Shown: piece by piece, positions 1 through 64,000 of the stretch
How the letters are laid out: each line of letters opens with the position of its first letter
Numbering within the stretch: the stretch's first letter is position 1
Origin: Calothrix sp. PCC 7103
GTDB lineage: Bacteria > Cyanobacteriota > Cyanobacteriia > Cyanobacteriales > Nostocaceae
Direction: 5' to 3'
Assembly (NCBI RefSeq): GCF_000331305.1
Contig: NZ_KB217478.1
Coordinates: forward strand, 1,409,679-1,473,678
DNA: 64,000 nt
The notes under the pieces: model-generated
What the model was told of the DNA's origin: nothing
Database searches by the model: none
Seen by the model: the letters and a program-made list of their open reading frames with translations, nothing else
Position numbers and translations under genes: made by a program

Positions 1-160
1 TGCGCCAAAATCAAGATGATTGGCAAGTAATACTTGAGAGTTTAGCGCAATTGTATTTGCATGGGGCGCCTGTTGATTTTCGTGATTTTGAGGGTGAGTA
101 TCGACCGAAGCGTTTGCAATTACCAACTTATCCTTTCCAACGTCAGCGTTATTGGGTTGA
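1..160 (+). repeat. Near-identical AT-linker repeat, copy 1
   Basis: Bases 1-160 match 4951-5110 with only three substitutions (positions 66, 101 and 146 here). Both encode the end of an AT domain and the post-AT linker. Copy 1 may extend left beyond the window. Such identity is far above what surrounding PKS sequence shows and suggests recent duplication or gene conversion between modules. Confidence 0.9.
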
Positions 161-2288
161 TATTAAGTCTGGCACAAGTAAGGATGTCGAGGTGTTGGAT
201 ATAAACCAAATCTCCATTCTAAATCTGCTACATCAAGGTAATATCCAGCAACTAACTCAGCAATTGGCGCCACTTTCTACAATAGAGGAGAAATACTTAC
301 CTCAATTACTAGAAGTTATCGTTAAAAAACATCAGCAGGAATTAAATACTGCATCTATTCAAGATTGGTTATACCAGTTTGAGTGGCAACTCAAACCACG
401 CAATAAAACTTCAGAACATCAACCTGATAATAAAGGCATTTGGTTGATATTCTCTGATTCTAAAGGTTTAGGAGAATCGCTAGCTCTAAACTTAGAACAG
501 CAAGGTAGTACTTGCTTATTAGTTTATGCAGGGGAATCTTACCAACGTTTGGAAAGAACTTGGAGTATTAGCCCGAATTGTATCGAAGATTATCAGCGTT
601 TGTTACATGAAGCTTGTGTACCAGGTGTAATACGGGGAATCATTCACCTGTGGAGTTTAGATTTAGCGTCAGATTTATCAATATCGACATTAGAGCAAGC
701 GCAAATTCTCGGATGTGTTAGCGTTATGCATCTGATACAGGTATTAGTGCAGCAAAATAATCTAGATGCAACTCTACCTAAGTTGTGGTTAGTGACGCGA
801 GGGACAATTTCTGTTAAACACAATAATACTTTGTCAGGTGTTTTTCAATCACCTTTGTGGGGAATGGGTAAAGTTATTGCGCTAGAACATCCCCAGTTGT
901 GGGGAGGAATAATTGATTTAGCTTCTGAATCTACAGAAAAGGAAACAAGCGCGCTTTTAGCGGAAATTTTAGATTCCCAAGAAGAAGATTATTTGGCTTT
1001 GCGTTCTCAAGAGCGTTATGTTGCTCGTTTGCAGCCAAGTAATATCAAATCTCAACAAGCTAAAATAGTGCCTTTATCTTCAGATGGTACTTATTTAATT
1101 ACTGGAGGGCTAGGTGCATTAGGTCTTAAAGTTGCTCAGTGGATGGTGGAACAGGGAGCGCGATACTTAGTTTTAATTGGGCGCCGTGATGTTGCAAATC
1201 AAGCACAAGAAACTATTTCTCAAATGGAGTCTGTTGGGGCGAAAGTTTTAACGCTTCAAGCTGATGTATCTGATAAAACAGATATGATGAGAGTTTTGGC
1301 ACGGATAAAACAATCCATGCCTGCTTTACAAGGTATTATTCATGCGGCGGGTGTGGTAGGATACCAAAGCATAATAGAGATGAATTTGAATTCTTTAATA
1401 TCTGTGTTGCGTCCAAAAGTATTGGGAGGGTTGATTTTACATCAACTTACCCAAGATATGAAGTTGGACTTTTTCGTCGGTTTTTCTTCGATTGCTTCAG
1501 TATGGGGGTCGAAGGGACAAAGCCATTATGCAGCAGCAAATTATTTCCTCGATACTTTAGCTAATTATCGTCGTAGTTTAGGATTACCTGGTTTAAGTAT
1601 AAATTGGGGCCCTTGGGCTGAGGTTGGTATGGCTACGGGTGAAGCTCAACAGTTTTTGAATCGGATGGGTGTTAAAGCACTTCAGCCAGAAAAAGCTTTG
1701 GCTGCTTTGGGTGTTTTACTGGCAGGAAATTGTTCTCAAACGACGGTGGTTAATGTTGATTGGGATGTTTTTAAAGGTATTTATGAGGCAAGGAGGACAA
1801 GTGCTTTATTGGAGGATATAAAAACTGATTTTAGTGATAATATTAAGCCTCAAATAAATAAAAAGTCTGATATACTACAAAAATTAGAGTCAGCAATAGA
1901 AAGTGAGCGTCAAGCGATTCTAATCGCTTACCTGCAATTAGAAATTGCCACTGTACTGGGAACATCGGAATTGCCGGATTCTCAACGAGGTTTCTTTAAT
2001 ATGGGTATGGATTCTCTGATGGCTGTTGATTTAAAAGCACGCCTTGAAAATAGTTTTAATGTTTCTTTACCTACAACTTTAATTTTTGAATTTCCAACTA
2101 TTCAAAATTTGGCAGAGTTTCTTGCTAAGAAATTATTTAAATGGGAATCAACAAGTTTGAATGTAGAAGTGAAGGTTGATGAAATTGAGGATGAGGAATT
2201 TTTAATATCGGAAATTGAACAGCTTTCGGAAGATGAGATTGAAGTGTCTATTGCTGAGAAGTTGGCGTTATTAGAGAGTTTGATATAA
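1..2288 (+). CDS. Modular type I polyketide synthase, 3' part (...AT-KR-ACP), truncated by window start
   Basis: The reading frame is open from base 3, so this is the C-terminal part of a longer PKS whose start lies outside the window. Visible in order: the post-AT linker ending in PFQRQRYWVD, a structural KR subdomain, a catalytic KR (TGGLGALG near 1105; catalytic Tyr at 1527-1529) and an ACP (GMDSLMA; phosphopantetheine Ser at 2013-2015). There is no DH or ER between AT and KR, so the module should leave a beta-hydroxyl. The KR lacks the LDD motif and has a Trp eight residues before the Tyr, which in the Caffrey scheme predicts an A-type (L-hydroxy) product. The acidic, Leu-rich C-terminus looks like a docking tail for the next PKS. 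No thioesterase is present. The next gene starts 66 bp downstream on the same strand. The specificity of the missing AT cannot be read. Confidence 0.93.
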   Translation, partial: RQNQDDWQVILESLAQLYLHGAPVDFRDFEGEYRPKRLQLPTYPFQRQRYWVDIKSGTSKDVEVLDINQISILNLLHQGNIQQLTQQLAPLSTIEEKYLPQLLEVIVKKHQQELNTASIQDWLYQFEWQLKPRNKTSEHQPDNKGIWLIFSDSKGLGESLALNLEQQGSTCLLVYAGESYQRLERTWSISPNCIEDYQRLLHEACVPGVIRGIIHLWSLDLASDLSISTLEQAQILGCVSVMHLIQVLVQQNNLDATLPKLWLVTRGTISVKHNNTLSGVFQSPLWGMGKVIALEHPQLWGGIIDLASESTEKETSALLAEILDSQEEDYLALRSQERYVARLQPSNIKSQQAKIVPLSSDGTYLITGGLGALGLKVAQWMVEQGARYLVLIGRRDVANQAQETISQMESVGAKVLTLQADVSDKTDMMRVLARIKQSMPALQGIIHAAGVVGYQSIIEMNLNSLISVLRPKVLGGLILHQLTQDMKLDFFVGFSSIASVWGSKGQSHYAAANYFLDTLANYRRSLGLPGLSINWGPWAEVGMATGEAQQFLNRMGVKALQPEKALAALGVLLAGNCSQTTVVNVDWDVFKGIYEARRTSALLEDIKTDFSDNIKPQINKKSDILQKLESAIESERQAILIAYLQLEIATVLGTSELPDSQRGFFNMGMDSLMAVDLKARLENSFNVSLPTTLIFEFPTIQNLAEFLAKKLFKWESTSLNVEVKVDEIEDEEFLISEIEQLSEDEIEVSIAEKLALLESLI

Positions 2289-2354
2289 AGAATTTAAGTA
2301 ATGAACCACAAAGACACAAAGTACACGAAGGAAGAGGAACAGAGATAATATAAT

Positions 2355-5300
2355 ATGAATAAGTCTTTAAATACGAATAAATCCGACAATTTAGAACAGC
2401 TTAGTACCTCAAAAAAAATGCTTCTAGCTTTAGATGCAGCTGTTAAAAAATTGGAAACTGTTGAACGTAGCAAGACTGAACCTATTGCTATAGTGGGTAC
2501 TAGCTGTCGGTTTCCAGGTGGCGCCAATAATTCAGAAGCTTTTTGGCAAGTTTTAATTAATGGTGTTGATGCAATTTCTGAAGTTCCTGATAATCGCTGG
2601 AATATTAATGATTTTTATGACCCTAATCCAGAGACACCGGGCAAAATGTACGCGCGTTATGGAGGATTTTTACAGCAGGTTGACCAATTTGACCCACAAT
2701 TTTTTGGTATTTCTCCACGGGAAGCGGTGAAAATTGATCCCCAGCAACGTTTGTTATTGGAGGTTAGCTGGGAAGCTTTGGAAAATGCTGGTATGCTTCC
2801 TACTGAAGAGACGGGTAATTCAACAGGGGTGTTTGTTGGAATTACTACTAATGATTATGCTCGGTTGATTTCTCCTGAAGGTGATCTGAATCAAATTGAT
2901 GCTTATTACCTTACGGGAAATCCTTTAAATGCTGTTGCTGGACGTTTATCTTATACTTTGGGATTGCAAGGGCCTTGTATGGCAGTGGATACAGCTTGTT
3001 CATCTTCTTTGGTAGCTGTGCATTTAGCTTGTCAAAGTTTACGTAATAGTGAATGTAATCGCGCTTTAGCTGGTGGGGTTAATTTAATTCTCTCACCAGA
3101 AAATACTGTGGCGCTTTCTAAAGCCAAAATGTTGTCTTTTGATGGTCGTTGCAAAACTTTTGATGCTCAAGCTGATGGAATTGTCAGGGGAGAGGGATGT
3201 GGAATATTAGTACTAAAACGTCTTTCGGATGCGATTGCGGATGGAGATAATATATTAGCTTTGATTCGTGGTTCAGCTGTTAACCAAGATGGTGCAAGTG
3301 GCGGTTTTACTGTTCCTAACAAAATAGCTCAAGAAAATCTTATACGCCAAGCGTTAGCGAAAGCAAAACTTCAGCCTTCTGATATTGATTATGTGGAAGC
3401 TCACGGAACGGGTACGCCTTTAGGAGACCCTATTGAAGTTAGAGCTTTAGCATCTGTTTTGGGGGAAGGACGCACTGCTGAAAATCCATTGAAAATTGGT
3501 TCGGTCAAAACTAATATTGGGCACTTAGAATCAGCCGCAGGTATTGCAGGATTAATTAAGGTGATATTATCGCTGCAACACGAAAAAATTCCACCCCATT
3601 TACATTTAAAGCAACTTAACCCTTATGTTAATTGGAATGAATTGCCTGTATCTGTAACTACCGAAGCGACTACTTGGACTACTGGTAAAAAGCAACGAAT
3701 TGCTGGAGTTAGTTCGTTTGGCGCCAGTGGTACTAATGCCCATGTGATTTTAGAACAGGCGCCTGTAATAAAGCAACAACAACAGCCAATCGAACGTTCT
3801 TCACATCTATTAACGTTATCAGCAAAAAGCGAAAGTGCTTTGCATGAGTTGGCAAAACGTTATCAGAATTTTTTGGACGAACACTCAGAACACAACTTAG
3901 CAGATATTTGCTTTACCGCTAATACCGGACGTGAGCGCTTCAAATACCGTTTGGCTGTATTGGCTCAATCAAAATCACAATTATCTCATTCTTTAAGCAG
4001 CTTTGTTCAGGGTCAGGAAGTTCGAGAAGTTTTATCCGCGTTGGTAAAACCTGCAATTCCAAAAGTGGCTTTTCTGTTTACTGGACAAGGTTCACAATAT
4101 TTAGGAATGGGGTTAGAACTTTACAAAACTCAGCCGATTTTTAGAAAAGCTCTTGACGACTGCGACCAAATTTTACGTCGCTATCTTGATAAATCATTAT
4201 TGGAGATACTTTATAACGAAGCTAGTCAATCTCAAATTGACGAGACTATTTATACACAACCTGCTTTATTTGCCTTAGAGTATGCGCTCTATCAATTATG
4301 GAAATCTTGGGGTATTCACCCGAATCTACTAATCGGTCATAGTGTCGGTGAATACGTTGCCGCTTGCGTTGCTGGTGTATTTAGTTTAGAAGATGGTTTG
4401 AAATTAATTGCACATCGTTCACGCTTAATGCAATCGCTACCTCAAAATGGGGCAATGGTTGCTGTGATGGCTACTATTGAGCAAGTTGAGATGGTTATTG
4501 CACCTGAATTGCGCGTTTCAATCGCTGCTGTAAATGGGCATAATAGTCAAGTTATTTCTGGTGAGACACAAGCGATTGAAAGAATACGCCATAATCTCGA
4601 AGTTCAAGGCATAAAAACAAAACAATTACAAGTTTCCCACGCTTTCCATTCTCAATTAATGCAACCGATGTTGGCTGAGTTTAGTCAAGTTGCAAGTCAA
4701 ATTACTTATTCAACTCCTAAAATTAAAATAATTTCCAATCTGACTGGACTTGTGGCAGGTGAAGAAATTGCTACACCCGAATATTGGTGTCGTCACATTA
4801 CAAGTGCAGTGCAATTTGCTACTAGTATGGATTTAGCACAGCAACTGGTTGATGTGTTTGTGGAAATTGGACCCAAACCAATTTTACTAGGGATGGGGCG
4901 ACAGTGTTTAAATCAAAATCAGCTTCAACAAAAACTGTGGTTGCCTAGTTTGCGCCAAAATCAAGATGATTGGCAAGTAATACTTGAGAGTTTAGCGCAA
5001 TTGTATTTGCATGGGGTGCCTGTTGATTTTCGTGATTTTGAGGGTGAGTACCGACCGAAGCGTTTGCAATTACCAACTTATCCTTTCCAACGTCAACGTT
5101 ATTGGGTTGACACTAACAGAAAATCAATTCATAATCTTAAATCTCGAATATATAATCAACATCATCCTTTGGTTGGTCAACGCTTACAAATAGCGACAAC
5201 TAAGGAAATTCATTTTGAATCTCATGTTAGCCAGTTTTTACCAACATTTCTCCAAGACCATCGCATTTACAAAGCAACGATTTTACCAGCTACTGCTTAT

Positions 5301-8300
5301 TTAGAAATGGCATTAGCTGCTGGAGCAAAAATTTTTAAGACTGATAATTTATTGTTAGAGGAAGTTATTATTCAGCAAGCTTTAATACTTTCTGGAGAAC
5401 ATAAAATACAATTAATTTTAACTCCGCCTGAACAAGAGGATAATCGCAAAATTAAAGTATACTCTTTTCAAATTTTTAGTTTTTTACAAGACGCGAATGA
5501 GGAAATATCTTGGAATCTCCATGCTTCAGGAAAGGTAAAAGTTGGCGGTATTGCTAAAGATTCAATAAAGTCAGAAAAAACTTTCTTTAGTTACAACTCT
5601 AATACTGAGATATCTGTCGAAGATTATTATCGAACTCTACACAATCGCGGTTTTGATTACGGTGAAACTTTTCAAGCAATCGCGCGCATTTGGAAGCAAG
5701 CAGAAACAACAGTAGGAGAAATTCGCTTACCCGCAGCTTTAGCAAAAGAAAATACAGATTATCAATTACACCCTGTTTTACTAGATGCTTGTTTTCAAGT
5801 TTTGGGTACTAGTTTTCCTAACAGCGATAATCAAGATGTTTATTTACCTGTAGGGGTAGAACGACTGCAAGTTTATAGCCGTCCTGGTAGCTGTTTATGG
5901 AGTCGGGTAGAAAAAATTCAATTCCAAGATGCAAAGCAGCAACACCTCAAGGCTGATTTATGTTTATTTGATGAGAGTGGAAATGTAGTCGCAAAAATAG
6001 CTGGTTTATCTTTCCGGCGCCTTACTCATCAAGCCTTTGAACGCACGATGCGGAAAGTATTACAGCCAAATACTCAAAAAGATACGGAAAATTTGCTATA
6101 TCAAGTTGCTTGGAAACCCCAAGAGCTTGAACACATAAGTCACACTGAGGGCGGTGAGTCTAGTTGGATAATATTTGCTGATAATGATGAGGGGTTACAA
6201 TTAGCTGAATTTTTGAGACAACAAGGTGATTACTGTGTAATTGTTAACTCAGGAGATACTTATAAGCAGTTACAAACAAATCATTATCAAATTAATTTAT
6301 TACGCAGAGAAGACTTCCGGCGCCTGCTTCAAGAAAATTTTGCTGATAACCAGGCGCCTTGTCGGGGAATTGTTCATCTCTGGAGTATTAATGATACAAA
6401 TAATACATCAGATGCACAAATTACTAATTGTGGCAGCGTATTGCATTTAGTGCAGGCTATTTATGACGCAAAATTATCAAGTTCGCCTCGTTTATACTTA
6501 GTAACTAAAGGTTCGCAACCTGTAAGTACAAAAGCCGAACTAGAAGTCAATCAAGCAACATTATGGGGACTGGGTAAAGTTATAGCTTTAGAACATCCAG
6601 AATTAAGATGTACTCGTTTAGACTTAGACCCCTCCGAAGAAAACAATATAACAAGTTTGGCGCTAGAGTTATTAGCTCAAGATCAAGAAGACCAAATTGC
6701 CTACCGTCAAGGAATACGTTATGTTTCTAGACTTGTAAAATTCTCAACACCATCCTCCACTAACGAACCCTTCAAACTTAAGATTACCGAATACGGTGTA
6801 TTTGAAAACTTGAAGAAAGTACCCATGATACGCCGTCCACCACAACCTGGAGAGGTGGAAATTCAAGTTAAAGCGGTGGGGATCAATTTTCGAGATGTGT
6901 TAAATGCTTTAGGAATGCTCAAAGAATATACTGAGACTTTGGGAATTACTGATGTTTCAGAATTACCTTTTGGCGGAGAATGTTCTGGGCGAGTTGTGGC
7001 TGTCGGCGAAAATGTATCTCACCTTAAGGTTGGGGATGAAGTTATTGCCGCTCAAACAATAGGTAGTTTGGCAAGTTTTGTTACGGTGAGGTCAGAATTC
7101 ACGGTTCTCAAACCTAAAAATATCAGCTTTGAAGAAGCCGCTACTATTCCCACAACCTTTTTAACTGCTTACTACGGTTTATATCGCCAAGCAAATCTGC
7201 AAGCGGGAGAACGAATATTAATTCATGCAGCAGCTGGTGGTGTTGGTCAAGCCGCAGTTCAGTTGGCACAGCTAGCAGGTGCAGAGGTTTTTGCAACAGC
7301 GAGTTTTAGCAAGTGGGATTTTCTCAAATCTACCGGAATTGCATCGGTAATGAACTCCCGCAGTTTAGATTTTGCCCAACAGGTAATGGATATTACCTCT
7401 GGACAAGGTGTTCATGTTGTTCTCAATAGTTTAAATGGCGAATATATTCCCAAGAGTATTGATATACTCAGTAAAAATGGTCGATTTGTTGAAATTGGTA
7501 AAATTGGCATTTGGGATGATAACCAAGTAAAAACCACAAGACCCGATGTTGCTTATTTTCCTTTTGATATGTTGGACATATCTTTGGAAAACCCTAGTTT
7601 AATCGCTAATATGCTTGGGAAGTTAATAACACAGTTTGAGCAAGGCGCCCTCAAACCCCTGCCTTTCAAAGCTTTTTCGATTGATAATGTTGCTAATGCT
7701 TTCAAGTACATGGCGCAAGCCAAGCATATTGGCAAGGTTGTAGTCACTATCCCAGAAAATGATATTGCCGGAAATAACCAAGATAACCAAGATAAAAAAA
7801 TTATTAAGGAGGATAGTAGTTACCTGATTACAGGTGGTTTGGGAGCATTAGGAATAAAAGTTGCACAATGGCTTGCAGTCAAAGGCGCCCGTCACTTAGT
7901 ACTGACAGGAAGACGTAGTAATATCTCAGAAGAAGTACAACAGCAAGTTAGCCAGCTTGAACAAACAGGCGTGCAAGTGTTAGTTGTACAAGCAGATGTG
8001 TCAAATCTGGAAGATATAAACAGGTTGTTAACAACTGTGAAAGAAACAATGCCCCCCTTAAAAGGAATAATTCATGCAGCGGGGGTACTGGAAGACCGAA
8101 TGCTGCTGGGGCAAAGTTGGGAAAGCTTTAGTCGAGTTCTTGCACCGAAAGTTGCTGGAACTTGGAATTTGCATACTATGACCAAGACTTTAGCGCTAGA
8201 TTTCTTCGTTTGCTTCTCTTCAATATCAGCTTTACTAGGCTCCCCAGGACAAGGAAATTATGCTGCCGCTAATGCTTTTATGGATGCACTCGCACACTAT

Positions 8301-9011
8301 CGTCAAGCTAATGGTTTACCAGGATTAAGTATTAATTGGGGACCTTGGTCAGAAGCAGGTATGGCGGCAGCTTTGGGCAATCGTTGGGATACTCAAGGTA
8401 TTGCAACAATTGATACTAAACAAGGAATCGAAATACTTGGGAAACTTTTAGAGCAAAAATTAGACCAAAAAATTCCTCAAGTTGGTGTTGTAGATATAGA
8501 ATGGTCGAAATTAAGAGGACAATTTCCGGGTAATATAAAGTATCCTTTCTTAAGTGAATTTACGGCTGAAAGCGAGCCTGTTAATACATCTACTCAATCA
8601 GAATTTAGCCGCAAAATCGCAGCAGCAAAACAAAGCGAGCGCAAAACTTTATTAATGAACCATGTGCGGTCACAAATCGCAAAAGTTCTAGATTTAAAAA
8701 ACTTGGAGGAAATCGACGCACAGCAAGGTTTTTCTGAATTAGGAATGGACTCACTCATGGCCGTAGAGTTACGAAACCGTTTGCAAACCAGTTTAGATTG
8801 TTCTGTTCCTGCATCTGTAGCTTTTGACTATCCGACTATTGAATCGTTAGTTAGTTATTTGGCTAGTAAGTTTGAAGATGCTAAAGACACGAAAACAGAA
8901 AATATATCTAAATCAATTAAAACTATGCCATTAGAACTTGAACTAGAGAAATTATCGGACAGCGAAGCAGAAGCTTTATTGATGGATAAATTGAACAGCT
9001 TGAAATATTAA
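2355..9011 (+). CDS. Modular type I polyketide synthase, one fully reducing module (KS-AT-DH-ER-KR-ACP)
   Basis: A 2218-residue single-module PKS extending a chain by one two-carbon unit and reducing it to a saturated methylene. N-terminal coiled-coil docking region to about residue 40. KS from about 42 with C215, H350 (HGTGT) and H390 (NIGHLE). AT with GHSVGEY (S663) and HAFH at 762-765, the malonyl-type signature. DH with H969 and D1144; the Gly of the classical HxxxGxxxxP motif is Lys here, so DH efficiency is uncertain. ER with an AAGGVG nucleotide-binding motif near 1626. KR with TGGLGALG near 1825, S1956, Y1969 and an LED in the LDD position, predicting B type, the type normally paired with DH. 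ACP with S2133. The C-terminus has a Leu/Glu-rich docking tail. The ATG follows the previous PKS by 66 bp and the next PKS starts 81 bp after it, so an operon is likely. Confidence 0.95.
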   Translation: MNKSLNTNKSDNLEQLSTSKKMLLALDAAVKKLETVERSKTEPIAIVGTSCRFPGGANNSEAFWQVLINGVDAISEVPDNRWNINDFYDPNPETPGKMYARYGGFLQQVDQFDPQFFGISPREAVKIDPQQRLLLEVSWEALENAGMLPTEETGNSTGVFVGITTNDYARLISPEGDLNQIDAYYLTGNPLNAVAGRLSYTLGLQGPCMAVDTACSSSLVAVHLACQSLRNSECNRALAGGVNLILSPENTVALSKAKMLSFDGRCKTFDAQADGIVRGEGCGILVLKRLSDAIADGDNILALIRGSAVNQDGASGGFTVPNKIAQENLIRQALAKAKLQPSDIDYVEAHGTGTPLGDPIEVRALASVLGEGRTAENPLKIGSVKTNIGHLESAAGIAGLIKVILSLQHEKIPPHLHLKQLNPYVNWNELPVSVTTEATTWTTGKKQRIAGVSSFGASGTNAHVILEQAPVIKQQQQPIERSSHLLTLSAKSESALHELAKRYQNFLDEHSEHNLADICFTANTGRERFKYRLAVLAQSKSQLSHSLSSFVQGQEVREVLSALVKPAIPKVAFLFTGQGSQYLGMGLELYKTQPIFRKALDDCDQILRRYLDKSLLEILYNEASQSQIDETIYTQPALFALEYALYQLWKSWGIHPNLLIGHSVGEYVAACVAGVFSLEDGLKLIAHRSRLMQSLPQNGAMVAVMATIEQVEMVIAPELRVSIAAVNGHNSQVISGETQAIERIRHNLEVQGIKTKQLQVSHAFHSQLMQPMLAEFSQVASQITYSTPKIKIISNLTGLVAGEEIATPEYWCRHITSAVQFATSMDLAQQLVDVFVEIGPKPILLGMGRQCLNQNQLQQKLWLPSLRQNQDDWQVILESLAQLYLHGVPVDFRDFEGEYRPKRLQLPTYPFQRQRYWVDTNRKSIHNLKSRIYNQHHPLVGQRLQIATTKEIHFESHVSQFLPTFLQDHRIYKATILPATAYLEMALAAGAKIFKTDNLLLEEVIIQQALILSGEHKIQLILTPPEQEDNRKIKVYSFQIFSFLQDANEEISWNLHASGKVKVGGIAKDSIKSEKTFFSYNSNTEISVEDYYRTLHNRGFDYGETFQAIARIWKQAETTVGEIRLPAALAKENTDYQLHPVLLDACFQVLGTSFPNSDNQDVYLPVGVERLQVYSRPGSCLWSRVEKIQFQDAKQQHLKADLCLFDESGNVVAKIAGLSFRRLTHQAFERTMRKVLQPNTQKDTENLLYQVAWKPQELEHISHTEGGESSWIIFADNDEGLQLAEFLRQQGDYCVIVNSGDTYKQLQTNHYQINLLRREDFRRLLQENFADNQAPCRGIVHLWSINDTNNTSDAQITNCGSVLHLVQAIYDAKLSSSPRLYLVTKGSQPVSTKAELEVNQATLWGLGKVIALEHPELRCTRLDLDPSEENNITSLALELLAQDQEDQIAYRQGIRYVSRLVKFSTPSSTNEPFKLKITEYGVFENLKKVPMIRRPPQPGEVEIQVKAVGINFRDVLNALGMLKEYTETLGITDVSELPFGGECSGRVVAVGENVSHLKVGDEVIAAQTIGSLASFVTVRSEFTVLKPKNISFEEAATIPTTFLTAYYGLYRQANLQAGERILIHAAAGGVGQAAVQLAQLAGAEVFATASFSKWDFLKSTGIASVMNSRSLDFAQQVMDITSGQGVHVVLNSLNGEYIPKSIDILSKNGRFVEIGKIGIWDDNQVKTTRPDVAYFPFDMLDISLENPSLIANMLGKLITQFEQGALKPLPFKAFSIDNVANAFKYMAQAKHIGKVVVTIPENDIAGNNQDNQDKKIIKEDSSYLITGGLGALGIKVAQWLAVKGARHLVLTGRRSNISEEVQQQVSQLEQTGVQVLVVQADVSNLEDINRLLTTVKETMPPLKGIIHAAGVLEDRMLLGQSWESFSRVLAPKVAGTWNLHTMTKTLALDFFVCFSSISALLGSPGQGNYAAANAFMDALAHYRQANGLPGLSINWGPWSEAGMAAALGNRWDTQGIATIDTKQGIEILGKLLEQKLDQKIPQVGVVDIEWSKLRGQFPGNIKYPFLSEFTAESEPVNTSTQSEFSRKIAAAKQSERKTLLMNHVRSQIAKVLDLKNLEEIDAQQGFSELGMDSLMAVELRNRLQTSLDCSVPASVAFDYPTIESLVSYLASKFEDAKDTKTENISKSIKTMPLELELEKLSDSEAEALLMDKLNSLKY
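4951..5110 (+). repeat. Near-identical AT-linker repeat, copy 2
   Basis: This is the second copy of the segment at 1-160, with 157 of 160 bases identical. It lies inside the AT-to-DH linker of the fully reducing module. Identity falls off sharply after base 5110, where this protein continues into a DH and the upstream one into a KR. Confidence 0.9.
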
Positions 9012-9092
9012 AGGATATTTAAGGCGCCATCTTCAAGCAAAAAGTCATTATCTAAAAAATAAATCAGTAATTACTTACTACCAGCGAGAGCA

Positions 9093-11249
9093 ATGGACAC
9101 AAATTCATTATCACCAGTAAAACGCGCGCTCATGGCACTAGAAGCCATGCAAGCCAAACTTGATGCCTTAGAATATGCCAAAAAAGAACCAATAGCAATT
9201 ATTGGTATGGGTTGTCGATTTCCTGGAGGTGCAGATAACCCAGAAGCATTTTGGCAACTTTTGCGTGAAGGTGTTGATGCAATTACCGATGTTCCTTCAT
9301 ATCGCTGGAATATAGAAGCTTTCTACGACCCAAACCCTGATATTCCTGGTAAAATTTATACTCGTAAGGGTGGTTTTTTAAATCAAGTAGACACCTTCAA
9401 CCCGCAATTTTTTGGTATCTCTGCCACAGAAGCAAAAAGTCTTGACCCCCAGCAAAGACTCTTGTTAGAGGTGGGTTGGGAAGCTTTAGAAAATGCTAAT
9501 CAGCCATCAGAAAAGTTGTTAAACAGCTTAACTGGTGTATTTATTGGGATTTGCAGCAATGACTATAACAACATGATTTGGAAAGCGGGAGGTGCGACTC
9601 AAGTCGATGCTTTTTGTGCTACAGGTAATGCTTTGAGTGTTGCTGCTGGACGTTTATCGTATGCTTTGGGATTGAAGGGTCCTTCTTTAGCAATTGACAC
9701 AGCTTGTTCATCTTCGTTAGTTGCAGTGCATATGGCTTGTCAGCACCTGCGTAACCAAGAATGCAATCTGGCTTTAGCAGGTGGAGTACATTTACTTCTT
9801 TCGCCAGAAACTAGCGTTGCTTTTGCTAGAACCAGGATGTTAGACCCAGATGGTCGTTGTAAGACCTTTGATGCTGATGCCAATGGTTATGTGAGGGGAG
9901 AAGGGTGTGGAGTTGTTATACTCAAACGTATGAGTGATGCTTTAGCTGACGGTGATAATATTTTAGCTGTAATTCGTGGTTCAGCTGTTAATCATAATGG
10001 ACGCAGCAGCAGTTTAGTGGCGCCTAACGGACCATCACAGCAAACTTTAATTCGTCAAACGCTAGAAAATGCAGGTGTAGAACCATCTCAAGTTAGCTAT
10101 GTAGAGGTTCAGGGTACTGGTACATCTTTAGGACAACCGATTGAAGTAGAAGCTTTAGCAGCAGTTTATGGCGAAAACCGTAATCAAGACAATCTTCTTG
10201 TAATTGGTTCGGTAAAAACTAATATTGGCCACTTGGAAGCAGCTTCTGGGATGGCAAGTATAATTAAAGTTATACTGGCGATGCAACATCAACAAATTCC
10301 ACCCCATCTGCATTTTCATCGACCAAATCCTTATATAGAGTGGGATAAATTACCAGTAACTGTTCCCACCCAACTTACACCCTGGAATGTAGAAGGAAAA
10401 CGACTTGCCGGAGTTAGTGCGTTTGGTTTTAGCGGTACTAATGCCCATGTACTATTGGAATCAGCTTCTTTAAAAGAAAACCCAAAATCTTTAGAACCTT
10501 GTTTACATCTGTTGACCTTATCAGCGAAGACAGAAGAATCTTTGATAGGATTAGCACAACAGTATGAGAAGTATTTAACAAGCAACCTCGAATTAGATTT
10601 GGGTGACATTTGCTTTACAGCTAATACCAGACGGTCACAGTTTCAATACAGGTTAGGAATAATTGCATCTTCAACCACCGAATTAGCGAGTAAATTAACT
10701 GCTTCCATTACAGGTAAAGAAGTTGAAGGGGTAGTTAAAGGCAAAGCTACAAGTAATGCGGAAATTGATTTATCAAGCCTAAATTTATATTTAGATGATA
10801 GGCAGCAGTTTTTAATAAACTTAGCAAAATCCTATATAACTGGTGCAAAAATAGATTGGTCGGTTGTTGATATAAATAATTCATATCAGCTCCTGCAACT
10901 ACCAACTTATGCTTGGCAAAGACAGCGTTACTGGGTGGAAAACACTCATAATCAACACAAACAGCAAATTAATCCAAAATCCATAACAGTAACAGAAATT
11001 CAAGCTTGGCTAATTAGCCAAATAGCTAGAGAATTAGGAATTCAACCCGATGACATAAATATTAAATTACCTTTTGATAGTTATGGTCTAGATTCAGTAT
11101 TAGCAATTAGTATAGCCAGTGCGGGAGAGAAATTTTTAGGTTTAAGCATTTATCCTCTAATGTTAGTACATTACCCAACTATAGAATTACTTTCACAGCA
11201 CTTAGCCACAGAATTGGCAACATCAGAAACTGAAGTTTTTGAAATTTAG
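9093..11249 (+). CDS. PKS protein KS-(AT core deleted)-ACP with non-canonical KS
   Basis: 718 residues. A coiled-coil docking segment (about 1-32) precedes a KS with active-site C205 and H380 (NIGHLE). The HGTGT histidine is Gln (Q340, VQGTGT). That replacement is typical of non-elongating KS0 domains in trans-AT systems, which transacylate but cannot decarboxylate the extender. The KS-AT linker (about 465-555) and the post-AT linker ending in QRQRYWVE are kept, but the roughly 300-residue AT catalytic core is missing; there is no GHSxGE motif. A carrier domain follows (YGLDSV, S668). No reductive domains or TE. The likely role is to receive the finished chain and present it on its ACP to a downstream enzyme, which is inference. 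Start chosen at ATG 9093 because it begins the docking helix. Confidence 0.9.
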   Translation: MDTNSLSPVKRALMALEAMQAKLDALEYAKKEPIAIIGMGCRFPGGADNPEAFWQLLREGVDAITDVPSYRWNIEAFYDPNPDIPGKIYTRKGGFLNQVDTFNPQFFGISATEAKSLDPQQRLLLEVGWEALENANQPSEKLLNSLTGVFIGICSNDYNNMIWKAGGATQVDAFCATGNALSVAAGRLSYALGLKGPSLAIDTACSSSLVAVHMACQHLRNQECNLALAGGVHLLLSPETSVAFARTRMLDPDGRCKTFDADANGYVRGEGCGVVILKRMSDALADGDNILAVIRGSAVNHNGRSSSLVAPNGPSQQTLIRQTLENAGVEPSQVSYVEVQGTGTSLGQPIEVEALAAVYGENRNQDNLLVIGSVKTNIGHLEAASGMASIIKVILAMQHQQIPPHLHFHRPNPYIEWDKLPVTVPTQLTPWNVEGKRLAGVSAFGFSGTNAHVLLESASLKENPKSLEPCLHLLTLSAKTEESLIGLAQQYEKYLTSNLELDLGDICFTANTRRSQFQYRLGIIASSTTELASKLTASITGKEVEGVVKGKATSNAEIDLSSLNLYLDDRQQFLINLAKSYITGAKIDWSVVDINNSYQLLQLPTYAWQRQRYWVENTHNQHKQQINPKSITVTEIQAWLISQIARELGIQPDDINIKLPFDSYGLDSVLAISIASAGEKFLGLSIYPLMLVHYPTIELLSQHLATELATSETEVFEI

Positions 11250-11279
11250 ATAGAATAAATAAATACAAAAAATAAAAAT

Positions 11280-13148
11280 ATGGTGAATATGAACGCATCT
11301 GAACTATTGGATAATTTAACTCAACAAGGTGTTAAATTATGGGCTGATAATGATAAGCTCAGAATTCATTCTCCCAAAGGAGTGATGACACCACAAATTC
11401 AAACAAAATTATCTGAGATAAAAGCGGAGATTTTGAGCTTATTAAAAACAAACACTCAAAATTGTAATAATCAAGATAATCAATACCTCAGCTTAAAAAC
11501 AATAGGTACTTTAATTAGTGGACTTTGTAGCCAGTCAACTACAGATTTTAAGTCTCCTATTATTGACCCTACAGTCATGGCAAAGCAACTTAAAGTAACT
11601 TTTAGACCTTTGCCAAAGAAATATCAGAAAGAATCAATTATTAAATTTAGAGAAAAATTAGAACACCAACTACAACAAGCTGGAGTTGAAATTGCAACTT
11701 GGGAACAAGCAACTAAAGAGTTAAATTATGAATTTAATATACCTCTAACACCTTGGAAGAAAAATCTTAAAACTAGAATTGTTAAATCAGATGTTAGTGC
11801 AGTTGTTGATGTTGAAAGACATCCTAATTTAATCAGTAAGTTGAAAATATTTGTTGCTGAAAAACTTTATCAAATATATTCAAAATTCGTTTGGCGCCAA
11901 AAGCAATCAGTTTCTAAAATCGCTCAATTTATTAGTTGGGCTGAAGAAAATATTCGTCCAGTTGAAGACCCAACAAATACTCAAATTATAGTTTTAACAG
12001 AAATTGATACAGAATTTGTTAATCCGAACCTTCCATATCAAAAAAAGATTCCTATTGGTGTCAATACCTTAGTCAGGACGTTTTCTGAAATAGTAATTGG
12101 AGTTTCAAACACGAAGATTTCTATTTTAAATATGAACCTTTCAGATTCTACGTTCCCTGTAGAGGAAATAGACGACTTTATTTTAAAATCTTTGATTCCT
12201 AAGATATACGTACCAATATTACCACTTTCAATCAGCCGATTTGAAATTAGCCAATACGACCCTTGTCAATCTAACAATGCAATCCAGTTAGTAAAATTAG
12301 GACGTGAACTGGCGCCTACAGAGTTACTTCCTTCCGGTTTCAAAATAGATGATGTAATTAAAAGAGAATCTCATCGAGATATTGTTGACTGGATGGCTAA
12401 CGGTAGAACAGGGGTATCTTATGGTTTTGTCGCTTACGCTGAACCTCCGCAATATGTAGGGCCTGTAGAAATACCTGCTCATGAATGGGAAAATTTATCT
12501 TTTGTGGAAGGACTCAGCGGCAATGAAGTACGTCAAAATCAAATTGGTAGGAGATATTTAAAAATCAAGATTGGAGAAGAATATGGATATAAACAAATAC
12601 CAGATATCTGGGTTATCAGTTCTCGTTCAGGTTCCAATAAAACTAATTTAAATTTAGAAACTGATATTCTTAAAATTGGCTTACAAGACAGACTTTTACT
12701 ACAACTACCTCACAATATTGACCCAACCGCAGGTGATATTAGACCATCCTATGATATTTACGTCATGTTAGGCATCTCACTTGCAGCTTCTTTATACGCA
12801 CCAAAATTAATTGCAAAAGGTATGCCAATGGTACATTTCCACGGTTATCCGTCAATTAACTGGTTTGCACCTGAAAACGAATATTGTACTGGAGTTTATA
12901 ATCCATCAGTTCCTTGTGGAACTTACGAATCAGGAGTTTTCAATTTCCTTGGTATACAAGATTTAGCTAATCAACATGGGGACAATATTAACCTAGCAAG
13001 TTTAATTGAACCAGACCACGGTACAAATATTATTGCTCACGACATAGAATATTTAATTGCCAGAATTAAAGCTGGTGTTGAACAAGGGCAAATCGAACTT
13101 GGTGGAAAACATTTTCCTTCACTCAAAGTCAATAATAATTCTTTATGA
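11280..13148 (+). CDS. TubC-type docking domain fused to a large domain of unknown function
   Basis: 622 residues. Residues about 4-55 match the TubC N-terminal docking domain (GVKLWADNDKLRIHSPKG followed by a KAEIL helix), the adaptor through which PKS/NRPS proteins accept chains from an upstream partner. The remaining 560 residues contain no adenylation, condensation, KS, TE, halogenase or other assembly-line domain that I recognise. A basic middle part (about 150-240) and a conserved-looking C-terminal half with paired His and Cys residues (MVHFHGYPSINW, YCTGVYNPSVPCG) are visible. It starts 30 bp after the KS-ACP gene and overlaps the SDR gene by four bases (ATGA), so it is surely co-transcribed. 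Position and docking domain suggest it acts on the ACP-bound chain, perhaps in release or tailoring; the reaction is unknown. The start could be the second ATG (11289). Confidence 0.85.
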   Translation: MVNMNASELLDNLTQQGVKLWADNDKLRIHSPKGVMTPQIQTKLSEIKAEILSLLKTNTQNCNNQDNQYLSLKTIGTLISGLCSQSTTDFKSPIIDPTVMAKQLKVTFRPLPKKYQKESIIKFREKLEHQLQQAGVEIATWEQATKELNYEFNIPLTPWKKNLKTRIVKSDVSAVVDVERHPNLISKLKIFVAEKLYQIYSKFVWRQKQSVSKIAQFISWAEENIRPVEDPTNTQIIVLTEIDTEFVNPNLPYQKKIPIGVNTLVRTFSEIVIGVSNTKISILNMNLSDSTFPVEEIDDFILKSLIPKIYVPILPLSISRFEISQYDPCQSNNAIQLVKLGRELAPTELLPSGFKIDDVIKRESHRDIVDWMANGRTGVSYGFVAYAEPPQYVGPVEIPAHEWENLSFVEGLSGNEVRQNQIGRRYLKIKIGEEYGYKQIPDIWVISSRSGSNKTNLNLETDILKIGLQDRLLLQLPHNIDPTAGDIRPSYDIYVMLGISLAASLYAPKLIAKGMPMVHFHGYPSINWFAPENEYCTGVYNPSVPCGTYESGVFNFLGIQDLANQHGDNINLASLIEPDHGTNIIAHDIEYLIARIKAGVEQGQIELGGKHFPSLKVNNNSL

Positions 13149-13993
13149 CAACTATCACAGGTAAAACAGTACTTTTAACAGGTGCTTCGCGTGGTATCGG
13201 AGTCTATATCGCTCGTGCATTAGCAAAAGAACAGGCTACCATTATTGGTATCGCGCGTTCGCACGATACACTTAACCAAGTTTGTACTGAACTTCGAGAT
13301 TTAGGATGTAATTTCATACCTATAGCTTTTGACATCAGCAAGCTAGAAGAATTGCCAACTTTATTAGAAAAGGTTAGTCAATATACAGAGAAAGTTGACA
13401 TTTTGATTAATAATGCTGGAATAGAGTTATATCGAGCTTTTCAAGATTATTCAACTGAAGAGGTTCAGTCAGTAATATCAACTAATTTACTGGCGCCAAT
13501 AGAATTATCTCGTTTGTTTTTGCCAAACATGTTAAAGCAAAAGAGCGGTCATATTGTTAATATCGCTTCTTTAGCTGCAAAAAAAGGACATCCTTATGAC
13601 AGCATTTATTCTGCGAGTAAAGCAGGTTTGCTAATGTGGAGTGATGCAGTTAGGCAAGAATTGGTAAGTAGTGGAGTACAATTTTCAACAATTTGCCCTG
13701 GATATATTTCGGAGCAAGGAATGTTAGCTAATACTAATGTAGGGGCGCCTAGTTTATCAGGTACATCAAAACCAGAAGCAGTAGCCAAAGCTGTAGTTAA
13801 GGCTATCAAGCAAAATCAGGTAGAGGCAATTGTTAATAAAGATTTGATTACAGAGTATTTTACAAAATTACTATTTGCTCTCTGGCAATTTTTCCCACGT
13901 TTTGGAGATGCAATTTATCGTTGGATAGGTGTCATCCATTTAAATCAAACACGTGTAAATAAACTAAATAATAATGGGAGATTGATAAAATGA
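13145..13993 (+). CDS. Short-chain dehydrogenase/reductase
   Basis: 282 residues, classical SDR. The Rossmann motif TGASRGIG is near residue 13, NNAG near 90, and the catalytic YSASK pair is Y155/K159. It uses NAD(P)H to interconvert a ketone or aldehyde and an alcohol; the substrate is not readable. The C-terminal 45 residues are hydrophobic and aromatic (LLFALWQFFPRFGDAIYRW), which suggests membrane association. ATGA overlaps at both ends (13145-13148 and 13990-13993) couple it translationally to the docking-domain protein and the glycosyltransferase. A late step on the polyketide or lipid product is the simplest reading. Confidence 0.93.
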   Translation: MTTITGKTVLLTGASRGIGVYIARALAKEQATIIGIARSHDTLNQVCTELRDLGCNFIPIAFDISKLEELPTLLEKVSQYTEKVDILINNAGIELYRAFQDYSTEEVQSVISTNLLAPIELSRLFLPNMLKQKSGHIVNIASLAAKKGHPYDSIYSASKAGLLMWSDAVRQELVSSGVQFSTICPGYISEQGMLANTNVGAPSLSGTSKPEAVAKAVVKAIKQNQVEAIVNKDLITEYFTKLLFALWQFFPRFGDAIYRWIGVIHLNQTRVNKLNNNGRLIK

Positions 13994-15198
13994 ATTCTCA
14001 TCGAATTTACACACTTGTATATATTTTTACTACTTTCCCACCAGAAGTAAGTGGTTCCGCTCACTTCAATTGGGAACGTGTTCAATGGTTTGCCAAGCAA
14101 GGAATGTACCGTATTATTGTACTAGCTCCAGATTGTCAAAATCAATCAAGTCTTCCTTCGGTACCAGCAGATTTACAAGACAGTTTAATTATTGAAACTT
14201 ATCCCTCAAAACCTTGGCTTCTTTATAAACTGCTTCACGTTCCTAAGTTTTCAGCAGCAGATCAAATTAGGGAAAGGTTAGCTCACTACAAACCAGACTT
14301 GATTACTGTGGTAGATATAGAGCGTTTGTTCTGGTTTAGCACATGGCACTTACCCGGTATATCTTATGCAAGAAAACATAACATTCCATACATTACTGAG
14401 TACCACACAGATTACTATGGTCATGTAAGTACTTATCCGGCTGGAAAGTTGGCGCGAGAAATATTTTTGAAGCCTCTTAATCGCTATTTATATCGTCAAT
14501 GCGATCTTGCGATAGCTGTTAGCGCTGCTTCTAGTGTAGGTCTTCAACAAATAGGAATTTCAGATTTTCATACAATATCGATGTATGGGATTGATGTTTA
14601 TGCCTACAGTCCTGAACGTCGAAACCGCAAATGCTTAGAACCGTGGTTAACTCAGCGGGAGCAGGAACATAAAGTTCTGATTTTTTTGGGTCGTTTAGCT
14701 TTTGAGAAACGGCTAGATATATTAATTGAAGCATTTGCAAAATTAAAACGTACACAAGATAAGTGTTCTTTGCTAATAGTTGGAGATGGGCCTGTTGACG
14801 TCGTTCAAAAATTCAAACATCTTGCTGAATCAATTCCCGATATACACTTTACAGGGTTTCTTGATGGAGAAATAAAGGCTAATGTAATGGCTTCTTGTGA
14901 TGTTTATTGTAGTCCTTCACCTTACGAAACTTTTGGACGCTCTGTGGTAGAGGCGATGGCTTCAGGAATTCCTGTATTAACCGTTAATAGTGGTGGAGTG
15001 TGTGATTACATAATTGACGGTGTGAATGGGTATCTTGTTGCACCCAACGATGTTGAAGAGTTCGCTAATGGCATTCAAAAAGTATTATCTAACAACAATA
15101 CAGGAATTATTCAGCAGGCATTGCTAGATGCTAATCAATGTTCAACTGATCGAGGATGTGAAAAACTTAACAACTACTATCAGCATTTATTGAAATAA
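13990..15198 (+). CDS. Family 4 (GT-B) glycosyltransferase
   Basis: 402 residues with the GT4 layout: an N-terminal acceptor domain (TTFPPEVSGSAHFNWERV near 12-30) and a C-terminal donor domain with FLGRLAFEKRLDIL and the EX7E motif (E313 and E321 in YETFGRSVVEAMASG). The family uses nucleotide-activated sugars with retention of configuration. There is no signal peptide, so it acts at the cytosolic face. It overlaps the SDR gene by four bases, so it probably glycosylates the PKS product or a precursor of it. The sugar is not predictable. Confidence 0.93.
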   Translation: MNSHRIYTLVYIFTTFPPEVSGSAHFNWERVQWFAKQGMYRIIVLAPDCQNQSSLPSVPADLQDSLIIETYPSKPWLLYKLLHVPKFSAADQIRERLAHYKPDLITVVDIERLFWFSTWHLPGISYARKHNIPYITEYHTDYYGHVSTYPAGKLAREIFLKPLNRYLYRQCDLAIAVSAASSVGLQQIGISDFHTISMYGIDVYAYSPERRNRKCLEPWLTQREQEHKVLIFLGRLAFEKRLDILIEAFAKLKRTQDKCSLLIVGDGPVDVVQKFKHLAESIPDIHFTGFLDGEIKANVMASCDVYCSPSPYETFGRSVVEAMASGIPVLTVNSGGVCDYIIDGVNGYLVAPNDVEEFANGIQKVLSNNNTGIIQQALLDANQCSTDRGCEKLNNYYQHLLK

Positions 15199-15239
15199 AA
15201 TTTACCGATAGAACTTGATAAATAATAAAAACCATATTT

Positions 15240-16247
15240 ATGACAAAAAAAACTGGCACTAATACTGACATTAATAATCCTTCAAAACTAAGTATTTCAA
15301 ATTTAGATAGTTGTGATTTATTAAAAATTAATAGTACAGAAGTTATCAAACAGCGTCTTAGTTGTTCGGTTTGTAACCATCGTATTGACCTCAATAATGA
15401 ATCTACATTTGCAACTTTTCGCTGTAACGTCAGGGCTTATATGGATGAAAAGTTTAAGGTTTGGCGGTGTCCCGACTGTAAAACAATTCATTGTCTAGAT
15501 GTAGTCGATTTGGACTACTACTATGCAAAATACCCTATTGCTCAGGGGGCGCTCACATGGCCGCACCGAATGACCTATCGAAATATATACCGACAACTAA
15601 AAAAGCATGGTTTATTCAAAACTCACTCTGTGCTTGATTATGGTTGTGGTGTCAACGGCATGTTTATTCAGTATTTAAGACAAAATGGTTTTACCAATTG
15701 TTATGGTTATGAACCTTATGCGCCAGAGGATAGTTTCGGGAATAAAAAAAGTCTTCAAGAAAGAAAATTTGACTACATTTTACTCCAGGATGTCATTGAA
15801 CATGTTGAAGAATCTGACGCACTTTTAAGTGAGTTAAATAGTTTGCTATCACCTGGTGGTTATATACTTATTGGCACACCAAATGCCGCGAATATCAATT
15901 TAAACCGACCTGACTTATCTGATTATTATAATGAAGTACACGTGCCTTATCATCTTCATATATACACCCGCGAATCCATAGAATCTTTGGGGCGCCGTCA
16001 AAAGTGGGAGCCTGTTGATTTCTTTGACCGTTCCTATAGCGATACTTTATGGCCAGGTCTGAACGTTCGCACTTGGAACGAGTACGAACGCCTTTGCGAC
16101 GGCTCGATAGATGTAATTTATGAATCGATAAGTCCTTGGAAAGGGCTTACATCTTATAAGTTTATATTCTATATGATTTTTGGCTATTGGCTAAGTTTTC
16201 GTACAGGGATGACTGTGATGTTTCGCAAAAATATTGATTCACATTAG
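15240..16247 (+). CDS. Class I SAM-dependent methyltransferase with N-terminal zinc ribbon
   Basis: 335 residues. An N-terminal four-cysteine knuckle (C42/C45 and C77/C80) is followed by a Rossmann methyltransferase with motif I VLDYGCGVNG at 131-140, then LLQDVIEHVEE and LSPGGYILIGTPN, as in Methyltransf_23-type proteins. Proteins of this layout often act in sugar or natural-product modification; the target is unknown. It is 41 bp downstream of the glycosyltransferase on the same strand and is the last gene that clearly belongs to the PKS operon. An O-methylated sugar or polyketide is plausible but inferred. Confidence 0.88.
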   Translation: MTKKTGTNTDINNPSKLSISNLDSCDLLKINSTEVIKQRLSCSVCNHRIDLNNESTFATFRCNVRAYMDEKFKVWRCPDCKTIHCLDVVDLDYYYAKYPIAQGALTWPHRMTYRNIYRQLKKHGLFKTHSVLDYGCGVNGMFIQYLRQNGFTNCYGYEPYAPEDSFGNKKSLQERKFDYILLQDVIEHVEESDALLSELNSLLSPGGYILIGTPNAANINLNRPDLSDYYNEVHVPYHLHIYTRESIESLGRRQKWEPVDFFDRSYSDTLWPGLNVRTWNEYERLCDGSIDVIYESISPWKGLTSYKFIFYMIFGYWLSFRTGMTVMFRKNIDSH

Positions 16248-16379
16248 AGTAAAAAAACAATTAAATAGTTGTGCGAAATTAAATATATATTCAGTAAAAA
16301 TATTTTTTATAAAAGTTTGAAAGGGTAATGAACGTCATTTTCGTAGTCTGTTGTCCTTTGTAATACCAAAACTAAAACA

Positions 16380-19300
16380 ATGACCAACGATAAGTCGTAT
16401 AATCTTGCACAGGAATCACCTACATACGCAATAAATCCTGTTTCTGAGAGTCAACAGGATAGTTTATATGTGACACTGACGCCATCCAGTGACTTAGTTT
16501 GGGGAGGGGTTGCCGACTATCAGATTCTTTCCGGTCGAGCAGGCGATGATACACTTTATGGGTTCGATCGAAGTTTAAATAAGTCTACTAAAACACAGTT
16601 AAACATCGATATACTTTCTGGTGATGTTGAGCCAGTACCTGGATTTTTTTTCCAGGATTTACTCAACATATTAGGAGGTAATCCGCCTTCTGGAGGACGG
16701 GACAAATTTGTTCTTGGTGATTGGAGAAAGTCCTACTACAACCAATTTGGCTCCAACGACTTCGCCTTCATTTTCGACTTCAACCCTAAGCAAGACACCA
16801 TTCAACTACATGGTTCTGCGGCAGACTACGATTTTATCAGTGTTCCCTTCCTAGGAACAGCAATGTTTGAAAAATCTAAGACAAGCCCCTTTTTCTGGGA
16901 TGGGGATATGGTGGGAATTGTGTTTTGGAATTTTGATTTGAATTCCCAAAGTTCTAACATTAAATACGTCGGTTACACCCCACCACCAGAACCTGTCCAA
17001 CCAAAAATTGAGCAATTTGGAACTGTTGGCGTTGATATTGCTTTTGATACTGCGGTAGATACATCAGGCAACGTTTACGTCACAGGAATTACTAATGGCT
17101 ACTTCCAAGGGAGTAATGCTGGCTCTTATGATAATTGGATTGCTAAATATAATAATGGCAAGCTATTGTGGCTAAAGCAGTTCGGTAGTTCCAACTCTGA
17201 TTTATCCGCTGCGATCGCGACTGATAAATGGGGCAATATTTACGTAGCGGGAGGTACCCAAGGTAACTTGGGAGGAAGTAAGCAAGCCAGCGAGCAAGAT
17301 GCTTGGCTGGCTAAGTATGACAGCAATGGCAATCAGTTATGGGTGCGGCAATTTGGCAGCTTTTATGTCAGTGGCACCACCGACATTGATGTAGACGAAA
17401 ATGGTGATGTCTACTTATCCGGATTAACCCTCAAACCAGACCCCAGACCGGATGACAACCCAAATAAAATAATCGATCGACAGGATGATGTTTGGGTAGC
17501 TAAATACGATACGGATGGGAAGCAGAAGTGGTTTACAGAGGTCGCATCTCCTAAATCTTCTGTGGCATTATGGGATGAAGCTTATGGCGTTAAAGTTGCT
17601 CCTGATGGTTCCGTTTATGCCACAGGGTGGACTTACGGCAACTTTAATAATAGCGATCAGTTTAATTATTACGATGCCTGGATAGCTAAATTCAATAAAG
17701 ATGGTCAGCGAGAATGGATTCAGCAGTTTGGCACTCCGAGTTTTGAATTTTCCTGGGATGTTGATATTGATAGTAAAGGCAACATCTATCTTTACGGGTG
17801 GACAAAAGGCAATTTAGGAGGAGAAAACGCTGGTGCCGATGACCTTTGGTTAGCTAAGTATCATTCTGATGGTACTCAAGAATGGATTCAACAGTTTGGA
17901 ACTAGCGGTATTGATACTGCTTTCGTGGGTGGTCTCAAAATTGATTCAAATGACAATATCTTCCTCGCAGGTTATACCAACGGTAACTTAGGAGGCGCCA
18001 ACGCTGGTGCTTTTGATACTTTTGTTGCCCGTTATGATACAAACGGCAACAGAGTTTGGATTCAACAGTTTGGTACTCCTGAGCTTGATGGCTCCACAAA
18101 TCTTGCTGTTGATAATACGGGTCATCTCTACGTTTCTGGATTTACTGAAGGTTCGCTGGGTAGTCTAAATAATGGTGCTGTAGATGCTTGGATAGCTAAA
18201 CTTGATACCACTTCTGGAGATATAGAGACATTTAACCCATCCGCTTCAACAGAACTGCAAGAAATTATGAATACTAGTAACAAAAATGACCTTAATGCCC
18301 CTATTGATAATAATAAGGTAACTACCTTGGTAAGCAATGCTACCTCACCTAATTCATCAGTTAACTCCAGCAATAACTCTGACCCCATTGGAAAGGCTTA
18401 TGAGGCAATAAGTAGTTTATATAATATTTTGTTTCAGACACTACTTTCTAGTAGTAACGACACCCTTGCCACTCCGCAATATGATGCCTTAATTACGACC
18501 CTTACACCTGCTAGTGACTTAGCCTTTGCAGGATTCGGTGACTATCAACTTGTTTTCGGTCGTTCGGGAAATGACACACTATATCCTTTCGATACAGATT
18601 TAAACCCCTCTGAAAAGACACCAGTACATATTGATATGTTCTTTGGTGATTCAGAAGTCATTAAAATACTTCTTTTTCAGGATTTTTTAAATATATTGGG
18701 GGGTAATCCACCTTCTAGTGGAGCCGATACATTTGTCCTAGGTGATTGGAAAACATCTTATTACAATAAATCCGCTTACAATGACTTTGGGTTCATCTTT
18801 GACTTTAACTCCAAGCAAGATACTATTCAACTGCGCGGTTCCGCAAAGGACTATCAACTTGTAGATGTTCCCTTCCTAGGAACAGCTATTTTTGAGAAAA
18901 AGCCGGGAAGTTCATCCGTCTTTGAAGATGATTTGGTGGGTATTGTATTTGCTAACTACAATTTAGACCTAAACAATTCTTACTTCAAATATACAGGGAC
19001 TACTCCACCACTTAGCCTCATTCAACCGCAAATCAAGCAATTGGGAACTGCTGGTCTTGATTTAGGCGCTGATATCACTGTAGATTCTTTAGGTAATGTA
19101 TATGTCGTTGGCTTGACAAACGGTTCCTTAGAAGGTTCTAACGTTGGCTCCTACGATTCCTGGATTACAAAATACGATAGTAATGGCAAAGAGTTGTGGG
19201 GCGAACAGATTGGCACTTCTAAAAATGACATAGCCGTTGCTTTAACAACAGATAAATGGGGCAACCTCTACGTGGTGGGAGGTACTCAGGGCGACTTGGG

Positions 19301-21602
19301 AGATAAGTTGGGTTCGCAAACCCAAGATGCCTGGATTGCTAAATATGACAGCAATGGTAAGCAGTTATGGATTCAGCAGCTTGGTTCTGAATATTTGACA
19401 GGTGCGACTAACATTGTTACTGACGACAGTGGCGCTGTTTACGTTTCTGGACTAACAGTTCTGCCGGACCCTAGACCGGATAGCAACCCATCAAAAGTAA
19501 TTGCTCTCCAGGATGACTTCTGGGTAACCAAGTATGACACCAACGGTAAAAAACAATGGTTTACACAGGTCGGGTCTCCGATTAATTCGATTGCATTGTT
19601 TGATGAAGCCTATGGTATCACTTTGGGTAAAGATGGTGCTGTCTACACTACAGGCTGGACATACGGTGATTTTTCTGGTCAGGAGGGAGGAAGTTTTGAA
19701 AATTTTAGATACTACGATGCCTTTATCGCTAAATTAAATAGCAGCAGTGGACAGCTAGAAAAATTAAGTCCCAACCCAGAACAGGATGTAGTTCAATTTG
19801 GTAGCCCAACTTTTGACTTTTCTTGGGGTATTGTTAGCGACAGCCAGAATAATTTATATACTACTGGATGGACTCGTGGCGACTTGGGAGGAGAAAATGC
19901 TGGACAAGAAGATGTTTGGGTCGCCAAAACTCGTCCTGATGGTTCTCAAGAATGGATTCGCCAATTTGGAACCAGTGGTGCGGATGGCTTATACTTAGGT
20001 GGCGTTGCCATTGACGCAAACGATCACATTTTTCTAGCCGGGTATACTGATGGCAATTTAGGTGGAATTAATGCTGGGTTATTTGACGTTTGGGTAGCCA
20101 GTTATGATACAAAAGGCAACCAACTTTGGATTAAACAATTTGGCACTCCAGAAACTGACTTTGCTACAAAACTTGCCGTTGACGTTAAAACAGGTTCTCT
20201 CTACGTTACAGGTTTCACTGGTGGTTCCCTAGGAGAAGTTAATGCTGGTGCTATGGATGCTTGGATAGCCAAGTTTGATTCAAGTACTGGTGCGATGCTA
20301 GGATTTAACCCTTCTAACCAAGTTGAACCAACTGCAATTAATCCTATTACTGCTAACAATAATATAGGAGGTCAGACAGGCGCCGAAGAAAATGCCCAAA
20401 AGAGTTTTCAAATAAATGTCAATAGTGATAATCAACTTACCGATAGTAAAAATATCCTCACTTCAAGAGCGAATAATTTGTTATTCGTTTCAGGCAGCGG
20501 TTCTCAAGTTGATTTGCAGTTTGAGATAGAACAAAATAACGCTAGCCTTGTCAACGAGGTAGGTGCATTTGTTACTGATAATGAAAAAGGCGAAATCAAC
20601 GGAATTTTACCAGGTCAAGCTGGTTACTTGGAAGCAGCGATGAAGCGCTCTCAAATCCTGTTCTCTGTACTTCCTTATAATCAAAAGCTATATTCTACCA
20701 GCGATACTTCTTTAGATTTACTGGGCAATCGCAAACTCAGCTTTAATTCTGGTTCCTACCTCAATTTTTATCTAGTGCAAAATGGCAGCACCCAGGAAGT
20801 TTTAAATAATTTAGCAACTGGTACATCTATTCCCAGTATCTTTTTTGGTACAAGTCTTGGAACAAATAATTTTGACCACTTAAAAATTAATACCTTGACT
20901 AATAGTTCTTTCTCCTTGGCTTGGAAAGAAACTAATGATACTGACAGTGTATTTGATGACTTAGTAATAAAAGTATCACCTAGTACAACCCAGACTACAT
21001 TTGGAACTAAACTAAAGTCTCAGAACGAACTAATCGATTTGCGGGATACTCAAGATTCTATATCAACACAATTTATTGTCCATAGTGAAGCTATGTATAA
21101 AAATTATGTCGGGCTTTATACTATAGACGATGTAACGGGACGTATTGGCAACTTATTACCGAAGGATTCAGGCTATGCTCAAGCTGCAATAAAACGTAGT
21201 ATTGCTAACTTTGACAAGAATACAACCAACGCCATACAGCAACTTAACGGTGGGACTCTGCTGGCGCCTTACATTATTGTGAATGGTAGTACGGAGCAAT
21301 TCATGAATTTGAATTCTAGCAACCAATTTGGTCAGGGACCGCAAGCTTATTTTGCCTTTACAGAAGCTAACCCAGATAAAGTTGACCATATTCGCTTGCT
21401 TGGCGATAACCAATTTGGCTTTGAGGATATTTATGGTGGAGGAGACAGAGACTACAACGATATGATTTTACAAGTTAATACCAGCAGCGGTTCAAATTTA
21501 GGAAGTTCGATGCGTACTATGCCTGTAATTTCTCAACCATTCGCAACGCCAGATTTAGAATTACCTCTGCTATACCAGCCTAATTCGTCTGTAATTGGTT
21601 AA
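16380..21602 (+). CDS. Giant secreted SBBP beta-propeller protein with internal duplication and two DUF4114 domains
   Basis: 1740 residues built from a duplicated unit. Unit 1: a glycine/aspartate-rich domain (about 30-195), then SBBP-type propeller repeats (about 207-617) of the form GNxYVxGxTxGxLGGxNAGxxDxWxAKYDxxGxxxWxxQFG. Unit 2 repeats both parts (about 700-860 and 880-1307). Two DUF4114-like domains follow (about 1364-1537 and 1554-1700), the second ending in GGGDRDYNDMI. No classical N-terminal signal peptide is seen, so export, if any, would be by a C-terminal (type I) route. Both domain types are typical of cyanobacterial surface or extracellular proteins; no enzymatic residues are evident. 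It starts 132 bp after the methyltransferase and may have its own promoter in the AT-rich gap. Confidence 0.88.
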   Translation: MTNDKSYNLAQESPTYAINPVSESQQDSLYVTLTPSSDLVWGGVADYQILSGRAGDDTLYGFDRSLNKSTKTQLNIDILSGDVEPVPGFFFQDLLNILGGNPPSGGRDKFVLGDWRKSYYNQFGSNDFAFIFDFNPKQDTIQLHGSAADYDFISVPFLGTAMFEKSKTSPFFWDGDMVGIVFWNFDLNSQSSNIKYVGYTPPPEPVQPKIEQFGTVGVDIAFDTAVDTSGNVYVTGITNGYFQGSNAGSYDNWIAKYNNGKLLWLKQFGSSNSDLSAAIATDKWGNIYVAGGTQGNLGGSKQASEQDAWLAKYDSNGNQLWVRQFGSFYVSGTTDIDVDENGDVYLSGLTLKPDPRPDDNPNKIIDRQDDVWVAKYDTDGKQKWFTEVASPKSSVALWDEAYGVKVAPDGSVYATGWTYGNFNNSDQFNYYDAWIAKFNKDGQREWIQQFGTPSFEFSWDVDIDSKGNIYLYGWTKGNLGGENAGADDLWLAKYHSDGTQEWIQQFGTSGIDTAFVGGLKIDSNDNIFLAGYTNGNLGGANAGAFDTFVARYDTNGNRVWIQQFGTPELDGSTNLAVDNTGHLYVSGFTEGSLGSLNNGAVDAWIAKLDTTSGDIETFNPSASTELQEIMNTSNKNDLNAPIDNNKVTTLVSNATSPNSSVNSSNNSDPIGKAYEAISSLYNILFQTLLSSSNDTLATPQYDALITTLTPASDLAFAGFGDYQLVFGRSGNDTLYPFDTDLNPSEKTPVHIDMFFGDSEVIKILLFQDFLNILGGNPPSSGADTFVLGDWKTSYYNKSAYNDFGFIFDFNSKQDTIQLRGSAKDYQLVDVPFLGTAIFEKKPGSSSVFEDDLVGIVFANYNLDLNNSYFKYTGTTPPLSLIQPQIKQLGTAGLDLGADITVDSLGNVYVVGLTNGSLEGSNVGSYDSWITKYDSNGKELWGEQIGTSKNDIAVALTTDKWGNLYVVGGTQGDLGDKLGSQTQDAWIAKYDSNGKQLWIQQLGSEYLTGATNIVTDDSGAVYVSGLTVLPDPRPDSNPSKVIALQDDFWVTKYDTNGKKQWFTQVGSPINSIALFDEAYGITLGKDGAVYTTGWTYGDFSGQEGGSFENFRYYDAFIAKLNSSSGQLEKLSPNPEQDVVQFGSPTFDFSWGIVSDSQNNLYTTGWTRGDLGGENAGQEDVWVAKTRPDGSQEWIRQFGTSGADGLYLGGVAIDANDHIFLAGYTDGNLGGINAGLFDVWVASYDTKGNQLWIKQFGTPETDFATKLAVDVKTGSLYVTGFTGGSLGEVNAGAMDAWIAKFDSSTGAMLGFNPSNQVEPTAINPITANNNIGGQTGAEENAQKSFQINVNSDNQLTDSKNILTSRANNLLFVSGSGSQVDLQFEIEQNNASLVNEVGAFVTDNEKGEINGILPGQAGYLEAAMKRSQILFSVLPYNQKLYSTSDTSLDLLGNRKLSFNSGSYLNFYLVQNGSTQEVLNNLATGTSIPSIFFGTSLGTNNFDHLKINTLTNSSFSLAWKETNDTDSVFDDLVIKVSPSTTQTTFGTKLKSQNELIDLRDTQDSISTQFIVHSEAMYKNYVGLYTIDDVTGRIGNLLPKDSGYAQAAIKRSIANFDKNTTNAIQQLNGGTLLAPYIIVNGSTEQFMNLNSSNQFGQGPQAYFAFTEANPDKVDHIRLLGDNQFGFEDIYGGGDRDYNDMILQVNTSSGSNLGSSMRTMPVISQPFATPDLELPLLYQPNSSVIG

Positions 21603-22139
21603 TCTTTATTCTCGTAGCTCAAGGTTAGCACCATTTCTTGGTGCAAGGAGCGGAGGTAGGACAGGCAGGTAATGGTGGTAATTGAATAGGAGGTTTTCCT
21701 GGCGCCGACTGGTAGTATGGCATGGTAGGATTACTTACAATTAAAGTATCTTTTCGAGAAGCATTGCTTTTATGTACTATTAGACGCTTGATTCGCAACT
21801 ACTGGCAACAAGTTCTCCGATATTTTTCTTTTGTTGTTGAAATATGGGTAAAAGGTTAGGGGTTCCGTTGCGAAATTTACTTCACCTGTAGATTTGATAA
21901 CCCAAATGTATAGTGATGTATCAAATTTAGCATTGAAAAAATTCTTTGTATCAATTGAATATTCAACGAGAGTGGCATTTTGCTGTAGGAAGTAGAGGAG
22001 GCTAAGAAAAAAGTAAATAAACTCAAACAGGCACGAAATGCAATTTTGTCAGAATACATAATTCAAACTCCATTTCATTACACTAAATATTTTTCTCTTA
22101 TCTACATCTATATCTGGAGAGGAGTTACATATACAAGTT
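21603..22139. other. Gene-free stretch between the propeller protein and the aminotransferase
   Basis: About 540 bp without an intact gene. It holds a small hairpin just after the propeller-protein stop (GCACCA/TGGTGC arms, 21628-21644, no clear T-run), a possible broken coding remnant at 21853-22085 listed separately, and otherwise AT-rich sequence. Confidence 0.6.
21853..22085 (+). pseudogene. Possible frameshifted coding remnant, family unknown
   Basis: Two adjacent frames read like protein but are separated by stops. One gives VAKFTSPVDLITQMYSDV followed by NLALKKFFVSIEYSTRVAF (ending at 21992). The next frame continues at about 21987 with EVEEAKKKVNKLKQARNAIL and SEYIIQTPFHYT. There is no start codon or ribosome-binding site at the left end. 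I do not recognise the family, and the call rests only on coding-like composition. Confidence 0.35.
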
Positions 22140-22174
22140 GGGGGAGTATCTTAAGGAATGTATGAAACTCCCCC
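22140..22174 (-). terminator. Hairpin terminator of the aminotransferase gene
   Basis: GGGGGAGT (22140-22147) pairs with ACTCCCCC (22167-22174). The hairpin lies six bases past the aminotransferase stop in its direction of transcription. The T-run is weak. Confidence 0.55.
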
Positions 22175-22179
22175 TTGTG

Positions 22180-23325
22180 TTACGGCAATACCTCGCGCAA
22201 TACTGTTACAAGTCTGTCAACGCTTTCGGGACGACTATTGTAACCCATTAAACCTACTCGCCATACTTTACCAGCGAGTTCACCTAGTCCCCCACCAACT
22301 TCGACGTTATGCTCATCAAGTAGTTTTCGCGCGACTGCTTTACCATCAACTCCTTCGGGGATACATACTGTTGTAAGTGTAGGAAGACGATATTGCTTTT
22401 CGACGTGCATCTTCAAACCTATACTTTCTAAGCTTTCCCACAAGTATTCAACGTTCTTTTGGTGACGCTGCCAGCAGTTTTCAATACCTTCTTCTGCTAT
22501 TAATCTTAGTGCTTCCCGCAGGGCATAATACATATTAATCGGCGCCGTATGGTGGTAAACGCGCTCACTTCCCCAATATTTACCAAGTAGGTTCATATCG
22601 AGATACCAGTTTTTTACCTTGGTGGAACGGTTAAGTAATTTCTCCATTGCCTTCCGGCTCATTGTAAAAGGTGAGGCGCCAGGAGGGCAACCTAGACCTT
22701 TTTGGCTACAGCTATAAGCTAAGTCAACACCCCACTCATCTAAATATATTGGAGTTCCACCCAAACTTGTAACTGTATCGATTAATAGCAAAGTACCGTA
22801 TTTTTCACACAGTTCTGAGACCCCTTCCATTGGTTGACGGGCGCCTGTGGAAGTTTCTGCATGAACTAATGCTAAAATACGCGGACGATGGGTTTCCATA
22901 GCTGCTTTTATTTCATCCAAACTAAAAACTTGTCCCCAAGGTTTAGTTATACTGCGAACATCGGCGCCATAACGTCCTGCCATATCAACAAGACGATTAC
23001 CGAAATAACCCATTACACCAACTAAAACTATATCACCTGGTTCTACAGAGTTTGCAATAGTAGCTTCCATTGCCGCAGTACCAGTACCACTAACAGCAAT
23101 AGTCATCGCATTATCAGTTTGCCATACATACCGAAGTAGCGATTGTATCTCATCCATTAAATGTAAAAACGTAGGGTCAAGGTGTCCAACAGGTGAAGTA
23201 TTCATCGCCTTAAGCACATCTGGATGAGAGTTAGAGGGACCAGGACCCAACAATAAGCGGTTGGGCATTGATAAAGGGCTAAGGTTTAATTTTTGACTCG
23301 TTTTGATAGAAAGCGTTTGTGTCAT
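22180..23325 (-). CDS. PLP-dependent aminotransferase, alanine/serine-glyoxylate type
   Basis: 381 residues from ATG 23325; a longer TTG start at 23334 is less likely. Class V fold-type I aminotransferase of the AGT/SGAT group: LGPGPSNSHPDVL at the N-terminus, SGTGTAAMEA for phosphate binding, D183 in LLIDTVTSLGG, and the PLP lysine K209 in SYSCSQKGLGCPPG. Family members move an amino group from alanine or serine to glyoxylate, a photorespiratory step in cyanobacteria. Length and motifs are complete. It is monocistronic and divergent from the Uma2 gene. Confidence 0.93.
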   Translation of the reverse strand: MTQTLSIKTSQKLNLSPLSMPNRLLLGPGPSNSHPDVLKAMNTSPVGHLDPTFLHLMDEIQSLLRYVWQTDNAMTIAVSGTGTAAMEATIANSVEPGDIVLVGVMGYFGNRLVDMAGRYGADVRSITKPWGQVFSLDEIKAAMETHRPRILALVHAETSTGARQPMEGVSELCEKYGTLLLIDTVTSLGGTPIYLDEWGVDLAYSCSQKGLGCPPGASPFTMSRKAMEKLLNRSTKVKNWYLDMNLLGKYWGSERVYHHTAPINMYYALREALRLIAEEGIENCWQRHQKNVEYLWESLESIGLKMHVEKQYRLPTLTTVCIPEGVDGKAVARKLLDEHNVEVGGGLGELAGKVWRVGLMGYNSRPESVDRLVTVLREVLP

Positions 23326-23529
23326 GATACCCAAAAGGTAAATTACGTTACAACAAGCTATTTTTGAATTTATAGCGTAAACGACACCAATGGATATGAC
23401 ATCTCAGCAATGAACTGTAATATAAACGGCGTTTTTAAATTTTGTATAATGTTTTAACAACAAAAGTACTAGTGCTGTAATTGAGTAGTATATAATCAGA
23501 TAACTAAACGCCAACCGAGATAAAGACTT

Positions 23530-24168
23530 ATGTTGTCAGACCATCTCAAAGCCTTTGCGTTACCAAGCACAGAAGAGTTACCTTGTTCTGACGATACACC
23601 TGTGGATAACGAAGACCAAAATTATTTGCCTAACGTTTTGTTATTTTTGCTGAAGTCTATTTGGAAAGAACGAGAAGATTGGTTCTTTGGTGTAGAAATG
23701 GCTGTTTACCATACAACAGGGTCAGACCCCACAGTCCCAGTTATACCTGATGCGTTTTTATCTTTGGGAGTGGAGCGTAAAAAAGGTGGCAAGTCCCGTA
23801 ACAGTTATGCTACTTGGGAAGAAAATTGGGTGGCGCCTACCCTAACTTTAGAGCTAGTATCTCATATCCCACGTGGCGAATATGACGAAAAGCTCAATAT
23901 CTATGCAAAACTTGGTGTTCTTTATTATGTAATTTATAATCCAGAGTTTTGGGAACGCGACCAACATCAACCCTTTGAAGTATATAAGCTAATAGATAAC
24001 TCGTATCAATTACAAGTTGGCGAACCTTCTTGGATGCCAGAAATAGGATTAGGAATTGGAAGATATATAAGTGTATCAGGTGGTGGCACCATTACTGAAG
24101 AGTTAATTGGTTTATATGACGAACAAGGAAATCGTCAACAGATGAATTACCTTTTTGATTGGCTGTAG
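23530..24168 (+). CDS. Uma2 family protein (DUF820, PD-(D/E)XK nuclease fold)
   Basis: 212 residues. The restriction-endonuclease-like core is visible: PDAFLSLGV near 76, TLELVS with the E-x-V strand near 110, then EYDEKLNIYAKLGVLYYVIYNP. The C-terminus contains the YDEQGNR motif seen in many Uma2 proteins. The family is strongly expanded in cyanobacteria; its biological role is not established, although the fold predicts metal-dependent nuclease activity. It stands alone with no restriction or toxin partner, and is the last gene before the CRISPR leader. Confidence 0.88.
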   Translation: MLSDHLKAFALPSTEELPCSDDTPVDNEDQNYLPNVLLFLLKSIWKEREDWFFGVEMAVYHTTGSDPTVPVIPDAFLSLGVERKKGGKSRNSYATWEENWVAPTLTLELVSHIPRGEYDEKLNIYAKLGVLYYVIYNPEFWERDQHQPFEVYKLIDNSYQLQVGEPSWMPEIGLGIGRYISVSGGGTITEELIGLYDEQGNRQQMNYLFDWL

Positions 24169-24534
24169 CTATATAATAACTAAAGCACGTATATATGGTA
24201 AAAATAGAGCATATTCACTATAAAGCTTTGGCTTTTATATAGGCGCCACAATATATAATTATAGCAACACAAATTTCTCTGCCAATACCGCGAACCACAG
24301 GGTGTTTTTTCAGCACAGTCTGAATTTATGCGTGAACACTTACCCCGTCTAGTTTTGAAGCATTTGACATCTAAGAGAGGTTCGCGGTAACTCGAAAACC
24401 TTTACCAGTATTATGTTTCGGCAATTTTAAGCAATGCACCTCTTGACACATCAACCTCTAGAAAGCTATTCTTACCCTAGGTTCGCGGAACAGCACCTTG
24501 AAAACGAAATACAGCAACGCCTGGAGGTTGAGCA
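24169..24534 (+). promoter_or_regulatory. CRISPR leader region with repeated TTCGCGG motifs
   Basis: 366 bp without a gene directly upstream of the first CRISPR repeat. It holds CCGCGAACC (about 24288) and two copies of GGTTCGCGG (about 24379 and 24480) that could pair with it. The side is assigned as leader because repeats here are intact while the far end decays, and because repeats end in ATTGAAAC, the usual crRNA 5' tag, on the + strand. The promoter itself was not located. Confidence 0.6.
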
Positions 24535-25038
24535 GTTTAAACTTTAAATAATCCCTTATAGGGATTGAAACATTACTTCTATGCAAAAGCATTCAATAAA
24601 TTCAAGTTTAAACTTTAAATAATCCCTTATAGGGATTGAAACAATAATAACATTTCACCGAAGTTAAAACAAAAATGTTTAAACTTTAAATAATCCCTTA
24701 TAGGGATTGAAACTTAGGCGAAGTTCAAACGGGAGCATCCACTTTTGGAACATACATAATTATTTGGCGCCAGAAAGCCTACTATAAGGGTAGTCTAGAA
24801 AAGTCGATCTGCCAAAAGTGGATGCTCCCAGTTCAAACCAGTTACGATGCTATTGATGTTTAAACTTTAAATAATCCCTTATAGGGATTGAAACTTTTTC
24901 AAGCAAGGCTATAAAATCTTCACCTGTATGTTTAAACTTTAAATAATCCCTTATAGGGATTGAAACTTGATTTCCCATTCATTGAACTTCCTGAAGAAGT
25001 TGTTTAAACTTTAAATAATCCCTTATAGGGATTGAAAC
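24535..25038 (+). CRISPR. CRISPR array: six identical 37-bp repeats, plus a degenerate terminal repeat start at 25072
   Basis: Repeats begin at 24535, 24606, 24677, 24858, 24930 and 25002. Each is 37 bp, starts GTTTAAACTTTAAATAATCC and ends TTATAGGGATTGAAAC. Spacers 1, 2, 4 and 5 are 34, 34, 35 and 35 bp. Spacer 3 is 144 bp because of an inserted element (see 24731). A sixth spacer-length segment (25039-25071) is followed by GTTTAAA and then unrelated sequence, a decayed last repeat. The internal inverted repeat (AATCCCT/AGGGATT) and the ATTGAAAC end are typical of cyanobacterial type I-D or III arrays. No cas gene lies in this window, so the array relies on Cas proteins encoded elsewhere or is inactive. 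Confidence 0.97.
24722..24838. mobile_element. 99-bp MITE-like element inserted in CRISPR spacer 3
   Basis: The element spans 24731-24829. Its ends are perfect 18-bp inverted repeats, GGGAGCATCCACTTTTGG at the left and the reverse complement at 24812-24829. It is flanked by a perfect 9-bp direct duplication, AGTTCAAAC (24722-24730 and 24830-24838). Removing the element and one duplication restores a spacer of exactly 36 bp, in line with its neighbours. It has no coding capacity, so a transposase would have to act in trans. A 9-bp target duplication fits several IS families; which one is not determined here. Confidence 0.9.
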
Positions 25039-25046
25039 ACCTATAA

Positions 25047-25541
25047 AACTGTGGACTAATCCAGAGAAGCAGTTTAAAGTACTTATCAAAGCATGATTTT
25101 GATGAAGATACTCGCTGTAGTATTTGTGGCGCCATCGAAAAATTAAATGTTATAGATTTGAACGTGTTAAATTTTGAACGTCATAAGTGGGGAGGGGTTC
25201 GACATCCTTGTCCAGAATACATAGCATTTGATTTAGAGCGCTTTGCTGGGCTGGATAAAGTTACACCTACAAAAGAAGATTTGCATATAATGCGACAAAT
25301 AATAAAGCTTATAGAGGAATGTGAAGCCACTACAAAACCAAATGATTTAGAAAAAAGACTAGCAACAATATTGAAATCTAATAAAGATGAGAAAAGAATT
25401 TTAATTCAAATACTGGCTTATTGCGGTATTCTGTATCCAAATAAGCATAGTTTTTTGATTCGCGCTCAAATATATGAAATATATTGCAACTTGTTTAGTA
25501 ATGCTATCCGGTTTTCTTTTGGCTGCTCCCGCAGAAGCTAG
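25047..25541 (+). pseudogene. 5'-truncated hypothetical coding region abutting the CRISPR array
   Basis: A frame open from 25047 continues through the degenerate CRISPR end into protein-like sequence: LSKHDFDEDTRCSICGAIEK, then NFERHKWGGVRHPCPEYIAF and a helical tail. Upstream of the lone TTG at 25158 the sequence already looks coding, including a CxxC pair, yet no ATG is available, so the N-terminus appears lost. The last 68 bases overlap the next gene in another frame. I do not recognise the family. It could instead be a short intact gene starting at TTG 25158 (127 residues). Confidence 0.5.
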
Positions 25542-25830
25542 GTGGATAAACGTTTCTGGAGTAACGAATGATGGTGCCACGTTAAGTTTTGAAAACAATG
25601 ACCCAGGACTTACCCGATTTTCTTACCGAGTTATCACGAAGGATAGTGTAAGAATACAACAAGGAGTAACTAGTTGGTGTTATCGCGGACAAGTCAAAAA
25701 AAACCCAAATGCAGTTCCTACAACTGAAACACCTGGATGGTACGTTTACCAAGGGGACAATATTACATCCGTATATGCTAATTCACCTGCTAGCATGAAT
25801 TTACTTAAAGTCATCTGTGCAGGAACTTAA
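25474..25830 (+). CDS. Small exported protein, family unknown
   Basis: 118 residues with a clear Sec signal peptide (MKYIATCLVMLSGFLLAAPA, predicted cleavage after AEA near 22). The mature part of about 96 residues is rich in Thr, Asn and aromatic residues and has two cysteines that could form a disulfide (SWCYRG and VICAGT). Its start lies inside the end of the upstream remnant. No known domain is recognised. It is probably periplasmic or extracellular. Confidence 0.7.
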   Translation: MKYIATCLVMLSGFLLAAPAEARWINVSGVTNDGATLSFENNDPGLTRFSYRVITKDSVRIQQGVTSWCYRGQVKKNPNAVPTTETPGWYVYQGDNITSVYANSPASMNLLKVICAGT

Positions 25831-25859
25831 TAAGAAGAGTACTTTTTAAGAGAAGCGTC

Positions 25860-25925
25860 TATAAGTGCGGATGGTTGGATGATAGCGTTTAACTTGCGCT
25901 CCACCCAACCTACTTCTACGTTCGC
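25860..25925. repeat. Dispersed hairpin repeat of the GGTTGGGTGG type
   Basis: Sequence between two converging genes with GGATGGTTGGATG pairing imperfectly with CTCCACCCAACCTAC. The same motif family appears at 31040-31125. Such GGTTGGGTGG hairpins are common dispersed repeats in filamentous cyanobacteria, and this one may double as a transcription stop. Confidence 0.5.
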
Positions 25926-25936
25926 GTTTTGGCTAT

Positions 25937-26818
25937 TTATGGTTGTTTAGTGATGTTACCTGACGTATCTAGTTCGTATGTGAGAAAAGCATTTTGTTTT
26001 ACATCAACTGCTACGTTCCAGAAGTAATTTCCTTGATTTTGATTATATTGTTGTTCTGCGTTTAGCAAGTAAACGCGGTTGCTAGGAATTTTAAAGCGTT
26101 TGCTTGCTGTTTTGGCTATATTAGTTGCCCAAGAATTAGGCATTAAATCATTGCGTGTTGCTAGTGTTTTTGTTGCTTCTGTGCGGGCTTGTTCGCCTTT
26201 TTCTGAGGCTAAGTAAACATATTCTTTTCCTGGTTTTCCTTCAATGACTACTCGCCAACCAAGTTGATTGTCGTCGGTACGACATCTGGCATAAGGTAGG
26301 GCGAATTGTACACAAATATTTGTCCAAGTTTTCCACTGTACTTGTTTAATGAGCAACACGTTTTTGGGTAATTCCAGGTGCTTTGATGCCATGTTTAAGA
26401 TATTATCCATTACAGGTTTTGGGACTGATGCACTGGTTCGGTTTTGTGGGTCTCTTCCTATTAGAATTACTTGGTTTACAGAATCTGAGACAAAGTAATG
26501 CCAGTATTTATTTCCATCGGCGATTGTTACATTCCAACCTGTAAATACTGCTACGTCGCAAAGTGGTAGAGGAATATTTCCACAATCTGGCGCCCATTTT
26601 GCACGTTTTGTATTAATGATTTTCCCTGAATTTTTGCGTAATCCCCAATCTGATCGGGCGTTACGCAGTGCTGCATCTATAATTTTTTGAGGCGCCACTA
26701 CTTCTGATTTTACTTGTTGTTTGATGAAGTCTGGTGGTTGTGCAGGTGTAATAGATGCGCTGGTAGTAAGCATGATTAAAGCTGCTAAAGCTACATTTAT
26801 ATACTTTAGTGATTTCAT
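25937..26818 (-). CDS. Exported protein with three degenerate internal repeats
   Basis: 293 residues. A signal peptide covers about 1-27 (MKSLKYINVALAALIMLTTS). The rest consists of three diverged copies of an alpha/beta unit of roughly 70-80 residues: residues about 45-120 (IIDAALRNARSDWGL ... WNVTIADGNKYWHYF), 132-208 (VMDNILNMASKHLEL ... WRVVIEGKPGKEYVY) and 225-285 (WATNIAKTASKRFKI ... WNVAVDVKQNAFLTY). Each has a helix, a short basic or hydrophobic strand, and a final W-x-V-strand. Copies 1 and 2 carry a cysteine pair, probably disulfides. The layout recalls small periplasmic PepSY-like domains, but I do not assign it. Confidence 0.75.
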   Translation of the reverse strand: MKSLKYINVALAALIMLTTSASITPAQPPDFIKQQVKSEVVAPQKIIDAALRNARSDWGLRKNSGKIINTKRAKWAPDCGNIPLPLCDVAVFTGWNVTIADGNKYWHYFVSDSVNQVILIGRDPQNRTSASVPKPVMDNILNMASKHLELPKNVLLIKQVQWKTWTNICVQFALPYARCRTDDNQLGWRVVIEGKPGKEYVYLASEKGEQARTEATKTLATRNDLMPNSWATNIAKTASKRFKIPSNRVYLLNAEQQYNQNQGNYFWNVAVDVKQNAFLTYELDTSGNITKQP

Positions 26819-27119
26819 ATTTTTTGAGTTATATAGGTTGTGTAAATAATTTAGCTTCTAAAGATAATTACTTGTTTGTTTGTTACATTTTTGGAAACAT
26901 TAATAAATGTATGATTTAGAGTTATGAGTGAGTGATAAGTTCAATAAGATACTTAGACTATTGACGCTAGTTTCTGCATTTTGTTCCCATTATTCTATAT
27001 GATGATTGTAGATTGTTAGTTTTGGAGACGTGATTAATCACTTGGGAACTATAATCGCCGTTATGACGTTCAATAAGTATAAGGGTAAATTTCTATTTAT
27101 TGTATTTGTAATAATGTTA
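26819..27119. other. Divergent intergenic region, no gene seen
   Basis: About 300 bp between the divergent exported-protein and WD40 genes, AT-rich. Presumably it carries both promoters; I see no distinctive operator or RNA element. In-frame codons exist upstream of the WD40 start back to 27030, but they do not look like part of that protein. Confidence 0.5.
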
Positions 27120-28199
27120 ATGAAATCATCTTTAGTATTTAAAAGCCTTATATTACTTGCTTTTAGCTTATCTACATCAATAATTGTTGCTCAAGAATAT
27201 CCTGTTACGGCTAGTAGTGTTGCTGTTACACCATCTGCAAAACCAGTTAGGTTAACTTTATCAGGACATAAGGCGCCTGTACGCGCGGTAGCAATTTCTC
27301 CAAATGGGCAAATCATAGCTAGCGGTGGCGATGATAAAACAGTGAAGTTATGGGATGCTCTAACAGGGAAGTTGCTTTTTGATTTAAATGGACATGTGCA
27401 AAATATTAAATCAGTTGCGTTTACACCTGATGGAACAACGCTTGTAAGTTCTGATACTGAGACTATTAAACTGTGGAATACTAAAACAGGTGAGTTAATG
27501 AAAACTATTACTGCACATAAGAATGGTGTGTTTGCAGCTATTGTTACTCCTAATGGGCAAACACTTTTCAGTACGGGTGCAGATAATACTATCAAACTTT
27601 GGAATATTAAAACTGGGAAGCTTCAACGCACTCTAAAAGCTGAAGCGCGCGTTTTAGCGGTCAGTCCCGATGGTAAAACGTTATTTAGCGGTGGTGAAAA
27701 TGGCGGTAAAATTCGAGTATGGAATTTAGCAACTGGAAAACAACTGCGAACTTTGACACCACCACGTCCCAAGGATGCATTTTCTCAACAGCAGCAAGCA
27801 AGTGGCGCCATTTCTCTTGCTATTAGTCCTGATGGACAAACTTTAATTAGTGGTGGTTATGATGATAGTTTTCAATCTGGACCTTTGCAACAAACTGATG
27901 GTAAAAATCTCAAAGCTTGGAATCTGAAAACTGGGAGGCTAATTTATAATGTTTCGATTGGTGGTGCAGGTGTTGATACGTTGGCTATAAGTCCAAATGG
28001 AAAGGTATTTGTTGCGGGTGGTTTGGGTTATGAGGTTGTATTGCGCGATATTAAGACATCGAAAGCAATTATTACACAAAAAGGTCATGCTGGTGGAATT
28101 TATGGTTTAGCTTTTAGTCGTGATGGTAATACTCTTGTTAGTGGAAGTGGTGATAAATCTGTGAAGGTTTGGCAATTGGCACCTAGTTTGTCATTCTGA
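27120..28199 (+). CDS. Exported WD40-repeat protein, seven blades
   Basis: 359 residues from ATG 27120, chosen because it begins a typical signal peptide (MKSSLVFKSLILLAFSLSTS ... VAQ); the open frame runs further upstream to 27030. Seven WD40 repeats follow (HKAPVRAVAISPNGQIIASG ... VKLWD and so on), enough for one complete beta-propeller. WD40 propellers are protein-interaction platforms. No enzymatic domain is fused. The final residues and stop codon (LSF-stop) lie inside a dispersed REP-like repeat, so the native C-terminus may have been replaced. Confidence 0.9.
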   Translation: MKSSLVFKSLILLAFSLSTSIIVAQEYPVTASSVAVTPSAKPVRLTLSGHKAPVRAVAISPNGQIIASGGDDKTVKLWDALTGKLLFDLNGHVQNIKSVAFTPDGTTLVSSDTETIKLWNTKTGELMKTITAHKNGVFAAIVTPNGQTLFSTGADNTIKLWNIKTGKLQRTLKAEARVLAVSPDGKTLFSGGENGGKIRVWNLATGKQLRTLTPPRPKDAFSQQQQASGAISLAISPDGQTLISGGYDDSFQSGPLQQTDGKNLKAWNLKTGRLIYNVSIGGAGVDTLAISPNGKVFVAGGLGYEVVLRDIKTSKAIITQKGHAGGIYGLAFSRDGNTLVSGSGDKSVKVWQLAPSLSF

Positions 28200-28265
28200 G
28201 CGTAGCGAAGAATCTCGTTTATCTTTAAACTTTTTAGATGCTTCACTACGTTCAGCATGACATTT
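28188..28265. repeat. REP-like hairpin repeat, copy 1
   Basis: TTGTCATTCTGAGCGTAGCG at the left and a matching inverted end, CTACGTTCAGCATGACA, at the right form a long imperfect hairpin. A second copy is at 52611-52727. Here it overlaps the end of the WD40 gene and supplies its stop codon. This family (GTCATGCTGAGCGTAGCGAAGC) is widespread in cyanobacterial genomes. Confidence 0.75.
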
Positions 28266-28460
28266 GTGTTTAAGCAGCTTTATTTTGATGCAAGATGAGT
28301 ATGAATTTCATTGCATACCAAGTGTTGAATATCGCTTTCTGATTACTTTTGTTATTAAACCTTTTATGGCGCTAGCGGTCTTACTTGCCATATAACAAAC
28401 ATCCGTAACCATGATTCCTATTAATTTATAATTAAGTTGTAATTCAGCTTGCACTCCCGT

Positions 28461-28985
28461 ATGCAGATTCCCAAAATCGTTACTAAACGTCTTATTTTAC
28501 GAGGATATGAGGAAAATGATTTAGATGCTTTCACTGATATGTACGGCAATGCTGATGTTATGCGCTACATTGGTTCGGGTCAAACTTCTAACCGTTCTGA
28601 ATCTTGGCGCCTTATGGCAGTTATGTTAGGACATTGGCATCTACGTGGGTATGGGTCATGGGCTGTTGAGGAACGTACTAGCGGTGCCATGATTGGTAGA
28701 GTAGGTTGTTGGCGCCCTGAAGGATGGCCAGGATTTGAGATTGGTTGGATGATTCGACGAGGATTTTGGGGAAAAGGTTTTGCTACTGAAGCGGGTAGTG
28801 CTGCTATGGAATTTGCTTTTGATGAGCTAGAGCAACCGCACGTGATAAGTATTATTCAGCCGGAGAATACTGCTTCTCGACGTGTTGCGGAGAAGTTAGG
28901 AGAGAAGTTAGAGGGTATAATGGAAGTTTTGGGTAAAGAATGTGCGGTTTATGGAATTAGTCGAGAGGAGTGGGAAAATAAATGA
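28461..28985 (+). CDS. GNAT family N-acetyltransferase (RimJ/RimL type)
   Basis: 174 residues from ATG 28461; an upstream TTG at 28449 adds only four residues. N-terminal TKRLILRGYEENDLDAF, the central GWMIRRGFWGKGFATEA acetyl-CoA loop (R-x-x-G-x-G/A type), and SIIQPENTASRRVAEKLG are hallmarks of the RimJ/RimL acetyltransferase group. The family transfers acetyl groups to N-terminal amines of proteins or to small molecules; the substrate is unknown. It stands 40 bp upstream of the S9 peptidase on the same strand and may be co-transcribed with it. Confidence 0.92.
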   Translation: MQIPKIVTKRLILRGYEENDLDAFTDMYGNADVMRYIGSGQTSNRSESWRLMAVMLGHWHLRGYGSWAVEERTSGAMIGRVGCWRPEGWPGFEIGWMIRRGFWGKGFATEAGSAAMEFAFDELEQPHVISIIQPENTASRRVAEKLGEKLEGIMEVLGKECAVYGISREEWENK

Positions 28986-29025
28986 TTGTAATTATTATGA
29001 TTAAATTATCAATATCAAAAACAAA

Positions 29026-31044
29026 ATGTCAGAATACCTTAAAATTGAAGAATTAATTGCGTTGCCAAGGCTGTCAAATCCTTCTATTAGCAATGATGGA
29101 ACAAGCGTTGCTTATGTTAAACGTCAGGTTGATTGGGATAGCAATGTTTATCAATCGCATGTTTGGATTTATGATAATGGTAATACTTACCCATTAACGC
29201 GCGGTAAAAATGAAAGTTATCAACCTAAATGGGCACCTTCTGATAGTGTACATTCTAAGACTTTGGCTTATTTAGCAAGACCGAGTGAAAGGGATAGGAA
29301 AAGGCAAATTTGTATTAAGCCTGATGGTGAGGTTACGGGTTTTCAAGTTTCTTATGCTACTGAAGATATCACCGCGTTTCAATGGGCGCCGTCAGGAGAG
29401 GGATTTTTCTTTATTTCGCGTGAAGTTGAAGCAAAACCCATCAAAAAGCGACGAGAAATTTATGGAGATATTGAGTATGTAAACCGTGAGTACCGCAATA
29501 GTACTTTATTTTATATAGATTTGCAAAAAGGTTTGGATAAAACTTTGCAAGCTAGTAAGTTACCGAAAGATTTACGCGAAGCTAATGAAAACAAAGAGAA
29601 TAATGGCACAAAAGAAGAAAAAGATGAATTATCTGTACAGTTTACATTTTTAAAAAATCTTCATATCCATGACTTTGATGTTGCTAGTAGTGGTAAAAAA
29701 GTTGCTTTGCTTGCTACACCTTCACCAAATTTAGCTGAACAAGACAAAATCGAGATATATATTTTAGATGTAGAGTCTAAGGAAGTTAAGAAACTTGACA
29801 TACCTATTGTTGGTGTTAAGCGTAATATTTTATTTTCTCCAGATAGTACTTGTGTTTGTTTTACTTATTTACGTACTGGCAAATGGTTTGATGATAAGTA
29901 TATAGCTGTATATAATTTAGAAAATAATCAAATTACTAAGCTAACACCAGATGTTACGGGTATTAATGAATGTGTTTATCCGCTACGTTGGACGACTAAA
30001 GGTATTTTAATTTGGTGGCAATATAAAACTAGTAGTAAACTGAGTATATTAAAACTCGATGGCAAAGTAACTCCACTTGTTGAAGATAATAAATCGTATA
30101 TTCAAATTGCTGCAATTAGTTTAGATGGTGAAAATTTTGCCTATATAAAGGGAAATTCTAAGGAGTGTTACGAGCTTTATTATAATGATGTGCGCGTCAC
30201 AAACCAATCGAGTATATTAACGAACAAGGCTTTTGCTCAAAAGGAAGTTATTGAATGGTCTAGTTTAGATAGTACTAAAGTAGAAGGAATTTTATGTAAA
30301 CCTGTTGATTTTGATTCCAGCAGAAAATATCCTTTACTAGTGAGGGTGCATGGCGGGCCTAAATCAACGTCGCTTCCAGTTGCGTTAGATGAGAATACTT
30401 ATCCAATTGAGAGTTTTGTAGAGAAAGGTTTTCTTGTACTATTACCTAATTACCGAGGTAGTAATGGATATGGTGAAAAGTTTCGCAGTTTAAATTATCA
30501 AGATTTGGGTACTGGTGATTATGCGGATGTTATTTCTGGTGTTGATTATTTGATTGGTCTGGGTTTTGTTGATGGTGACAAAACTGGTGTTATGGGTTGG
30601 AGTCAGGGTGGATATATTTCTGCTTTTTGCGCTACTTATAGTAAACGATTTAAAGCTGCTAGTGTAGGCGCCGGAATTAGTAATTGGGTTACTTACTATG
30701 TTAGTACAGATATTTACCCTTTTACCCACTATTATTTAGGCGATACTCCTTGGAATGATATGGAGGTCTATGAGAAAGCTTCACCAATGACTTATATTAA
30801 GAATTCTTGCACGCCAACTTTAATTCAACATGGTGATGCTGATAAGCGCGTGCCAGTATCTAATGCGTATGAACTATATCGAGGTTTATGTGATGTTGGT
30901 GTAGAAACTGAGCTTGTGATTTTTAAGAATATGGGACATGGAGTGAATAAACCTGGTATTGCACGCGCGCTGATGAAACAAAATTTAATTTGGTTTTGTC
31001 ATTATATATTAGGGGAGAGTATAGAGGGATTCTACTTAGATTAG
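29026..31044 (+). CDS. S9 family peptidase (prolyl oligopeptidase / acylaminoacyl-peptidase type)
   Basis: 672 residues. The N-terminal about 400 residues have repeated WAPSG and FSPDS turns of a beta-propeller. The C-terminal alpha/beta-hydrolase has the nucleophile S526 in GWSQGG, D606 in HGDADKRVP and H638 in GHG. The family cleaves oligopeptides, often after proline or removing acylated residues. No signal peptide is seen, so it is cytosolic. A Lys/Glu-rich insertion (about 185-205) interrupts the propeller. A short degenerate copy of the region around residues 548-566 lies downstream at 31211-31269. Confidence 0.94.
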   Translation: MSEYLKIEELIALPRLSNPSISNDGTSVAYVKRQVDWDSNVYQSHVWIYDNGNTYPLTRGKNESYQPKWAPSDSVHSKTLAYLARPSERDRKRQICIKPDGEVTGFQVSYATEDITAFQWAPSGEGFFFISREVEAKPIKKRREIYGDIEYVNREYRNSTLFYIDLQKGLDKTLQASKLPKDLREANENKENNGTKEEKDELSVQFTFLKNLHIHDFDVASSGKKVALLATPSPNLAEQDKIEIYILDVESKEVKKLDIPIVGVKRNILFSPDSTCVCFTYLRTGKWFDDKYIAVYNLENNQITKLTPDVTGINECVYPLRWTTKGILIWWQYKTSSKLSILKLDGKVTPLVEDNKSYIQIAAISLDGENFAYIKGNSKECYELYYNDVRVTNQSSILTNKAFAQKEVIEWSSLDSTKVEGILCKPVDFDSSRKYPLLVRVHGGPKSTSLPVALDENTYPIESFVEKGFLVLLPNYRGSNGYGEKFRSLNYQDLGTGDYADVISGVDYLIGLGFVDGDKTGVMGWSQGGYISAFCATYSKRFKAASVGAGISNWVTYYVSTDIYPFTHYYLGDTPWNDMEVYEKASPMTYIKNSCTPTLIQHGDADKRVPVSNAYELYRGLCDVGVETELVIFKNMGHGVNKPGIARALMKQNLIWFCHYILGESIEGFYLD

Positions 31045-31125
31045 TAGGTTGGGTGGAGGCAATAGTAACCCAACGAATACTCGATATTTTTGATGTTGAG
31101 TTCCGTTCCTCCACCCAACCTCCTA
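31040..31125. repeat. GGTTGGGTGG-type hairpin repeat
   Basis: AGGTTGGGTGGAGGCAATAG near 31048 is matched by the inverted CTCCACCCAACCT near 31112, with GTAACCCAACGAATACTC between. The repeat begins at the peptidase stop codon and could act as a terminator. It is a relative of the element at 25860-25925. Confidence 0.65.
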
Positions 31126-31210
31126 GCGACGACTGCTTGCATTATGTTCTACATACGAAATCGCCTTTTTTCTCATGCAGTTCGGATAAATAAACGGTGC
31201 TTCTACTGGA

Positions 31211-31269
31211 TGGCACCAGAATTAGTAATTGGGTTACTTACGATGTTAGTACAGACATTCACCTTTTTG
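31211..31269 (+). pseudogene. Short degenerate duplicate of an S9 peptidase gene fragment
   Basis: About 59 bp resemble 30667-30725 inside the S9 peptidase gene; translated, ISNWVTYDVSTDIHLF corresponds to ISNWVTYYVSTDIYPF. Upstream in the same frame is a stop codon, and the copy ends soon after. It is a remnant of a second peptidase gene or of a tandem duplication. Confidence 0.7.
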
Positions 31270-31308
31270 CAATTGAAATGAGGTAAGCACTGAAGTGCTT
31301 ATTATTAC

Positions 31309-31350
31309 AAAAACCGGGCTTTTTGTTGCATCGAGTATGAACCCGGTTTC
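31309..31350 (-). terminator. Hairpin terminator of the LRV-repeat gene
   Basis: AAACCGGG and CCCGGTTT arms enclose a loop of about 23 bases. Read on the minus strand, the hairpin is followed by a T-rich run just past the stop codon of the gene that ends at 31363. Confidence 0.6.
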
Positions 31351-31362
31351 AGTAAGAACAAG

Positions 31363-32127
31363 TTATCTTTTTTCTGCTGCTTGGCGAATGTAATATTCTT
31401 TGTCTGTAGCTAACATATTTAGTACAAAATCGGGTGTGCTGGAATTGTTGGCTACAGCAAAACGAATGTCGTAGTCAGAATGAGTTGCTAGTTTTTCTAA
31501 CAAGGTATCTGATGTGTTGCAATTTTTTGCGATGCCAAGCTCAAATAGCCAGTAGTGGTTTTCTCGATTTTGAATTGTGCAGATTCTTTCGAGTATATGA
31601 GATGGGGTATTGGAATTCATTGAAATTCCCCGCAGGACTGCCGCTTCTTGACCTGATAGAGCTTTCAGTTCGGCGAGTTCAACCATGTTATGACCAATTT
31701 TTTCTAGAACTGTAGCTCTGGTATTAGGATTTTCTGCTAGTTGACGTTGTGTCTCTATGTAAATATCTTTGGCTAGTTCTTCGAGGATATCTACTGGTGT
31801 ATTGGAATTACCAGCAACTTGTGAACGCACATCACCTGACTCATCAGAAGCAAGTTGAGTTAAGGTTTCGGGTGGGGTATTGGGATTTGCTGCCAGATAA
31901 AAGCGTATTTGTTCTTCTGCGTCGCTAGCTAGCTTTGATAAAGCTGTTTTTGGAGTGTTGTAGTGTGTTGCGACTGCACGACGCACATAAAAATCTCTAT
32001 GAGTTGCCAAATTACCAAGTGTGTCTGAGTCGGTATTTGAGTTATTTGCTTTCTCTCGACTTTGAATTTTGTCCGGAGTCAATACACTAGTTACGGAAAA
32101 TTCATTTATGTTCGCAGCTGTGTTCAT
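31363..32127 (-). CDS. Leucine-rich repeat variant (LRV) protein
   Basis: 254 residues made almost wholly of tandem units of about 24 residues with the pattern NxNTPxxxLxxLAxDxxxxVRxxVA, characteristic of LRV solenoids (seen in a nitrogen-fixation-associated protein of Azotobacter). At least eight to nine units can be counted. A short non-repeat N-terminus of about 30 residues has no signal peptide. There is no catalytic domain, so a protein-binding role is likely. It is monocistronic, convergent with the S9 peptidase side and divergent from the helicase. Confidence 0.85.
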   Translation of the reverse strand: MNTAANINEFSVTSVLTPDKIQSREKANNSNTDSDTLGNLATHRDFYVRRAVATHYNTPKTALSKLASDAEEQIRFYLAANPNTPPETLTQLASDESGDVRSQVAGNSNTPVDILEELAKDIYIETQRQLAENPNTRATVLEKIGHNMVELAELKALSGQEAAVLRGISMNSNTPSHILERICTIQNRENHYWLFELGIAKNCNTSDTLLEKLATHSDYDIRFAVANNSSTPDFVLNMLATDKEYYIRQAAEKR

Positions 32128-32455
32128 ATGTAGTTGTGGATTATTACACTCTGTTTATAGAGTTCCCGCAAAATCTCAAAAAATTAACGTCTCTTGTATT
32201 GAGTCTTCAAGTTTTGTGAGCGTGTCTTCCTTCTAAGGTAGTAAGTTATACGTGACTATCAATATATAAATCAGTCTTTAAGCTTGTTTACTTTTGCTGT
32301 GGAGGGGTTTAGGTGGTTTTTAGCGAGTAGACTCAGTATTACAATTTATACATAAACCAGTGTAAACGCTGAAGCATTTATTACATATGCACATGTATAT
32401 TTATGATTACGTTGAAAATAAGTGTGCAAGGAGATGGGAGCATCTACTCCCAAAT
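32128..32455. other. Divergent intergenic region, no gene seen
   Basis: About 330 bp between the LRV gene and the helicase gene. It presumably contains both promoters. The helicase frame is open upstream to 32387, but those residues do not resemble the family. A partial GGGAG...CTCCC hairpin lies at 32437-32452 next to the chosen start. Confidence 0.45.
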
Positions 32456-33898
32456 ATGAATCGACTTTCTTCATCTTGGCATGATGTTCGTGCAGCATTT
32501 CGGGATATTTGGGGTTATGAAGATTTTCGTTCGCCCCAAGGAGAAATAATTCGTTGTTTACTCGCGCGGAATGATGCTTTGGTTATTATGCCAACTGGTG
32601 GCGGAAAGTCGATTTGTTTCCAATTGCCAGCGTTACTTCAAACTGGTTTGACGCTGGTTGTTTCTCCATTAGTAGCGTTAATGGAAAATCAGGTACAGGA
32701 ATTACACTGCAAAAAGTTACCTGCTGCACTTTTACACAGCGAGTTGTCATCTATACAACGGCGCCAAACATTAAAAGCGTTGGAAGAACAAAAGTTAAAA
32801 TTATTGTATTTATCACCAGAGACTTTATTTAGTCCACCCGTATGGGAAAGGTTAATTAAACCAGAAATTCAGATTACGGGAATCATACTGGACGAAGCCC
32901 ATTGTTTAACGCAATGGGGGGACACGTTTCGTCCAGCGTATCGAAGGTTGGGGGCAGTGCGTCAAGCTTTACTCAAATTTAAACCTGTGGGAAGTCAGAT
33001 AAGCATAGCCGCGTTTACTGCCACCGCTGACCCCTTAGCCCAAGAGACAATACAAAAAGTTTTAGGATTACAGAAACCAGAAATATTTAGACTTAATCCA
33101 TATCGTTCTAATCTAAATCCGAATGTTCGTATTGCATGGACACCTAATGGTCGTAAGCAACAATTATTAAGATTTATTAAAAATCGACCGAACCAAGCAG
33201 GATTAATTTATGTTCGTCAACGTAGTTCTAGTGAAGAGTTAGCAGCTTGGCTTGAAGAATTGGATTATTCTACAGCAGCTTATCATGCTGGGTTGAATGC
33301 AGAAGGGCGCCGTGCCATTGAAGCAAGTTGGTTAAGCGACAAAATACCGTTTGTAATTTGTACTTCAGCATTTGGAATGGGAGTGAATAAACCGAATGTC
33401 CGATGGGTTGTTCATTTTCACGCACCGTTAATGTTATCAGAGTATGTACAAGAAATTGGGCGCGCTGGAAGAGACGGGAAACCAGCTGAAGCATTAACGT
33501 TAGTTAGCGAACCCACTGGATGGTTAGACCCTGAAGATAAACAAAGGCAGAATTTTTTTGAGTTGAAAATACAAGAACAGCAGATTGAAGCGCAGCAGCT
33601 TGTAAAAAAGTTACCACGACAAGGTGAAATAAATTCTGTAATGGCAAAATTTCCTAATAGTGCAACTGCGCTTTCGCTGCTTCATAGTAATGGTCAATTG
33701 GAATGGCTTGACCCTTTTAATTACAGAATTATTGCGGGAGGGAAGGGTCAAGCAAGTACGCATCTAAATGCTTCTAAACAAATGCATAAGTATTTGTTTA
33801 GTAGGGGGTGTCGTTGGCAGTCTTTATTAAAGGGGTTTGGTTTTGGTGGGGAATCTGAAAATTGGCGTTGTGGACATTGTGATAATTGCCTACGATAG
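32456..33898 (+). CDS. RecQ-family ATP-dependent DNA helicase
   Basis: 480 residues from ATG 32456 (the frame extends to 32387). RecQ motifs: motif 0 FRDIWGYEDFRSPQGEII, Walker A MPTGGGKS, DEAH box (LDEAHCLTQWG), TATADP, and motif VI QEIGRAGRDG. A C-terminal cysteine cluster (RWQSLL...WRCGHCDNC) is the zinc-binding element. It is shorter than E. coli RecQ and lacks an HRDC domain. RecQ enzymes unwind DNA 3' to 5' in recombination and fork repair. The stop codon is followed at once by a perfect palindrome. Confidence 0.93.
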   Translation: MNRLSSSWHDVRAAFRDIWGYEDFRSPQGEIIRCLLARNDALVIMPTGGGKSICFQLPALLQTGLTLVVSPLVALMENQVQELHCKKLPAALLHSELSSIQRRQTLKALEEQKLKLLYLSPETLFSPPVWERLIKPEIQITGIILDEAHCLTQWGDTFRPAYRRLGAVRQALLKFKPVGSQISIAAFTATADPLAQETIQKVLGLQKPEIFRLNPYRSNLNPNVRIAWTPNGRKQQLLRFIKNRPNQAGLIYVRQRSSSEELAAWLEELDYSTAAYHAGLNAEGRRAIEASWLSDKIPFVICTSAFGMGVNKPNVRWVVHFHAPLMLSEYVQEIGRAGRDGKPAEALTLVSEPTGWLDPEDKQRQNFFELKIQEQQIEAQQLVKKLPRQGEINSVMAKFPNSATALSLLHSNGQLEWLDPFNYRIIAGGKGQASTHLNASKQMHKYLFSRGCRWQSLLKGFGFGGESENWRCGHCDNCLR

Positions 33899-33922
33899 GG
33901 AGACGCGATATATCGCGTCTCC
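33899..33922. terminator. Perfect 24-bp palindrome between convergent genes
   Basis: The palindrome, centred on GACGCGATATATCGCGTC, begins directly after the helicase stop and lies just before the pheS stop on the other strand, so it can serve both genes. It shares the GAGACGCGAT arm with the element at 50337. Confidence 0.7.
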
Positions 33923-33925
33923 ACA

Positions 33926-34930
33926 TTAAAATTGTTTTAGGAATCTGAGGTCGCTGGTGTACAGGCGCCTAATGTCGTCCATTTGGTGTAGTACCATTGC
34001 GAAGCGTTCGACACCGAAACCTGCGGCAAAGCCAGTGTATACTTCGGGGTCGTAACCTACTGCGGTGAGAACGTTTGGGTCAACCATTCCACAACCCATT
34101 ACTTCTAACCAGCGTCCGTTCCACTGTAAGTCTACTTCGGCGCTTGGTTCGGTGAATGGGAAGTAAGAAGCACGGAAGCGGATGGGTAGGTCGCCAAATA
34201 TTGAAGTTAAGAATTCTTTTATTGTGCCTTTGAGGTCGGTAAAAGTTAATCCTTCGTCAATAGCTAAGAGTTCAATTTGATGAAAAACTGCTGAGTGGGT
34301 AGCGTCTACATCATCTTTACGATACACTCGCCCTGGCGCCACAATACGAATTGGTGGTTCTTCAGCTTCCATGTAACGTATTTGTACACAGGAGGTTTGT
34401 GTCCTGAGTAAATTTCCGTCAGGTAAGTAAAATGTATCCTGCATGTCGCGTGCTGGATGGTCGGCAGGTGTGTTAAGTGCCTCAAAATTATAATAGTCAG
34501 TTTCCATTTCTGGACCCTGTGCAACGGTATACCCCATACCAACAAATATATCTAAGGCACGGTCGATGATACCATTGAGAGGATGAATACGACCTTGAGG
34601 ACGCTGGTAAATACCTGGCATTGTTACATCTAACGTTTCCGCTTGAAGTTGTGCCTGTATTTTTGCTGCTTCTAATGCGGTGCGTTGTTTATCAAGGCTA
34701 GATTGTAAAGCTTCCTTTACAGTGTTGGCTGCGGCGCCTATTTTGGGACGCTCTTCAGCACTAAGTTTGCCCATACTGCCTAAAAGCACAGACAATTGAC
34801 CTTTTTTGCCTAGATAGTTAACGCGCAACTCTTCTAGTCGGTCAAGGGTGTCAGCGCTACGAATTGCGTTTTCTCCATCAGTACGCAGTGCATTTAGTTG
34901 AGCTTCTAAGTCGTTTTCAGGGTTGCTCAT
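33926..34930 (-). CDS. pheS: Phenylalanyl-tRNA synthetase alpha subunit
   Basis: 334 residues from ATG 34930, the start giving the standard N-terminus ([20 protein letters not shown]); the longer frame to 34996 adds an atypical tail. An N-terminal coiled-coil tRNA-binding arm is followed by a class II synthetase core: [19 protein letters not shown], the DTFYLPD region, [20 protein letters not shown] (motif 2), [16 protein letters not shown], and [22 protein letters not shown] (motif 3). It charges tRNA-Phe as the alpha part of a heterotetramer; pheT is not in the window, consistent with split loci in cyanobacteria. It is divergent from surE. Confidence 0.97.
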
Positions 34931-35225
34931 CTGTTGGTTGTTAATACGTGCTTGGGCAATACTGAGTTTACAACATCTACCCTGAACTGATGTCATAGTG
35001 ACATAATAGTGTAGTATGTATTTAGTTAGTTAGTTATTTATTTATTAATTTTTTATACAGTTGAAAAGTATTTGTAATAAATTAGATTAGCAAAAAGAAA
35101 GTATAATTCTTAAATTCAATCAAATTCAATCAAGTTTTATCCGTTCCTGACTCTGCTTCGATGTTCAACGACAATATCGTTAATGATATTATTTACTAAT
35201 TGTTTATAGCAACACTACTAACTAA
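34931..35225. other. Divergent pheS-surE intergenic region
   Basis: About 295 bp, AT-rich, with short TAGT/TTTA runs near 35020-35050. It must carry the pheS and surE promoters. No T-box or other recognisable RNA regulator was seen upstream of pheS. Confidence 0.5.
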
Positions 35226-36053
35226 ATGAAACTGCTAATTAGCAATGATGATGGGGTTTCTGCTCTAGGTATCCGGACTCTAGCTAACACTTTAGCTCTG
35301 TCTGGTCATGAGGTAACTGTGGTGTGTCCAGACCGGGAGCGTTCAGCAACCGGACATGGACTAACTTTGCATCAACCCATTCGTGCCGAAATAGTTGAGT
35401 CATTATTTCATCCCAGCATCAAAGCTTGGGCTTGTGATGGAACTCCTTCGGATTGTGTGAAGTTAGCGCTGTGGGCTTTGCTTGATTCGGCGCCTGATTT
35501 GGTTGTGTCGGGAATTAATCAAGGCGCCAATGTTGGTACAGAAATTTTATACTCTGGGACTGTTTCGGCTGCTATGGAAGGTTTAATTGAAGGTATTCCT
35601 AGTATTGCTTTTAGCTTGACAAGTCATACAATTCGAGAATTTCAACCCGCAGCAGATTTCGCTTCTATTTTAATAGCCGAACTGGCAAAAAATCCTTTGC
35701 CTGATTTGATGCTGCTAAATGTAAATGTTCCTGCTGTCAAGTGGGAAGAAATAAAGGGCGCCGTAGTTACACGGCAAGGAGTGCGGCGTTACATTGATGT
35801 TTTTGACAAGCGTACTGACCCACGTGGTAAAACTTATTACTGGCTTACCGGGGAAGTTCAAGAAGATATCGAGCCTCCTATTGGCTTAAATTTGCCTCAA
35901 AATATACCAATAGATGTCCATGTTATACGTGATAACTACATAAGTATTACTCCTTTACAGTATAATCTTACTTATTCTAAGGCAGCGACTGAGCTATGCA
36001 AGCGGGAGTGGGGAATTGGTGGTGAGTGGCAAGCTGCTAAACAAACAGAGTAG
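35226..36053 (+). CDS. surE: 5'/3'-nucleotidase SurE
   Basis: 275 residues, normal length. The metal-binding N-terminus [20 protein letters not shown] (D8, D9), the [14 protein letters not shown] segment and [25 protein letters not shown] (with the metal-binding Asn) are diagnostic. SurE dephosphorylates nucleoside monophosphates and is linked to survival in stationary phase. It is a cytosolic single-gene unit and is commonly found in cyanobacteria near ribF. The ATG is preceded by AT-rich sequence with a weak ribosome-binding site. Confidence 0.97.
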
Positions 36054-36324
36054 TTACCGTTAGTCAATGCAACAATGACAAAATATAGGCTATAAAGTAG
36101 GAGCAGTTCACAAATCAAGCTTACGCGCATGATTCCTTACAACTGTACAAGGGTAACGGCAGTACTTTTCTATGTTTAGAAACTTTGGAAAGTAAAATGA
36201 AATTAGGTATATAGCATTACCAGTGAATTCACGCTTGCTGCCATTTGGTTTTATATAGCGTATAAACTAAACAAAACCAGTCACGTTTTAAATCGCCCAC
36301 TCAGTATCAAGCTTTGACTAACTC

Positions 36325-37215
36325 ATGTCTAGGATAGAAAAACATTTTAAAGTGCATTTTTGGGGGGTTCGCGGCAGCATCCCCTGTCCGGGATCGAACA
36401 CCGTGCGTTATGGCGGCAACACCCCTTGCGTTGAGATGCAAGTGGGCGGCAAGCGTTTAGTTTTCGATGGTGGTACAGGTTTACATGTTTTGGGGCAATC
36501 GTTATTGCGCCAAATGCCAACGACCGCGCACATCTTTTTTACTCACTCGCATTGGGACCACATGCAAGGGTTTCCATTTTTCACTCCAGGATTTGTGAGA
36601 GGAAACCATTTTTGTATATACGGCGCCATTGCACCTGATGGTTCCACCGTCGAGCAGCGTCTTAACGACCAAATGCTACATCCTAATTTCCCTGTACCTT
36701 TACAAATTATGCAGGCTGATTTGGATTTTTATGATGTGGCACCAGGTGAACCAATCAAAATGGATGATATTGTCGTTGAAACGGCACCGCTCAATCACCC
36801 TGGTGAAGCTGTTGGCTATCGGGTTAACTGGTGTGGTGGCGCCGCTGCTTATATTACTGATACAGAGCATTTTGCTGACCATCTCGACGAAAATGTTCTT
36901 TGGTTAGCACGTAACGCCGATATTCTGATTTACGATTCAACTTATACAGATGAGGAATACAATTCTCCAAAATCTCCTAAAATTGGCTGGGGTCACTCGA
37001 CATGGCAAGAAGCAGTAAAAGTTGCCCAAGCTGCTAACGTCAAAACTTTGGTGATTTTTCATCATGACCCAGCACACGATGATGATTTTTTAGACTCGGT
37101 TGGCAAACAAGCTGCACAAAAGTTTTCTGGCGCCATTATGGCAAAAGAAGGAATGGTGCTTGAGGTGCCCGTATCAGTTCCACTGTCGGAAACTTTTCCT
37201 GTTAGCCATATTTAA
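36325..37215 (+). CDS. MBL-fold metallo-hydrolase
   Basis: 296 residues. An N-terminal VRGSIPCPGSNTVRYGGNTP segment and the metal-binding THSHWDHMQG motif (H74, H76, D78, H79) place it in the PhnP/RNase Z-like branch of metallo-beta-lactamase-fold hydrolases. Further ligands are likely at ETAPLNHPGEAVGYR, ITDTEH and IFHHDP. The substrate is unknown; relatives are phosphodiesterases. It sits 271 bp after surE on the same strand with its own likely promoter. Confidence 0.93.
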   Translation: MSRIEKHFKVHFWGVRGSIPCPGSNTVRYGGNTPCVEMQVGGKRLVFDGGTGLHVLGQSLLRQMPTTAHIFFTHSHWDHMQGFPFFTPGFVRGNHFCIYGAIAPDGSTVEQRLNDQMLHPNFPVPLQIMQADLDFYDVAPGEPIKMDDIVVETAPLNHPGEAVGYRVNWCGGAAAYITDTEHFADHLDENVLWLARNADILIYDSTYTDEEYNSPKSPKIGWGHSTWQEAVKVAQAANVKTLVIFHHDPAHDDDFLDSVGKQAAQKFSGAIMAKEGMVLEVPVSVPLSETFPVSHI

Positions 37216-37352
37216 AATAGACATAGATAACCGGAGTAATAGAAGATTTTAGATTAGATTGGTGATTGAGAAGCTTTAAAAGTTAATGGTCGTTAGACAG
37301 TTACACTTTTGAAGTGAATCGCTCATAAACACGCTTATCCCAGTACCAAAAA

Positions 37353-38384
37353 GTGCTAAATCTGTCTCCAAATGGGTGTTCTGTGCGGGTTACTAATCAA
37401 GCTGAACTAGCTCTAACGCCTACTGCTGTCGCACTTGGCAAGTTTGATGGTGTACATCGCGGACATCAGCAGGTTATTAAACCCATCTCATCCAGCACAG
37501 AGATGGGATTAAATTTGAGTTCAAGAGAGTTGGAACAAGGGAATATCCACTCGACTGTAGTCACCTTCGACCCTCATCCGCAAGAATTTTTTAGCGGAAA
37601 ACCTCGTACATTGCTAACACCTCTTAATGAAAAGGTTAAGCAATTACAGTTGCTTGGTGTCGAACAATTAGTACTGCTGCCCTTTGACCGCGAATTATGT
37701 GAGTTATCTCCTGTGGAGTTCGTTGAGAAAATCTTAGTGCAACAGCTTCAAGCAACCCAAATTAGTGTTGGGCAAGATTTTCGTTTCGGTTCAAAACGCA
37801 GTGGAACCGCATATGACCTACAAATTATCGCGGCTAGGTACAATATTCCTGTAACGATTGTTTCTTTAGAAATTGATACTCAGCACGATAGTACTGCACA
37901 AAATACAACCCCAGAGATGACCCGCATTTCAACCTCATTAATTCGCTCCATCCTTGAAGAGGGTAATGTTGAACGCGCACAACAACTTCTTGGAAGACCC
38001 TACACTTTACATGGAGTTGTTGTAAAAGGTCAACAACTTGGTAGAACAATTGGTTTTCCAACTGCAAACCTTGAGTTACCTAAAGATAAATTTTTACCAA
38101 GCAATGGTGTTTATGCAGTTCGTGTATTTGAAGCGTCCGGTACTTCGGAACAGCTTGAATTCCTTGCCCTTGGTGTGATGAATATTGGCAACCGTCCCAC
38201 AGTAAATGGTGAAAATGTAACTATTGAGGTACATTTGTTCGATTGGACAGGTGATTTGTATGGTAAGAAGTTGGTAGTTGAGCTAGAGAAATTTTTGCGA
38301 CCTGAAACAAAATTTACCTCTCTAGAAGCATTAAAGAACCAAATTCGACTTGACTGCTCTCAAGCCAAAGCTTTTTTTAGCTGA
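37353..38384 (+). CDS. ribF: Bifunctional riboflavin kinase / FAD synthetase
   Basis: 343 residues. The N-terminal FAD synthetase (nucleotidyltransferase) has GKFDGVHRGHQQVI and TFDPHPQEFF; the C-terminal riboflavin kinase has RPYTLHGVVVKGQQLGRTIGFPTANL and VEVHLFDWTGDLYGKKLVVE. It phosphorylates riboflavin to FMN and adenylylates FMN to FAD. A low-complexity insertion of about 25 residues lies between HQQVIK and the FDPHP strand. The start at GTG 37353 is the best available; no ATG occurs before the conserved part in frame. Confidence 0.96.
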   Translation: MLNLSPNGCSVRVTNQAELALTPTAVALGKFDGVHRGHQQVIKPISSSTEMGLNLSSRELEQGNIHSTVVTFDPHPQEFFSGKPRTLLTPLNEKVKQLQLLGVEQLVLLPFDRELCELSPVEFVEKILVQQLQATQISVGQDFRFGSKRSGTAYDLQIIAARYNIPVTIVSLEIDTQHDSTAQNTTPEMTRISTSLIRSILEEGNVERAQQLLGRPYTLHGVVVKGQQLGRTIGFPTANLELPKDKFLPSNGVYAVRVFEASGTSEQLEFLALGVMNIGNRPTVNGENVTIEVHLFDWTGDLYGKKLVVELEKFLRPETKFTSLEALKNQIRLDCSQAKAFFS

Positions 38385-38495
38385 CATGTTAATTTTTGGC
38401 GAGTTGCGGGAACACTCAATATAGGACTCAAGAAGTAAAGCCAGGGTGCGGATATATATCCGTACCTTTATTTAATTGTGCGAATAGGGCGGGAC

Positions 38496-39404
38496 ATGAG
38501 AGAAAAAATTGACGCATTGACACAAAACTTAGCAAAAACAATAGTTGGCAAAACTACATCTATCCGTTTGGTACTAGTTGCCTTGCTTGGAGGTGGTCAT
38601 GCACTACTAGAAGATGTCCCAGGTGTTGGTAAAACCTTATTAGCAAAATCGCTAGCTCGTTCTATTGACGGTAGGTTTCAAAGATTACAGTGTACCCCAG
38701 ACCTTTTACCGACCGATATAACAGGCACTAATATTTGGAATCCCAAAAGCGGCGAATTTAGTTTTTTATCTGGGCCTGTTTTTGCGAATGTTCTACTGGC
38801 AGACGAAATAAATCGAGCCACACCCCGAACTCAGTCAGCATTGCTCGAAGTAATGGAAGAACAACAAGTAACTGTTGATGGTGTTTCGCGTCCGGTTCCC
38901 TCACCATTTTTCGTTATTGCTACTCAAAACCCTATTGAGTATCAAGGTACTTTTCCGCTTCCAGAAGCTCAGATGGATAGGTTTATGCTGTCATTAAGTC
39001 TGGGTTATCCATCAGAAAATGAGGAGCTTCAAATGCTGCAGCGTGCTTCGGAGTGTATACAAGTTGATGCATTGGAGCCTTGTATTACTTTAGACGAAGT
39101 TGCACAGTTACGTCGTTTATGTACAAGTGTAAAAGTAGATACTTCGTTACAACAATATATTCTTGATTTAGTGCGAGCGACACGGCAAGATGAAGAAATT
39201 ACTCTTGGTGTCAGTCCTCGTGGTACTGTTTCGTTACAAAAAGCAACCCAAGCTCTTGCTTATTTGCTGGGACGCGATTATGCAATTCCTGATGATATTA
39301 AGTTTCTGGCGCCTCATGTTTTGTGTCATCGTTTAATACCAGTAGGTGGACGCCGAGCTAAGAGTGTTATGGAGCGTATATTACGGTCGGTGCCTATACC
39401 TTAA
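38496..39404 (+). CDS. MoxR family AAA+ ATPase
   Basis: 302 residues from ATG 38496 (a GTG at 38478 is possible). Walker A in LLEDVPGVGKTLLAKS, Walker B in VLLADEINRA, sensor FFVIATQNPIEYQGTFPLPEAQMDRFM, and the C-terminal lid GRDYAIPDDIKFLAPHVLCHR are typical of MoxR. The family acts as a chaperone in maturing metal- or VWA-domain protein complexes. No VWA or DUF58 partner follows here, unlike many MoxR loci. It begins 111 bp after ribF. Confidence 0.94.
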   Translation: MREKIDALTQNLAKTIVGKTTSIRLVLVALLGGGHALLEDVPGVGKTLLAKSLARSIDGRFQRLQCTPDLLPTDITGTNIWNPKSGEFSFLSGPVFANVLLADEINRATPRTQSALLEVMEEQQVTVDGVSRPVPSPFFVIATQNPIEYQGTFPLPEAQMDRFMLSLSLGYPSENEELQMLQRASECIQVDALEPCITLDEVAQLRRLCTSVKVDTSLQQYILDLVRATRQDEEITLGVSPRGTVSLQKATQALAYLLGRDYAIPDDIKFLAPHVLCHRLIPVGGRRAKSVMERILRSVPIP

Positions 39405-39655
39405 TTTTATATTTTGGATTTTAATAGATCGTAACATGGAGCATCCGTTTATTATCCGTTGCCAATATTCCTACTTACCTTATATGAATCAAAGATGTCA
39501 ATAGTTATCTTAAAAACTATGTAATGGCAAAAAACCAGTTAATATTAAGACTCTCAATGTATAGTGCCTGTATGCAGGTTATATTTTGGTGAGTTTAAAA
39601 TTTATTCGTTTTGTTCTTTAGGACTATATAGTACAATTTTGCCATATAATCTAAA

Positions 39656-40207
39656 ATGTCTAATCTGGTTAAACGCAAAAGTAAGGAAAAAAGGCTAAAA
39701 CGTAATCCTATTGGTTTACTTTTAATAGTTTTGGCTTGGAGTCTTGCGATGGGATGGTTGTTAGCTTTTGCTACAAGTGTAAACGGCGCCACCCCAAATG
39801 ATGATACAATGTCATCAATTGGTACGGTAGATGTAGTACCTGCACAATTTAAACTTGGACAGGAGCTTTACCTAGAAAATTGCTCGACTTGTCATATTGC
39901 TTTGCCTGCCTCAGTTTTTCCGACTCAAACCTGGAAAAACCTTCTTGAAGATAGTCAACATTACGGTTCACAACTTCAACCGCTAGTAGACCCACCGCGT
40001 ATGTTAGTGTGGCGATACCTTTCGACTTTTTCGCGTCCAATACTCGAAGACGAGCAAATACCGTACCGTTTAAATAGCTCACGTTATTTCAAAGCTTTAC
40101 ATCCTCAAGTTAAACTACCAAACCCTGCACAAGTTAGTAGTTGTGTAACATGTCATCCAGGAGCAAATAATTATGACTTTCGCAGCTTAAGCAAGGAGTG
40201 GCAATAA
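39656..40207 (+). CDS. Membrane-anchored dihaem c-type cytochrome
   Basis: 183 residues. A basic N-terminus and one hydrophobic segment (about 20-40) form a signal anchor. Two haem motifs are present: CSTCH at 76-80 and CVTCH at 163-167. The intervening sequence (PTQTWKNLLEDSQHYGSQLQ) resembles the cyanobacterial dihaem cytochrome c family (DHC). It should sit on the lumenal or periplasmic side and transfer electrons; the partner is unknown. It stands alone between the MoxR and secA genes. Confidence 0.9.
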   Translation: MSNLVKRKSKEKRLKRNPIGLLLIVLAWSLAMGWLLAFATSVNGATPNDDTMSSIGTVDVVPAQFKLGQELYLENCSTCHIALPASVFPTQTWKNLLEDSQHYGSQLQPLVDPPRMLVWRYLSTFSRPILEDEQIPYRLNSSRYFKALHPQVKLPNPAQVSSCVTCHPGANNYDFRSLSKEWQ

Positions 40208-40435
40208 GGTGGGATATCGCGACAGGAGTATGGTCGGAGTTCCTGACAAGGTTTGGGGACAACCTAGGTTAATATGGAAACAGTCTCAATATATATTGGT
40301 CTCAAGTAACCGTCTATATAATAAGTCTGTTAGAGTATAACCGATGATAATTATTAAATTCGGTTATGTGAAATGTCTATAATCTATAAGCCTTTCATTA
40401 ATTATTCCCATTCTTTGTTTAGTTAATTAACCGCC

Positions 40436-43228
40436 ATGCTAAAAACCTTGTTGGGCGACCCCAACGCTCGTAAACTTAAAAAATACCAACCTTACATCAC
40501 TGATATTAATCTCTTTGAGGAAGAAATTAAGTCCCTTTCAGATGAGCAGTTGAAGGGGAAAACAGTAGAGTTTAGACAGCGTTTGGCAAAGGGTGAAACT
40601 CTTGACGATATTTTACCAGAAGCTTTTGCAACTGTTCGAGAAGCTGGACGGCGTGTGTTAGGGTTGCGTCACTTTGATGTCCAAATGTTGGGTGGTATTA
40701 TTCTACATACAGGGCAAATCGCCGAGATGAAGACTGGTGAAGGTAAAACCCTTGTGGCGACTTTGCCGAGTTATTTAAATGCTCTAACTGGTAAAGGTGT
40801 ACACGTAATAACCGTTAACGACTACCTAGCTCGTCGAGATGCTGAGTGGATGGGTCAGGTACATCGGTTCTTGGGTTTGAGTGTAGGTCTTATTCAACAA
40901 AGCATGACACCGCAGGAGCGTAAAAAGAATTACGACTGCGATATTACTTATGTAACAAATAGTGAAATTGGTTTTGACTATCTGCGCGATAATATGGCGA
41001 CAGATATTAAGGATGTTGTGCAGCGTCCCTTCAATTACTGCGTTATCGACGAAGTTGACTCGATTTTAGTTGATGAAGCACGTACACCGTTAATTATATC
41101 GGGACAGGTTGAGCGACCAACCGAAAAATATCTTAGAGCCGCAGAAATTGCTAATGCACTCAAAAAAGATGAGCATTATGAGGTTGATGAGAAAGCGCGC
41201 AACGTATTGTTAACTGATGAAGGGTTTGCAGAATCTGAAAGGTTACTTGAAGTTACTGACTTATTTGACCCAGAAGACCCTTGGGCACATTTTGTATTTA
41301 ATGCTATTAAAGCTAAAGAATTATTTTTAAAGGACGTTAACTATATTACCCGTGGTGGTGAAGTGGTTATCGTTGATGAATTTACAGGTCGTGTTATGCC
41401 TGGGCGCCGTTGGAGTGATGGTTTACACCAAGCAATTGAGGCAAAAGAACACTTAGAAATTCAGCCAGAAACCCAAACTCTCGCAACAATTACATATCAA
41501 AACCTGTTTCTTTTATACCCTAAATTAGGTGGAATGACGGGTACAGCGAAAACAGAAGAAGCTGAGTTTGAAAAAATCTACAAGCTGGAAGTTACCATAA
41601 TACCCACCAACCGAACTCGATTGCGGAAAGATTTATCGGATATGGTCTTTAAGACTGAAAACGGTAAATGGACTGCCATTGCAAGAGAATGTGCGGAAAT
41701 GCATGAGCTAGGTAGACCTGTATTGGTAGGTACTACTAGTGTTGAAAAATCTGAGTATCTCAGTCAATTGTTACGGCAAATGGAGATACCACACGAGTTG
41801 CTTAACGCGCGTCCAGAAAACGTAGAGCGTGAAGCGGAAATTGTCGCGCAAGCAGGACGAAGCGGTGCTGTGACTATTGCGACTAATATGGCAGGTCGTG
41901 GAACTGACATTATCTTGGGTGGTAATGCTGAGTATATGGCACGTTTGAAGGTGCGCGAATACTTTATGCCACGTCTTGTTCAACCAGAAGACGAAGATAC
42001 TTTTGGTATTCAACGTGCTAGTGGTTTACCTGGTGGTCATGGTGGTGGTGGTCAAGGGTTTGTACCTGGTAAAAAGGTAAAAACTTGGCGCGCTTCTCCA
42101 GAAATTTTCCCTACTCAAATTGGAAAAGAGACTGAGAATTTATTAAAGCAAGCAGTAGAGTTTGCCGCACGTGAGTATGGTGAGCGCTCTTTACCCGAAC
42201 TTGAGGCAGAAGAAAGAATTGCTGTTGCCGCAGAAAAGGCGCCTACCGATGACCCAGTAATTCAAAAATTACGTGATGCTTATAATCGTATTCGGCACGA
42301 GTATGAAGAGTTTACCAAAACTGAACATAATAAAGTTGTTGAGTTAGGTGGGTTGCACGTAATTGGGACTGAACGTCACGAATCGCGGCGTATCGATAAT
42401 CAATTACGGGGACGTGCGGGACGACAAGGAGACCCTGGAAGCGCCAGATTTTTCCTCAGTTTAGAGGATAACTTGATGCGAATTTTTGGGGGAGAAAAAG
42501 TCGCCAACTTGATGAACATGTTCAACGTCGAAGAAGACATGCCTATTGAGTCGGGTATGTTAACTCGCAGTTTGGAAGGCGCCCAAAAAAAAGTCGAAAC
42601 ATATTATTACGACATTCGGAAACAAGTATTTGAGTACGACGAAGTTATGAATAACCAACGTCGTGCTATTTATGCGGAACGGCGCCGTGTATTAGAAGGG
42701 CAAGATTTGAAAGAGCAAGTAATTAAGTATGCGGAGAAAACGATGGATGACATCGTTGACTACTACATTAATATAGACTTGCCTTCAGAAGAATGGGAAC
42801 TCGATAAATTAGTTGAAAAAGTTAAAGAGTTTGTGTATCTACTAGCTGATTTACAATCGGAACAGTTGATAGACATGTCGGTGAACGAAATTAAAGCTTT
42901 TCTTCATGAGCAAGTTCGTATTGCTTATGATATGAAAGAGGCACAAATCGACCAAATTCAAGCTGGTTTAATGCGTCAAGCCGAACGGTTCTTTATTTTG
43001 CAGCGTATTGATACTTTGTGGCGTGAGCATTTACAAGGTATGGATGCTTTACGTGAGTCAGTAGGGTTACGTGGTTATGGACAGAAAGACCCATTAATTG
43101 AATATAAGAGCGAAGGTTACGAATTATTCTTGGATATGATGACAAATATCCGTAGAGACGTTGTGTACTCGCTGTTCATGTTCCAACCTCAACCTCAACC
43201 TGCTATGCAACAATCAGAAATGGTATAA
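40436..43228 (+). CDS. secA: Preprotein translocase ATPase SecA
   Basis: 930 residues, the expected cyanobacterial length. Q-motif/GMKTGEGKT-type Walker A ([16 protein letters not shown]), [19 protein letters not shown], a preprotein cross-linking domain, [31 protein letters not shown], and a C-terminal scaffold. The C-terminal zinc-binding tail of proteobacterial SecA is absent, as usual in cyanobacteria. A glycine-rich insertion ([12 protein letters not shown]) follows the GGNAEY segment, also a cyanobacterial trait. It drives protein export through SecYEG at the plasma and thylakoid membranes. Confidence 0.98.
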
Positions 43229-43265
43229 ATAACAATTGAATATTTGTAATAAATTACCTCTTGTA

Positions 43266-43287
43266 GCACAGGCATCCCTGCCTGTGC
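43266..43287 (+). terminator. secA terminator hairpin
   Basis: GCACAGGCA (43266-43274) pairs with TGCCTGTGC (43279-43287) around a four-base loop, followed by a T/A-rich run. It lies 37 bp after the secA stop. Just downstream, 43312-43335 carries three tandem CACAGAGA-like units. Confidence 0.75.
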
Positions 43288-43367
43288 ATTTATTTTATTA
43301 TAATTTTTTACCACAGAGACACAGAGACACAGAGAAAAGATAATCAAAAAAATTCAAGCCGTATTTG

Positions 43368-43478
43368 AAAGGCAAGCGAGTTATTTGTTTAGATATACCT
43401 GACGATTATAATTATATGGATGCTGACTTGATTGATTGGCTGAAAATTAAAGTACCTCCTTTGTTAGGAACGTTTTAA
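43368..43478 (+). pseudogene. C-terminal remnant, possibly of a low-molecular-weight protein-tyrosine-phosphatase-like gene
   Basis: A short frame encodes KGKRVICLDIPDDYNYMDAD and LIDWLKIKVPPLLGTF before a stop. It resembles the C-terminal tail of cyanobacterial phosphatase-like proteins from memory (KxVIxLDIPDxYxYMDxELI). Nothing upstream encodes the rest, so it is a fragment. The family call is tentative. Confidence 0.5.
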
Positions 43479-43786
43479 CACGTATTATTAATGTATTATT
43501 TAGGCGCCGAAGTAAGCCAAAAATCAATATAAAGGTATATTCTTTGACCTAAAAACGCAAATTTCGTATTTATATTGAGAAAAACACGCCTTTTTACCTT
43601 GACCAAAAGTATATAATTTTACTATCTAAATAGTCATGTTAGGCACCTTTTAGGCATAATTCATTATAAAGGCACCGTCAAAATGTTAAACACATGCATA
43701 AAACCCAAAACGCGGTAGAGACTAAACATGTTTAGTCTCTACCATGTATTTAATCAAAACTTAAAGGGGAATTCAGACTATGCTTA
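43479..43786. other. Gene-free stretch with a 30-bp perfect palindrome
   Basis: About 300 bp, AT-rich, with no gene. It contains a perfect 30-bp palindrome at 43714-43743 (GGTAGAGACTAAACA followed by its reverse complement), which may act as terminator for the gene ending at 43787 on the minus strand. GGCACC-type short repeats occur near 43641 and 43670. Confidence 0.6.
43714..43743. repeat. Perfect 30-bp palindrome
   Basis: The left arm GGTAGAGACTAAACA is followed directly by its exact reverse complement with no loop. The GTAGAGAC outer part is shared with the hairpin at 50337-50365, suggesting one dispersed family. Confidence 0.8.
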
Positions 43787-44743
43787 TTATTCTGGGGCTT
43801 CTTCGGATGGTGGAATTTCATTGAGTCGAAGCTGAAATTCCTCTATAGAAGCTATAGTAATTGATTGTTCGAGAAGTTTTCTCAACACATCTATATCCTC
43901 TATTGCCTCAAGACGGTCGCTAACTTCTGTTGGTGTAACTCCAAACCGCGTCCTCAAAACCGTGACAACTGACTCACGAGTCGCTTTGACCATCCCATCT
44001 AGTTCGATATCTGTAATATAGGGCACTCGTCCTTCCTCCTGAATACGTTTTAATTCCTGTTTAAAGCTGATTTCCAATGGTTTTGGTAATACCATCATCC
44101 ATTGAATTAAGCGGAACAACTCGAGTATTTCATTTTTAGTATAACCACGTTCATAAAGTCCGCGCACTAAAGTCAATTTAGATTGAAACCTTTGATTTGG
44201 TTTTCCAAGAGTTTCCAAAGTACTTAAATGTGCCATTATTACTACAGCAAATGGATTTAATGAAAGCTCTAATTCGCTCCAACGCTGTTGAAAATCTAAC
44301 AATTTCACCATTAGATATTTTGTGCCGCTAATAAATCCCCAACGTGTATAAGCGAATCTTGTCGGGCGCCAATTTTTATCATCATCTCCCAAAACCGCGA
44401 GACTGATGACTTCTCTGCCATATCTATCAGATATTCTATTGTTACTAACGTGCATCCGTCTAGGAAATTCTTTTTGGTATTGGGTTTGAATTTCAACGTG
44501 AATCAATACAAAAACTTCTTCTCCATCATGGAGCCAGACTTTTACTAGCTTGTCTGCAACTCTATTTCCAATTTCAGCGTCTCTAATTATTTCTCTTAAT
44601 TCTGTATCCCATGATTCATAGCCTCTCTGCCAATCTATGTCTCTATGAATATAAGGAAAACATAGCTCCATAAATGATTCAAAGTATACATCTAATGCTT
44701 CTTTCCAAGGGCTATCGTAATCTGATAATACTCTTTTTGCCAT
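43787..44743 (-). CDS. Rpn family recombination-promoting nuclease / putative transposase (PD-(D/E)XK type)
   Basis: 318 residues. The N-terminus YDSPWKEALDVYFESFMELCFPYI, then RVADKLVKVWLHDGEEVFVLIHVEIQTQ (the D...ExQ nuclease core) and a helical C-terminal half match cyanobacterial Rpn/DUF4351-like proteins. E. coli relatives are DNA endonucleases that raise RecA-independent recombination. A clear paralogue is at 60933-61919. No inverted repeats flank it, so it is not an obvious transposon. Confidence 0.85.
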   Translation of the reverse strand: MAKRVLSDYDSPWKEALDVYFESFMELCFPYIHRDIDWQRGYESWDTELREIIRDAEIGNRVADKLVKVWLHDGEEVFVLIHVEIQTQYQKEFPRRMHVSNNRISDRYGREVISLAVLGDDDKNWRPTRFAYTRWGFISGTKYLMVKLLDFQQRWSELELSLNPFAVVIMAHLSTLETLGKPNQRFQSKLTLVRGLYERGYTKNEILELFRLIQWMMVLPKPLEISFKQELKRIQEEGRVPYITDIELDGMVKATRESVVTVLRTRFGVTPTEVSDRLEAIEDIDVLRKLLEQSITIASIEEFQLRLNEIPPSEEAPE

Positions 44744-45049
44744 TGTATAAATTCACCCATTTAAAACTCGATGCAATATTATTTTATCAAAAAAAATAAT
44801 TTTAATTAAATTAAAAATAAGCTATTTTGTATATTTAAGATAATATTAATAATTATTTTTATGCAATTAATATGCTGCCAAGATTGCGTGTATTTTGAAT
44901 TTTAATCCCCCCAACCCCCTTAATAAGCTATCGTGTACACACAACTTTTTGGCATTGGGGCAGGGGGTGTTTTTGGAGGCTGGAAACGGGAGAAGTGGGG
45001 AAATTGAGGAACTATCATTCCAGATATTTGCATCAATTAAGAATCTATT
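44744..45049. other. Gene-free stretch, no intact gene seen
   Basis: About 306 bp. The left half is very AT-rich (probable promoter of the Rpn-type gene). The right half has a C-run (CCCCCCAACCCCC near 44910) and a G-rich stretch. An open + frame of 78 codons at 44895 is not considered real. Confidence 0.5.
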
Positions 45050-45355
45050 TTACTTCATATTGCCCCTTGCTCCTCCTCCCCTCCCTACATCCGAAGCTAA
45101 AGTCAGAACTTCGTTTATAGCTTTCCCTTGAACTGCACCTCGTCCAAAAAGCCTCAACCACATTTTTTCTGGGGTTTTAGGCAGTTTGTTAACTGATACA
45201 AACCTTGTGTGATAGCCTTTTGAGGAAAAGTATATTCCGTTAACCCAGTTTCTGCGAGGTTTGGCGGCATAGTGCTTGAGCAGTTTTTCTGGTAATGAAG
45301 GTGCGATTATCCATAGCTTTGGAGATTCTGCATCAGAATAAGCTTTATCATTACG
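45050..45355 (-). pseudogene. 5'-truncated remnant of a hypothetical cyanobacterial protein
   Basis: A minus-strand frame with no start codon reads like a conserved protein: SPKLWIIAPSLPEKLLKHYA, NWVNGIYFSSKGYHTRFVSV, LPKTPEKMWLRLFGRGAVQG, KAINEVLTLASDVG. The pattern (SPKLWIxxP ... GVYF ... LPxTPExxWLRLLGRGxVQ) matches a cyanobacterial family of unknown function that I know only from memory. An in-frame stop (45356-45358) closes the upstream side, so the N-terminus is gone. Confidence 0.55.
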
Positions 45356-45487
45356 TTAGTTCTTCATAGTATTATTGTACTAATATATATTGTGTTGAAT
45401 AATAATTTTCTATCTTCATAGAAAATTAATGTGGTGAATGGATGTAACGGAAATTGTGATTTTATTAAGTAATTGCAACAAATTTAA

Positions 45488-46132
45488 CTAGAGCATTTCA
45501 GGAAGTTGTTGCATGTTGTTAAAGACTATTTTGGCGCCATTAAGAGCAAGAGCGGCGCCATCGCTATGTTGAGCATATCCAAAAACTGTCATTCCTGCTG
45601 CACATGCTGCTTGTACACCTGTTGCAGAGTCTTCAATGACAAGACAATTTTCTGGATTTGTATTCATTTGCTGGGCTGCATAGAGATACAAATCGGGAAA
45701 AGGTTTGGGACGTTCGACGTCATAGCAACTATATAACTTTCCTTGGAAGTGATGCAAAAGTTCGGTTAATGTTAAAACCATTTGAATATGACGATGACTA
45801 CTGTTTGATGCAACACATTTTGGTAATGTTATTTGCTTCAAGACTTCGGTAATTCCTGGAACTGGCTGTAGTTCTTTCTGCAATGCGGCAATTTCTCTTT
45901 CTTTACAAAGTTCAATAAAGTTTTTGGGCAGTGGTCTTCCGTAGGATTCTTTTATCATTTCTAGACAGGTGGCAGACGATTTGCCTTTAAATTGCTGCAT
46001 TACCTCTTCATAGGTAATCTTAAATCCTGCCTCGTTTAGTACTTCAGCAAAAATACGATTCACGATTGGTTCGCTATCAACCAATACTCCATCGCAATCA
46101 AAAATGACGAGTTCAAAGCGAGTTGTATCCAT
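45488..46132 (-). CDS. HAD-IA family phosphatase
   Basis: 214 residues. Motif I FDCDGVLVDSEP (D12 nucleophile, D14), motif II VASNSS, and the C-terminal PKPFPDLYLYAAQQM...VIEDSATGVQAACAAGMTVFGY region mark a subfamily IA haloacid-dehalogenase-type phosphatase of the phosphoglycolate phosphatase / beta-phosphoglucomutase group, with an alpha-helical cap. The substrate is probably a small phosphate ester and is not predictable. It ends 39 bp from the Dus gene upstream of it in the same direction, so an operon is possible. Confidence 0.92.
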   Translation of the reverse strand: MDTTRFELVIFDCDGVLVDSEPIVNRIFAEVLNEAGFKITYEEVMQQFKGKSSATCLEMIKESYGRPLPKNFIELCKEREIAALQKELQPVPGITEVLKQITLPKCVASNSSHRHIQMVLTLTELLHHFQGKLYSCYDVERPKPFPDLYLYAAQQMNTNPENCLVIEDSATGVQAACAAGMTVFGYAQHSDGAALALNGAKIVFNNMQQLPEML

Positions 46133-46170
46133 ACCTTTGCCTTAAATGTGGCATTCTACCATTTTTATCG

Positions 46171-47190
46171 TCACAGTCCTAAATACGGCGCCAGGGCTAA
46201 ATTTTTTGTACTATCGCTAAGAAGAACGCTATCACAGAGGTTAAATAGTTCTAGCTCGGTAGAAGTTTTTCGCATCAACCGCAGGAAATGCCCTTCAGCA
46301 TCAACCAACAGGGCTATATAATTAAGGAACATTTTGAGGTAGCCTAGACGCGATTGTACTGGAAAGTTATCTTTATTAGGGGTTTGCCATAAACGTTCGA
46401 TATAGTTGCGTACCTCTACTAAAGGAACGGGTGTTATTGGTTCAGACCGTAAAGCTTGACGAATTTGGTTAAAAATCCAAGGATTCCCTATTGCCCAGCG
46501 TCCTACCATGACACCTGCTGCTCCCGTTTTTTCAAGCACTTCGAGGGCTGTTGTTGCAGAGTGAATATTACCATTAGCAAGCACTGGACAATCGACCCGT
46601 TTAACCGCATCGGCAATCAAATCATATTTTACTGCCCCGTGGTACATGTCTTTTACTGTGCGACCGTGCAAACTTAGTAAATCAATGTTGTGGCTATTAA
46701 TTATATCTAATATTTCATAAAAGGTATCTGTATTTTCAAAGCCTACGCGCATTTTGACGGTCAAAGGTTTATCGGTGACAGCTTGCCGCAGTTCTGCCAA
46801 AATTTTATCTACTTTTTCTGGTTCTCGGAGTAATCCACCCCCAACATTTTTGCGGTATATTCTAGGCGCCGGACATCCCATATTTAAATCAACTCCAGCT
46901 ATATTATAGGTGCATAGTTCCTTTGCTGTTCTTACTAAGTCTGGAATGCTTTCGCCAATCATTTGAGCAAAAACAGGGCGCCCCGTATCGTTTTCTGTAA
47001 TTGAAGATAAAATGGTACGGTTGAGGCGTGAGGTTTCATTGACGCGGAAATATTCGGTAAAGAAGTAATCAGGACTGCCGTATTGAGCAATAACCTTCAT
47101 AAACCAGAGGTTTGTGACATCTTGCATGGGAGCAAGAGCGGTAAGGGGTAGGTTTTTCTGTAGTGTTTGGGGAAGCAGTACCTGGGACAT
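46171..47190 (-). CDS. tRNA-dihydrouridine synthase
   Basis: 339 residues. FMN-dependent TIM barrel: LAPMQDVTNLWFM at the N-terminus, DLNMGCPAPRIYRKNVGGGLL with catalytic C106, LTVKMRVGFE, LSLHGRTVKDMYHG, VLANGNIHSA and GVMVGRWAIGNPWIF. The enzyme reduces uridines in tRNA D-loops. The subclass (DusA, DusB or other) is not assigned. It sits upstream of the HAD phosphatase gene on the same strand. Confidence 0.95.
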   Translation of the reverse strand: MSQVLLPQTLQKNLPLTALAPMQDVTNLWFMKVIAQYGSPDYFFTEYFRVNETSRLNRTILSSITENDTGRPVFAQMIGESIPDLVRTAKELCTYNIAGVDLNMGCPAPRIYRKNVGGGLLREPEKVDKILAELRQAVTDKPLTVKMRVGFENTDTFYEILDIINSHNIDLLSLHGRTVKDMYHGAVKYDLIADAVKRVDCPVLANGNIHSATTALEVLEKTGAAGVMVGRWAIGNPWIFNQIRQALRSEPITPVPLVEVRNYIERLWQTPNKDNFPVQSRLGYLKMFLNYIALLVDAEGHFLRLMRKTSTELELFNLCDSVLLSDSTKNLALAPYLGL

Positions 47191-47268
47191 AGAGATGAAC
47201 AGCGATTAAAGCATTACTCTATCAAAAAAATGAAGAGAAAGCTGTTTGCTGGCGCCTGTAATAGCTGT

Positions 47269-47466
47269 TTAGTTGAGGGCGGCAAATGCAAATACTGCTT
47301 GAATAGCTTCAGTATTAAGGGTTGGATAGCTTTCTAAAACTTGCTGTTGAGTCCAACCCTCAGAAAACAAGCCTAAAATAAACTCTACTGATAACCTTGT
47401 TCCTTTAATTACTGGTTTTCCAAGTAAAATATTTGGATTTGAATGAATATGTGTTTTCCAGTTGAC
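47269..47466 (-). pseudogene. DUF433 family gene lacking a start codon
   Basis: A minus-strand frame encodes VNWKTHIHSNPNILLGKPVI, KGTRLSVEFILGLFSEGWTQ, QQVLESYPTLNTEAIQAVFA and FAALN before its stop, a complete DUF433 domain (antitoxin-like winged helix). The position of the usual initiating Met is GTC here and an in-frame stop lies three codons upstream, so no normal start exists. There is no toxin gene beside it. It is probably inactivated, unless a non-canonical start is used. Confidence 0.75.
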
Positions 47467-47488
47467 CTTAGTTCAGATATAGAAGTTT

Positions 47489-47590
47489 TATAGCAGTCGT
47501 AAATGAATTGTCAAAAATTATATCCCGTAGAGGCGCGTAAACCGGAGGTTTTCCCGTAGGGAATTTTACGAATGATTTAGGACTGCTATA
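47489..47590. repeat. MITE-like element with 16-bp inverted ends
   Basis: TATAGCAGTCGTAAAT (47489-47504) and ATTTAGGACTGCTATA (47575-47590) are inverted repeats with one mismatch. The 102-bp unit also has an internal inverted pair (TCCCGTAGAGG...CCTCCGG...CCCGTAGGGA). The sequence style is a dispersed repeat often seen in filamentous cyanobacteria. It is non-coding and sits right upstream of the DUF433 remnant. Confidence 0.65.
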
Positions 47591-47654
47591 TATATTATGA
47601 CTTGGAACAATAACTTTAACTTTAAGCGCCTTTCAAAAAACTATTTATCTGCTG

Positions 47655-47676
47655 GAGTCATGGGCGCCCATGACTC
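47655..47676. repeat. Perfect 22-bp palindrome centred on GGGCGCCC
   Basis: GAGTCATGGGC is followed directly by its reverse complement. It lies in the 720-bp gene-poor region between the Dus and RTX-like genes; 47591-47917 otherwise holds no gene. Its role is unknown; it could be a protein-binding site or part of a hairpin. Confidence 0.7.
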
Positions 47677-47917
47677 TGGAGTTAAGGAATCCCACTGGAA
47701 GCTGCAATTTTTTTTACGGATGGGTCTATGACAGTTTTGTGCCATTTACTGGGAACTCTTCGTGCCAGTAAAGTGGTAGCTTTGGCTCTTTTATCTACTT
47801 GCTTGCGGTTTTACTCTGAAAGTGTCAGTAAAAACACCGACGGATCAAACATCCAGTTCTAAAACTGAAGCACAAAGATGTTTGTTTTTGAAAAGTAATT
47901 AAATTGGAGAAAAATCA

Positions 47918-48793
47918 ATGACTATTTTTGGTTCTAGAAATAATGACAAATTATTTGGTTCAGTAGGTAATGATACTTTTGTGTCTTCTGCTGGAAGTGA
48001 TTTAATTAATGGTGGTAGTGGTTTTGATACTGTTGATTATAGTAATTTTGGGCAAGCTATCTCACTTTTTCCTCGTGGTGGTATTGGTAAAAGTAGTTTT
48101 GGAACTGACCAATTATTGAATGTTGAAAGAATTATTGCTCCTAATGTTTTAGGAAATACAATCAATGCTTCGGTTGGTGCAGAGGGAGCTTCGTTAAATG
48201 TTGATTTAAGTCAAAATCGGTTGACTGTTAACAATGTTCCAAGAATTGGTTCGTTGAATTTTCAAGTGGTAAATTTTACTAATGTTTTGGCTACTCGTAA
48301 TAATGATAGGGTTGTAGGCAATAATTTTAATAATACTATCGATGGTTTTGCTGGTAATGATTCTCTTTTTGGTGGTGGTGGCAATGATTTATTGATTGGT
48401 TCTGCTGGCAATGATTTGGTAGTTGGTGATGCGGGTAATGATGTTTTGTTGGGTACTAATCAATTTTCGCGCGGTAAGGGTGAGTATGATCTTTTGGTTG
48501 GTGGAGCTAATAATGATGCATTTGTTCTAGGCGACCGCAGTGGGTCTTACTATGGTTTTGGTAATGGTGATTATGCTCAAATTTCGGATTTATCTAGGGG
48601 AGATGTGATTCGGTTAGGTGTTGGTGAAACTTATTTTGCTAGACCAGATGCTGCTGGGTTTGATTTGTTTGTTGCAAGGGGGTCTGGTTTTGATTTTGTT
48701 GCAGATGTTCGCAGCACGTTTTCCGCAGGTTTACCCGCTGGCACTTTTAGGCTAGCTTCTGGTCAGAGTTTGGGTATATTTTTAGGCGCCTAA
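47918..48793 (+). CDS. RTX-type (haemolysin-type) calcium-binding repeat protein
   Basis: 291 residues. RTX nonapeptides of the form GGxGNDxLxG are visible at the N-terminus (GSVGNDTFVSSAGSDLINGG) and near 145-180 (GFAGNDSLFGGGGNDLLIGSAGNDLV). The C-terminal part (about 185-291) contains DRSGSYYGFGNGDYAQISDL, as in cyanobacterial surface proteins. No N-terminal signal peptide; such proteins are normally secreted by type I systems using the C-terminus. An AGGAG-like ribosome-binding site (TTGGAGAAA) precedes the ATG. No protease or lipase domain is present. It is 25 bp upstream of the glycoside hydrolase. Confidence 0.9.
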   Translation: MTIFGSRNNDKLFGSVGNDTFVSSAGSDLINGGSGFDTVDYSNFGQAISLFPRGGIGKSSFGTDQLLNVERIIAPNVLGNTINASVGAEGASLNVDLSQNRLTVNNVPRIGSLNFQVVNFTNVLATRNNDRVVGNNFNNTIDGFAGNDSLFGGGGNDLLIGSAGNDLVVGDAGNDVLLGTNQFSRGKGEYDLLVGGANNDAFVLGDRSGSYYGFGNGDYAQISDLSRGDVIRLGVGETYFARPDAAGFDLFVARGSGFDFVADVRSTFSAGLPAGTFRLASGQSLGIFLGA

Positions 48794-48818
48794 GTTTTAT
48801 GAGTGTGGAGAAGTAATC

Positions 48819-50282
48819 ATGCGAAAATTTATATCAGTTTTTACGATAGTTATTGTTTTACAGTTGATATTCTTTTTCTCTCAAGTTGTATTTTTTCGAC
48901 CGATTATAGCACAGCAAAGTAGTAGCAAGCTATACGGAGTACATGAGTTTAATATTGCCAGACAGGTAGGACGTAATTTGCCAGAGCGAATTAGTTTAAT
49001 GCAGCAAGTAGGAGCAAAAGTTGTTCGTTTACCAGTAACTTGGCATTTAATGGAACCGCAACAAGCAGGAATAACTCCGCAATGGTTCTGGGATGAACTA
49101 GATGCAGATGTGTCTGCTGCCGAAAAAGCAGGAATCAAGCTGATTATTGAATTGGGACAGACAGCGTGTTGGGCTTCCGGAGCACCAAATAAAAGATGCA
49201 ACGACTCAAGTTACACCGATTACTTGCTATACCCACCGACGAATTACAATGACTATGCAAACGCTATTGCTAAACTTGTACAGCGTTATCGTGGTCGGGT
49301 TTATGCTTGGGAAATTTGGAATGAGCCTAATCTTACAGGTAATTGGAAACCGCTTGGCTCTCGTCCCTTGGCAATTAACGACTTGAACAATTTGTTTATT
49401 GATCTTAAAGGCGCCTCACAATATACAAATTTAGTAAAAGCATCTTACAGCAAAATCAAAAGTGTTGACCCCAAGGCTACGGTTTTAGCAGGCGCCATTG
49501 CTGCTGGAGATGTTGATTATGTCAACGAAATGTATAAGGCTGGCATTAAGGGTTACTTTGATGCACTGTCAATGCATCCTTATACTGGTGTTTATCCTGG
49601 TGATTCTAGTGGCAGGAGTTATGGACCGAATGAATGTCCAACAGGAGTTGAAAATTCAAAGCTGTGGTGCTTCAAGATTGGGGTTGAGCGAGTTAGACAA
49701 GCTATGTTAGCCAAAAGCGATGATAAACCTATTTGGTTTACTGAATTTGGTTTTAGTAGCACAACTGGATGGAATGGCTCCAGATTCCCAAACGACCAAG
49801 CTGACCATTTGCGCTCTTCTATCGCCTTAATTAACACTTGGAATTTTGTTCCGGTTGCTTGTTGGTATCAACTTGTTGACCGATATGCAAAAGATGACCG
49901 TGAGGGTAGGTTTGGACTTTTTAACATCAACGGTCTAATTAAACCTTCTGGTCAAACTTTTAAGCAGCTTGTGAGTCTGACAAAGCCCGTACTTATCTCG
50001 CCTAAAGGTGAAATTACAACAAATACGCCAAGTTTTTCTTGGCAAGCAGTACCAGGAGCTACCAGTTACAAACTTTGGGTTAACGAGTATAGTAACCCTA
50101 ATGTACCAGGTAAAATTAATCGCGATTTTACCCCTACACAAGCTAATTGCACTAGCAACAGTACTTGTACAGTCAGTCCTGGGGTGCGTTTTGCACGAGC
50201 CAGTGCAGAATGGTGGGTAACTGCAAATTTCAGTAACGCACAGTCTCAACTTAGCGATAGCGCAACATTTGCCGTGAAATAA
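48819..50282 (+). CDS. Exported glycoside hydrolase of the TIM-barrel (clan A) type
   Basis: 487 residues. A hydrophobic signal peptide (about 1-31) is followed by a TIM barrel with the acid/base glutamate E169 in WEIWNEPNL and the nucleophile E309 in IWFTEFGFSS, the strand 4/strand 7 pair of clan GH-A (GH5/GH39-like). The C-terminal about 90 residues form a beta-sandwich-like domain beginning KPVLISPKGEITTNTPSFSW. It probably cleaves a beta-linked polysaccharide outside the cell; specificity is unknown. It lies in the same direction and close to the RTX-like gene. A hairpin follows 55 bp after the stop. Confidence 0.9.
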   Translation: MRKFISVFTIVIVLQLIFFFSQVVFFRPIIAQQSSSKLYGVHEFNIARQVGRNLPERISLMQQVGAKVVRLPVTWHLMEPQQAGITPQWFWDELDADVSAAEKAGIKLIIELGQTACWASGAPNKRCNDSSYTDYLLYPPTNYNDYANAIAKLVQRYRGRVYAWEIWNEPNLTGNWKPLGSRPLAINDLNNLFIDLKGASQYTNLVKASYSKIKSVDPKATVLAGAIAAGDVDYVNEMYKAGIKGYFDALSMHPYTGVYPGDSSGRSYGPNECPTGVENSKLWCFKIGVERVRQAMLAKSDDKPIWFTEFGFSSTTGWNGSRFPNDQADHLRSSIALINTWNFVPVACWYQLVDRYAKDDREGRFGLFNINGLIKPSGQTFKQLVSLTKPVLISPKGEITTNTPSFSWQAVPGATSYKLWVNEYSNPNVPGKINRDFTPTQANCTSNSTCTVSPGVRFARASAEWWVTANFSNAQSQLSDSATFAVK

Positions 50283-50336
50283 TTAGAGTAATTAGAGCTT
50301 CTTATTACCATACCCATAACATAGATGATAGATAAC

Positions 50337-50365
50337 GTAGAGACGCGATTAAATCGCGTCTCTAC
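50337..50365 (+). terminator. Hairpin downstream of the glycoside hydrolase gene
   Basis: GTAGAGACGCGAT and ATCGCGTCTCTAC arms (13 bp each) enclose TAA. It is related in sequence to the palindrome at 33899-33922. Probably a dispersed hairpin repeat serving as a terminator. Confidence 0.65.
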
Positions 50366-50508
50366 AGTATTTGTGTTTATTTAGGGTCTACTAATGGAGG
50401 TGGAACACTTTGGAAAGTTGGTGTTGGTTATAGGTTTTAATGGCAATGTTAATTTTGGGTAATTCGCCTGAGATTATTTATCGACATTACACGAATCAAG
50501 TTTTCCCG

Positions 50509-51174
50509 TCAGTTTGCTCCAGTAGTTGCTGGTAATGGATCTGATGGAAAATAGCTTTGTAGATAGTTTAAGGTGAACCGTTTCGTTTCTGCCACGAGAC
50601 GCTTCCGTAACCGTATCTCTTGACTAAGAGATAGCCACAGTAACATGCCGATAGCTTTTACCAACACAAAGGCGATCGCTTCATAATCCGCAGGTTCTAA
50701 GGTTGAATTACGTTGAGATAAGGATGTTACCAAATCCTGAATTAGTTGAGCATCGGCAGCCTCTTCGATTTCCTCTAATTCAGGTATCGTCCCCTGAACC
50801 TCCATGAAAATAGCGTGGTAGCCTGGATTATCAGTAAAAAATTGATCGGCTGTATCAATCAACTTTTCCACGTAAGTAGATAGGGGAAGTTTTGCCAACT
50901 CAACCCCATCGAAGGCTGCAAACTTTTGATGTAGCTGTTCCTCATAGCGCAAGGCTAGGGCTTTGAGAATGGCTGTTTTGTCTGGAAAAAATTGGTAGAG
51001 CGATCCAATCGGCACCTGAGCAAGTGTGGCGATCGCATTGGTCGTCGTTGCGGTGTAACCCTCAACAATAAACAGTTCTTCTGCCACATCTAAAATTCTG
51101 CTAACCCGTTCCTGACTGCGGGCTTGACGTGGCTTGCGTCGCATTCCAGAAGGGCTTGATGAACTTTCTGCCAT
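50509..51174 (-). CDS. TetR/AcrR family transcriptional regulator
   Basis: 221 residues from ATG 51174 (frame extends to 51216). An N-terminal basic segment (RRKPRQARSQERVSRILDVA) leads into the TetR helix-turn-helix: FIVEGYTATTTNAIATLAQV PIGSLYQFFPDKTAILKAL. The C-terminal ligand-binding helices follow. It is divergent from the Coq4-like gene, and two identical-type inverted repeats lie between them, so it most likely represses itself and the divergent genes. The gene contains two GCGATCGC sites and no GGCGCC, unlike the rest of the window. Confidence 0.94.
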   Translation of the reverse strand: MAESSSSPSGMRRKPRQARSQERVSRILDVAEELFIVEGYTATTTNAIATLAQVPIGSLYQFFPDKTAILKALALRYEEQLHQKFAAFDGVELAKLPLSTYVEKLIDTADQFFTDNPGYHAIFMEVQGTIPELEEIEEAADAQLIQDLVTSLSQRNSTLEPADYEAIAFVLVKAIGMLLWLSLSQEIRLRKRLVAETKRFTLNYLQSYFPSDPLPATTGAN

Positions 51175-51233
51175 TGATTTAATCTCTACCTCAAACAAAA
51201 GATGAATAATCCTCACATTTCACTTGACGAAAC

Positions 51234-51274
51234 ATGAGAGATGCTCATATTATTAAAACATGAGCGTTACTCAT
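51234..51274. promoter_or_regulatory. Twin operators for the TetR regulator
   Basis: Two inverted repeats of the form ATGAG-N5-CTCAT lie at 51234-51248 and 51260-51274, with centres 26 bp apart. They sit between the divergent TetR gene and the small ORF/Coq4-like gene, in the expected place for dimer-binding operators overlapping both promoters. Binding by this TetR is inference from position and symmetry. Confidence 0.75.
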
Positions 51275-51308
51275 ATATTAACCTAATTTGTCCCAGGAAA
51301 TCTTAGCG

Positions 51309-51563
51309 ATGAGCCAGAATCCCCTGAGCTTGACTCGCCCGAAAGCAAATATACGCCCTCATTATCTTCTTGGATGCAGCTACATCGGGTTTCGTTTTGT
51401 GTGCGATCAGGCTTCTCCCTGGTTGACGTTAGTCTTTGCTCCTTTCCAATTACTTTGTTCGTCAGGACTGCAACGGACTCACCAACAAATCCGCTATCTC
51501 AATGCCATTAGCAAGATTAATTTTGCGGCGTTGTATGGAGTGCTCAATGACTTGCTTTGGTAG
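51309..51563 (+). CDS. Small hypothetical protein upstream of the Coq4-like gene
   Basis: 84 residues from ATG 51309. Sequence MSQNPLSLTRPKANIRPHYL continues with a moderately hydrophobic middle (PWLTLVFAPFQLL) and ends NFAALYGVLNDLLW. No domain is recognised and no strong ribosome-binding site is seen. It begins 35 bp after the second TetR operator and precedes the Coq4-like gene by 53 bp, so it would be the first gene of the regulated unit. It may be a real small protein or the remnant of a larger gene. Confidence 0.45.
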   Translation: MSQNPLSLTRPKANIRPHYLLGCSYIGFRFVCDQASPWLTLVFAPFQLLCSSGLQRTHQQIRYLNAISKINFAALYGVLNDLLW

Positions 51564-51616
51564 CAACATCTAGCTGTACCTGATTACATTCAACTAATGA
51601 TTTTTTGGAGGTATTT

Positions 51617-52417
51617 ATGATGCAAGTTAAGCCCAATCCATCTCCTAACCTTGACGTTCAACAGCAGATACAATATCCAGTAGACAATGGCTTAAAGTTA
51701 TTTTTTGCAAGACTGACCATTTTTAAGTCATTCGTTTCTATGCTTTTAGGGGACAATAGTCTGCAAACGGTAGGTGACATGGTGGATGGGTTATTACAAA
51801 CCCCTGCCTACGATTTGACTGCCCAATACTTAAAACAATATCCGGCTTGTGCAGCGTTGATCTGCGATCGTTATATTCCCCCTGCCCATGACCTGGAAAC
51901 ATTACTCACCTATCCTCATGATTCCTTGGGCTACATTTATGCAGCCACGATGAAGAAAGCAGGCTTTGACCCTAATCTCCATGCGGGAATGACGGCAGAA
52001 TCCGATGCCCACTATGTCGAGCTACGACTAAGCCAAACCCATGATATCTGGCATATCGTCACTGGGTTTGACACATCGCCAATCGGTGAGATAGGTTTGC
52101 AGGCGTTTCATTTGCCTCAGTTTCCCTATCCTCTGGCAACAATGTTGGTGGCAAATAGTTTGATGTCCAGTACATTGTTTGCACCGCAAGAGTTACCCCA
52201 ATTATTGATCGCGATCGCCCAAGGATTTCAGATGGGCAAAAGCGCTAAATCATTATTTGCTCAAAAGTGGGAAGAGGACTGGGAAAAGCCCCTGACCCAA
52301 TGGCAAGCCGAGTTGAATATTCAGCCGATTCGGAATTCGGCAGACGAGTCAGTGGGCAATTGGATTGGGGAGAATGTTACATCTGACTTTTCACGTTATG
52401 TGGAAAACCCAACGTAA
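51617..52417 (+). CDS. Coq4-like protein
   Basis: 266 residues from ATG 51617; a GGAGG ribosome-binding site at 51607-51611 supports this or the ATG at 51620, not the upstream TTG. The Coq4 zinc motif HDxxH-x11-E is complete: H142, D143, H146, E158 (HDIWHIVTGFDTSPIGE). Coq4 is needed for ubiquinone synthesis in eukaryotes and some bacteria. Cyanobacteria make plastoquinone, so the role here is uncertain. It contains one GCGATCGC site and no GGCGCC. Control by the divergent TetR through the twin operators is likely. Confidence 0.88.
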   Translation: MMQVKPNPSPNLDVQQQIQYPVDNGLKLFFARLTIFKSFVSMLLGDNSLQTVGDMVDGLLQTPAYDLTAQYLKQYPACAALICDRYIPPAHDLETLLTYPHDSLGYIYAATMKKAGFDPNLHAGMTAESDAHYVELRLSQTHDIWHIVTGFDTSPIGEIGLQAFHLPQFPYPLATMLVANSLMSSTLFAPQELPQLLIAIAQGFQMGKSAKSLFAQKWEEDWEKPLTQWQAELNIQPIRNSADESVGNWIGENVTSDFSRYVENPT

Positions 52418-52610
52418 AACCTATCCCCCTGACCCCCTTTCCTTCAAGGATACAGAAGAGCGAATGGTAGGTCTAACCCCTCACCCGAACGATTTAATCG
52501 GGTTTTTGAGCTACCATTTGAGGCGCCACGTGCTTCTGAAATAGTTGATTTATCATTTAACGTGGGGTGTTACCCCTGAATTTATACTGCTAATGGGTAG
52601 AATATAAACT

Positions 52611-52727
52611 TTGTCATGCTGAACGAAACGTAGTGCAGTGAAGCATCTTAGAGATTCTAGCCTTCGGCAAATGCGACCCTCCGGGAAAACTGCGTTTACG
52701 CATTACGCTACGCTCAGAATGACATTT
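52611..52727. repeat. REP-like hairpin repeat, copy 2
   Basis: TTGTCATGCTGAACGAAACG at the left and CTACGCTCAGAATGACA at the right are the inverted ends of the same family as 28188-28265. The interior includes further short hairpins (GACCCTCCGGGAAAAC). Confidence 0.75.
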
Positions 52728-52742
52728 CTTACCCGTGTTAAG

Positions 52743-52890
52743 TATATCTTGCAAGGTGTTACCCCTATCTTTTACCCCAATTAAAGGAATTCCGTAATCT
52801 AAACTTAAATTTAAATCTGGCGCCACTTGCCAGCGTAAACCTGTACCAATGCTAGCGATTATACCAGGGTCAGGATTGTCAGTAATACAA
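52743..52890 (-). pseudogene. C-terminal remnant of a ShlB/FhaC/HecB-type (TpsB) outer-membrane transporter gene
   Basis: The minus-strand frame reads ITDNPDPGIIASIGTGLRWQ and VAPDLNLSLDYGIPLIGVKD before running into the REP-like repeat. The pattern GxGLRWQVxPxLNLxLDYGIPL is the last beta-barrel strands of TpsB transporters. Nothing of the POTRA or earlier barrel sequence is present. A TpsA substrate gene lies at 63204, so a secretion partner once stood near here. Confidence 0.65.
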
Positions 52891-53063
52891 TAATATTATC
52901 AGATTTGGACTGATGGCATAAAAGTGCCACACTTTTAAGTACTTTCTGCCTATACTTTGACACAGAGAACCCTTACATTGTTAAAAACATTACTTTATAT
53001 TGAATTATCAACGTATGTAGTTGTGTGGTTTATGACAATTTATTTATTATTTACACTCAAACA

Positions 53064-53783
53064 ATGATTTCTGTTGAGCAGATTGTAATCTTAACTACTT
53101 TTATATCAATAGCGATGCTTCTGGGTTCTCGTTATCGTACAAAAAATGCATTGCAGTGGTGGTATGAGAGGCAATCTATAGAATTCCACGAAGAAGCGGA
53201 GTTTGCTAAAAATGGCTTGTTACAGGAGTCTTTTTTCCTTCGCCGGAGTATAGAACTATTAGATGGAAATCTCACGTCAAATTCTGGCAAAACTAAGGAA
53301 AAATACTTAAATAGCACCGAAAAGATATATAATGCAGTCACAGAGTTGATTAATCACCTGTCCCCTGCCTATGTCAATGATAGTTTACCATTGGCGATTC
53401 AGTACTTGGTTTCGGCTTGGAAGATAAAGCTGACAGCAGCAAGTTGGGCGATGAAACTACCTGTTGACTGGGATAACGAGTCTCCTATACACAGTCGAGT
53501 CCTGTTATCGGTACTCAATCGATTGTTTCAAGTTATTTCATCGCAGCAACAAATACCACAGCAAATACAAGTTTGTTTAGCCAAGCAAGGAGATTTAAAT
53601 GAAGTAACAGTCAAATTTAATTATCAAGATACTCTCGTTGCCACAAGTATCAGACGAATAAGAGAATTAGATTATATCAATAGAGTTTTTGCTATTTTAA
53701 TTTCTGGAAATTTTTATTATTATCAAAAATATGCAACATTAATATGTCGTCTCAATTGGAAAAGTGATAGTAAAGTTTCATAA
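53064..53783 (+). CDS. Membrane-anchored sensor-like protein, probably a degenerate kinase relative
   Basis: 239 residues from ATG 53064 (the frame extends to 53025). One N-terminal membrane segment (VEQIVILTTFISIAMLLG) precedes a helical region (FHEEAEFAKNGLLQESFFLR RSIELL) that resembles a dimerisation helix of NarX-type kinases but has no phospho-accepting His in the E-x-H position. The remainder lacks N and G boxes of a HATPase domain. It sits 35 bp upstream of the response regulator and is in the same direction as the CHASE2 kinase, so a role in that signalling unit is likely. Function is not assigned. Confidence 0.7.
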   Translation: MISVEQIVILTTFISIAMLLGSRYRTKNALQWWYERQSIEFHEEAEFAKNGLLQESFFLRRSIELLDGNLTSNSGKTKEKYLNSTEKIYNAVTELINHLSPAYVNDSLPLAIQYLVSAWKIKLTAASWAMKLPVDWDNESPIHSRVLLSVLNRLFQVISSQQQIPQQIQVCLAKQGDLNEVTVKFNYQDTLVATSIRRIRELDYINRVFAILISGNFYYYQKYATLICRLNWKSDSKVS

Positions 53784-53818
53784 ATCATAAGCCTACTTTT
53801 AAGTCGGAGTATTTACCC

Positions 53819-54496
53819 ATGAGTCAAGCGTTATTTAACCAAGAAATATTAAAAATTTTAGTAGTTGATGACCATGAGTTAATTTTAGGCTCAACTGTCC
53901 AGGTTTTAGAGCAGCACTATTCAAAAGTGGATATGCATACAGCTAAAACCGCATGGGAAGCTTTAGAAAAGTTAGATAAGATTAAGCCCCAATTATTTGT
54001 AGTTGATATTTCCATACCAGATAAAGATGGAGGAAGCGCGCGCTCGGAGGTAGGAATTAATTTAATTAAGACGGTGATGGAACGCTATCCCGAATTGCCT
54101 ATTGTCGTACAGAGTGCTGATTTTCGTCCTTTGGTGAAATTAAAATTTGCAATTCATGAACATGGCGCCGGGTTTATAGTCGCAGAGAAAAAGCTCACAA
54201 AACAAGAAATGTTAACCAGGGTGGACTGGGCACTTAATGGTGTAACTTATACACCTAAAGAAATGCGTTCAGGGTTAGAAATTAAAGAAGACTGGTTAAG
54301 GGTATTAGAGTTAGCTTTTAATCATGGACTGCAAGACAAAGCAATAGCCGAGGAGATGAATATAAGTGAGAGAACAGTACGTCGTCACTGGTCAAATATT
54401 CAGGATGCGTTGAGTATTTATGATTGTCCAGAAAAAAGAATAAACCTCCGGGTTCAAACGGGTATGCGAGCTAGGGAAGAAGGGTTAATTGATTGA
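53819..54496 (+). CDS. NarL/LuxR-type response regulator
   Basis: 225 residues. Receiver domain with the acidic pair D17/D18 (VVDDHE) and phospho-acceptor D63 (FVVDISIPDKDG); a short insertion (GGSARSEVG) follows the acceptor. The C-terminal LuxR helix-turn-helix is LQDKAIAEEMNISERTVRRH WSNIQDAL. It should bind DNA once phosphorylated, most likely by the CHASE2 kinase encoded 31 bp downstream. Targets are unknown. Confidence 0.93.
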   Translation: MSQALFNQEILKILVVDDHELILGSTVQVLEQHYSKVDMHTAKTAWEALEKLDKIKPQLFVVDISIPDKDGGSARSEVGINLIKTVMERYPELPIVVQSADFRPLVKLKFAIHEHGAGFIVAEKKLTKQEMLTRVDWALNGVTYTPKEMRSGLEIKEDWLRVLELAFNHGLQDKAIAEEMNISERTVRRHWSNIQDALSIYDCPEKRINLRVQTGMRAREEGLID

Positions 54497-54527
54497 TTAT
54501 TAAAATTGAAATAGCTGTAAATTAATA

Positions 54528-56426
54528 ATGATGCATAAATTTTGGAAAAAAATTAAGTCGGAATTTGCCGTTTGGCAAGTAGGTTTATTCCCAGGTTTAT
54601 TGATTTTTACTGCTGTTGTTATCGCGCGTCTAACAGGTTCACTACAATTTTTTGAGTTAGTGATGTTAGACAATTTTTTACGCTTACGTCCTTCCGAACC
54701 AATGGACGAAAGAATTGTAATTGTTGGCATTACTGAAAAAGATATTCAAAAAGTAAAAAGATATCCTATTCCTGATGAAAATATTGCTAATCTTTTAGAA
54801 AAAATTCGCGAATATCAACCTGCTGCTATTGGTCTTGATATTGTTCGCGATTTCCCTATTGAACCAGGAAGTAAGCGATTAAACGCAATTTTTAACGATG
54901 AAAGCAATAACGATGTATTTGCTATTGAAAAAGTCTTAAAAGACCGTGATGGCTATTCTATAGCACCACCACCTGAAATTTATCCAGATATGGTAGGATT
55001 TGTAGATGCAATACCCGATGACGATGGTTATTTACGACGCAGTATTTTAGATATTTCTCATGGACAACCAGAACCTCGCTTATCTCTATCTTTATTGTTA
55101 GCAGAACGTTATTTACATGTTCGCGATTCAAAACTTGTATTAGAAAGAGGGAAAAAAGACCCAGGTGCAACTCGTTTCGGTTCTGTAGAATTTACGCGCT
55201 TTCAAACAAATTCTGGTGGATATATTAATGCGGATGCTGGTGAAAATCAAATATTCTTGAATTATCGCAGTGGAAATAAACCTTTTCGCTTTATTTCTGC
55301 TGGTGAAGTTGAAAAGGGAAAACTGCAAAATGGCACAAAAATAAATCCTGAATGGTTTAAGAATCGTATTGTTTTGGTAGGTATTACTGCTTTAAGTGAG
55401 AAAGATGTTGTAAATTCATTTGCGGTTGGAGGAATAAACCCTGCACTGGTGTATGGTGTAGAAGCGCAAGCTCATGCAACAAGTCAAATTATTAGTGCAG
55501 TGTTAGATGGAAGACCATTACTTCAAGTCTGGTCTGATGGTTGGGAGTATATATGGATTCTTGCTTGGGGGGTAGTAGGAATTAGTCTTGGAAGATTTTT
55601 GCAATCACCCTGGAAGATAATGCTTGTTTTGCTGATAAGTAGTGGGTTTTTAATTTTATTGTGTTATGGATTAATTATTATTGGCTGGTGGGTTCCTATT
55701 GTTCCAACTATAATTATTTTATGGTTAAATGGTGGAGGGTTGACGGCTACTTTATTTTATCGCTACTACCAGAATATCAAAGAACGTGAATCAAGATTGA
55801 GACAAAAAGAAGCAGTTAAACAACGTATCTTTACAAGAATTCATAATGAACCGCTACAAACTTTACAATTACTTCTTAGAGAGAAAGATAATATTCCCGA
55901 ATCTTTAATGCTAAAATTAGAATATTTAGATAAAGAAATTCGAGACATTTGTGATGATGAAAAAGCGCATTTACTAGATGAAGATAATGTTTTAGTATTA
56001 GGAAATGATACAACAATAGATTTACACCATCCACTACGTGAATTATTACAAAATGTTTATATTCATACTTTAGAAAAAGATTTTCCCAATTTTCAATCTA
56101 TTAAAGTTAAAATTATTACATTTGACTCTATTGATGATTCTAAGTTGAACATAGAAGATAAGCGGGGTATATGTAGGTTTCTTGAAGAGGCATTGATAAA
56201 TGTGGGTAAGTATGCTTACGGCGCCACACGTTTGCATGTTGTTTGTAAGCAAGAGAATGATAAGCAAATAATTAGAGTTACAGATAACGGAATAGGAATG
56301 ATTCAAACTTCTCAATCTCAGTCTTTAGGAACAAACTTAACTAATAAGTTAGCAAAAAACCTCTGTGGCGAATTTCGTAGATACTCTCATACTCCCAAAG
56401 GAACTGTTTGTGAGTTTATGTGGTAA
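54528..56426 (+). CDS. CHASE2-domain sensor histidine kinase
   Basis: 632 residues. An N-terminal membrane segment (about 20-42), a large extracytoplasmic CHASE2 domain (about 45-325, with DERIVIVGITEKDIQK and AAIGLDIVRDFP), three membrane segments (about 335-405), a short coil, and a NarX-type transmitter: phospho-acceptor H439 in RIHNEPLQTLQLL, N-box EEALINVGKYAYGA, G-box DNGIGM near 587. The ATP-binding domain looks intact. The CHASE2 ligand is unknown. It forms a two-component pair with the regulator just upstream and stands beside DUF928 and CHAT genes. Confidence 0.94.
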   Translation: MMHKFWKKIKSEFAVWQVGLFPGLLIFTAVVIARLTGSLQFFELVMLDNFLRLRPSEPMDERIVIVGITEKDIQKVKRYPIPDENIANLLEKIREYQPAAIGLDIVRDFPIEPGSKRLNAIFNDESNNDVFAIEKVLKDRDGYSIAPPPEIYPDMVGFVDAIPDDDGYLRRSILDISHGQPEPRLSLSLLLAERYLHVRDSKLVLERGKKDPGATRFGSVEFTRFQTNSGGYINADAGENQIFLNYRSGNKPFRFISAGEVEKGKLQNGTKINPEWFKNRIVLVGITALSEKDVVNSFAVGGINPALVYGVEAQAHATSQIISAVLDGRPLLQVWSDGWEYIWILAWGVVGISLGRFLQSPWKIMLVLLISSGFLILLCYGLIIIGWWVPIVPTIIILWLNGGGLTATLFYRYYQNIKERESRLRQKEAVKQRIFTRIHNEPLQTLQLLLREKDNIPESLMLKLEYLDKEIRDICDDEKAHLLDEDNVLVLGNDTTIDLHHPLRELLQNVYIHTLEKDFPNFQSIKVKIITFDSIDDSKLNIEDKRGICRFLEEALINVGKYAYGATRLHVVCKQENDKQIIRVTDNGIGMIQTSQSQSLGTNLTNKLAKNLCGEFRRYSHTPKGTVCEFMW

Positions 56427-56654
56427 ATCTTGTTAGAAACCCTCCCCTAACCCTCTCCTACGAGGAGAGGAGAATAGATGTACTTCTCATTTTTTTTATA
56501 AGGAGCCTGTTGGGGGTTAGGTAACAATGGCGCCAGGTATGTTACCCCTAAATATTTTAGTGCAGTTTTCTGCATCTCAATCGGCACCCCTCTTTGTGGT
56601 ATTTATAAGCATAAACTCGTATTCTATAAATAAGAGAATATTTTAGTAAAAGTT

Positions 56655-57512
56655 ATGAGCAAGCAGAAATTCGCCTTGAGAATCTGGAAAAACAAATACA
56701 TCCCTTTCTTTTGTTCGTTGATAGTTTTTTTTAGTATTTTAACCCCAGTAAAAGCCCATATGCTGGTAAATAATCAATCTCTTATCAGTCAAAATAATAC
56801 TAGGCAACCTCAAACAAAACCAAGAATTAGAAGAATTAGAAAAAAATATAAACAATCTCCAAACACAGTTCCAATAAAAGACACCACATCATCATCTATT
56901 AAAGGTACAAGAACGTTTAATTCGTGTGAGAGCAAGTCAGAAGAAAAAATAACAATCTTAGCACCAAGTAAAGGCAATAATGGTAAAACAGTATCAACAA
57001 ACCCGACATTTGCTTGGTACATACCTGTGGCAAATCCTTATTTGGTAAGGTTTTCTATATTTCAAGATGAAGAGAAAGAACCTTTTTACTCCAGTAAACG
57101 AGTTCCTAGTAAACAGGGAATAATGGTACATACACTACCAAAGAATCTTAGCTTATCTGCTAATCGAAACTATACTTGGAAAGTCATAATCTACTGTAAT
57201 TCCGCTGAAACATCGAAGAATTTCGCAGTTGAATCGAAGTTACAAGTAGTGCAAGTACCATCAAATTTGGAAACACAAATTAATTCGATAAATAACCCAT
57301 TAGAAATAGTAGGATTATATGCAGACAATGGCTTATGGTATGATGCATTCGCTCAAACTTTACAAAATTCAAACAATTATTTAATGGCAGAAGAAAAACT
57401 TTGGTTATTGGTAGATTTGAAAAATGAAGATACTGATAAAGATTTACAAATTCAACTTCAGAAAATCATTGATAGAATGAGTAGTAAATCAGAAAATATA
57501 AACACAATATAA
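56655..57512 (+). CDS. Exported DUF928 domain protein
   Basis: 285 residues. Signal peptide about 1-35 (FFCSLIVFFSILTPVKA). A Lys/Arg/Thr-rich linker is followed by a DUF928 domain (about 95-215): ILAPSKGNNGKTVSTNPTFA WYIP, LVRFSIFQDE, NLSLSANRNYTWKVIIYCNS. The C-terminal helical tail (NNPLEIVGLYADNGLWYDAF) is also typical. DUF928 proteins are predicted to be secreted and recur in cyanobacteria next to CHASE2 and CHAT genes; their function is unknown. It is separated from the kinase by 228 bp and is convergent with the CHAT gene. Confidence 0.88.
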   Translation: MSKQKFALRIWKNKYIPFFCSLIVFFSILTPVKAHMLVNNQSLISQNNTRQPQTKPRIRRIRKKYKQSPNTVPIKDTTSSSIKGTRTFNSCESKSEEKITILAPSKGNNGKTVSTNPTFAWYIPVANPYLVRFSIFQDEEKEPFYSSKRVPSKQGIMVHTLPKNLSLSANRNYTWKVIIYCNSAETSKNFAVESKLQVVQVPSNLETQINSINNPLEIVGLYADNGLWYDAFAQTLQNSNNYLMAEEKLWLLVDLKNEDTDKDLQIQLQKIIDRMSSKSENINTI

Positions 57513-57523
57513 ATTTATTACTA

Positions 57524-57541
57524 GATAGGTATATACCTATC
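57524..57541. terminator. Bidirectional terminator between the DUF928 and CHAT genes
   Basis: GATAGGTATATACCTATC is a perfect 18-bp palindrome followed by TTTT, in the 38-bp gap between the two convergent stop codons. Confidence 0.75.
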
Positions 57542-57550
57542 TTTTCGTTG

Positions 57551-60310
57551 TTACTGCCAATTACCTACTAATATAAACGGCGCCCAGTAATAAGGATGCC
57601 GTTTTTGCTTTTTCAGATCATTTTGAGCTTCTTGTAGTGCTTGTGCTTTAGTCAATTGAGATTTACTTAAGCTTTGATAAAATACTTCAGTTAGACCTGC
57701 TGTTGCAGCATCATCAATAGACCACAATGATGCTAAAGTACTTTTTGCACCTGCTTGTACTGCAATTCCAGCTAGTCCTAATGATGAACGATCATCTCCT
57801 ACAGCACTGTCACAAGCAGTGATAGCAAGTAAATCAATTCTATTTTGCCTCTTTGTTTGACTACGAATTATTTCATCTAACTCTGTAATGGTTAATTTTT
57901 CTTTACCTTGTTCTCTTTCTCCTGTAACAATAAATGTATCTTTTGATTCTGCACCAGCTTCTCCGTGTGTTGCCATATGAATTACAGAATATATCTGTTT
58001 ATTTAGTTCTGCTTCCAAATTTTTGCGGTTAAAGTTTTCATTTTTCAATATTCTCTTGTTTGGAATTGAATTTATCTCTTGTACGACATGTTCTAAGAGC
58101 TTGAATTCTTCACCATCGATTACTCTTTTTTCTGCTAATCCTAATGCTAAAACTTGTAAACGACTTTTATCAAACTTTTTATTATCAATAAGAGAAAGAC
58201 TGGGTACAGTTGCAATTGCATATTTTTCAACTAAAAACTTTTCTCCATCATGTAACCCAGCCATCGGTACACTTTGAAAAATACCATCTTGAACAAAAAG
58301 AATTGTTTTAATTTGATTGTTTTTAAAAGATGTTTCATTCTCAAAAGGTTGAATAAGTATTCTATAAAGCTCTTGTGCTGGGAGCATATAGTCCTTTTCA
58401 TTAGAATATTTATCCTGTATTTCTTTACGGTAGTTGATAATTTTCTTTCTAAGACTTTCTTTGTCTTCGTCAATCCATATAACTTTTGACGATATTTCTG
58501 ATTCTCCGCTGGGTAAAGTCAAAATTATGGCTGTTTTATTATCAAAAATAATTGAGCTAATAATGGCTGTTTGTTTATTACCGCCAATTAATGATACTAT
58601 TTTATCTTTAAATTTACTTTTATGTTTATTATCCGAATTATCAGGCTCATTATTTAAATCTTGTTCAGGAATGTTTATTATACAGTCGCTACCAAAATAA
58701 TTCTGTAGTTCTCCTATTTTTAAAGAGTCTGTTGTCTCTAATGCTCCTAGTAAATCTTGACTATCATATTGATTTGATTTATTTTCTTTATTATCAGCTT
58801 CTGCATTTAACTGTAATGCTATTAATCCACGATAAATTGGTTCAACTTCGTCTCGAAAATCGAATTGAAAGTTACGGTTATCACTCAGTATTTCCTGACG
58901 CACTTTTTCTAAGCTGTGTTTAGAGTTTTTGTAGGCAATAATTGCATCAGCTATTTTACCTTGCTTTCTTAAAATTCTTCCTGCTTGCCATTCCCAAAGA
59001 AATAAGCTATCTTTTGCTGCTAAGTTTCGCTCTACTGCGTCTCTAGCTTGTTTGGTATAATATAGTGCCATATCATATTTATTACTGCACTCGTATAGTT
59101 TACCTAATTTGCCCAGAGCAAAAGATTTAGCACGGTTATCTTTAATTTGATCAGCAATATCAGCAGCTTTTTTCAGTAAATTTTCTGCTTCATATTCAAA
59201 AACTTTATTAGAAACGCTTACTAATGCTTCTTGCGAACATTGACTGAAACTTATAGGTAAACCATTCTCATCGACAGTTGGTTGCAATTTATCAGCCAAA
59301 TCAATATATATATAAGCTGTTTGACTATTGTTCGGCAAAGCTTTTGATAATTCTCTAGCATCGTTCCATAATTCTTGTAATTTTACATTTTCGCTTGTTT
59401 TTGTACGTTTATAAATAAAAAGTTTACTTAGGAATATTTGAACTTCTGCTAATTTACTGTCTGTTTGTCTTACAAGTTCAAGGCTTTTTTCTAATTCTTT
59501 TAATCCTCTTTCATCATCTTGTTTTGCTTCTTTTATCTTATTTTCTGTATCATCTCCCTGTTTTTTAAGAGAAAAAGCACGACGATAGTTAAGTGACGCG
59601 CGATTAATATATATATTAGCACGGCTATTTAATATAGCAATTTGATAATTTTTGTTATGGACTTTATCCTCATTTATCTTATCACCCTCTTTGAGTATTG
59701 TTATTGCTTTGCACTTGTCATCTTCACAACTTTCAAATAACCGATAAGCTTCTCCTAAACTTCCTAATGCAGCAACTTGTCCTTCAAAATCATTATTCTT
59801 TTGGGCAATTTGCAAAGCTGAACCAGTTTGACATTTATCGGTATCATCAGAATTACATAAAAGCTCGATTGCTTTTTTGGGTTGCCCGTAACTAGTGTAT
59901 ACCTGCGCTAGTTCGGTGAGTGAGCGTCCGAATTTTGATACATCTCCTAATTGACTATACAAGGGTACTACATATCCCCAGTGTTTTATTGCGTTTTCTG
60001 TTTGCCCTACTTGCTGATATGCTCTGGCTAAGTTTTCTGAAATGATTGCTTTATTTCGAGGATTACTATTATTTTTTTCTATATCTAAAGCTTTGTTCCA
60101 ATCTTCAATTGCATCAAGATATTGGTTTGCTTGATATTTTTTTACACCTTCTTGTACCCATTGACTTGATGTACTATTTTGTGCATTGGTAGCTTTACCA
60201 ATTTGAATTTGAATAGTACTAGATGTAATATTACCTAACCACAAACATACCGTCAGGCTAATACAGCAAAGGGATACCAGTAATTGATGCTTGCGAGATA
60301 GGTGTTTCAT
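57551..60310 (-). CDS. Exported TPR protein with a C-terminal CHAT (caspase-like) protease domain
   Basis: 919 residues. An N-terminal signal or anchor segment (about 8-30, LLVSLCCISLTVCLWLGN) suggests export. TPR units cover about 50-490 (YLDAIEDWNKAL, NAIKHWGYVVPLYSQLGD, KAIELL and others). The CHAT domain (about 640-919) keeps the catalytic dyad: H782 in HMATHGEAG and C833 in AITACDSAVGD. CHAT proteases belong to the caspase/separase clan CD; relatives such as TPR-CHAT in type III-E CRISPR cut a protein target. Target and trigger here are unknown. It is divergent from the truncated TpsA copy. Confidence 0.94.
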   Translation of the reverse strand: MKHLSRKHQLLVSLCCISLTVCLWLGNITSSTIQIQIGKATNAQNSTSSQWVQEGVKKYQANQYLDAIEDWNKALDIEKNNSNPRNKAIISENLARAYQQVGQTENAIKHWGYVVPLYSQLGDVSKFGRSLTELAQVYTSYGQPKKAIELLCNSDDTDKCQTGSALQIAQKNNDFEGQVAALGSLGEAYRLFESCEDDKCKAITILKEGDKINEDKVHNKNYQIAILNSRANIYINRASLNYRRAFSLKKQGDDTENKIKEAKQDDERGLKELEKSLELVRQTDSKLAEVQIFLSKLFIYKRTKTSENVKLQELWNDARELSKALPNNSQTAYIYIDLADKLQPTVDENGLPISFSQCSQEALVSVSNKVFEYEAENLLKKAADIADQIKDNRAKSFALGKLGKLYECSNKYDMALYYTKQARDAVERNLAAKDSLFLWEWQAGRILRKQGKIADAIIAYKNSKHSLEKVRQEILSDNRNFQFDFRDEVEPIYRGLIALQLNAEADNKENKSNQYDSQDLLGALETTDSLKIGELQNYFGSDCIINIPEQDLNNEPDNSDNKHKSKFKDKIVSLIGGNKQTAIISSIIFDNKTAIILTLPSGESEISSKVIWIDEDKESLRKKIINYRKEIQDKYSNEKDYMLPAQELYRILIQPFENETSFKNNQIKTILFVQDGIFQSVPMAGLHDGEKFLVEKYAIATVPSLSLIDNKKFDKSRLQVLALGLAEKRVIDGEEFKLLEHVVQEINSIPNKRILKNENFNRKNLEAELNKQIYSVIHMATHGEAGAESKDTFIVTGEREQGKEKLTITELDEIIRSQTKRQNRIDLLAITACDSAVGDDRSSLGLAGIAVQAGAKSTLASLWSIDDAATAGLTEVFYQSLSKSQLTKAQALQEAQNDLKKQKRHPYYWAPFILVGNWQ

Positions 60311-60404
60311 TAGCTAATTATAAAGGTTTTTAAACCAAAACAAGACTAAACGAGGATTTTAAATTCATATATAGACAAAACCATACCACTATTAGGGTGA
60401 TATA

Positions 60405-60757
60405 TGAATGTAGTATAGATTACTTTTACATGGAAACATTCTCATGGTATTTTTGTAAACATGTTGATTATCACTTTCAGTTCGCCTCGTTTGGATAAGT
60501 GTAGACAGGCGCCCGTTAGTAAATCTATTGTTCCGAAAGATTGAACTTATCAATACCAGGAGAGACTCGAAGTGAAAAATGTTGGTTTGGGCAGTATCAT
60601 TTGGCGTTTGAGTACATCTCTTTTACTTGGATGCATAAGTGCTTTCACTACATCTATCAGTCCAAGTTTTGCCCAAAGTAACATCGTCCCGACGAAACCC
60701 TAGGAGTTACTAAGTCTTCGAGGGTTATTTTCAACTTTAACGGCGCCGCAAACGATG
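60405..60757 (+). pseudogene. Truncated, frameshifted copy of the TpsA gene with its upstream region (copy A)
   Basis: Upstream homology to copy C begins near 60431 and to copy B near 60405. The reading frame starts at GTG 60572 after CAGGAGAGAC and encodes the same signal peptide as the intact gene (MKNVGLGSIIWRLSTSLLLG). A one-base deletion near 60690 (GTCCCGAC against GTACCCGAC) shifts the frame to a stop at 60701-60703. Nucleotide similarity continues to about 60757 and then ends abruptly. The product would be a 43-residue secreted peptide at most. Confidence 0.88.
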
Positions 60758-60932
60758 GTACCTATCATTTCATGAAAACTTTAATAATCATTATTATTTT
60801 TATTGAATCGTAAATTATTTACAAATTCATCATAAAATTTTGACTCTTAAACAATTTGTAATGTTTTTAATTACAGTATTTTTGTTCGATAGTATATTAT
60901 GATTAATCGAATAAGTTCAATCCATTTTAAAA
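60758..60932. other. AT-rich spacer before the Rpn-type gene
   Basis: 175 bp, strongly AT-rich, no gene. It starts where homology to the TpsA gene stops and probably contains the promoter of the gene at 60933. Confidence 0.5.
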
Positions 60933-61919
60933 ATGACTAATAATAACGACATAAATAATAGCAGCGAAACAAGGGAAGCAAGCGAGAACAAAATCAAAAA
61001 TCCCCCGACTAAATATGATTCGCCTTGGAAGGATATATTACAGATATATTTTAAGGATTTTATGGAGTTCTTCTTTCCTGCCGCGTATAACCAAATTGAT
61101 TGGACAAAAAAAATAGAGTTTTTAGATAAGGAACTTGAAGAAGTCACTAAAGATGCTGCGATTGGGCGCCGTTTTGCCGACAAGTTAGTAAAAATATATC
61201 TCAGAAATGGTCGAGAGGAGTGGGTATTAATACATATTGAAGTACAATCGCAAGAAGAAGAAGATTTTGCGATGCGGATGTATATCTATAATTATCGCAT
61301 CTACGATAATTATAAAAAAACTGTAGCTTCGCTGGCAATTTTGGGTGATGAAAAAGAAAATTGGCGCCCGTCGAGCTTTGGTTACAGTTTGTTTGGCTGC
61401 TCGTTAAATTTTGAGTTTCCAATTATAAAATTAGTAGACTATACTCAAAGACTAGCTGAACTCGAAAACGATGAAAACCCTTTTGCAACGGTAGTTATGG
61501 CACACCTGGCTGCTCTTAATACCCGTGAAGACCGCCAAGAACGTAAAGTACAGAAGCTGGCTTTGGTAAGAAGATTATATGAAAAAGGATTAGAGGAACA
61601 GGAGGTCATAAATTTACTAGCTTTTGTAGATTGGATGCTGACTCTACCACCGGACATTGAAGCAGAGTTTAAACTTGAAGTAAAACAACTTGAGGCTGGA
61701 CGACGTATGAAGTATGTAACATCTTTTGAGCGCAGTGCAAGGCAGGAGCAAACATTATTACTGGTAACACGGCAACTTAATCGCCGTTTGGGTAATATTG
61801 ATGAGGCTATCTTAGAGCGTGTGCGCTCTTTGTCTACTGAACAGTTAGAAGCGTTAGCTGAGGAATTACTTGATTTTACATCGGTTACTGATTTAACCAA
61901 CTGGTTATCAAATGGGTAA
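60933..61919 (+). CDS. Rpn/DUF4351 family putative nuclease (second copy)
   Basis: 328 residues. It is paralogous to the gene at 43787-44743: KYDSPWKDILQIYFKDFMEF FFPAAYNQIDW, then RFADKLVKIYLRNGREEWVLIHIEVQSQ with the ExQ nuclease core, and WRPSSFGYSLFG. The C-terminal about 55 residues (LLVTRQLNRRLGNIDEAILE RVRSLSTEQLEALAEELLDF) form a DUF4351 segment. A PD-(D/E)XK nuclease role in recombination is inferred from Rpn proteins. It lies between the TpsA copies and may have been involved in, or simply arrived with, that rearrangement. Confidence 0.87.
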   Translation: MTNNNDINNSSETREASENKIKNPPTKYDSPWKDILQIYFKDFMEFFFPAAYNQIDWTKKIEFLDKELEEVTKDAAIGRRFADKLVKIYLRNGREEWVLIHIEVQSQEEEDFAMRMYIYNYRIYDNYKKTVASLAILGDEKENWRPSSFGYSLFGCSLNFEFPIIKLVDYTQRLAELENDENPFATVVMAHLAALNTREDRQERKVQKLALVRRLYEKGLEEQEVINLLAFVDWMLTLPPDIEAEFKLEVKQLEAGRRMKYVTSFERSARQEQTLLLVTRQLNRRLGNIDEAILERVRSLSTEQLEALAEELLDFTSVTDLTNWLSNG

Positions 61920-61926
61920 TGGCAGG

Positions 61927-62117
61927 CACATACCCGCCCTAGTGGTTCATGTTATAAGTTTTGAGGGTAAAAATATTAGCAACGGATGACTCTAGAATGT
62001 AACGGATGGGTAATTTTAGATAACGAGACTTTGTTTGTATCAAATAAATCATCCGTTACATCCGTTGTATCCGTTGCCAGCCTACTCCCCAAAATTAATG
62101 ACACATACCCGCCCTAG
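61927..62117. repeat. Segment bounded by 16-bp direct repeats
   Basis: CACATACCCGCCCTAG occurs at 61927-61942 and 62102-62117. The enclosed 159 bp contain TGTAACGGATG (61998-62008) and its reverse complement CATCCGTTACA (62050-62060) plus further CCGTT repeats. It looks like an inserted or duplicated non-coding unit, but no terminal inverted repeats were found. Confidence 0.6.
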
Positions 62118-62171
62118 ACTATAAGCAAGTGGGCTAACTGTAGCGAAGCCTGCTATAAGCAGACCAATGAG

Positions 62172-62280
62172 TACGGATGTAATATAAATTACTTTTGTAT
62201 GGGAACACTCTCATGGTATTTTTAAAAACATATTGATTATCACTCTCGGTTCGCTTTTTTTAGATAAATATAAACAGGCG
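62172..62280 (+). repeat. Orphan copy of the TpsA upstream region (copy B)
   Basis: About 110 bp resemble 60405-60510 and 63064-63140: the TCTCATGGTATTTTT stretch, ACATATTGATTATCACTCTC and CAGGCGCC. Homology ends shortly after the GGCGCC, and no signal-peptide sequence follows, so only the promoter or leader portion is present. Confidence 0.8.
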
Positions 62281-62308
62281 CCGCAACGAAACGTAATGCA
62301 TTAAAACT

Positions 62309-62644
62309 TTAACTAAAGATATGGTGGTCAGATAAATTTCCTGCTTCAATAGCAACGTCTGATAATGCTTCTGAGTCCTGACTGATTTTGTCCCAACGGT
62401 ATTGCCAGCGTGCCAAGGTTCTTCCTACATCAACTAGCTCTGCTGCTTGTTCTACGTCAACTTCTACTAAAGTCGGCACCGTCCACTCTATAAAGAACAA
62501 ACTTTCTCTAATCAACGAAGCTGCTGTATCGAGGTTATTTCCCACTTCTCGCTTGATGGCGCCGAGGTTGTTTGCTATCTTGCTTAAACGAGTAGCAACG
62601 TCATCTTGTACAAAAATCTTTTCTTGCTGTATTAAATCTGTCAT
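62309..62644 (-). CDS. Small hypothetical protein paired with the DUF5674 protein
   Basis: 111 residues, mostly helical and acidic: MTDLIQQEKIFVQDDVATRL, then NNLGAIKREVGNNLDTAASL IRESLFFIEWTVPTLVEVDV. No membrane segment or catalytic motif is recognised. Its start overlaps the stop of the DUF5674 gene by four bases (ATGA), so the two are translated together. The arrangement resembles a toxin-antitoxin or regulator pair, but neither role is shown. Confidence 0.75.
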   Translation of the reverse strand: MTDLIQQEKIFVQDDVATRLSKIANNLGAIKREVGNNLDTAASLIRESLFFIEWTVPTLVEVDVEQAAELVDVGRTLARWQYRWDKISQDSEALSDVAIEAGNLSDHHIFS

Positions 62645-62967
62645 ATTCCACCTAGCAGTTCTATAATAATTTTTGCAACTCTTTCTCTTATGATAGAGTC
62701 TGATATTTCCATTGAACGATTTTGAGGAGCGCGAATATTAATCAAGGAGTCGTAAATAATTTCCTGTGTATCAGGCTCAAAACCCGCTCCCCAAATATCT
62801 TTTTGCTTACTGCCATCTGCAAGTAATTCCTGCTCACAGTAATAATGCATCTCTCCTCCACCTGCCAATATACGACGCTCGATATCGACTGCTAGCTTGA
62901 TAAACATTCCAAATTCCAAGAGCATCTCCTCCATCTCCTCGGTAGTCGCACGCCTGCGTATTATCAA
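62641..62967 (-). CDS. DUF5674 family protein
   Basis: 108 residues. The sequence IRRRATTEEMEEMLLEFGMF IKLAVDIERRILAGGGEMHY followed by ADGSKQKDIWGAGFEPDTQE and IYDSLINIRAPQNRSMEISD SIIRERV matches the DUF5674 pattern as I remember it (AGGGE-H, LWG, INIRP-QN-S). The function of the family is unknown. It is the first gene of a two-gene minus-strand unit, divergent from the intact TpsA gene. Confidence 0.8.
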   Translation of the reverse strand: MIIRRRATTEEMEEMLLEFGMFIKLAVDIERRILAGGGEMHYYCEQELLADGSKQKDIWGAGFEPDTQEIIYDSLINIRAPQNRSMEISDSIIRERVAKIIIELLGGI

Positions 62968-63063
62968 AACACAGAGGCACTAGATGCTAATGTTTATGAG
63001 TTATTTAACTCACCCGAAATATTTATTAGCATTACTTGACAAAAAAATCACAATTTAGGCACC

Positions 63064-63203
63064 GGAAACATTCTCATGGTATTTTTTAAAACATATTGAT
63101 TACCACTCTCGGTTCGCCTTGTTTGAATAAATATAGACAGGCGCCCGTTAATAAATCAATTGTTCCGAAAGATTGAACTTTTCGACACCAGGAGAGACTC
63201 AAA
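63064..63203 (+). promoter_or_regulatory. Upstream region of the intact TpsA gene (copy C)
   Basis: 140 bp shared with copies A and B. Conserved landmarks are TCTCATGGTATTTTT, TTGATTA-CACT, AGACAGGCGCCCGTTA, TTGTTCCGAAAGATTGAAC and the ribosome-binding site CAGGAGAGAC. The conservation between diverged copies suggests it includes the promoter and 5' leader. Confidence 0.65.
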
Positions 63204-64000
63204 GTGAAAAATGTTGGTTTGGGCAGTATTGTTTGGCGTTTGAGTACATCTCTTTTACTTGGATGCGTAAGTGCTTTCACTACATCTATCAGTCCAAGTT
63301 TTGCCCAAAGTAACATCGTACCCGACGAAACACTCGGAGCAACAGAGTCTTCGAGAGTTATTTTCAACTTTAACGGCGCCACAAACGATGCAATAATAGG
63401 AGGCGCCGAACGTGGACAGAATTTATTTCACAGTCTCAGAGAGTTTGGCATCAGCGAAAATAGAGGAGCTTATTTTTTGACTCCTAATGCCAATATCCAA
63501 AACATTTTTGCGCGAGTAACAGGAAGTAACCCTTCACAAATTTTTGGAACTCTGGGTGTACGTCAAGCAAATAACTTCACACCTTCAACCGCAAATCTGT
63601 ATTTAGTGAATCCGAATGGGGTTTTGTTCGGACAGAATGCTAGTTTGGATTTAGGAGGCTCTTTTGTTGTAACGACAGCTTCGGGAATTCAGTTTGGCGA
63701 TAGAGGAGTTTACAATGCGAGTGGTGGTCAACCTGCTGATGTTTTAACAATCAACCCTTCGGCTTTTTTGTTCAATCAAATATCTAGAGGTAATATTACC
63801 AATCGTTCTGTTGCACCTGCAGGGCAAAATTTAGTTGGTGAGAATATTACCGGGTTGCGTGTACCCAATGGTAAAAGTTTGTTGTTTTTGGGTGGTGATA
63901 TCAATATAGAAGGTGGTGGACTTAGTAACCCACCTTTTGATGGAAGTGGTGGACTGCGTGCTTATAACGGAAGAATAGAGCTAGGGAGTTTAGCGGCACC
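63204..64000 (+). CDS. Filamentous haemagglutinin-type (TpsA) secreted protein, 3' truncated by window end
   Basis: The frame is open from GTG 63204 to the window end (265 residues visible). A long signal peptide (MKNVGLGSIVWRLSTSLLLG ... SFAQS, about 1-38) precedes the TPS haemagglutination domain: NLFHSLREFGISENRGAYFL, NIQNIFARVTGSNPSQIFG, LYLVNPNGVLFGQNASLDLG and SFVVTTASGIQFG, with the diagnostic NPNG motif. Such proteins cross the outer membrane through a TpsB partner and often serve in adhesion or as contact-dependent toxins; the C-terminus deciding this lies outside the window. The GTG is chosen because of the upstream AGGAGA and the signal peptide. Confidence 0.93.
   Translation, partial: MKNVGLGSIVWRLSTSLLLGCVSAFTTSISPSFAQSNIVPDETLGATESSRVIFNFNGATNDAIIGGAERGQNLFHSLREFGISENRGAYFLTPNANIQNIFARVTGSNPSQIFGTLGVRQANNFTPSTANLYLVNPNGVLFGQNASLDLGGSFVVTTASGIQFGDRGVYNASGGQPADVLTINPSAFLFNQISRGNITNRSVAPAGQNLVGENITGLRVPNGKSLLFLGGDINIEGGGLSNPPFDGSGGLRAYNGRIELGSLAA

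Follow-up and report, generated by a model that had tools for sequence, protein, structure and literature searches.

CHAT proteins are mostly discussed as cytosolic proteases of conflict or cell death. The accessible description of one of them, the TPR-CHAT protein of Craspase (Csx29), has it bind a CRISPR effector. Cues of CHASE2 receptors are mostly unknown (PMC5192318; here and below, statements taken from PMC8195603, PMC4439547, PMC5192318 and PMC3482391 refer to the accessible passages of each paper). In EACC2-caspase-CHASE2 systems, the CHASE2 receptor occurs with an ECF sigma factor and DUF1822 (Kaur et al. 2021, PMC8195603). In Magnetospirillum, mtxA is followed by a gene similar to cyclase and CHASE2, and MtxA itself combines an Ig-like and TPR fold with a signal peptide (PMC4439547). 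In Burkholderia, insertion in the BiofilmReg operon, which encodes a response regulator (RR), an exported LysM/FecR protein and a CHASE2 histidine kinase (HK), abolished biofilm (PMC5192318). Two-partner secretion of the FhaB/FhaC type pairs a TPS-domain exoprotein with a ShlB/POTRA transporter.

Here, we analyzed a 64,000-nucleotide stretch of the Calothrix sp. PCC 7103 genome (the window), the last part of which is on balance probably a copy of an envelope-signalling module conserved in cyanobacteria, a grading that applies to our best explanation as a whole. The RR, CHASE2 HK, DUF928, TPR-CHAT and TpsA families named in a preliminary description were each found by Pfam where that description had placed them (Table 1). 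It had left aside the first gene, the convergence of the DUF928 and TPR-CHAT genes across a gap of 38 bp, and the decayed tpsA beside the CHAT gene.

Table 1. Features of the window region, in window coordinates.
Feature	Position	Strand	Evidence
Predicted pseudo-histidine-kinase ("DHpX", label coined here)	53064..53783	+	Long N-terminal helix, DHp-like helices, degenerate ATPase fold (predicted)
Response regulator (RR), receiver + LuxR-type HTH	53819..54496	+	Pfam Response_reg 9.2e-11, GerE HTH 5.6e-07, Sigma70_ECF
CHASE2 sensor histidine kinase (HK)	54528..56426	+	CHASE2 6.2e-60, HATPase_c 1.6e-06
DUF928 protein, export-type N-terminus	56655..57512	+	DUF928 2.9e-33; predicted Ig-like + helical (TPR-like) fold
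Exported-type TPR-CHAT (caspase-clan), dyad H782/C833	57551..60310	-	Pfam CHAT 1.6e-51, TPR_12; signal-peptide-like N-terminus
Decayed tpsA 5' end, head-to-head with CHAT gene	60432..60757	+	91% identity over 327 bp to 63064-63390, broken frame
TpsA exoprotein, start of gene	63204..64000	+	Pfam TPS 2.9e-36; gene runs past window to L021:17168

The window shares the CHASE2 receptor with the EACC2-caspase-CHASE2 systems, but here CHASE2 bears a histidine kinase instead of a caspase, and an RR replaces sigma and DUF1822. Pfam places CHASE2 and the histidine-kinase ATPase on one protein and gives no fused caspase domain there, and none of 10 neighbourhood proteins matches DUF1822. DUF928 is not in Kaur et al. 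2021 (PMC8195603), and exported CHAT and TpsA are not among the parts described in its accessible passages. The Burkholderia operon likewise joins an RR, a CHASE2 HK and an exported partner and controls a surface trait, biofilm. However, its partner is LysM/FecR (in the window DUF928 protein, neither LysM nor FecR was matched at E 0.1), its RR is of another class, and neither CHAT nor TpsA is among the four operon genes described (PMC5192318). The receptor beside MtxA has an adenylate-cyclase-type output, as opposed to the kinase of the window (PMC4439547).

Four paralogous clusters elsewhere in the genome share the gene set of the window copy, and three of these five have diverged, both among themselves and relative to the window copy. 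Across all five, the phospho-His and N/D/G-box residues of the HK and the Asp of the RR are invariant, which bears out the earlier claim of an intact two-component pair. To compare loci more widely, we used the best 80 of 237 confirmed kinase relatives, all from named organisms (HK-type loci); the denominators 71, 64 and 59 given below for HK-type loci are those among the 80 with sufficient flank. HK H439 is present in 85 of 87 aligned sequences and RR D17/D18/D63/K124 in 81 of 83, the remaining two being gaps in each case. The RR lies ≤2 kb upstream of the HK in 70 of 71 loci (69 of 71 by a stricter rule). Its HTH also fits sigma region-4 models (Sigma70_ECF at residues 156-194, 25.3 bits against a cut-off of 21.1); with no sigma region-2 match, the protein is a receiver-HTH regulator. 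The closest named relatives of the window are Calothrix PCC 7716 and Dulcicalothrix.

The first gene product is predicted to be a membrane-anchored pseudo-histidine-kinase. Its modelled fold is common to RetS/GacS and DesK-type histidine kinases, with a RetS-GacS complex structure among the matches; unlike these kinases, it has Lys at the position expected for phospho-His and lacks ATP-site motifs (judged by eye in an alignment of 33 of 35 locus sequences plus two from the source genome). By prediction it neither binds ATP nor takes up phosphate. An hhalign profile comparison with the kinase gave a weak match (probability 1.2%, E 0.043), and a PDB sequence search gave a single chance-level match (E 0.62). 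The gene is present in 32/67 HK-type loci and in three of the five clusters of its own genome, shortened in one. RetS antagonises GacS by pairing with the kinase and offers a model for such a kinase-like regulator.

An export-like N-terminus was found in 96 of 108 DUF928 proteins, compared with 6/75 RRs and 3/28 DUF1822 proteins. DUF928 is predicted to have the Ig+TPR fold of MtxA, although the TM-scores of the model are low (0.35/0.51), identity is 13%, and a PDB sequence search with DUF928 returned no match. Like mtxA, DUF928 genes adjoin CHASE2 genes: 20 of 22 in this genome (≤8 kb) and 48 of 59 regions in relatives. Because the mtxA gene also lies beside a CHASE2 gene and the predicted folds agree, DUF928 is probably a periplasmic partner of CHASE2, in contact with it on this model. 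DUF928, mentioned by one paper in the open-access literature searched, thereby gains a testable role, and the predicted fold may connect CHASE2 receptors across phyla.

The preliminary description held that these families recur together in cyanobacteria and set beforehand two outcomes that would speak against it: co-occurrence at the level expected from abundance, and loss of the catalytic dyad in most members. Neither was seen. The genome has 22 DUF928, 29 CHASE2, 80 CHAT and 64 TPS matches. Against random placement, in which small contigs were given approximate lengths, DUF928 lies ≤8 kb from CHASE2 in 20/22 cases (random mean 1.0), near CHAT in 21/22 (random mean 2.2) and near TPS in 13/22 (random mean 1.6). 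Among HK-type loci, 46/64 have DUF928 ≤5 kb downstream of the HK (about 0.5 expected). CHAT lies ≤7 kb away in 33/59 and tracks DUF928, being present in 33 of 44 loci with it and 0 of 15 without (Fisher 1.9e-07 on raw locus counts). A census of 59 DUF928 regions in 24 relatives, hand-picked by the analyst, had CHAT in 33 and TPS in 23. Coincidence of abundant families is rejected by these counts, which are far above random in the genome and in the best-80 loci alike. The CHAT and TpsA effectors are nevertheless not obligate, since DUF928 is missing from the surroundings of 18/64 HK-type loci (many of which keep the RR and pseudokinase), and of 45 full-flank loci 28 have CHAT and 16 have TPS/TpsB. 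At locus L211, the DUF928 frame overlaps the kinase end.

The TPR-CHAT protein retains the His/Cys dyad claimed for it: His782 and Cys833 are invariant across the five clusters and kept in 89 of 91 CHAT stretches, the other two being gaps. An export-like N-terminus is present in 63/64 TPR-CHAT proteins. We predict from these features an exported caspase-clan protease. TPR and CHAT are also combined in the Craspase protein, but that protein binds a CRISPR effector, whereas the window protein has an export-type N-terminus; scans of 10 neighbourhood proteins against Pfam and of 9 against NCBIfam gave no Cas7-11-like match. A PDB sequence search with the CHAT protein matched the TPRs of kinesin light chain. 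In the open-access literature, we found no co-mention of "CHAT domain" with CHASE2, DUF928 or "hemagglutinin."

In the genome, TpsA is 1654 aa long (the window end cuts its gene), with TPS as its one Pfam match at E 0.01, and is followed by a second tpsA and by tpsB, whose product has ShlB and POTRA_2 domains. The TPS domain and transporter are as in two-partner secretion of the FhaB/FhaC type, from which the system differs in coupling TpsA to CHAT, be it as an exported protein or as a fusion. TpsA and CHAT are joined in single proteins that keep the dyad in at least 11 families, and in 20 of 20 sampled ORFs, chosen for length, CHAT was C-terminal on the TPS protein. Of the 16 HK-type loci that contain CHAT and tpsA, 10 have them head-to-head and <600 bp apart. 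Among the 18 census regions with both, this arrangement was found in 0, and tpsA precedes CHAT on the same strand in 8. In the window, the tpsA beside CHAT has decayed. Fusions and adjacent pairs strengthen the proposed association of the CHAT protease with TpsA; that TpsA is its substrate we only infer.

Sister clusters in the same genome carry a CHAT-CHASE2 fusion, DUF1822 and a sigma-like gene beside DUF928, and the fused cytosolic CHAT keeps its H and C in 7/7. On the cytoplasmic side, the DUF928/CHASE2 core comes with one of two arms, either HK/RR or caspase-DUF1822-sigma. This second arm resembles an already published kind, the arrangement being similar in its CHAT-CHASE2, DUF1822 and sigma-like parts to that in the accessible text of Kaur et al. 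2021 (PMC8195603).

Gene conservation, active residues, export-type N-termini and TpsA-CHAT fusions are the observed basis of the model that we somewhat favour. Exported DUF928 would partner the CHASE2 domain in the periplasm and present an envelope or surface cue; the HK would pass phosphate to the LuxR-type RR; and the membrane-anchored pseudokinase, of predicted fold like the MtxA-like DUF928, would tune the two, perhaps through a pairing with the HK like that of RetS with GacS. The RR may then control a surface adhesin/protease pair, TpsB-secreted TpsA and exported TPR-CHAT; outside the cytoplasm, TpsA would serve the protease as a substrate or as a scaffold to work with. Sensor control of the CHAT protease, as first proposed, is plausible.

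It is possible, though rather unlikely, that two independent modules merely travel together, a CHASE2/DUF928 sensor with its regulon elsewhere and a CHAT/TpsA surface pair sharing gene-gain hot-spots. The loci without DUF928, the occurrence of TPS/TpsB in a minority of loci, and the abundance of CHAT and TPS each on its own fit such a reading. So does a comparison of the 300-bp stretches that precede the operon and the CHAT gene at 29 loci (loci with <150 bp were meant to be skipped), in which no common motif stood out in ungapped matches against 8 shuffles each: the best were at shuffle level or exceeded the top shuffle score by ≤1.5 points (L128, L179, L185, L190, L221). In L196 and L222, where the operon and CHAT stretches match over their full length, both come from a single divergent intergenic region, and the same holds for most long CHAT-TPS matches; in the window, that region is a duplicated promoter stretch. 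The strong tracking of DUF928 by CHAT and the recurrence of the layout in five clusters, three of them mutually diverged, argue instead for the linked module.

CHAT could also be a secreted effector against neighbours, with TpsA-CHAT fusions as polymorphic-toxin-like exoproteins bearing a C-terminal peptidase. We consider this unlikely, even with the consistent C-terminal position of CHAT in the fusions. Polymorphic toxins with a caspase-like toxin domain at the C-terminus have been described, and a table row lists T5SS delivery alongside caspase processing, but the routes named for caspase-type toxins are T7SS, PVC, TcdB/TcaC and T2SS, not T5SS (PMC3482391). In the window, CHAT is an exported protein in its own right, and PADLOC on four proteins gave receiver/HTH-type and TPR matches and nothing else. 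Regulated cell death, with CHASE2 sensing envelope damage and releasing a CHAT caspase that kills the cell, appears very improbable. CHAT is a caspase-clan member, and the CHAT-CHASE2 fusions resemble caspase-CHASE2 proteins discussed with death and conflict systems (PMC8195603), but window-type CHAT has an export-type N-terminus, the cytosolic arm is a kinase, and no link to a lethal target was found. No result specifically supports the death response once suggested for this locus, and we rank death-response and anti-phage readings low.

More tentatively, and with some doubt, the locus may exemplify an extracytoplasmic caspase system. DUF928 would be a general CHASE2 co-receptor fold (MtxA-like, perhaps replacing FecR-type partners in other phyla) that reads envelope or contact cues; kinase or caspase-sigma outputs would deploy CHAT on or beside two-partner-secreted stalks, and the cells of a filament or mat would signal to one another by proteolysis of TpsA. 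The favoured model itself suggests that cyanobacteria deploy caspase-type proteases beyond the cytoplasm, with envelope signals in control. The TPR-CHAT module and the TpsA-CHAT fusions would place part of the CHAT proteins outside the cytoplasm, and a large cyanobacterial genome, such as this one, can hold very many of them.

An undescribed variant of CHASE2 signaling in the open-access literature that we searched, the HK-type cluster (a response regulator, a CHASE2 histidine kinase, DUF928, an exported TPR-CHAT protein, and a TpsA neighborhood) is real and conserved, and it links an envelope sensor with caspase-clan proteins outside the cytoplasm. The window (G000:C7:1409679-1473678) carries one copy in a cyanobacterial genome of 11.58 Mb, in which we found matches to CHAT (80), TPS (64), CHASE2 (29), and DUF928 (22). 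Within 8 kb of the 22 DUF928 genes, CHASE2 occurred at 20, CHAT at 21, and TPS at 13, compared to means of 1.0, 2.2, and 1.6 (maxima of 5, 7, and 5) in 300 runs of random placement, for which the lengths of small contigs were approximated. This proximity, well over random placement in the source genome, bears out the preliminary description's claim that these families recur together.

Coordinates of features in the window, its paralogous clusters, and related loci
Feature	Position	Remarks
Pseudokinase	53064-53783	Predicted membrane-anchored pseudo-histidine-kinase
Response regulator	53819-54496	
CHASE2 histidine kinase	54528-56426	
DUF928	56655-57512	
TPR-CHAT	57551-60310	Strand opposite to preceding four genes
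Decayed tpsA 5' end	60432-60757	Head-to-head with CHAT; 91% identical to intact tpsA start
DUF4351/Rpn-like gene	60933-61919	Between CHAT and intact tpsA
Two small overlapping genes	62309-62967	Minus strand; adjoin tpsA; one DUF5674, other without match
TpsA	from 63204	Full length 1654 aa, remainder beyond window
DUF4351/Rpn-like gene, second copy	L021:17428-18111	Between the two tpsA copies
HK-type paralogues	window; C7:2926218; C11:86962; C12:230886; C12:1273530	C11 is a 210-kb contig
Short pseudokinase frame, C11 paralogue	L130:6580-7101	173 aa, without N-terminal part
TpsA-CHAT fusions	L136:4809-10613; L137:3921-9845; L138:6292-11277; L286:10005-15554; L289-L308	Intact dyad; 1476-3600 aa

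Five of the 29 CHASE2 loci matched a model of the window kinase C-terminus. In all five paralogous clusters, the response regulator, kinase, and DUF928 genes are co-stranded, CHAT lies tail to tail with DUF928 (gap of 38 to 47 bp in four), and a TPS match is nearby. Identities to the window copy (kinase, 41 to 47%; CHAT, 38 to 43%; DUF928, 25 to 31%; response regulator, 45 to 54%) mark most of these clusters as old duplicates; the C7:2926218 and C11 copies are nearer one another (74 to 93%). The pseudokinase occurs in three of the five, including the short C11 frame, where stops interrupt the guessed upstream frame.

Searching genome contigs with the C-terminal part of the kinase, we confirmed 237 relatives and analyzed the best 80 loci; the closest named kin among these, by identity over that part of the kinase, were Calothrix sp. 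PCC 7716 (87%) and Dulcicalothrix desertica PCC 7102 (84%). Where flanks sufficed, a response regulator lay within 2 kb upstream of the kinase in 70/71 loci, a pseudokinase within 4 kb in 32/67, DUF928 within 5 kb downstream in 46/64, and CHAT within 7 kb in 33/59 (antisense in 23 of the 33); about 0.5 DUF928 would be expected in the 64 downstream stretches at 1.25 per Mb, a density taken from a different genome set (239 in 26 genomes). Of 44 loci carrying DUF928, 33 also had CHAT, compared to 0 of 15 loci lacking DUF928 (Fisher, 1.9e-07). All of these locus counts, and the Fisher value, are uncorrected for relatedness. Among 45 full-flank loci, 35 had DUF928, 28 CHAT, and 16 TPS/TpsB, and many kinase loci were without the effectors. 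The DUF928 and CHAT genes converge in the window (57512-57551) and in 21 related loci, often at a very short distance (median over 21 loci, 76 bp), an arrangement that might allow antisense coupling of transcripts. Three kinase/response regulator/pseudokinase sets without DUF928 (L193, L224, and L202) adjoin a gene that begins similarly at each locus; by eye it resembles a secretion adaptor and is perhaps another output.

Loss of the catalytic dyads in most members, which by the preliminary description would have refuted its inference, was not observed: of 91 distinct aligned stretches, 89 had both the CHAT His and Cys, and the other 2 had gaps. The kinase His (85/87 aligned) and four response regulator residues (81/83) were likewise retained, the remainder being gaps; in the kinase G-box, G590 varies (Gly in 70/87) and another position is Ala in 3. 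By a simple hydrophobicity rule applied to N-termini (threshold, 2.0), export-type starts were called for 63/64 TPR-CHAT, 96/108 DUF928, and 34/49 TPS proteins, compared to 6/75 response regulators and 3/28 DUF1822 proteins as controls. The window TpsA falls slightly below the rule (1.83) yet has an Ala-x-Ala-type site, and the five paralogous CHAT proteins all share an Ala-Gln pair close to where the signal-like stretch ends. Targets of the response regulator are putative, as is protease activity of CHAT, and a search for a promoter motif in HK-type loci found none. The earlier interpretation is partly supported, and its suggestion of a death response gained no specific support.

CHAT and TpsA belong together, and in the HK-type clusters we infer the TpsA link. 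Three single genes of the source genome (1934, 1974, and 1661 aa; Pfam run on two) join an N-terminal TPS to a C-terminal CHAT domain, and another such fusion neighbors DUF928 and CHASE2 in a relative (G023). A search with the CHAT end of one of these fusions gave matches in 117 of 148 genomes from the order (E ≤ 1e-60); unfused CHAT would match this query too. Among 20 matches sampled one per genome from 11 families, all had a TPS domain and kept the dyad, which gives no fraction of fused CHAT genes because open frames of ≥1478 aa were chosen. In at least 11 families of the order, a caspase-clan domain ends a two-partner-secreted protein. Of the 16 HK-type loci (best 80 of 237) that carry both CHAT and tpsA, 10 have the two head-to-head less than 600 bp apart; of 18 census regions (hand-picked around DUF928 genes) with both, none had this arrangement and 8 had tpsA then CHAT on one strand. 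CHAT and tpsA lie 367 bp apart in Dulcicalothrix (L149). In the window, the decayed tpsA piece is beside CHAT, and other genes, including the DUF4351/Rpn-like gene, precede the intact tpsA, in which Pfam detected no C-terminal enzyme domain; beyond the window follow the TpsA remainder, a second TpsA, and TpsB. Calothrix PCC 7716 (L148) also has three short TPS frames. The two DUF4351/Rpn-like copies (86% identical over 763 bp) look like pieces of a local duplication, and the overlapping minus-strand pair is possibly a small paired module.

The census covered 59 DUF928 regions, some short, picked from the genome set that gave the 239 DUF928 matches; no genome contributed more than three, and 24 of 25 relatives are represented. 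It counted CHASE2 in 48, DUF1822 in 25, TPS in 23, a sigma-like protein in 11, and CHAT in 33. The CHAT model, made solely from matches of >240 residues, leaves the divergent CHAT domain of CHAT-CHASE2 fusions out of the last figure. In seven other DUF928 clusters examined in the source genome, the CHASE2 protein begins with a CHAT domain (Pfam check on one set) that retains the dyad His and Cys in 7/7 by alignment reading; upstream are a DUF1822-family gene (6/7) and a sigma-70-like gene (4/7). Kaur et al. (2021; PMC8195603) described EACC2-caspase proteins, a subset of which carry CHASE2, encoded close to ECF sigma and DUF1822 genes, and we take the sister clusters to be of the same kind, likened by caspase-CHASE2, sigma, and DUF1822 rather than by the EACC2 domain. 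Both types share DUF928 and exported proteins, whereas the window type has a histidine kinase and response regulator in place of that cytosolic arm: one sensor has two outputs, HK/response regulator or CHAT-DUF1822-sigma. The HTH of the window response regulator also matches sigma region-4 models (Sigma70_ECF, 25.3 bits, over cutoff), a match of note given the sigma-like protein used by the sister clusters.
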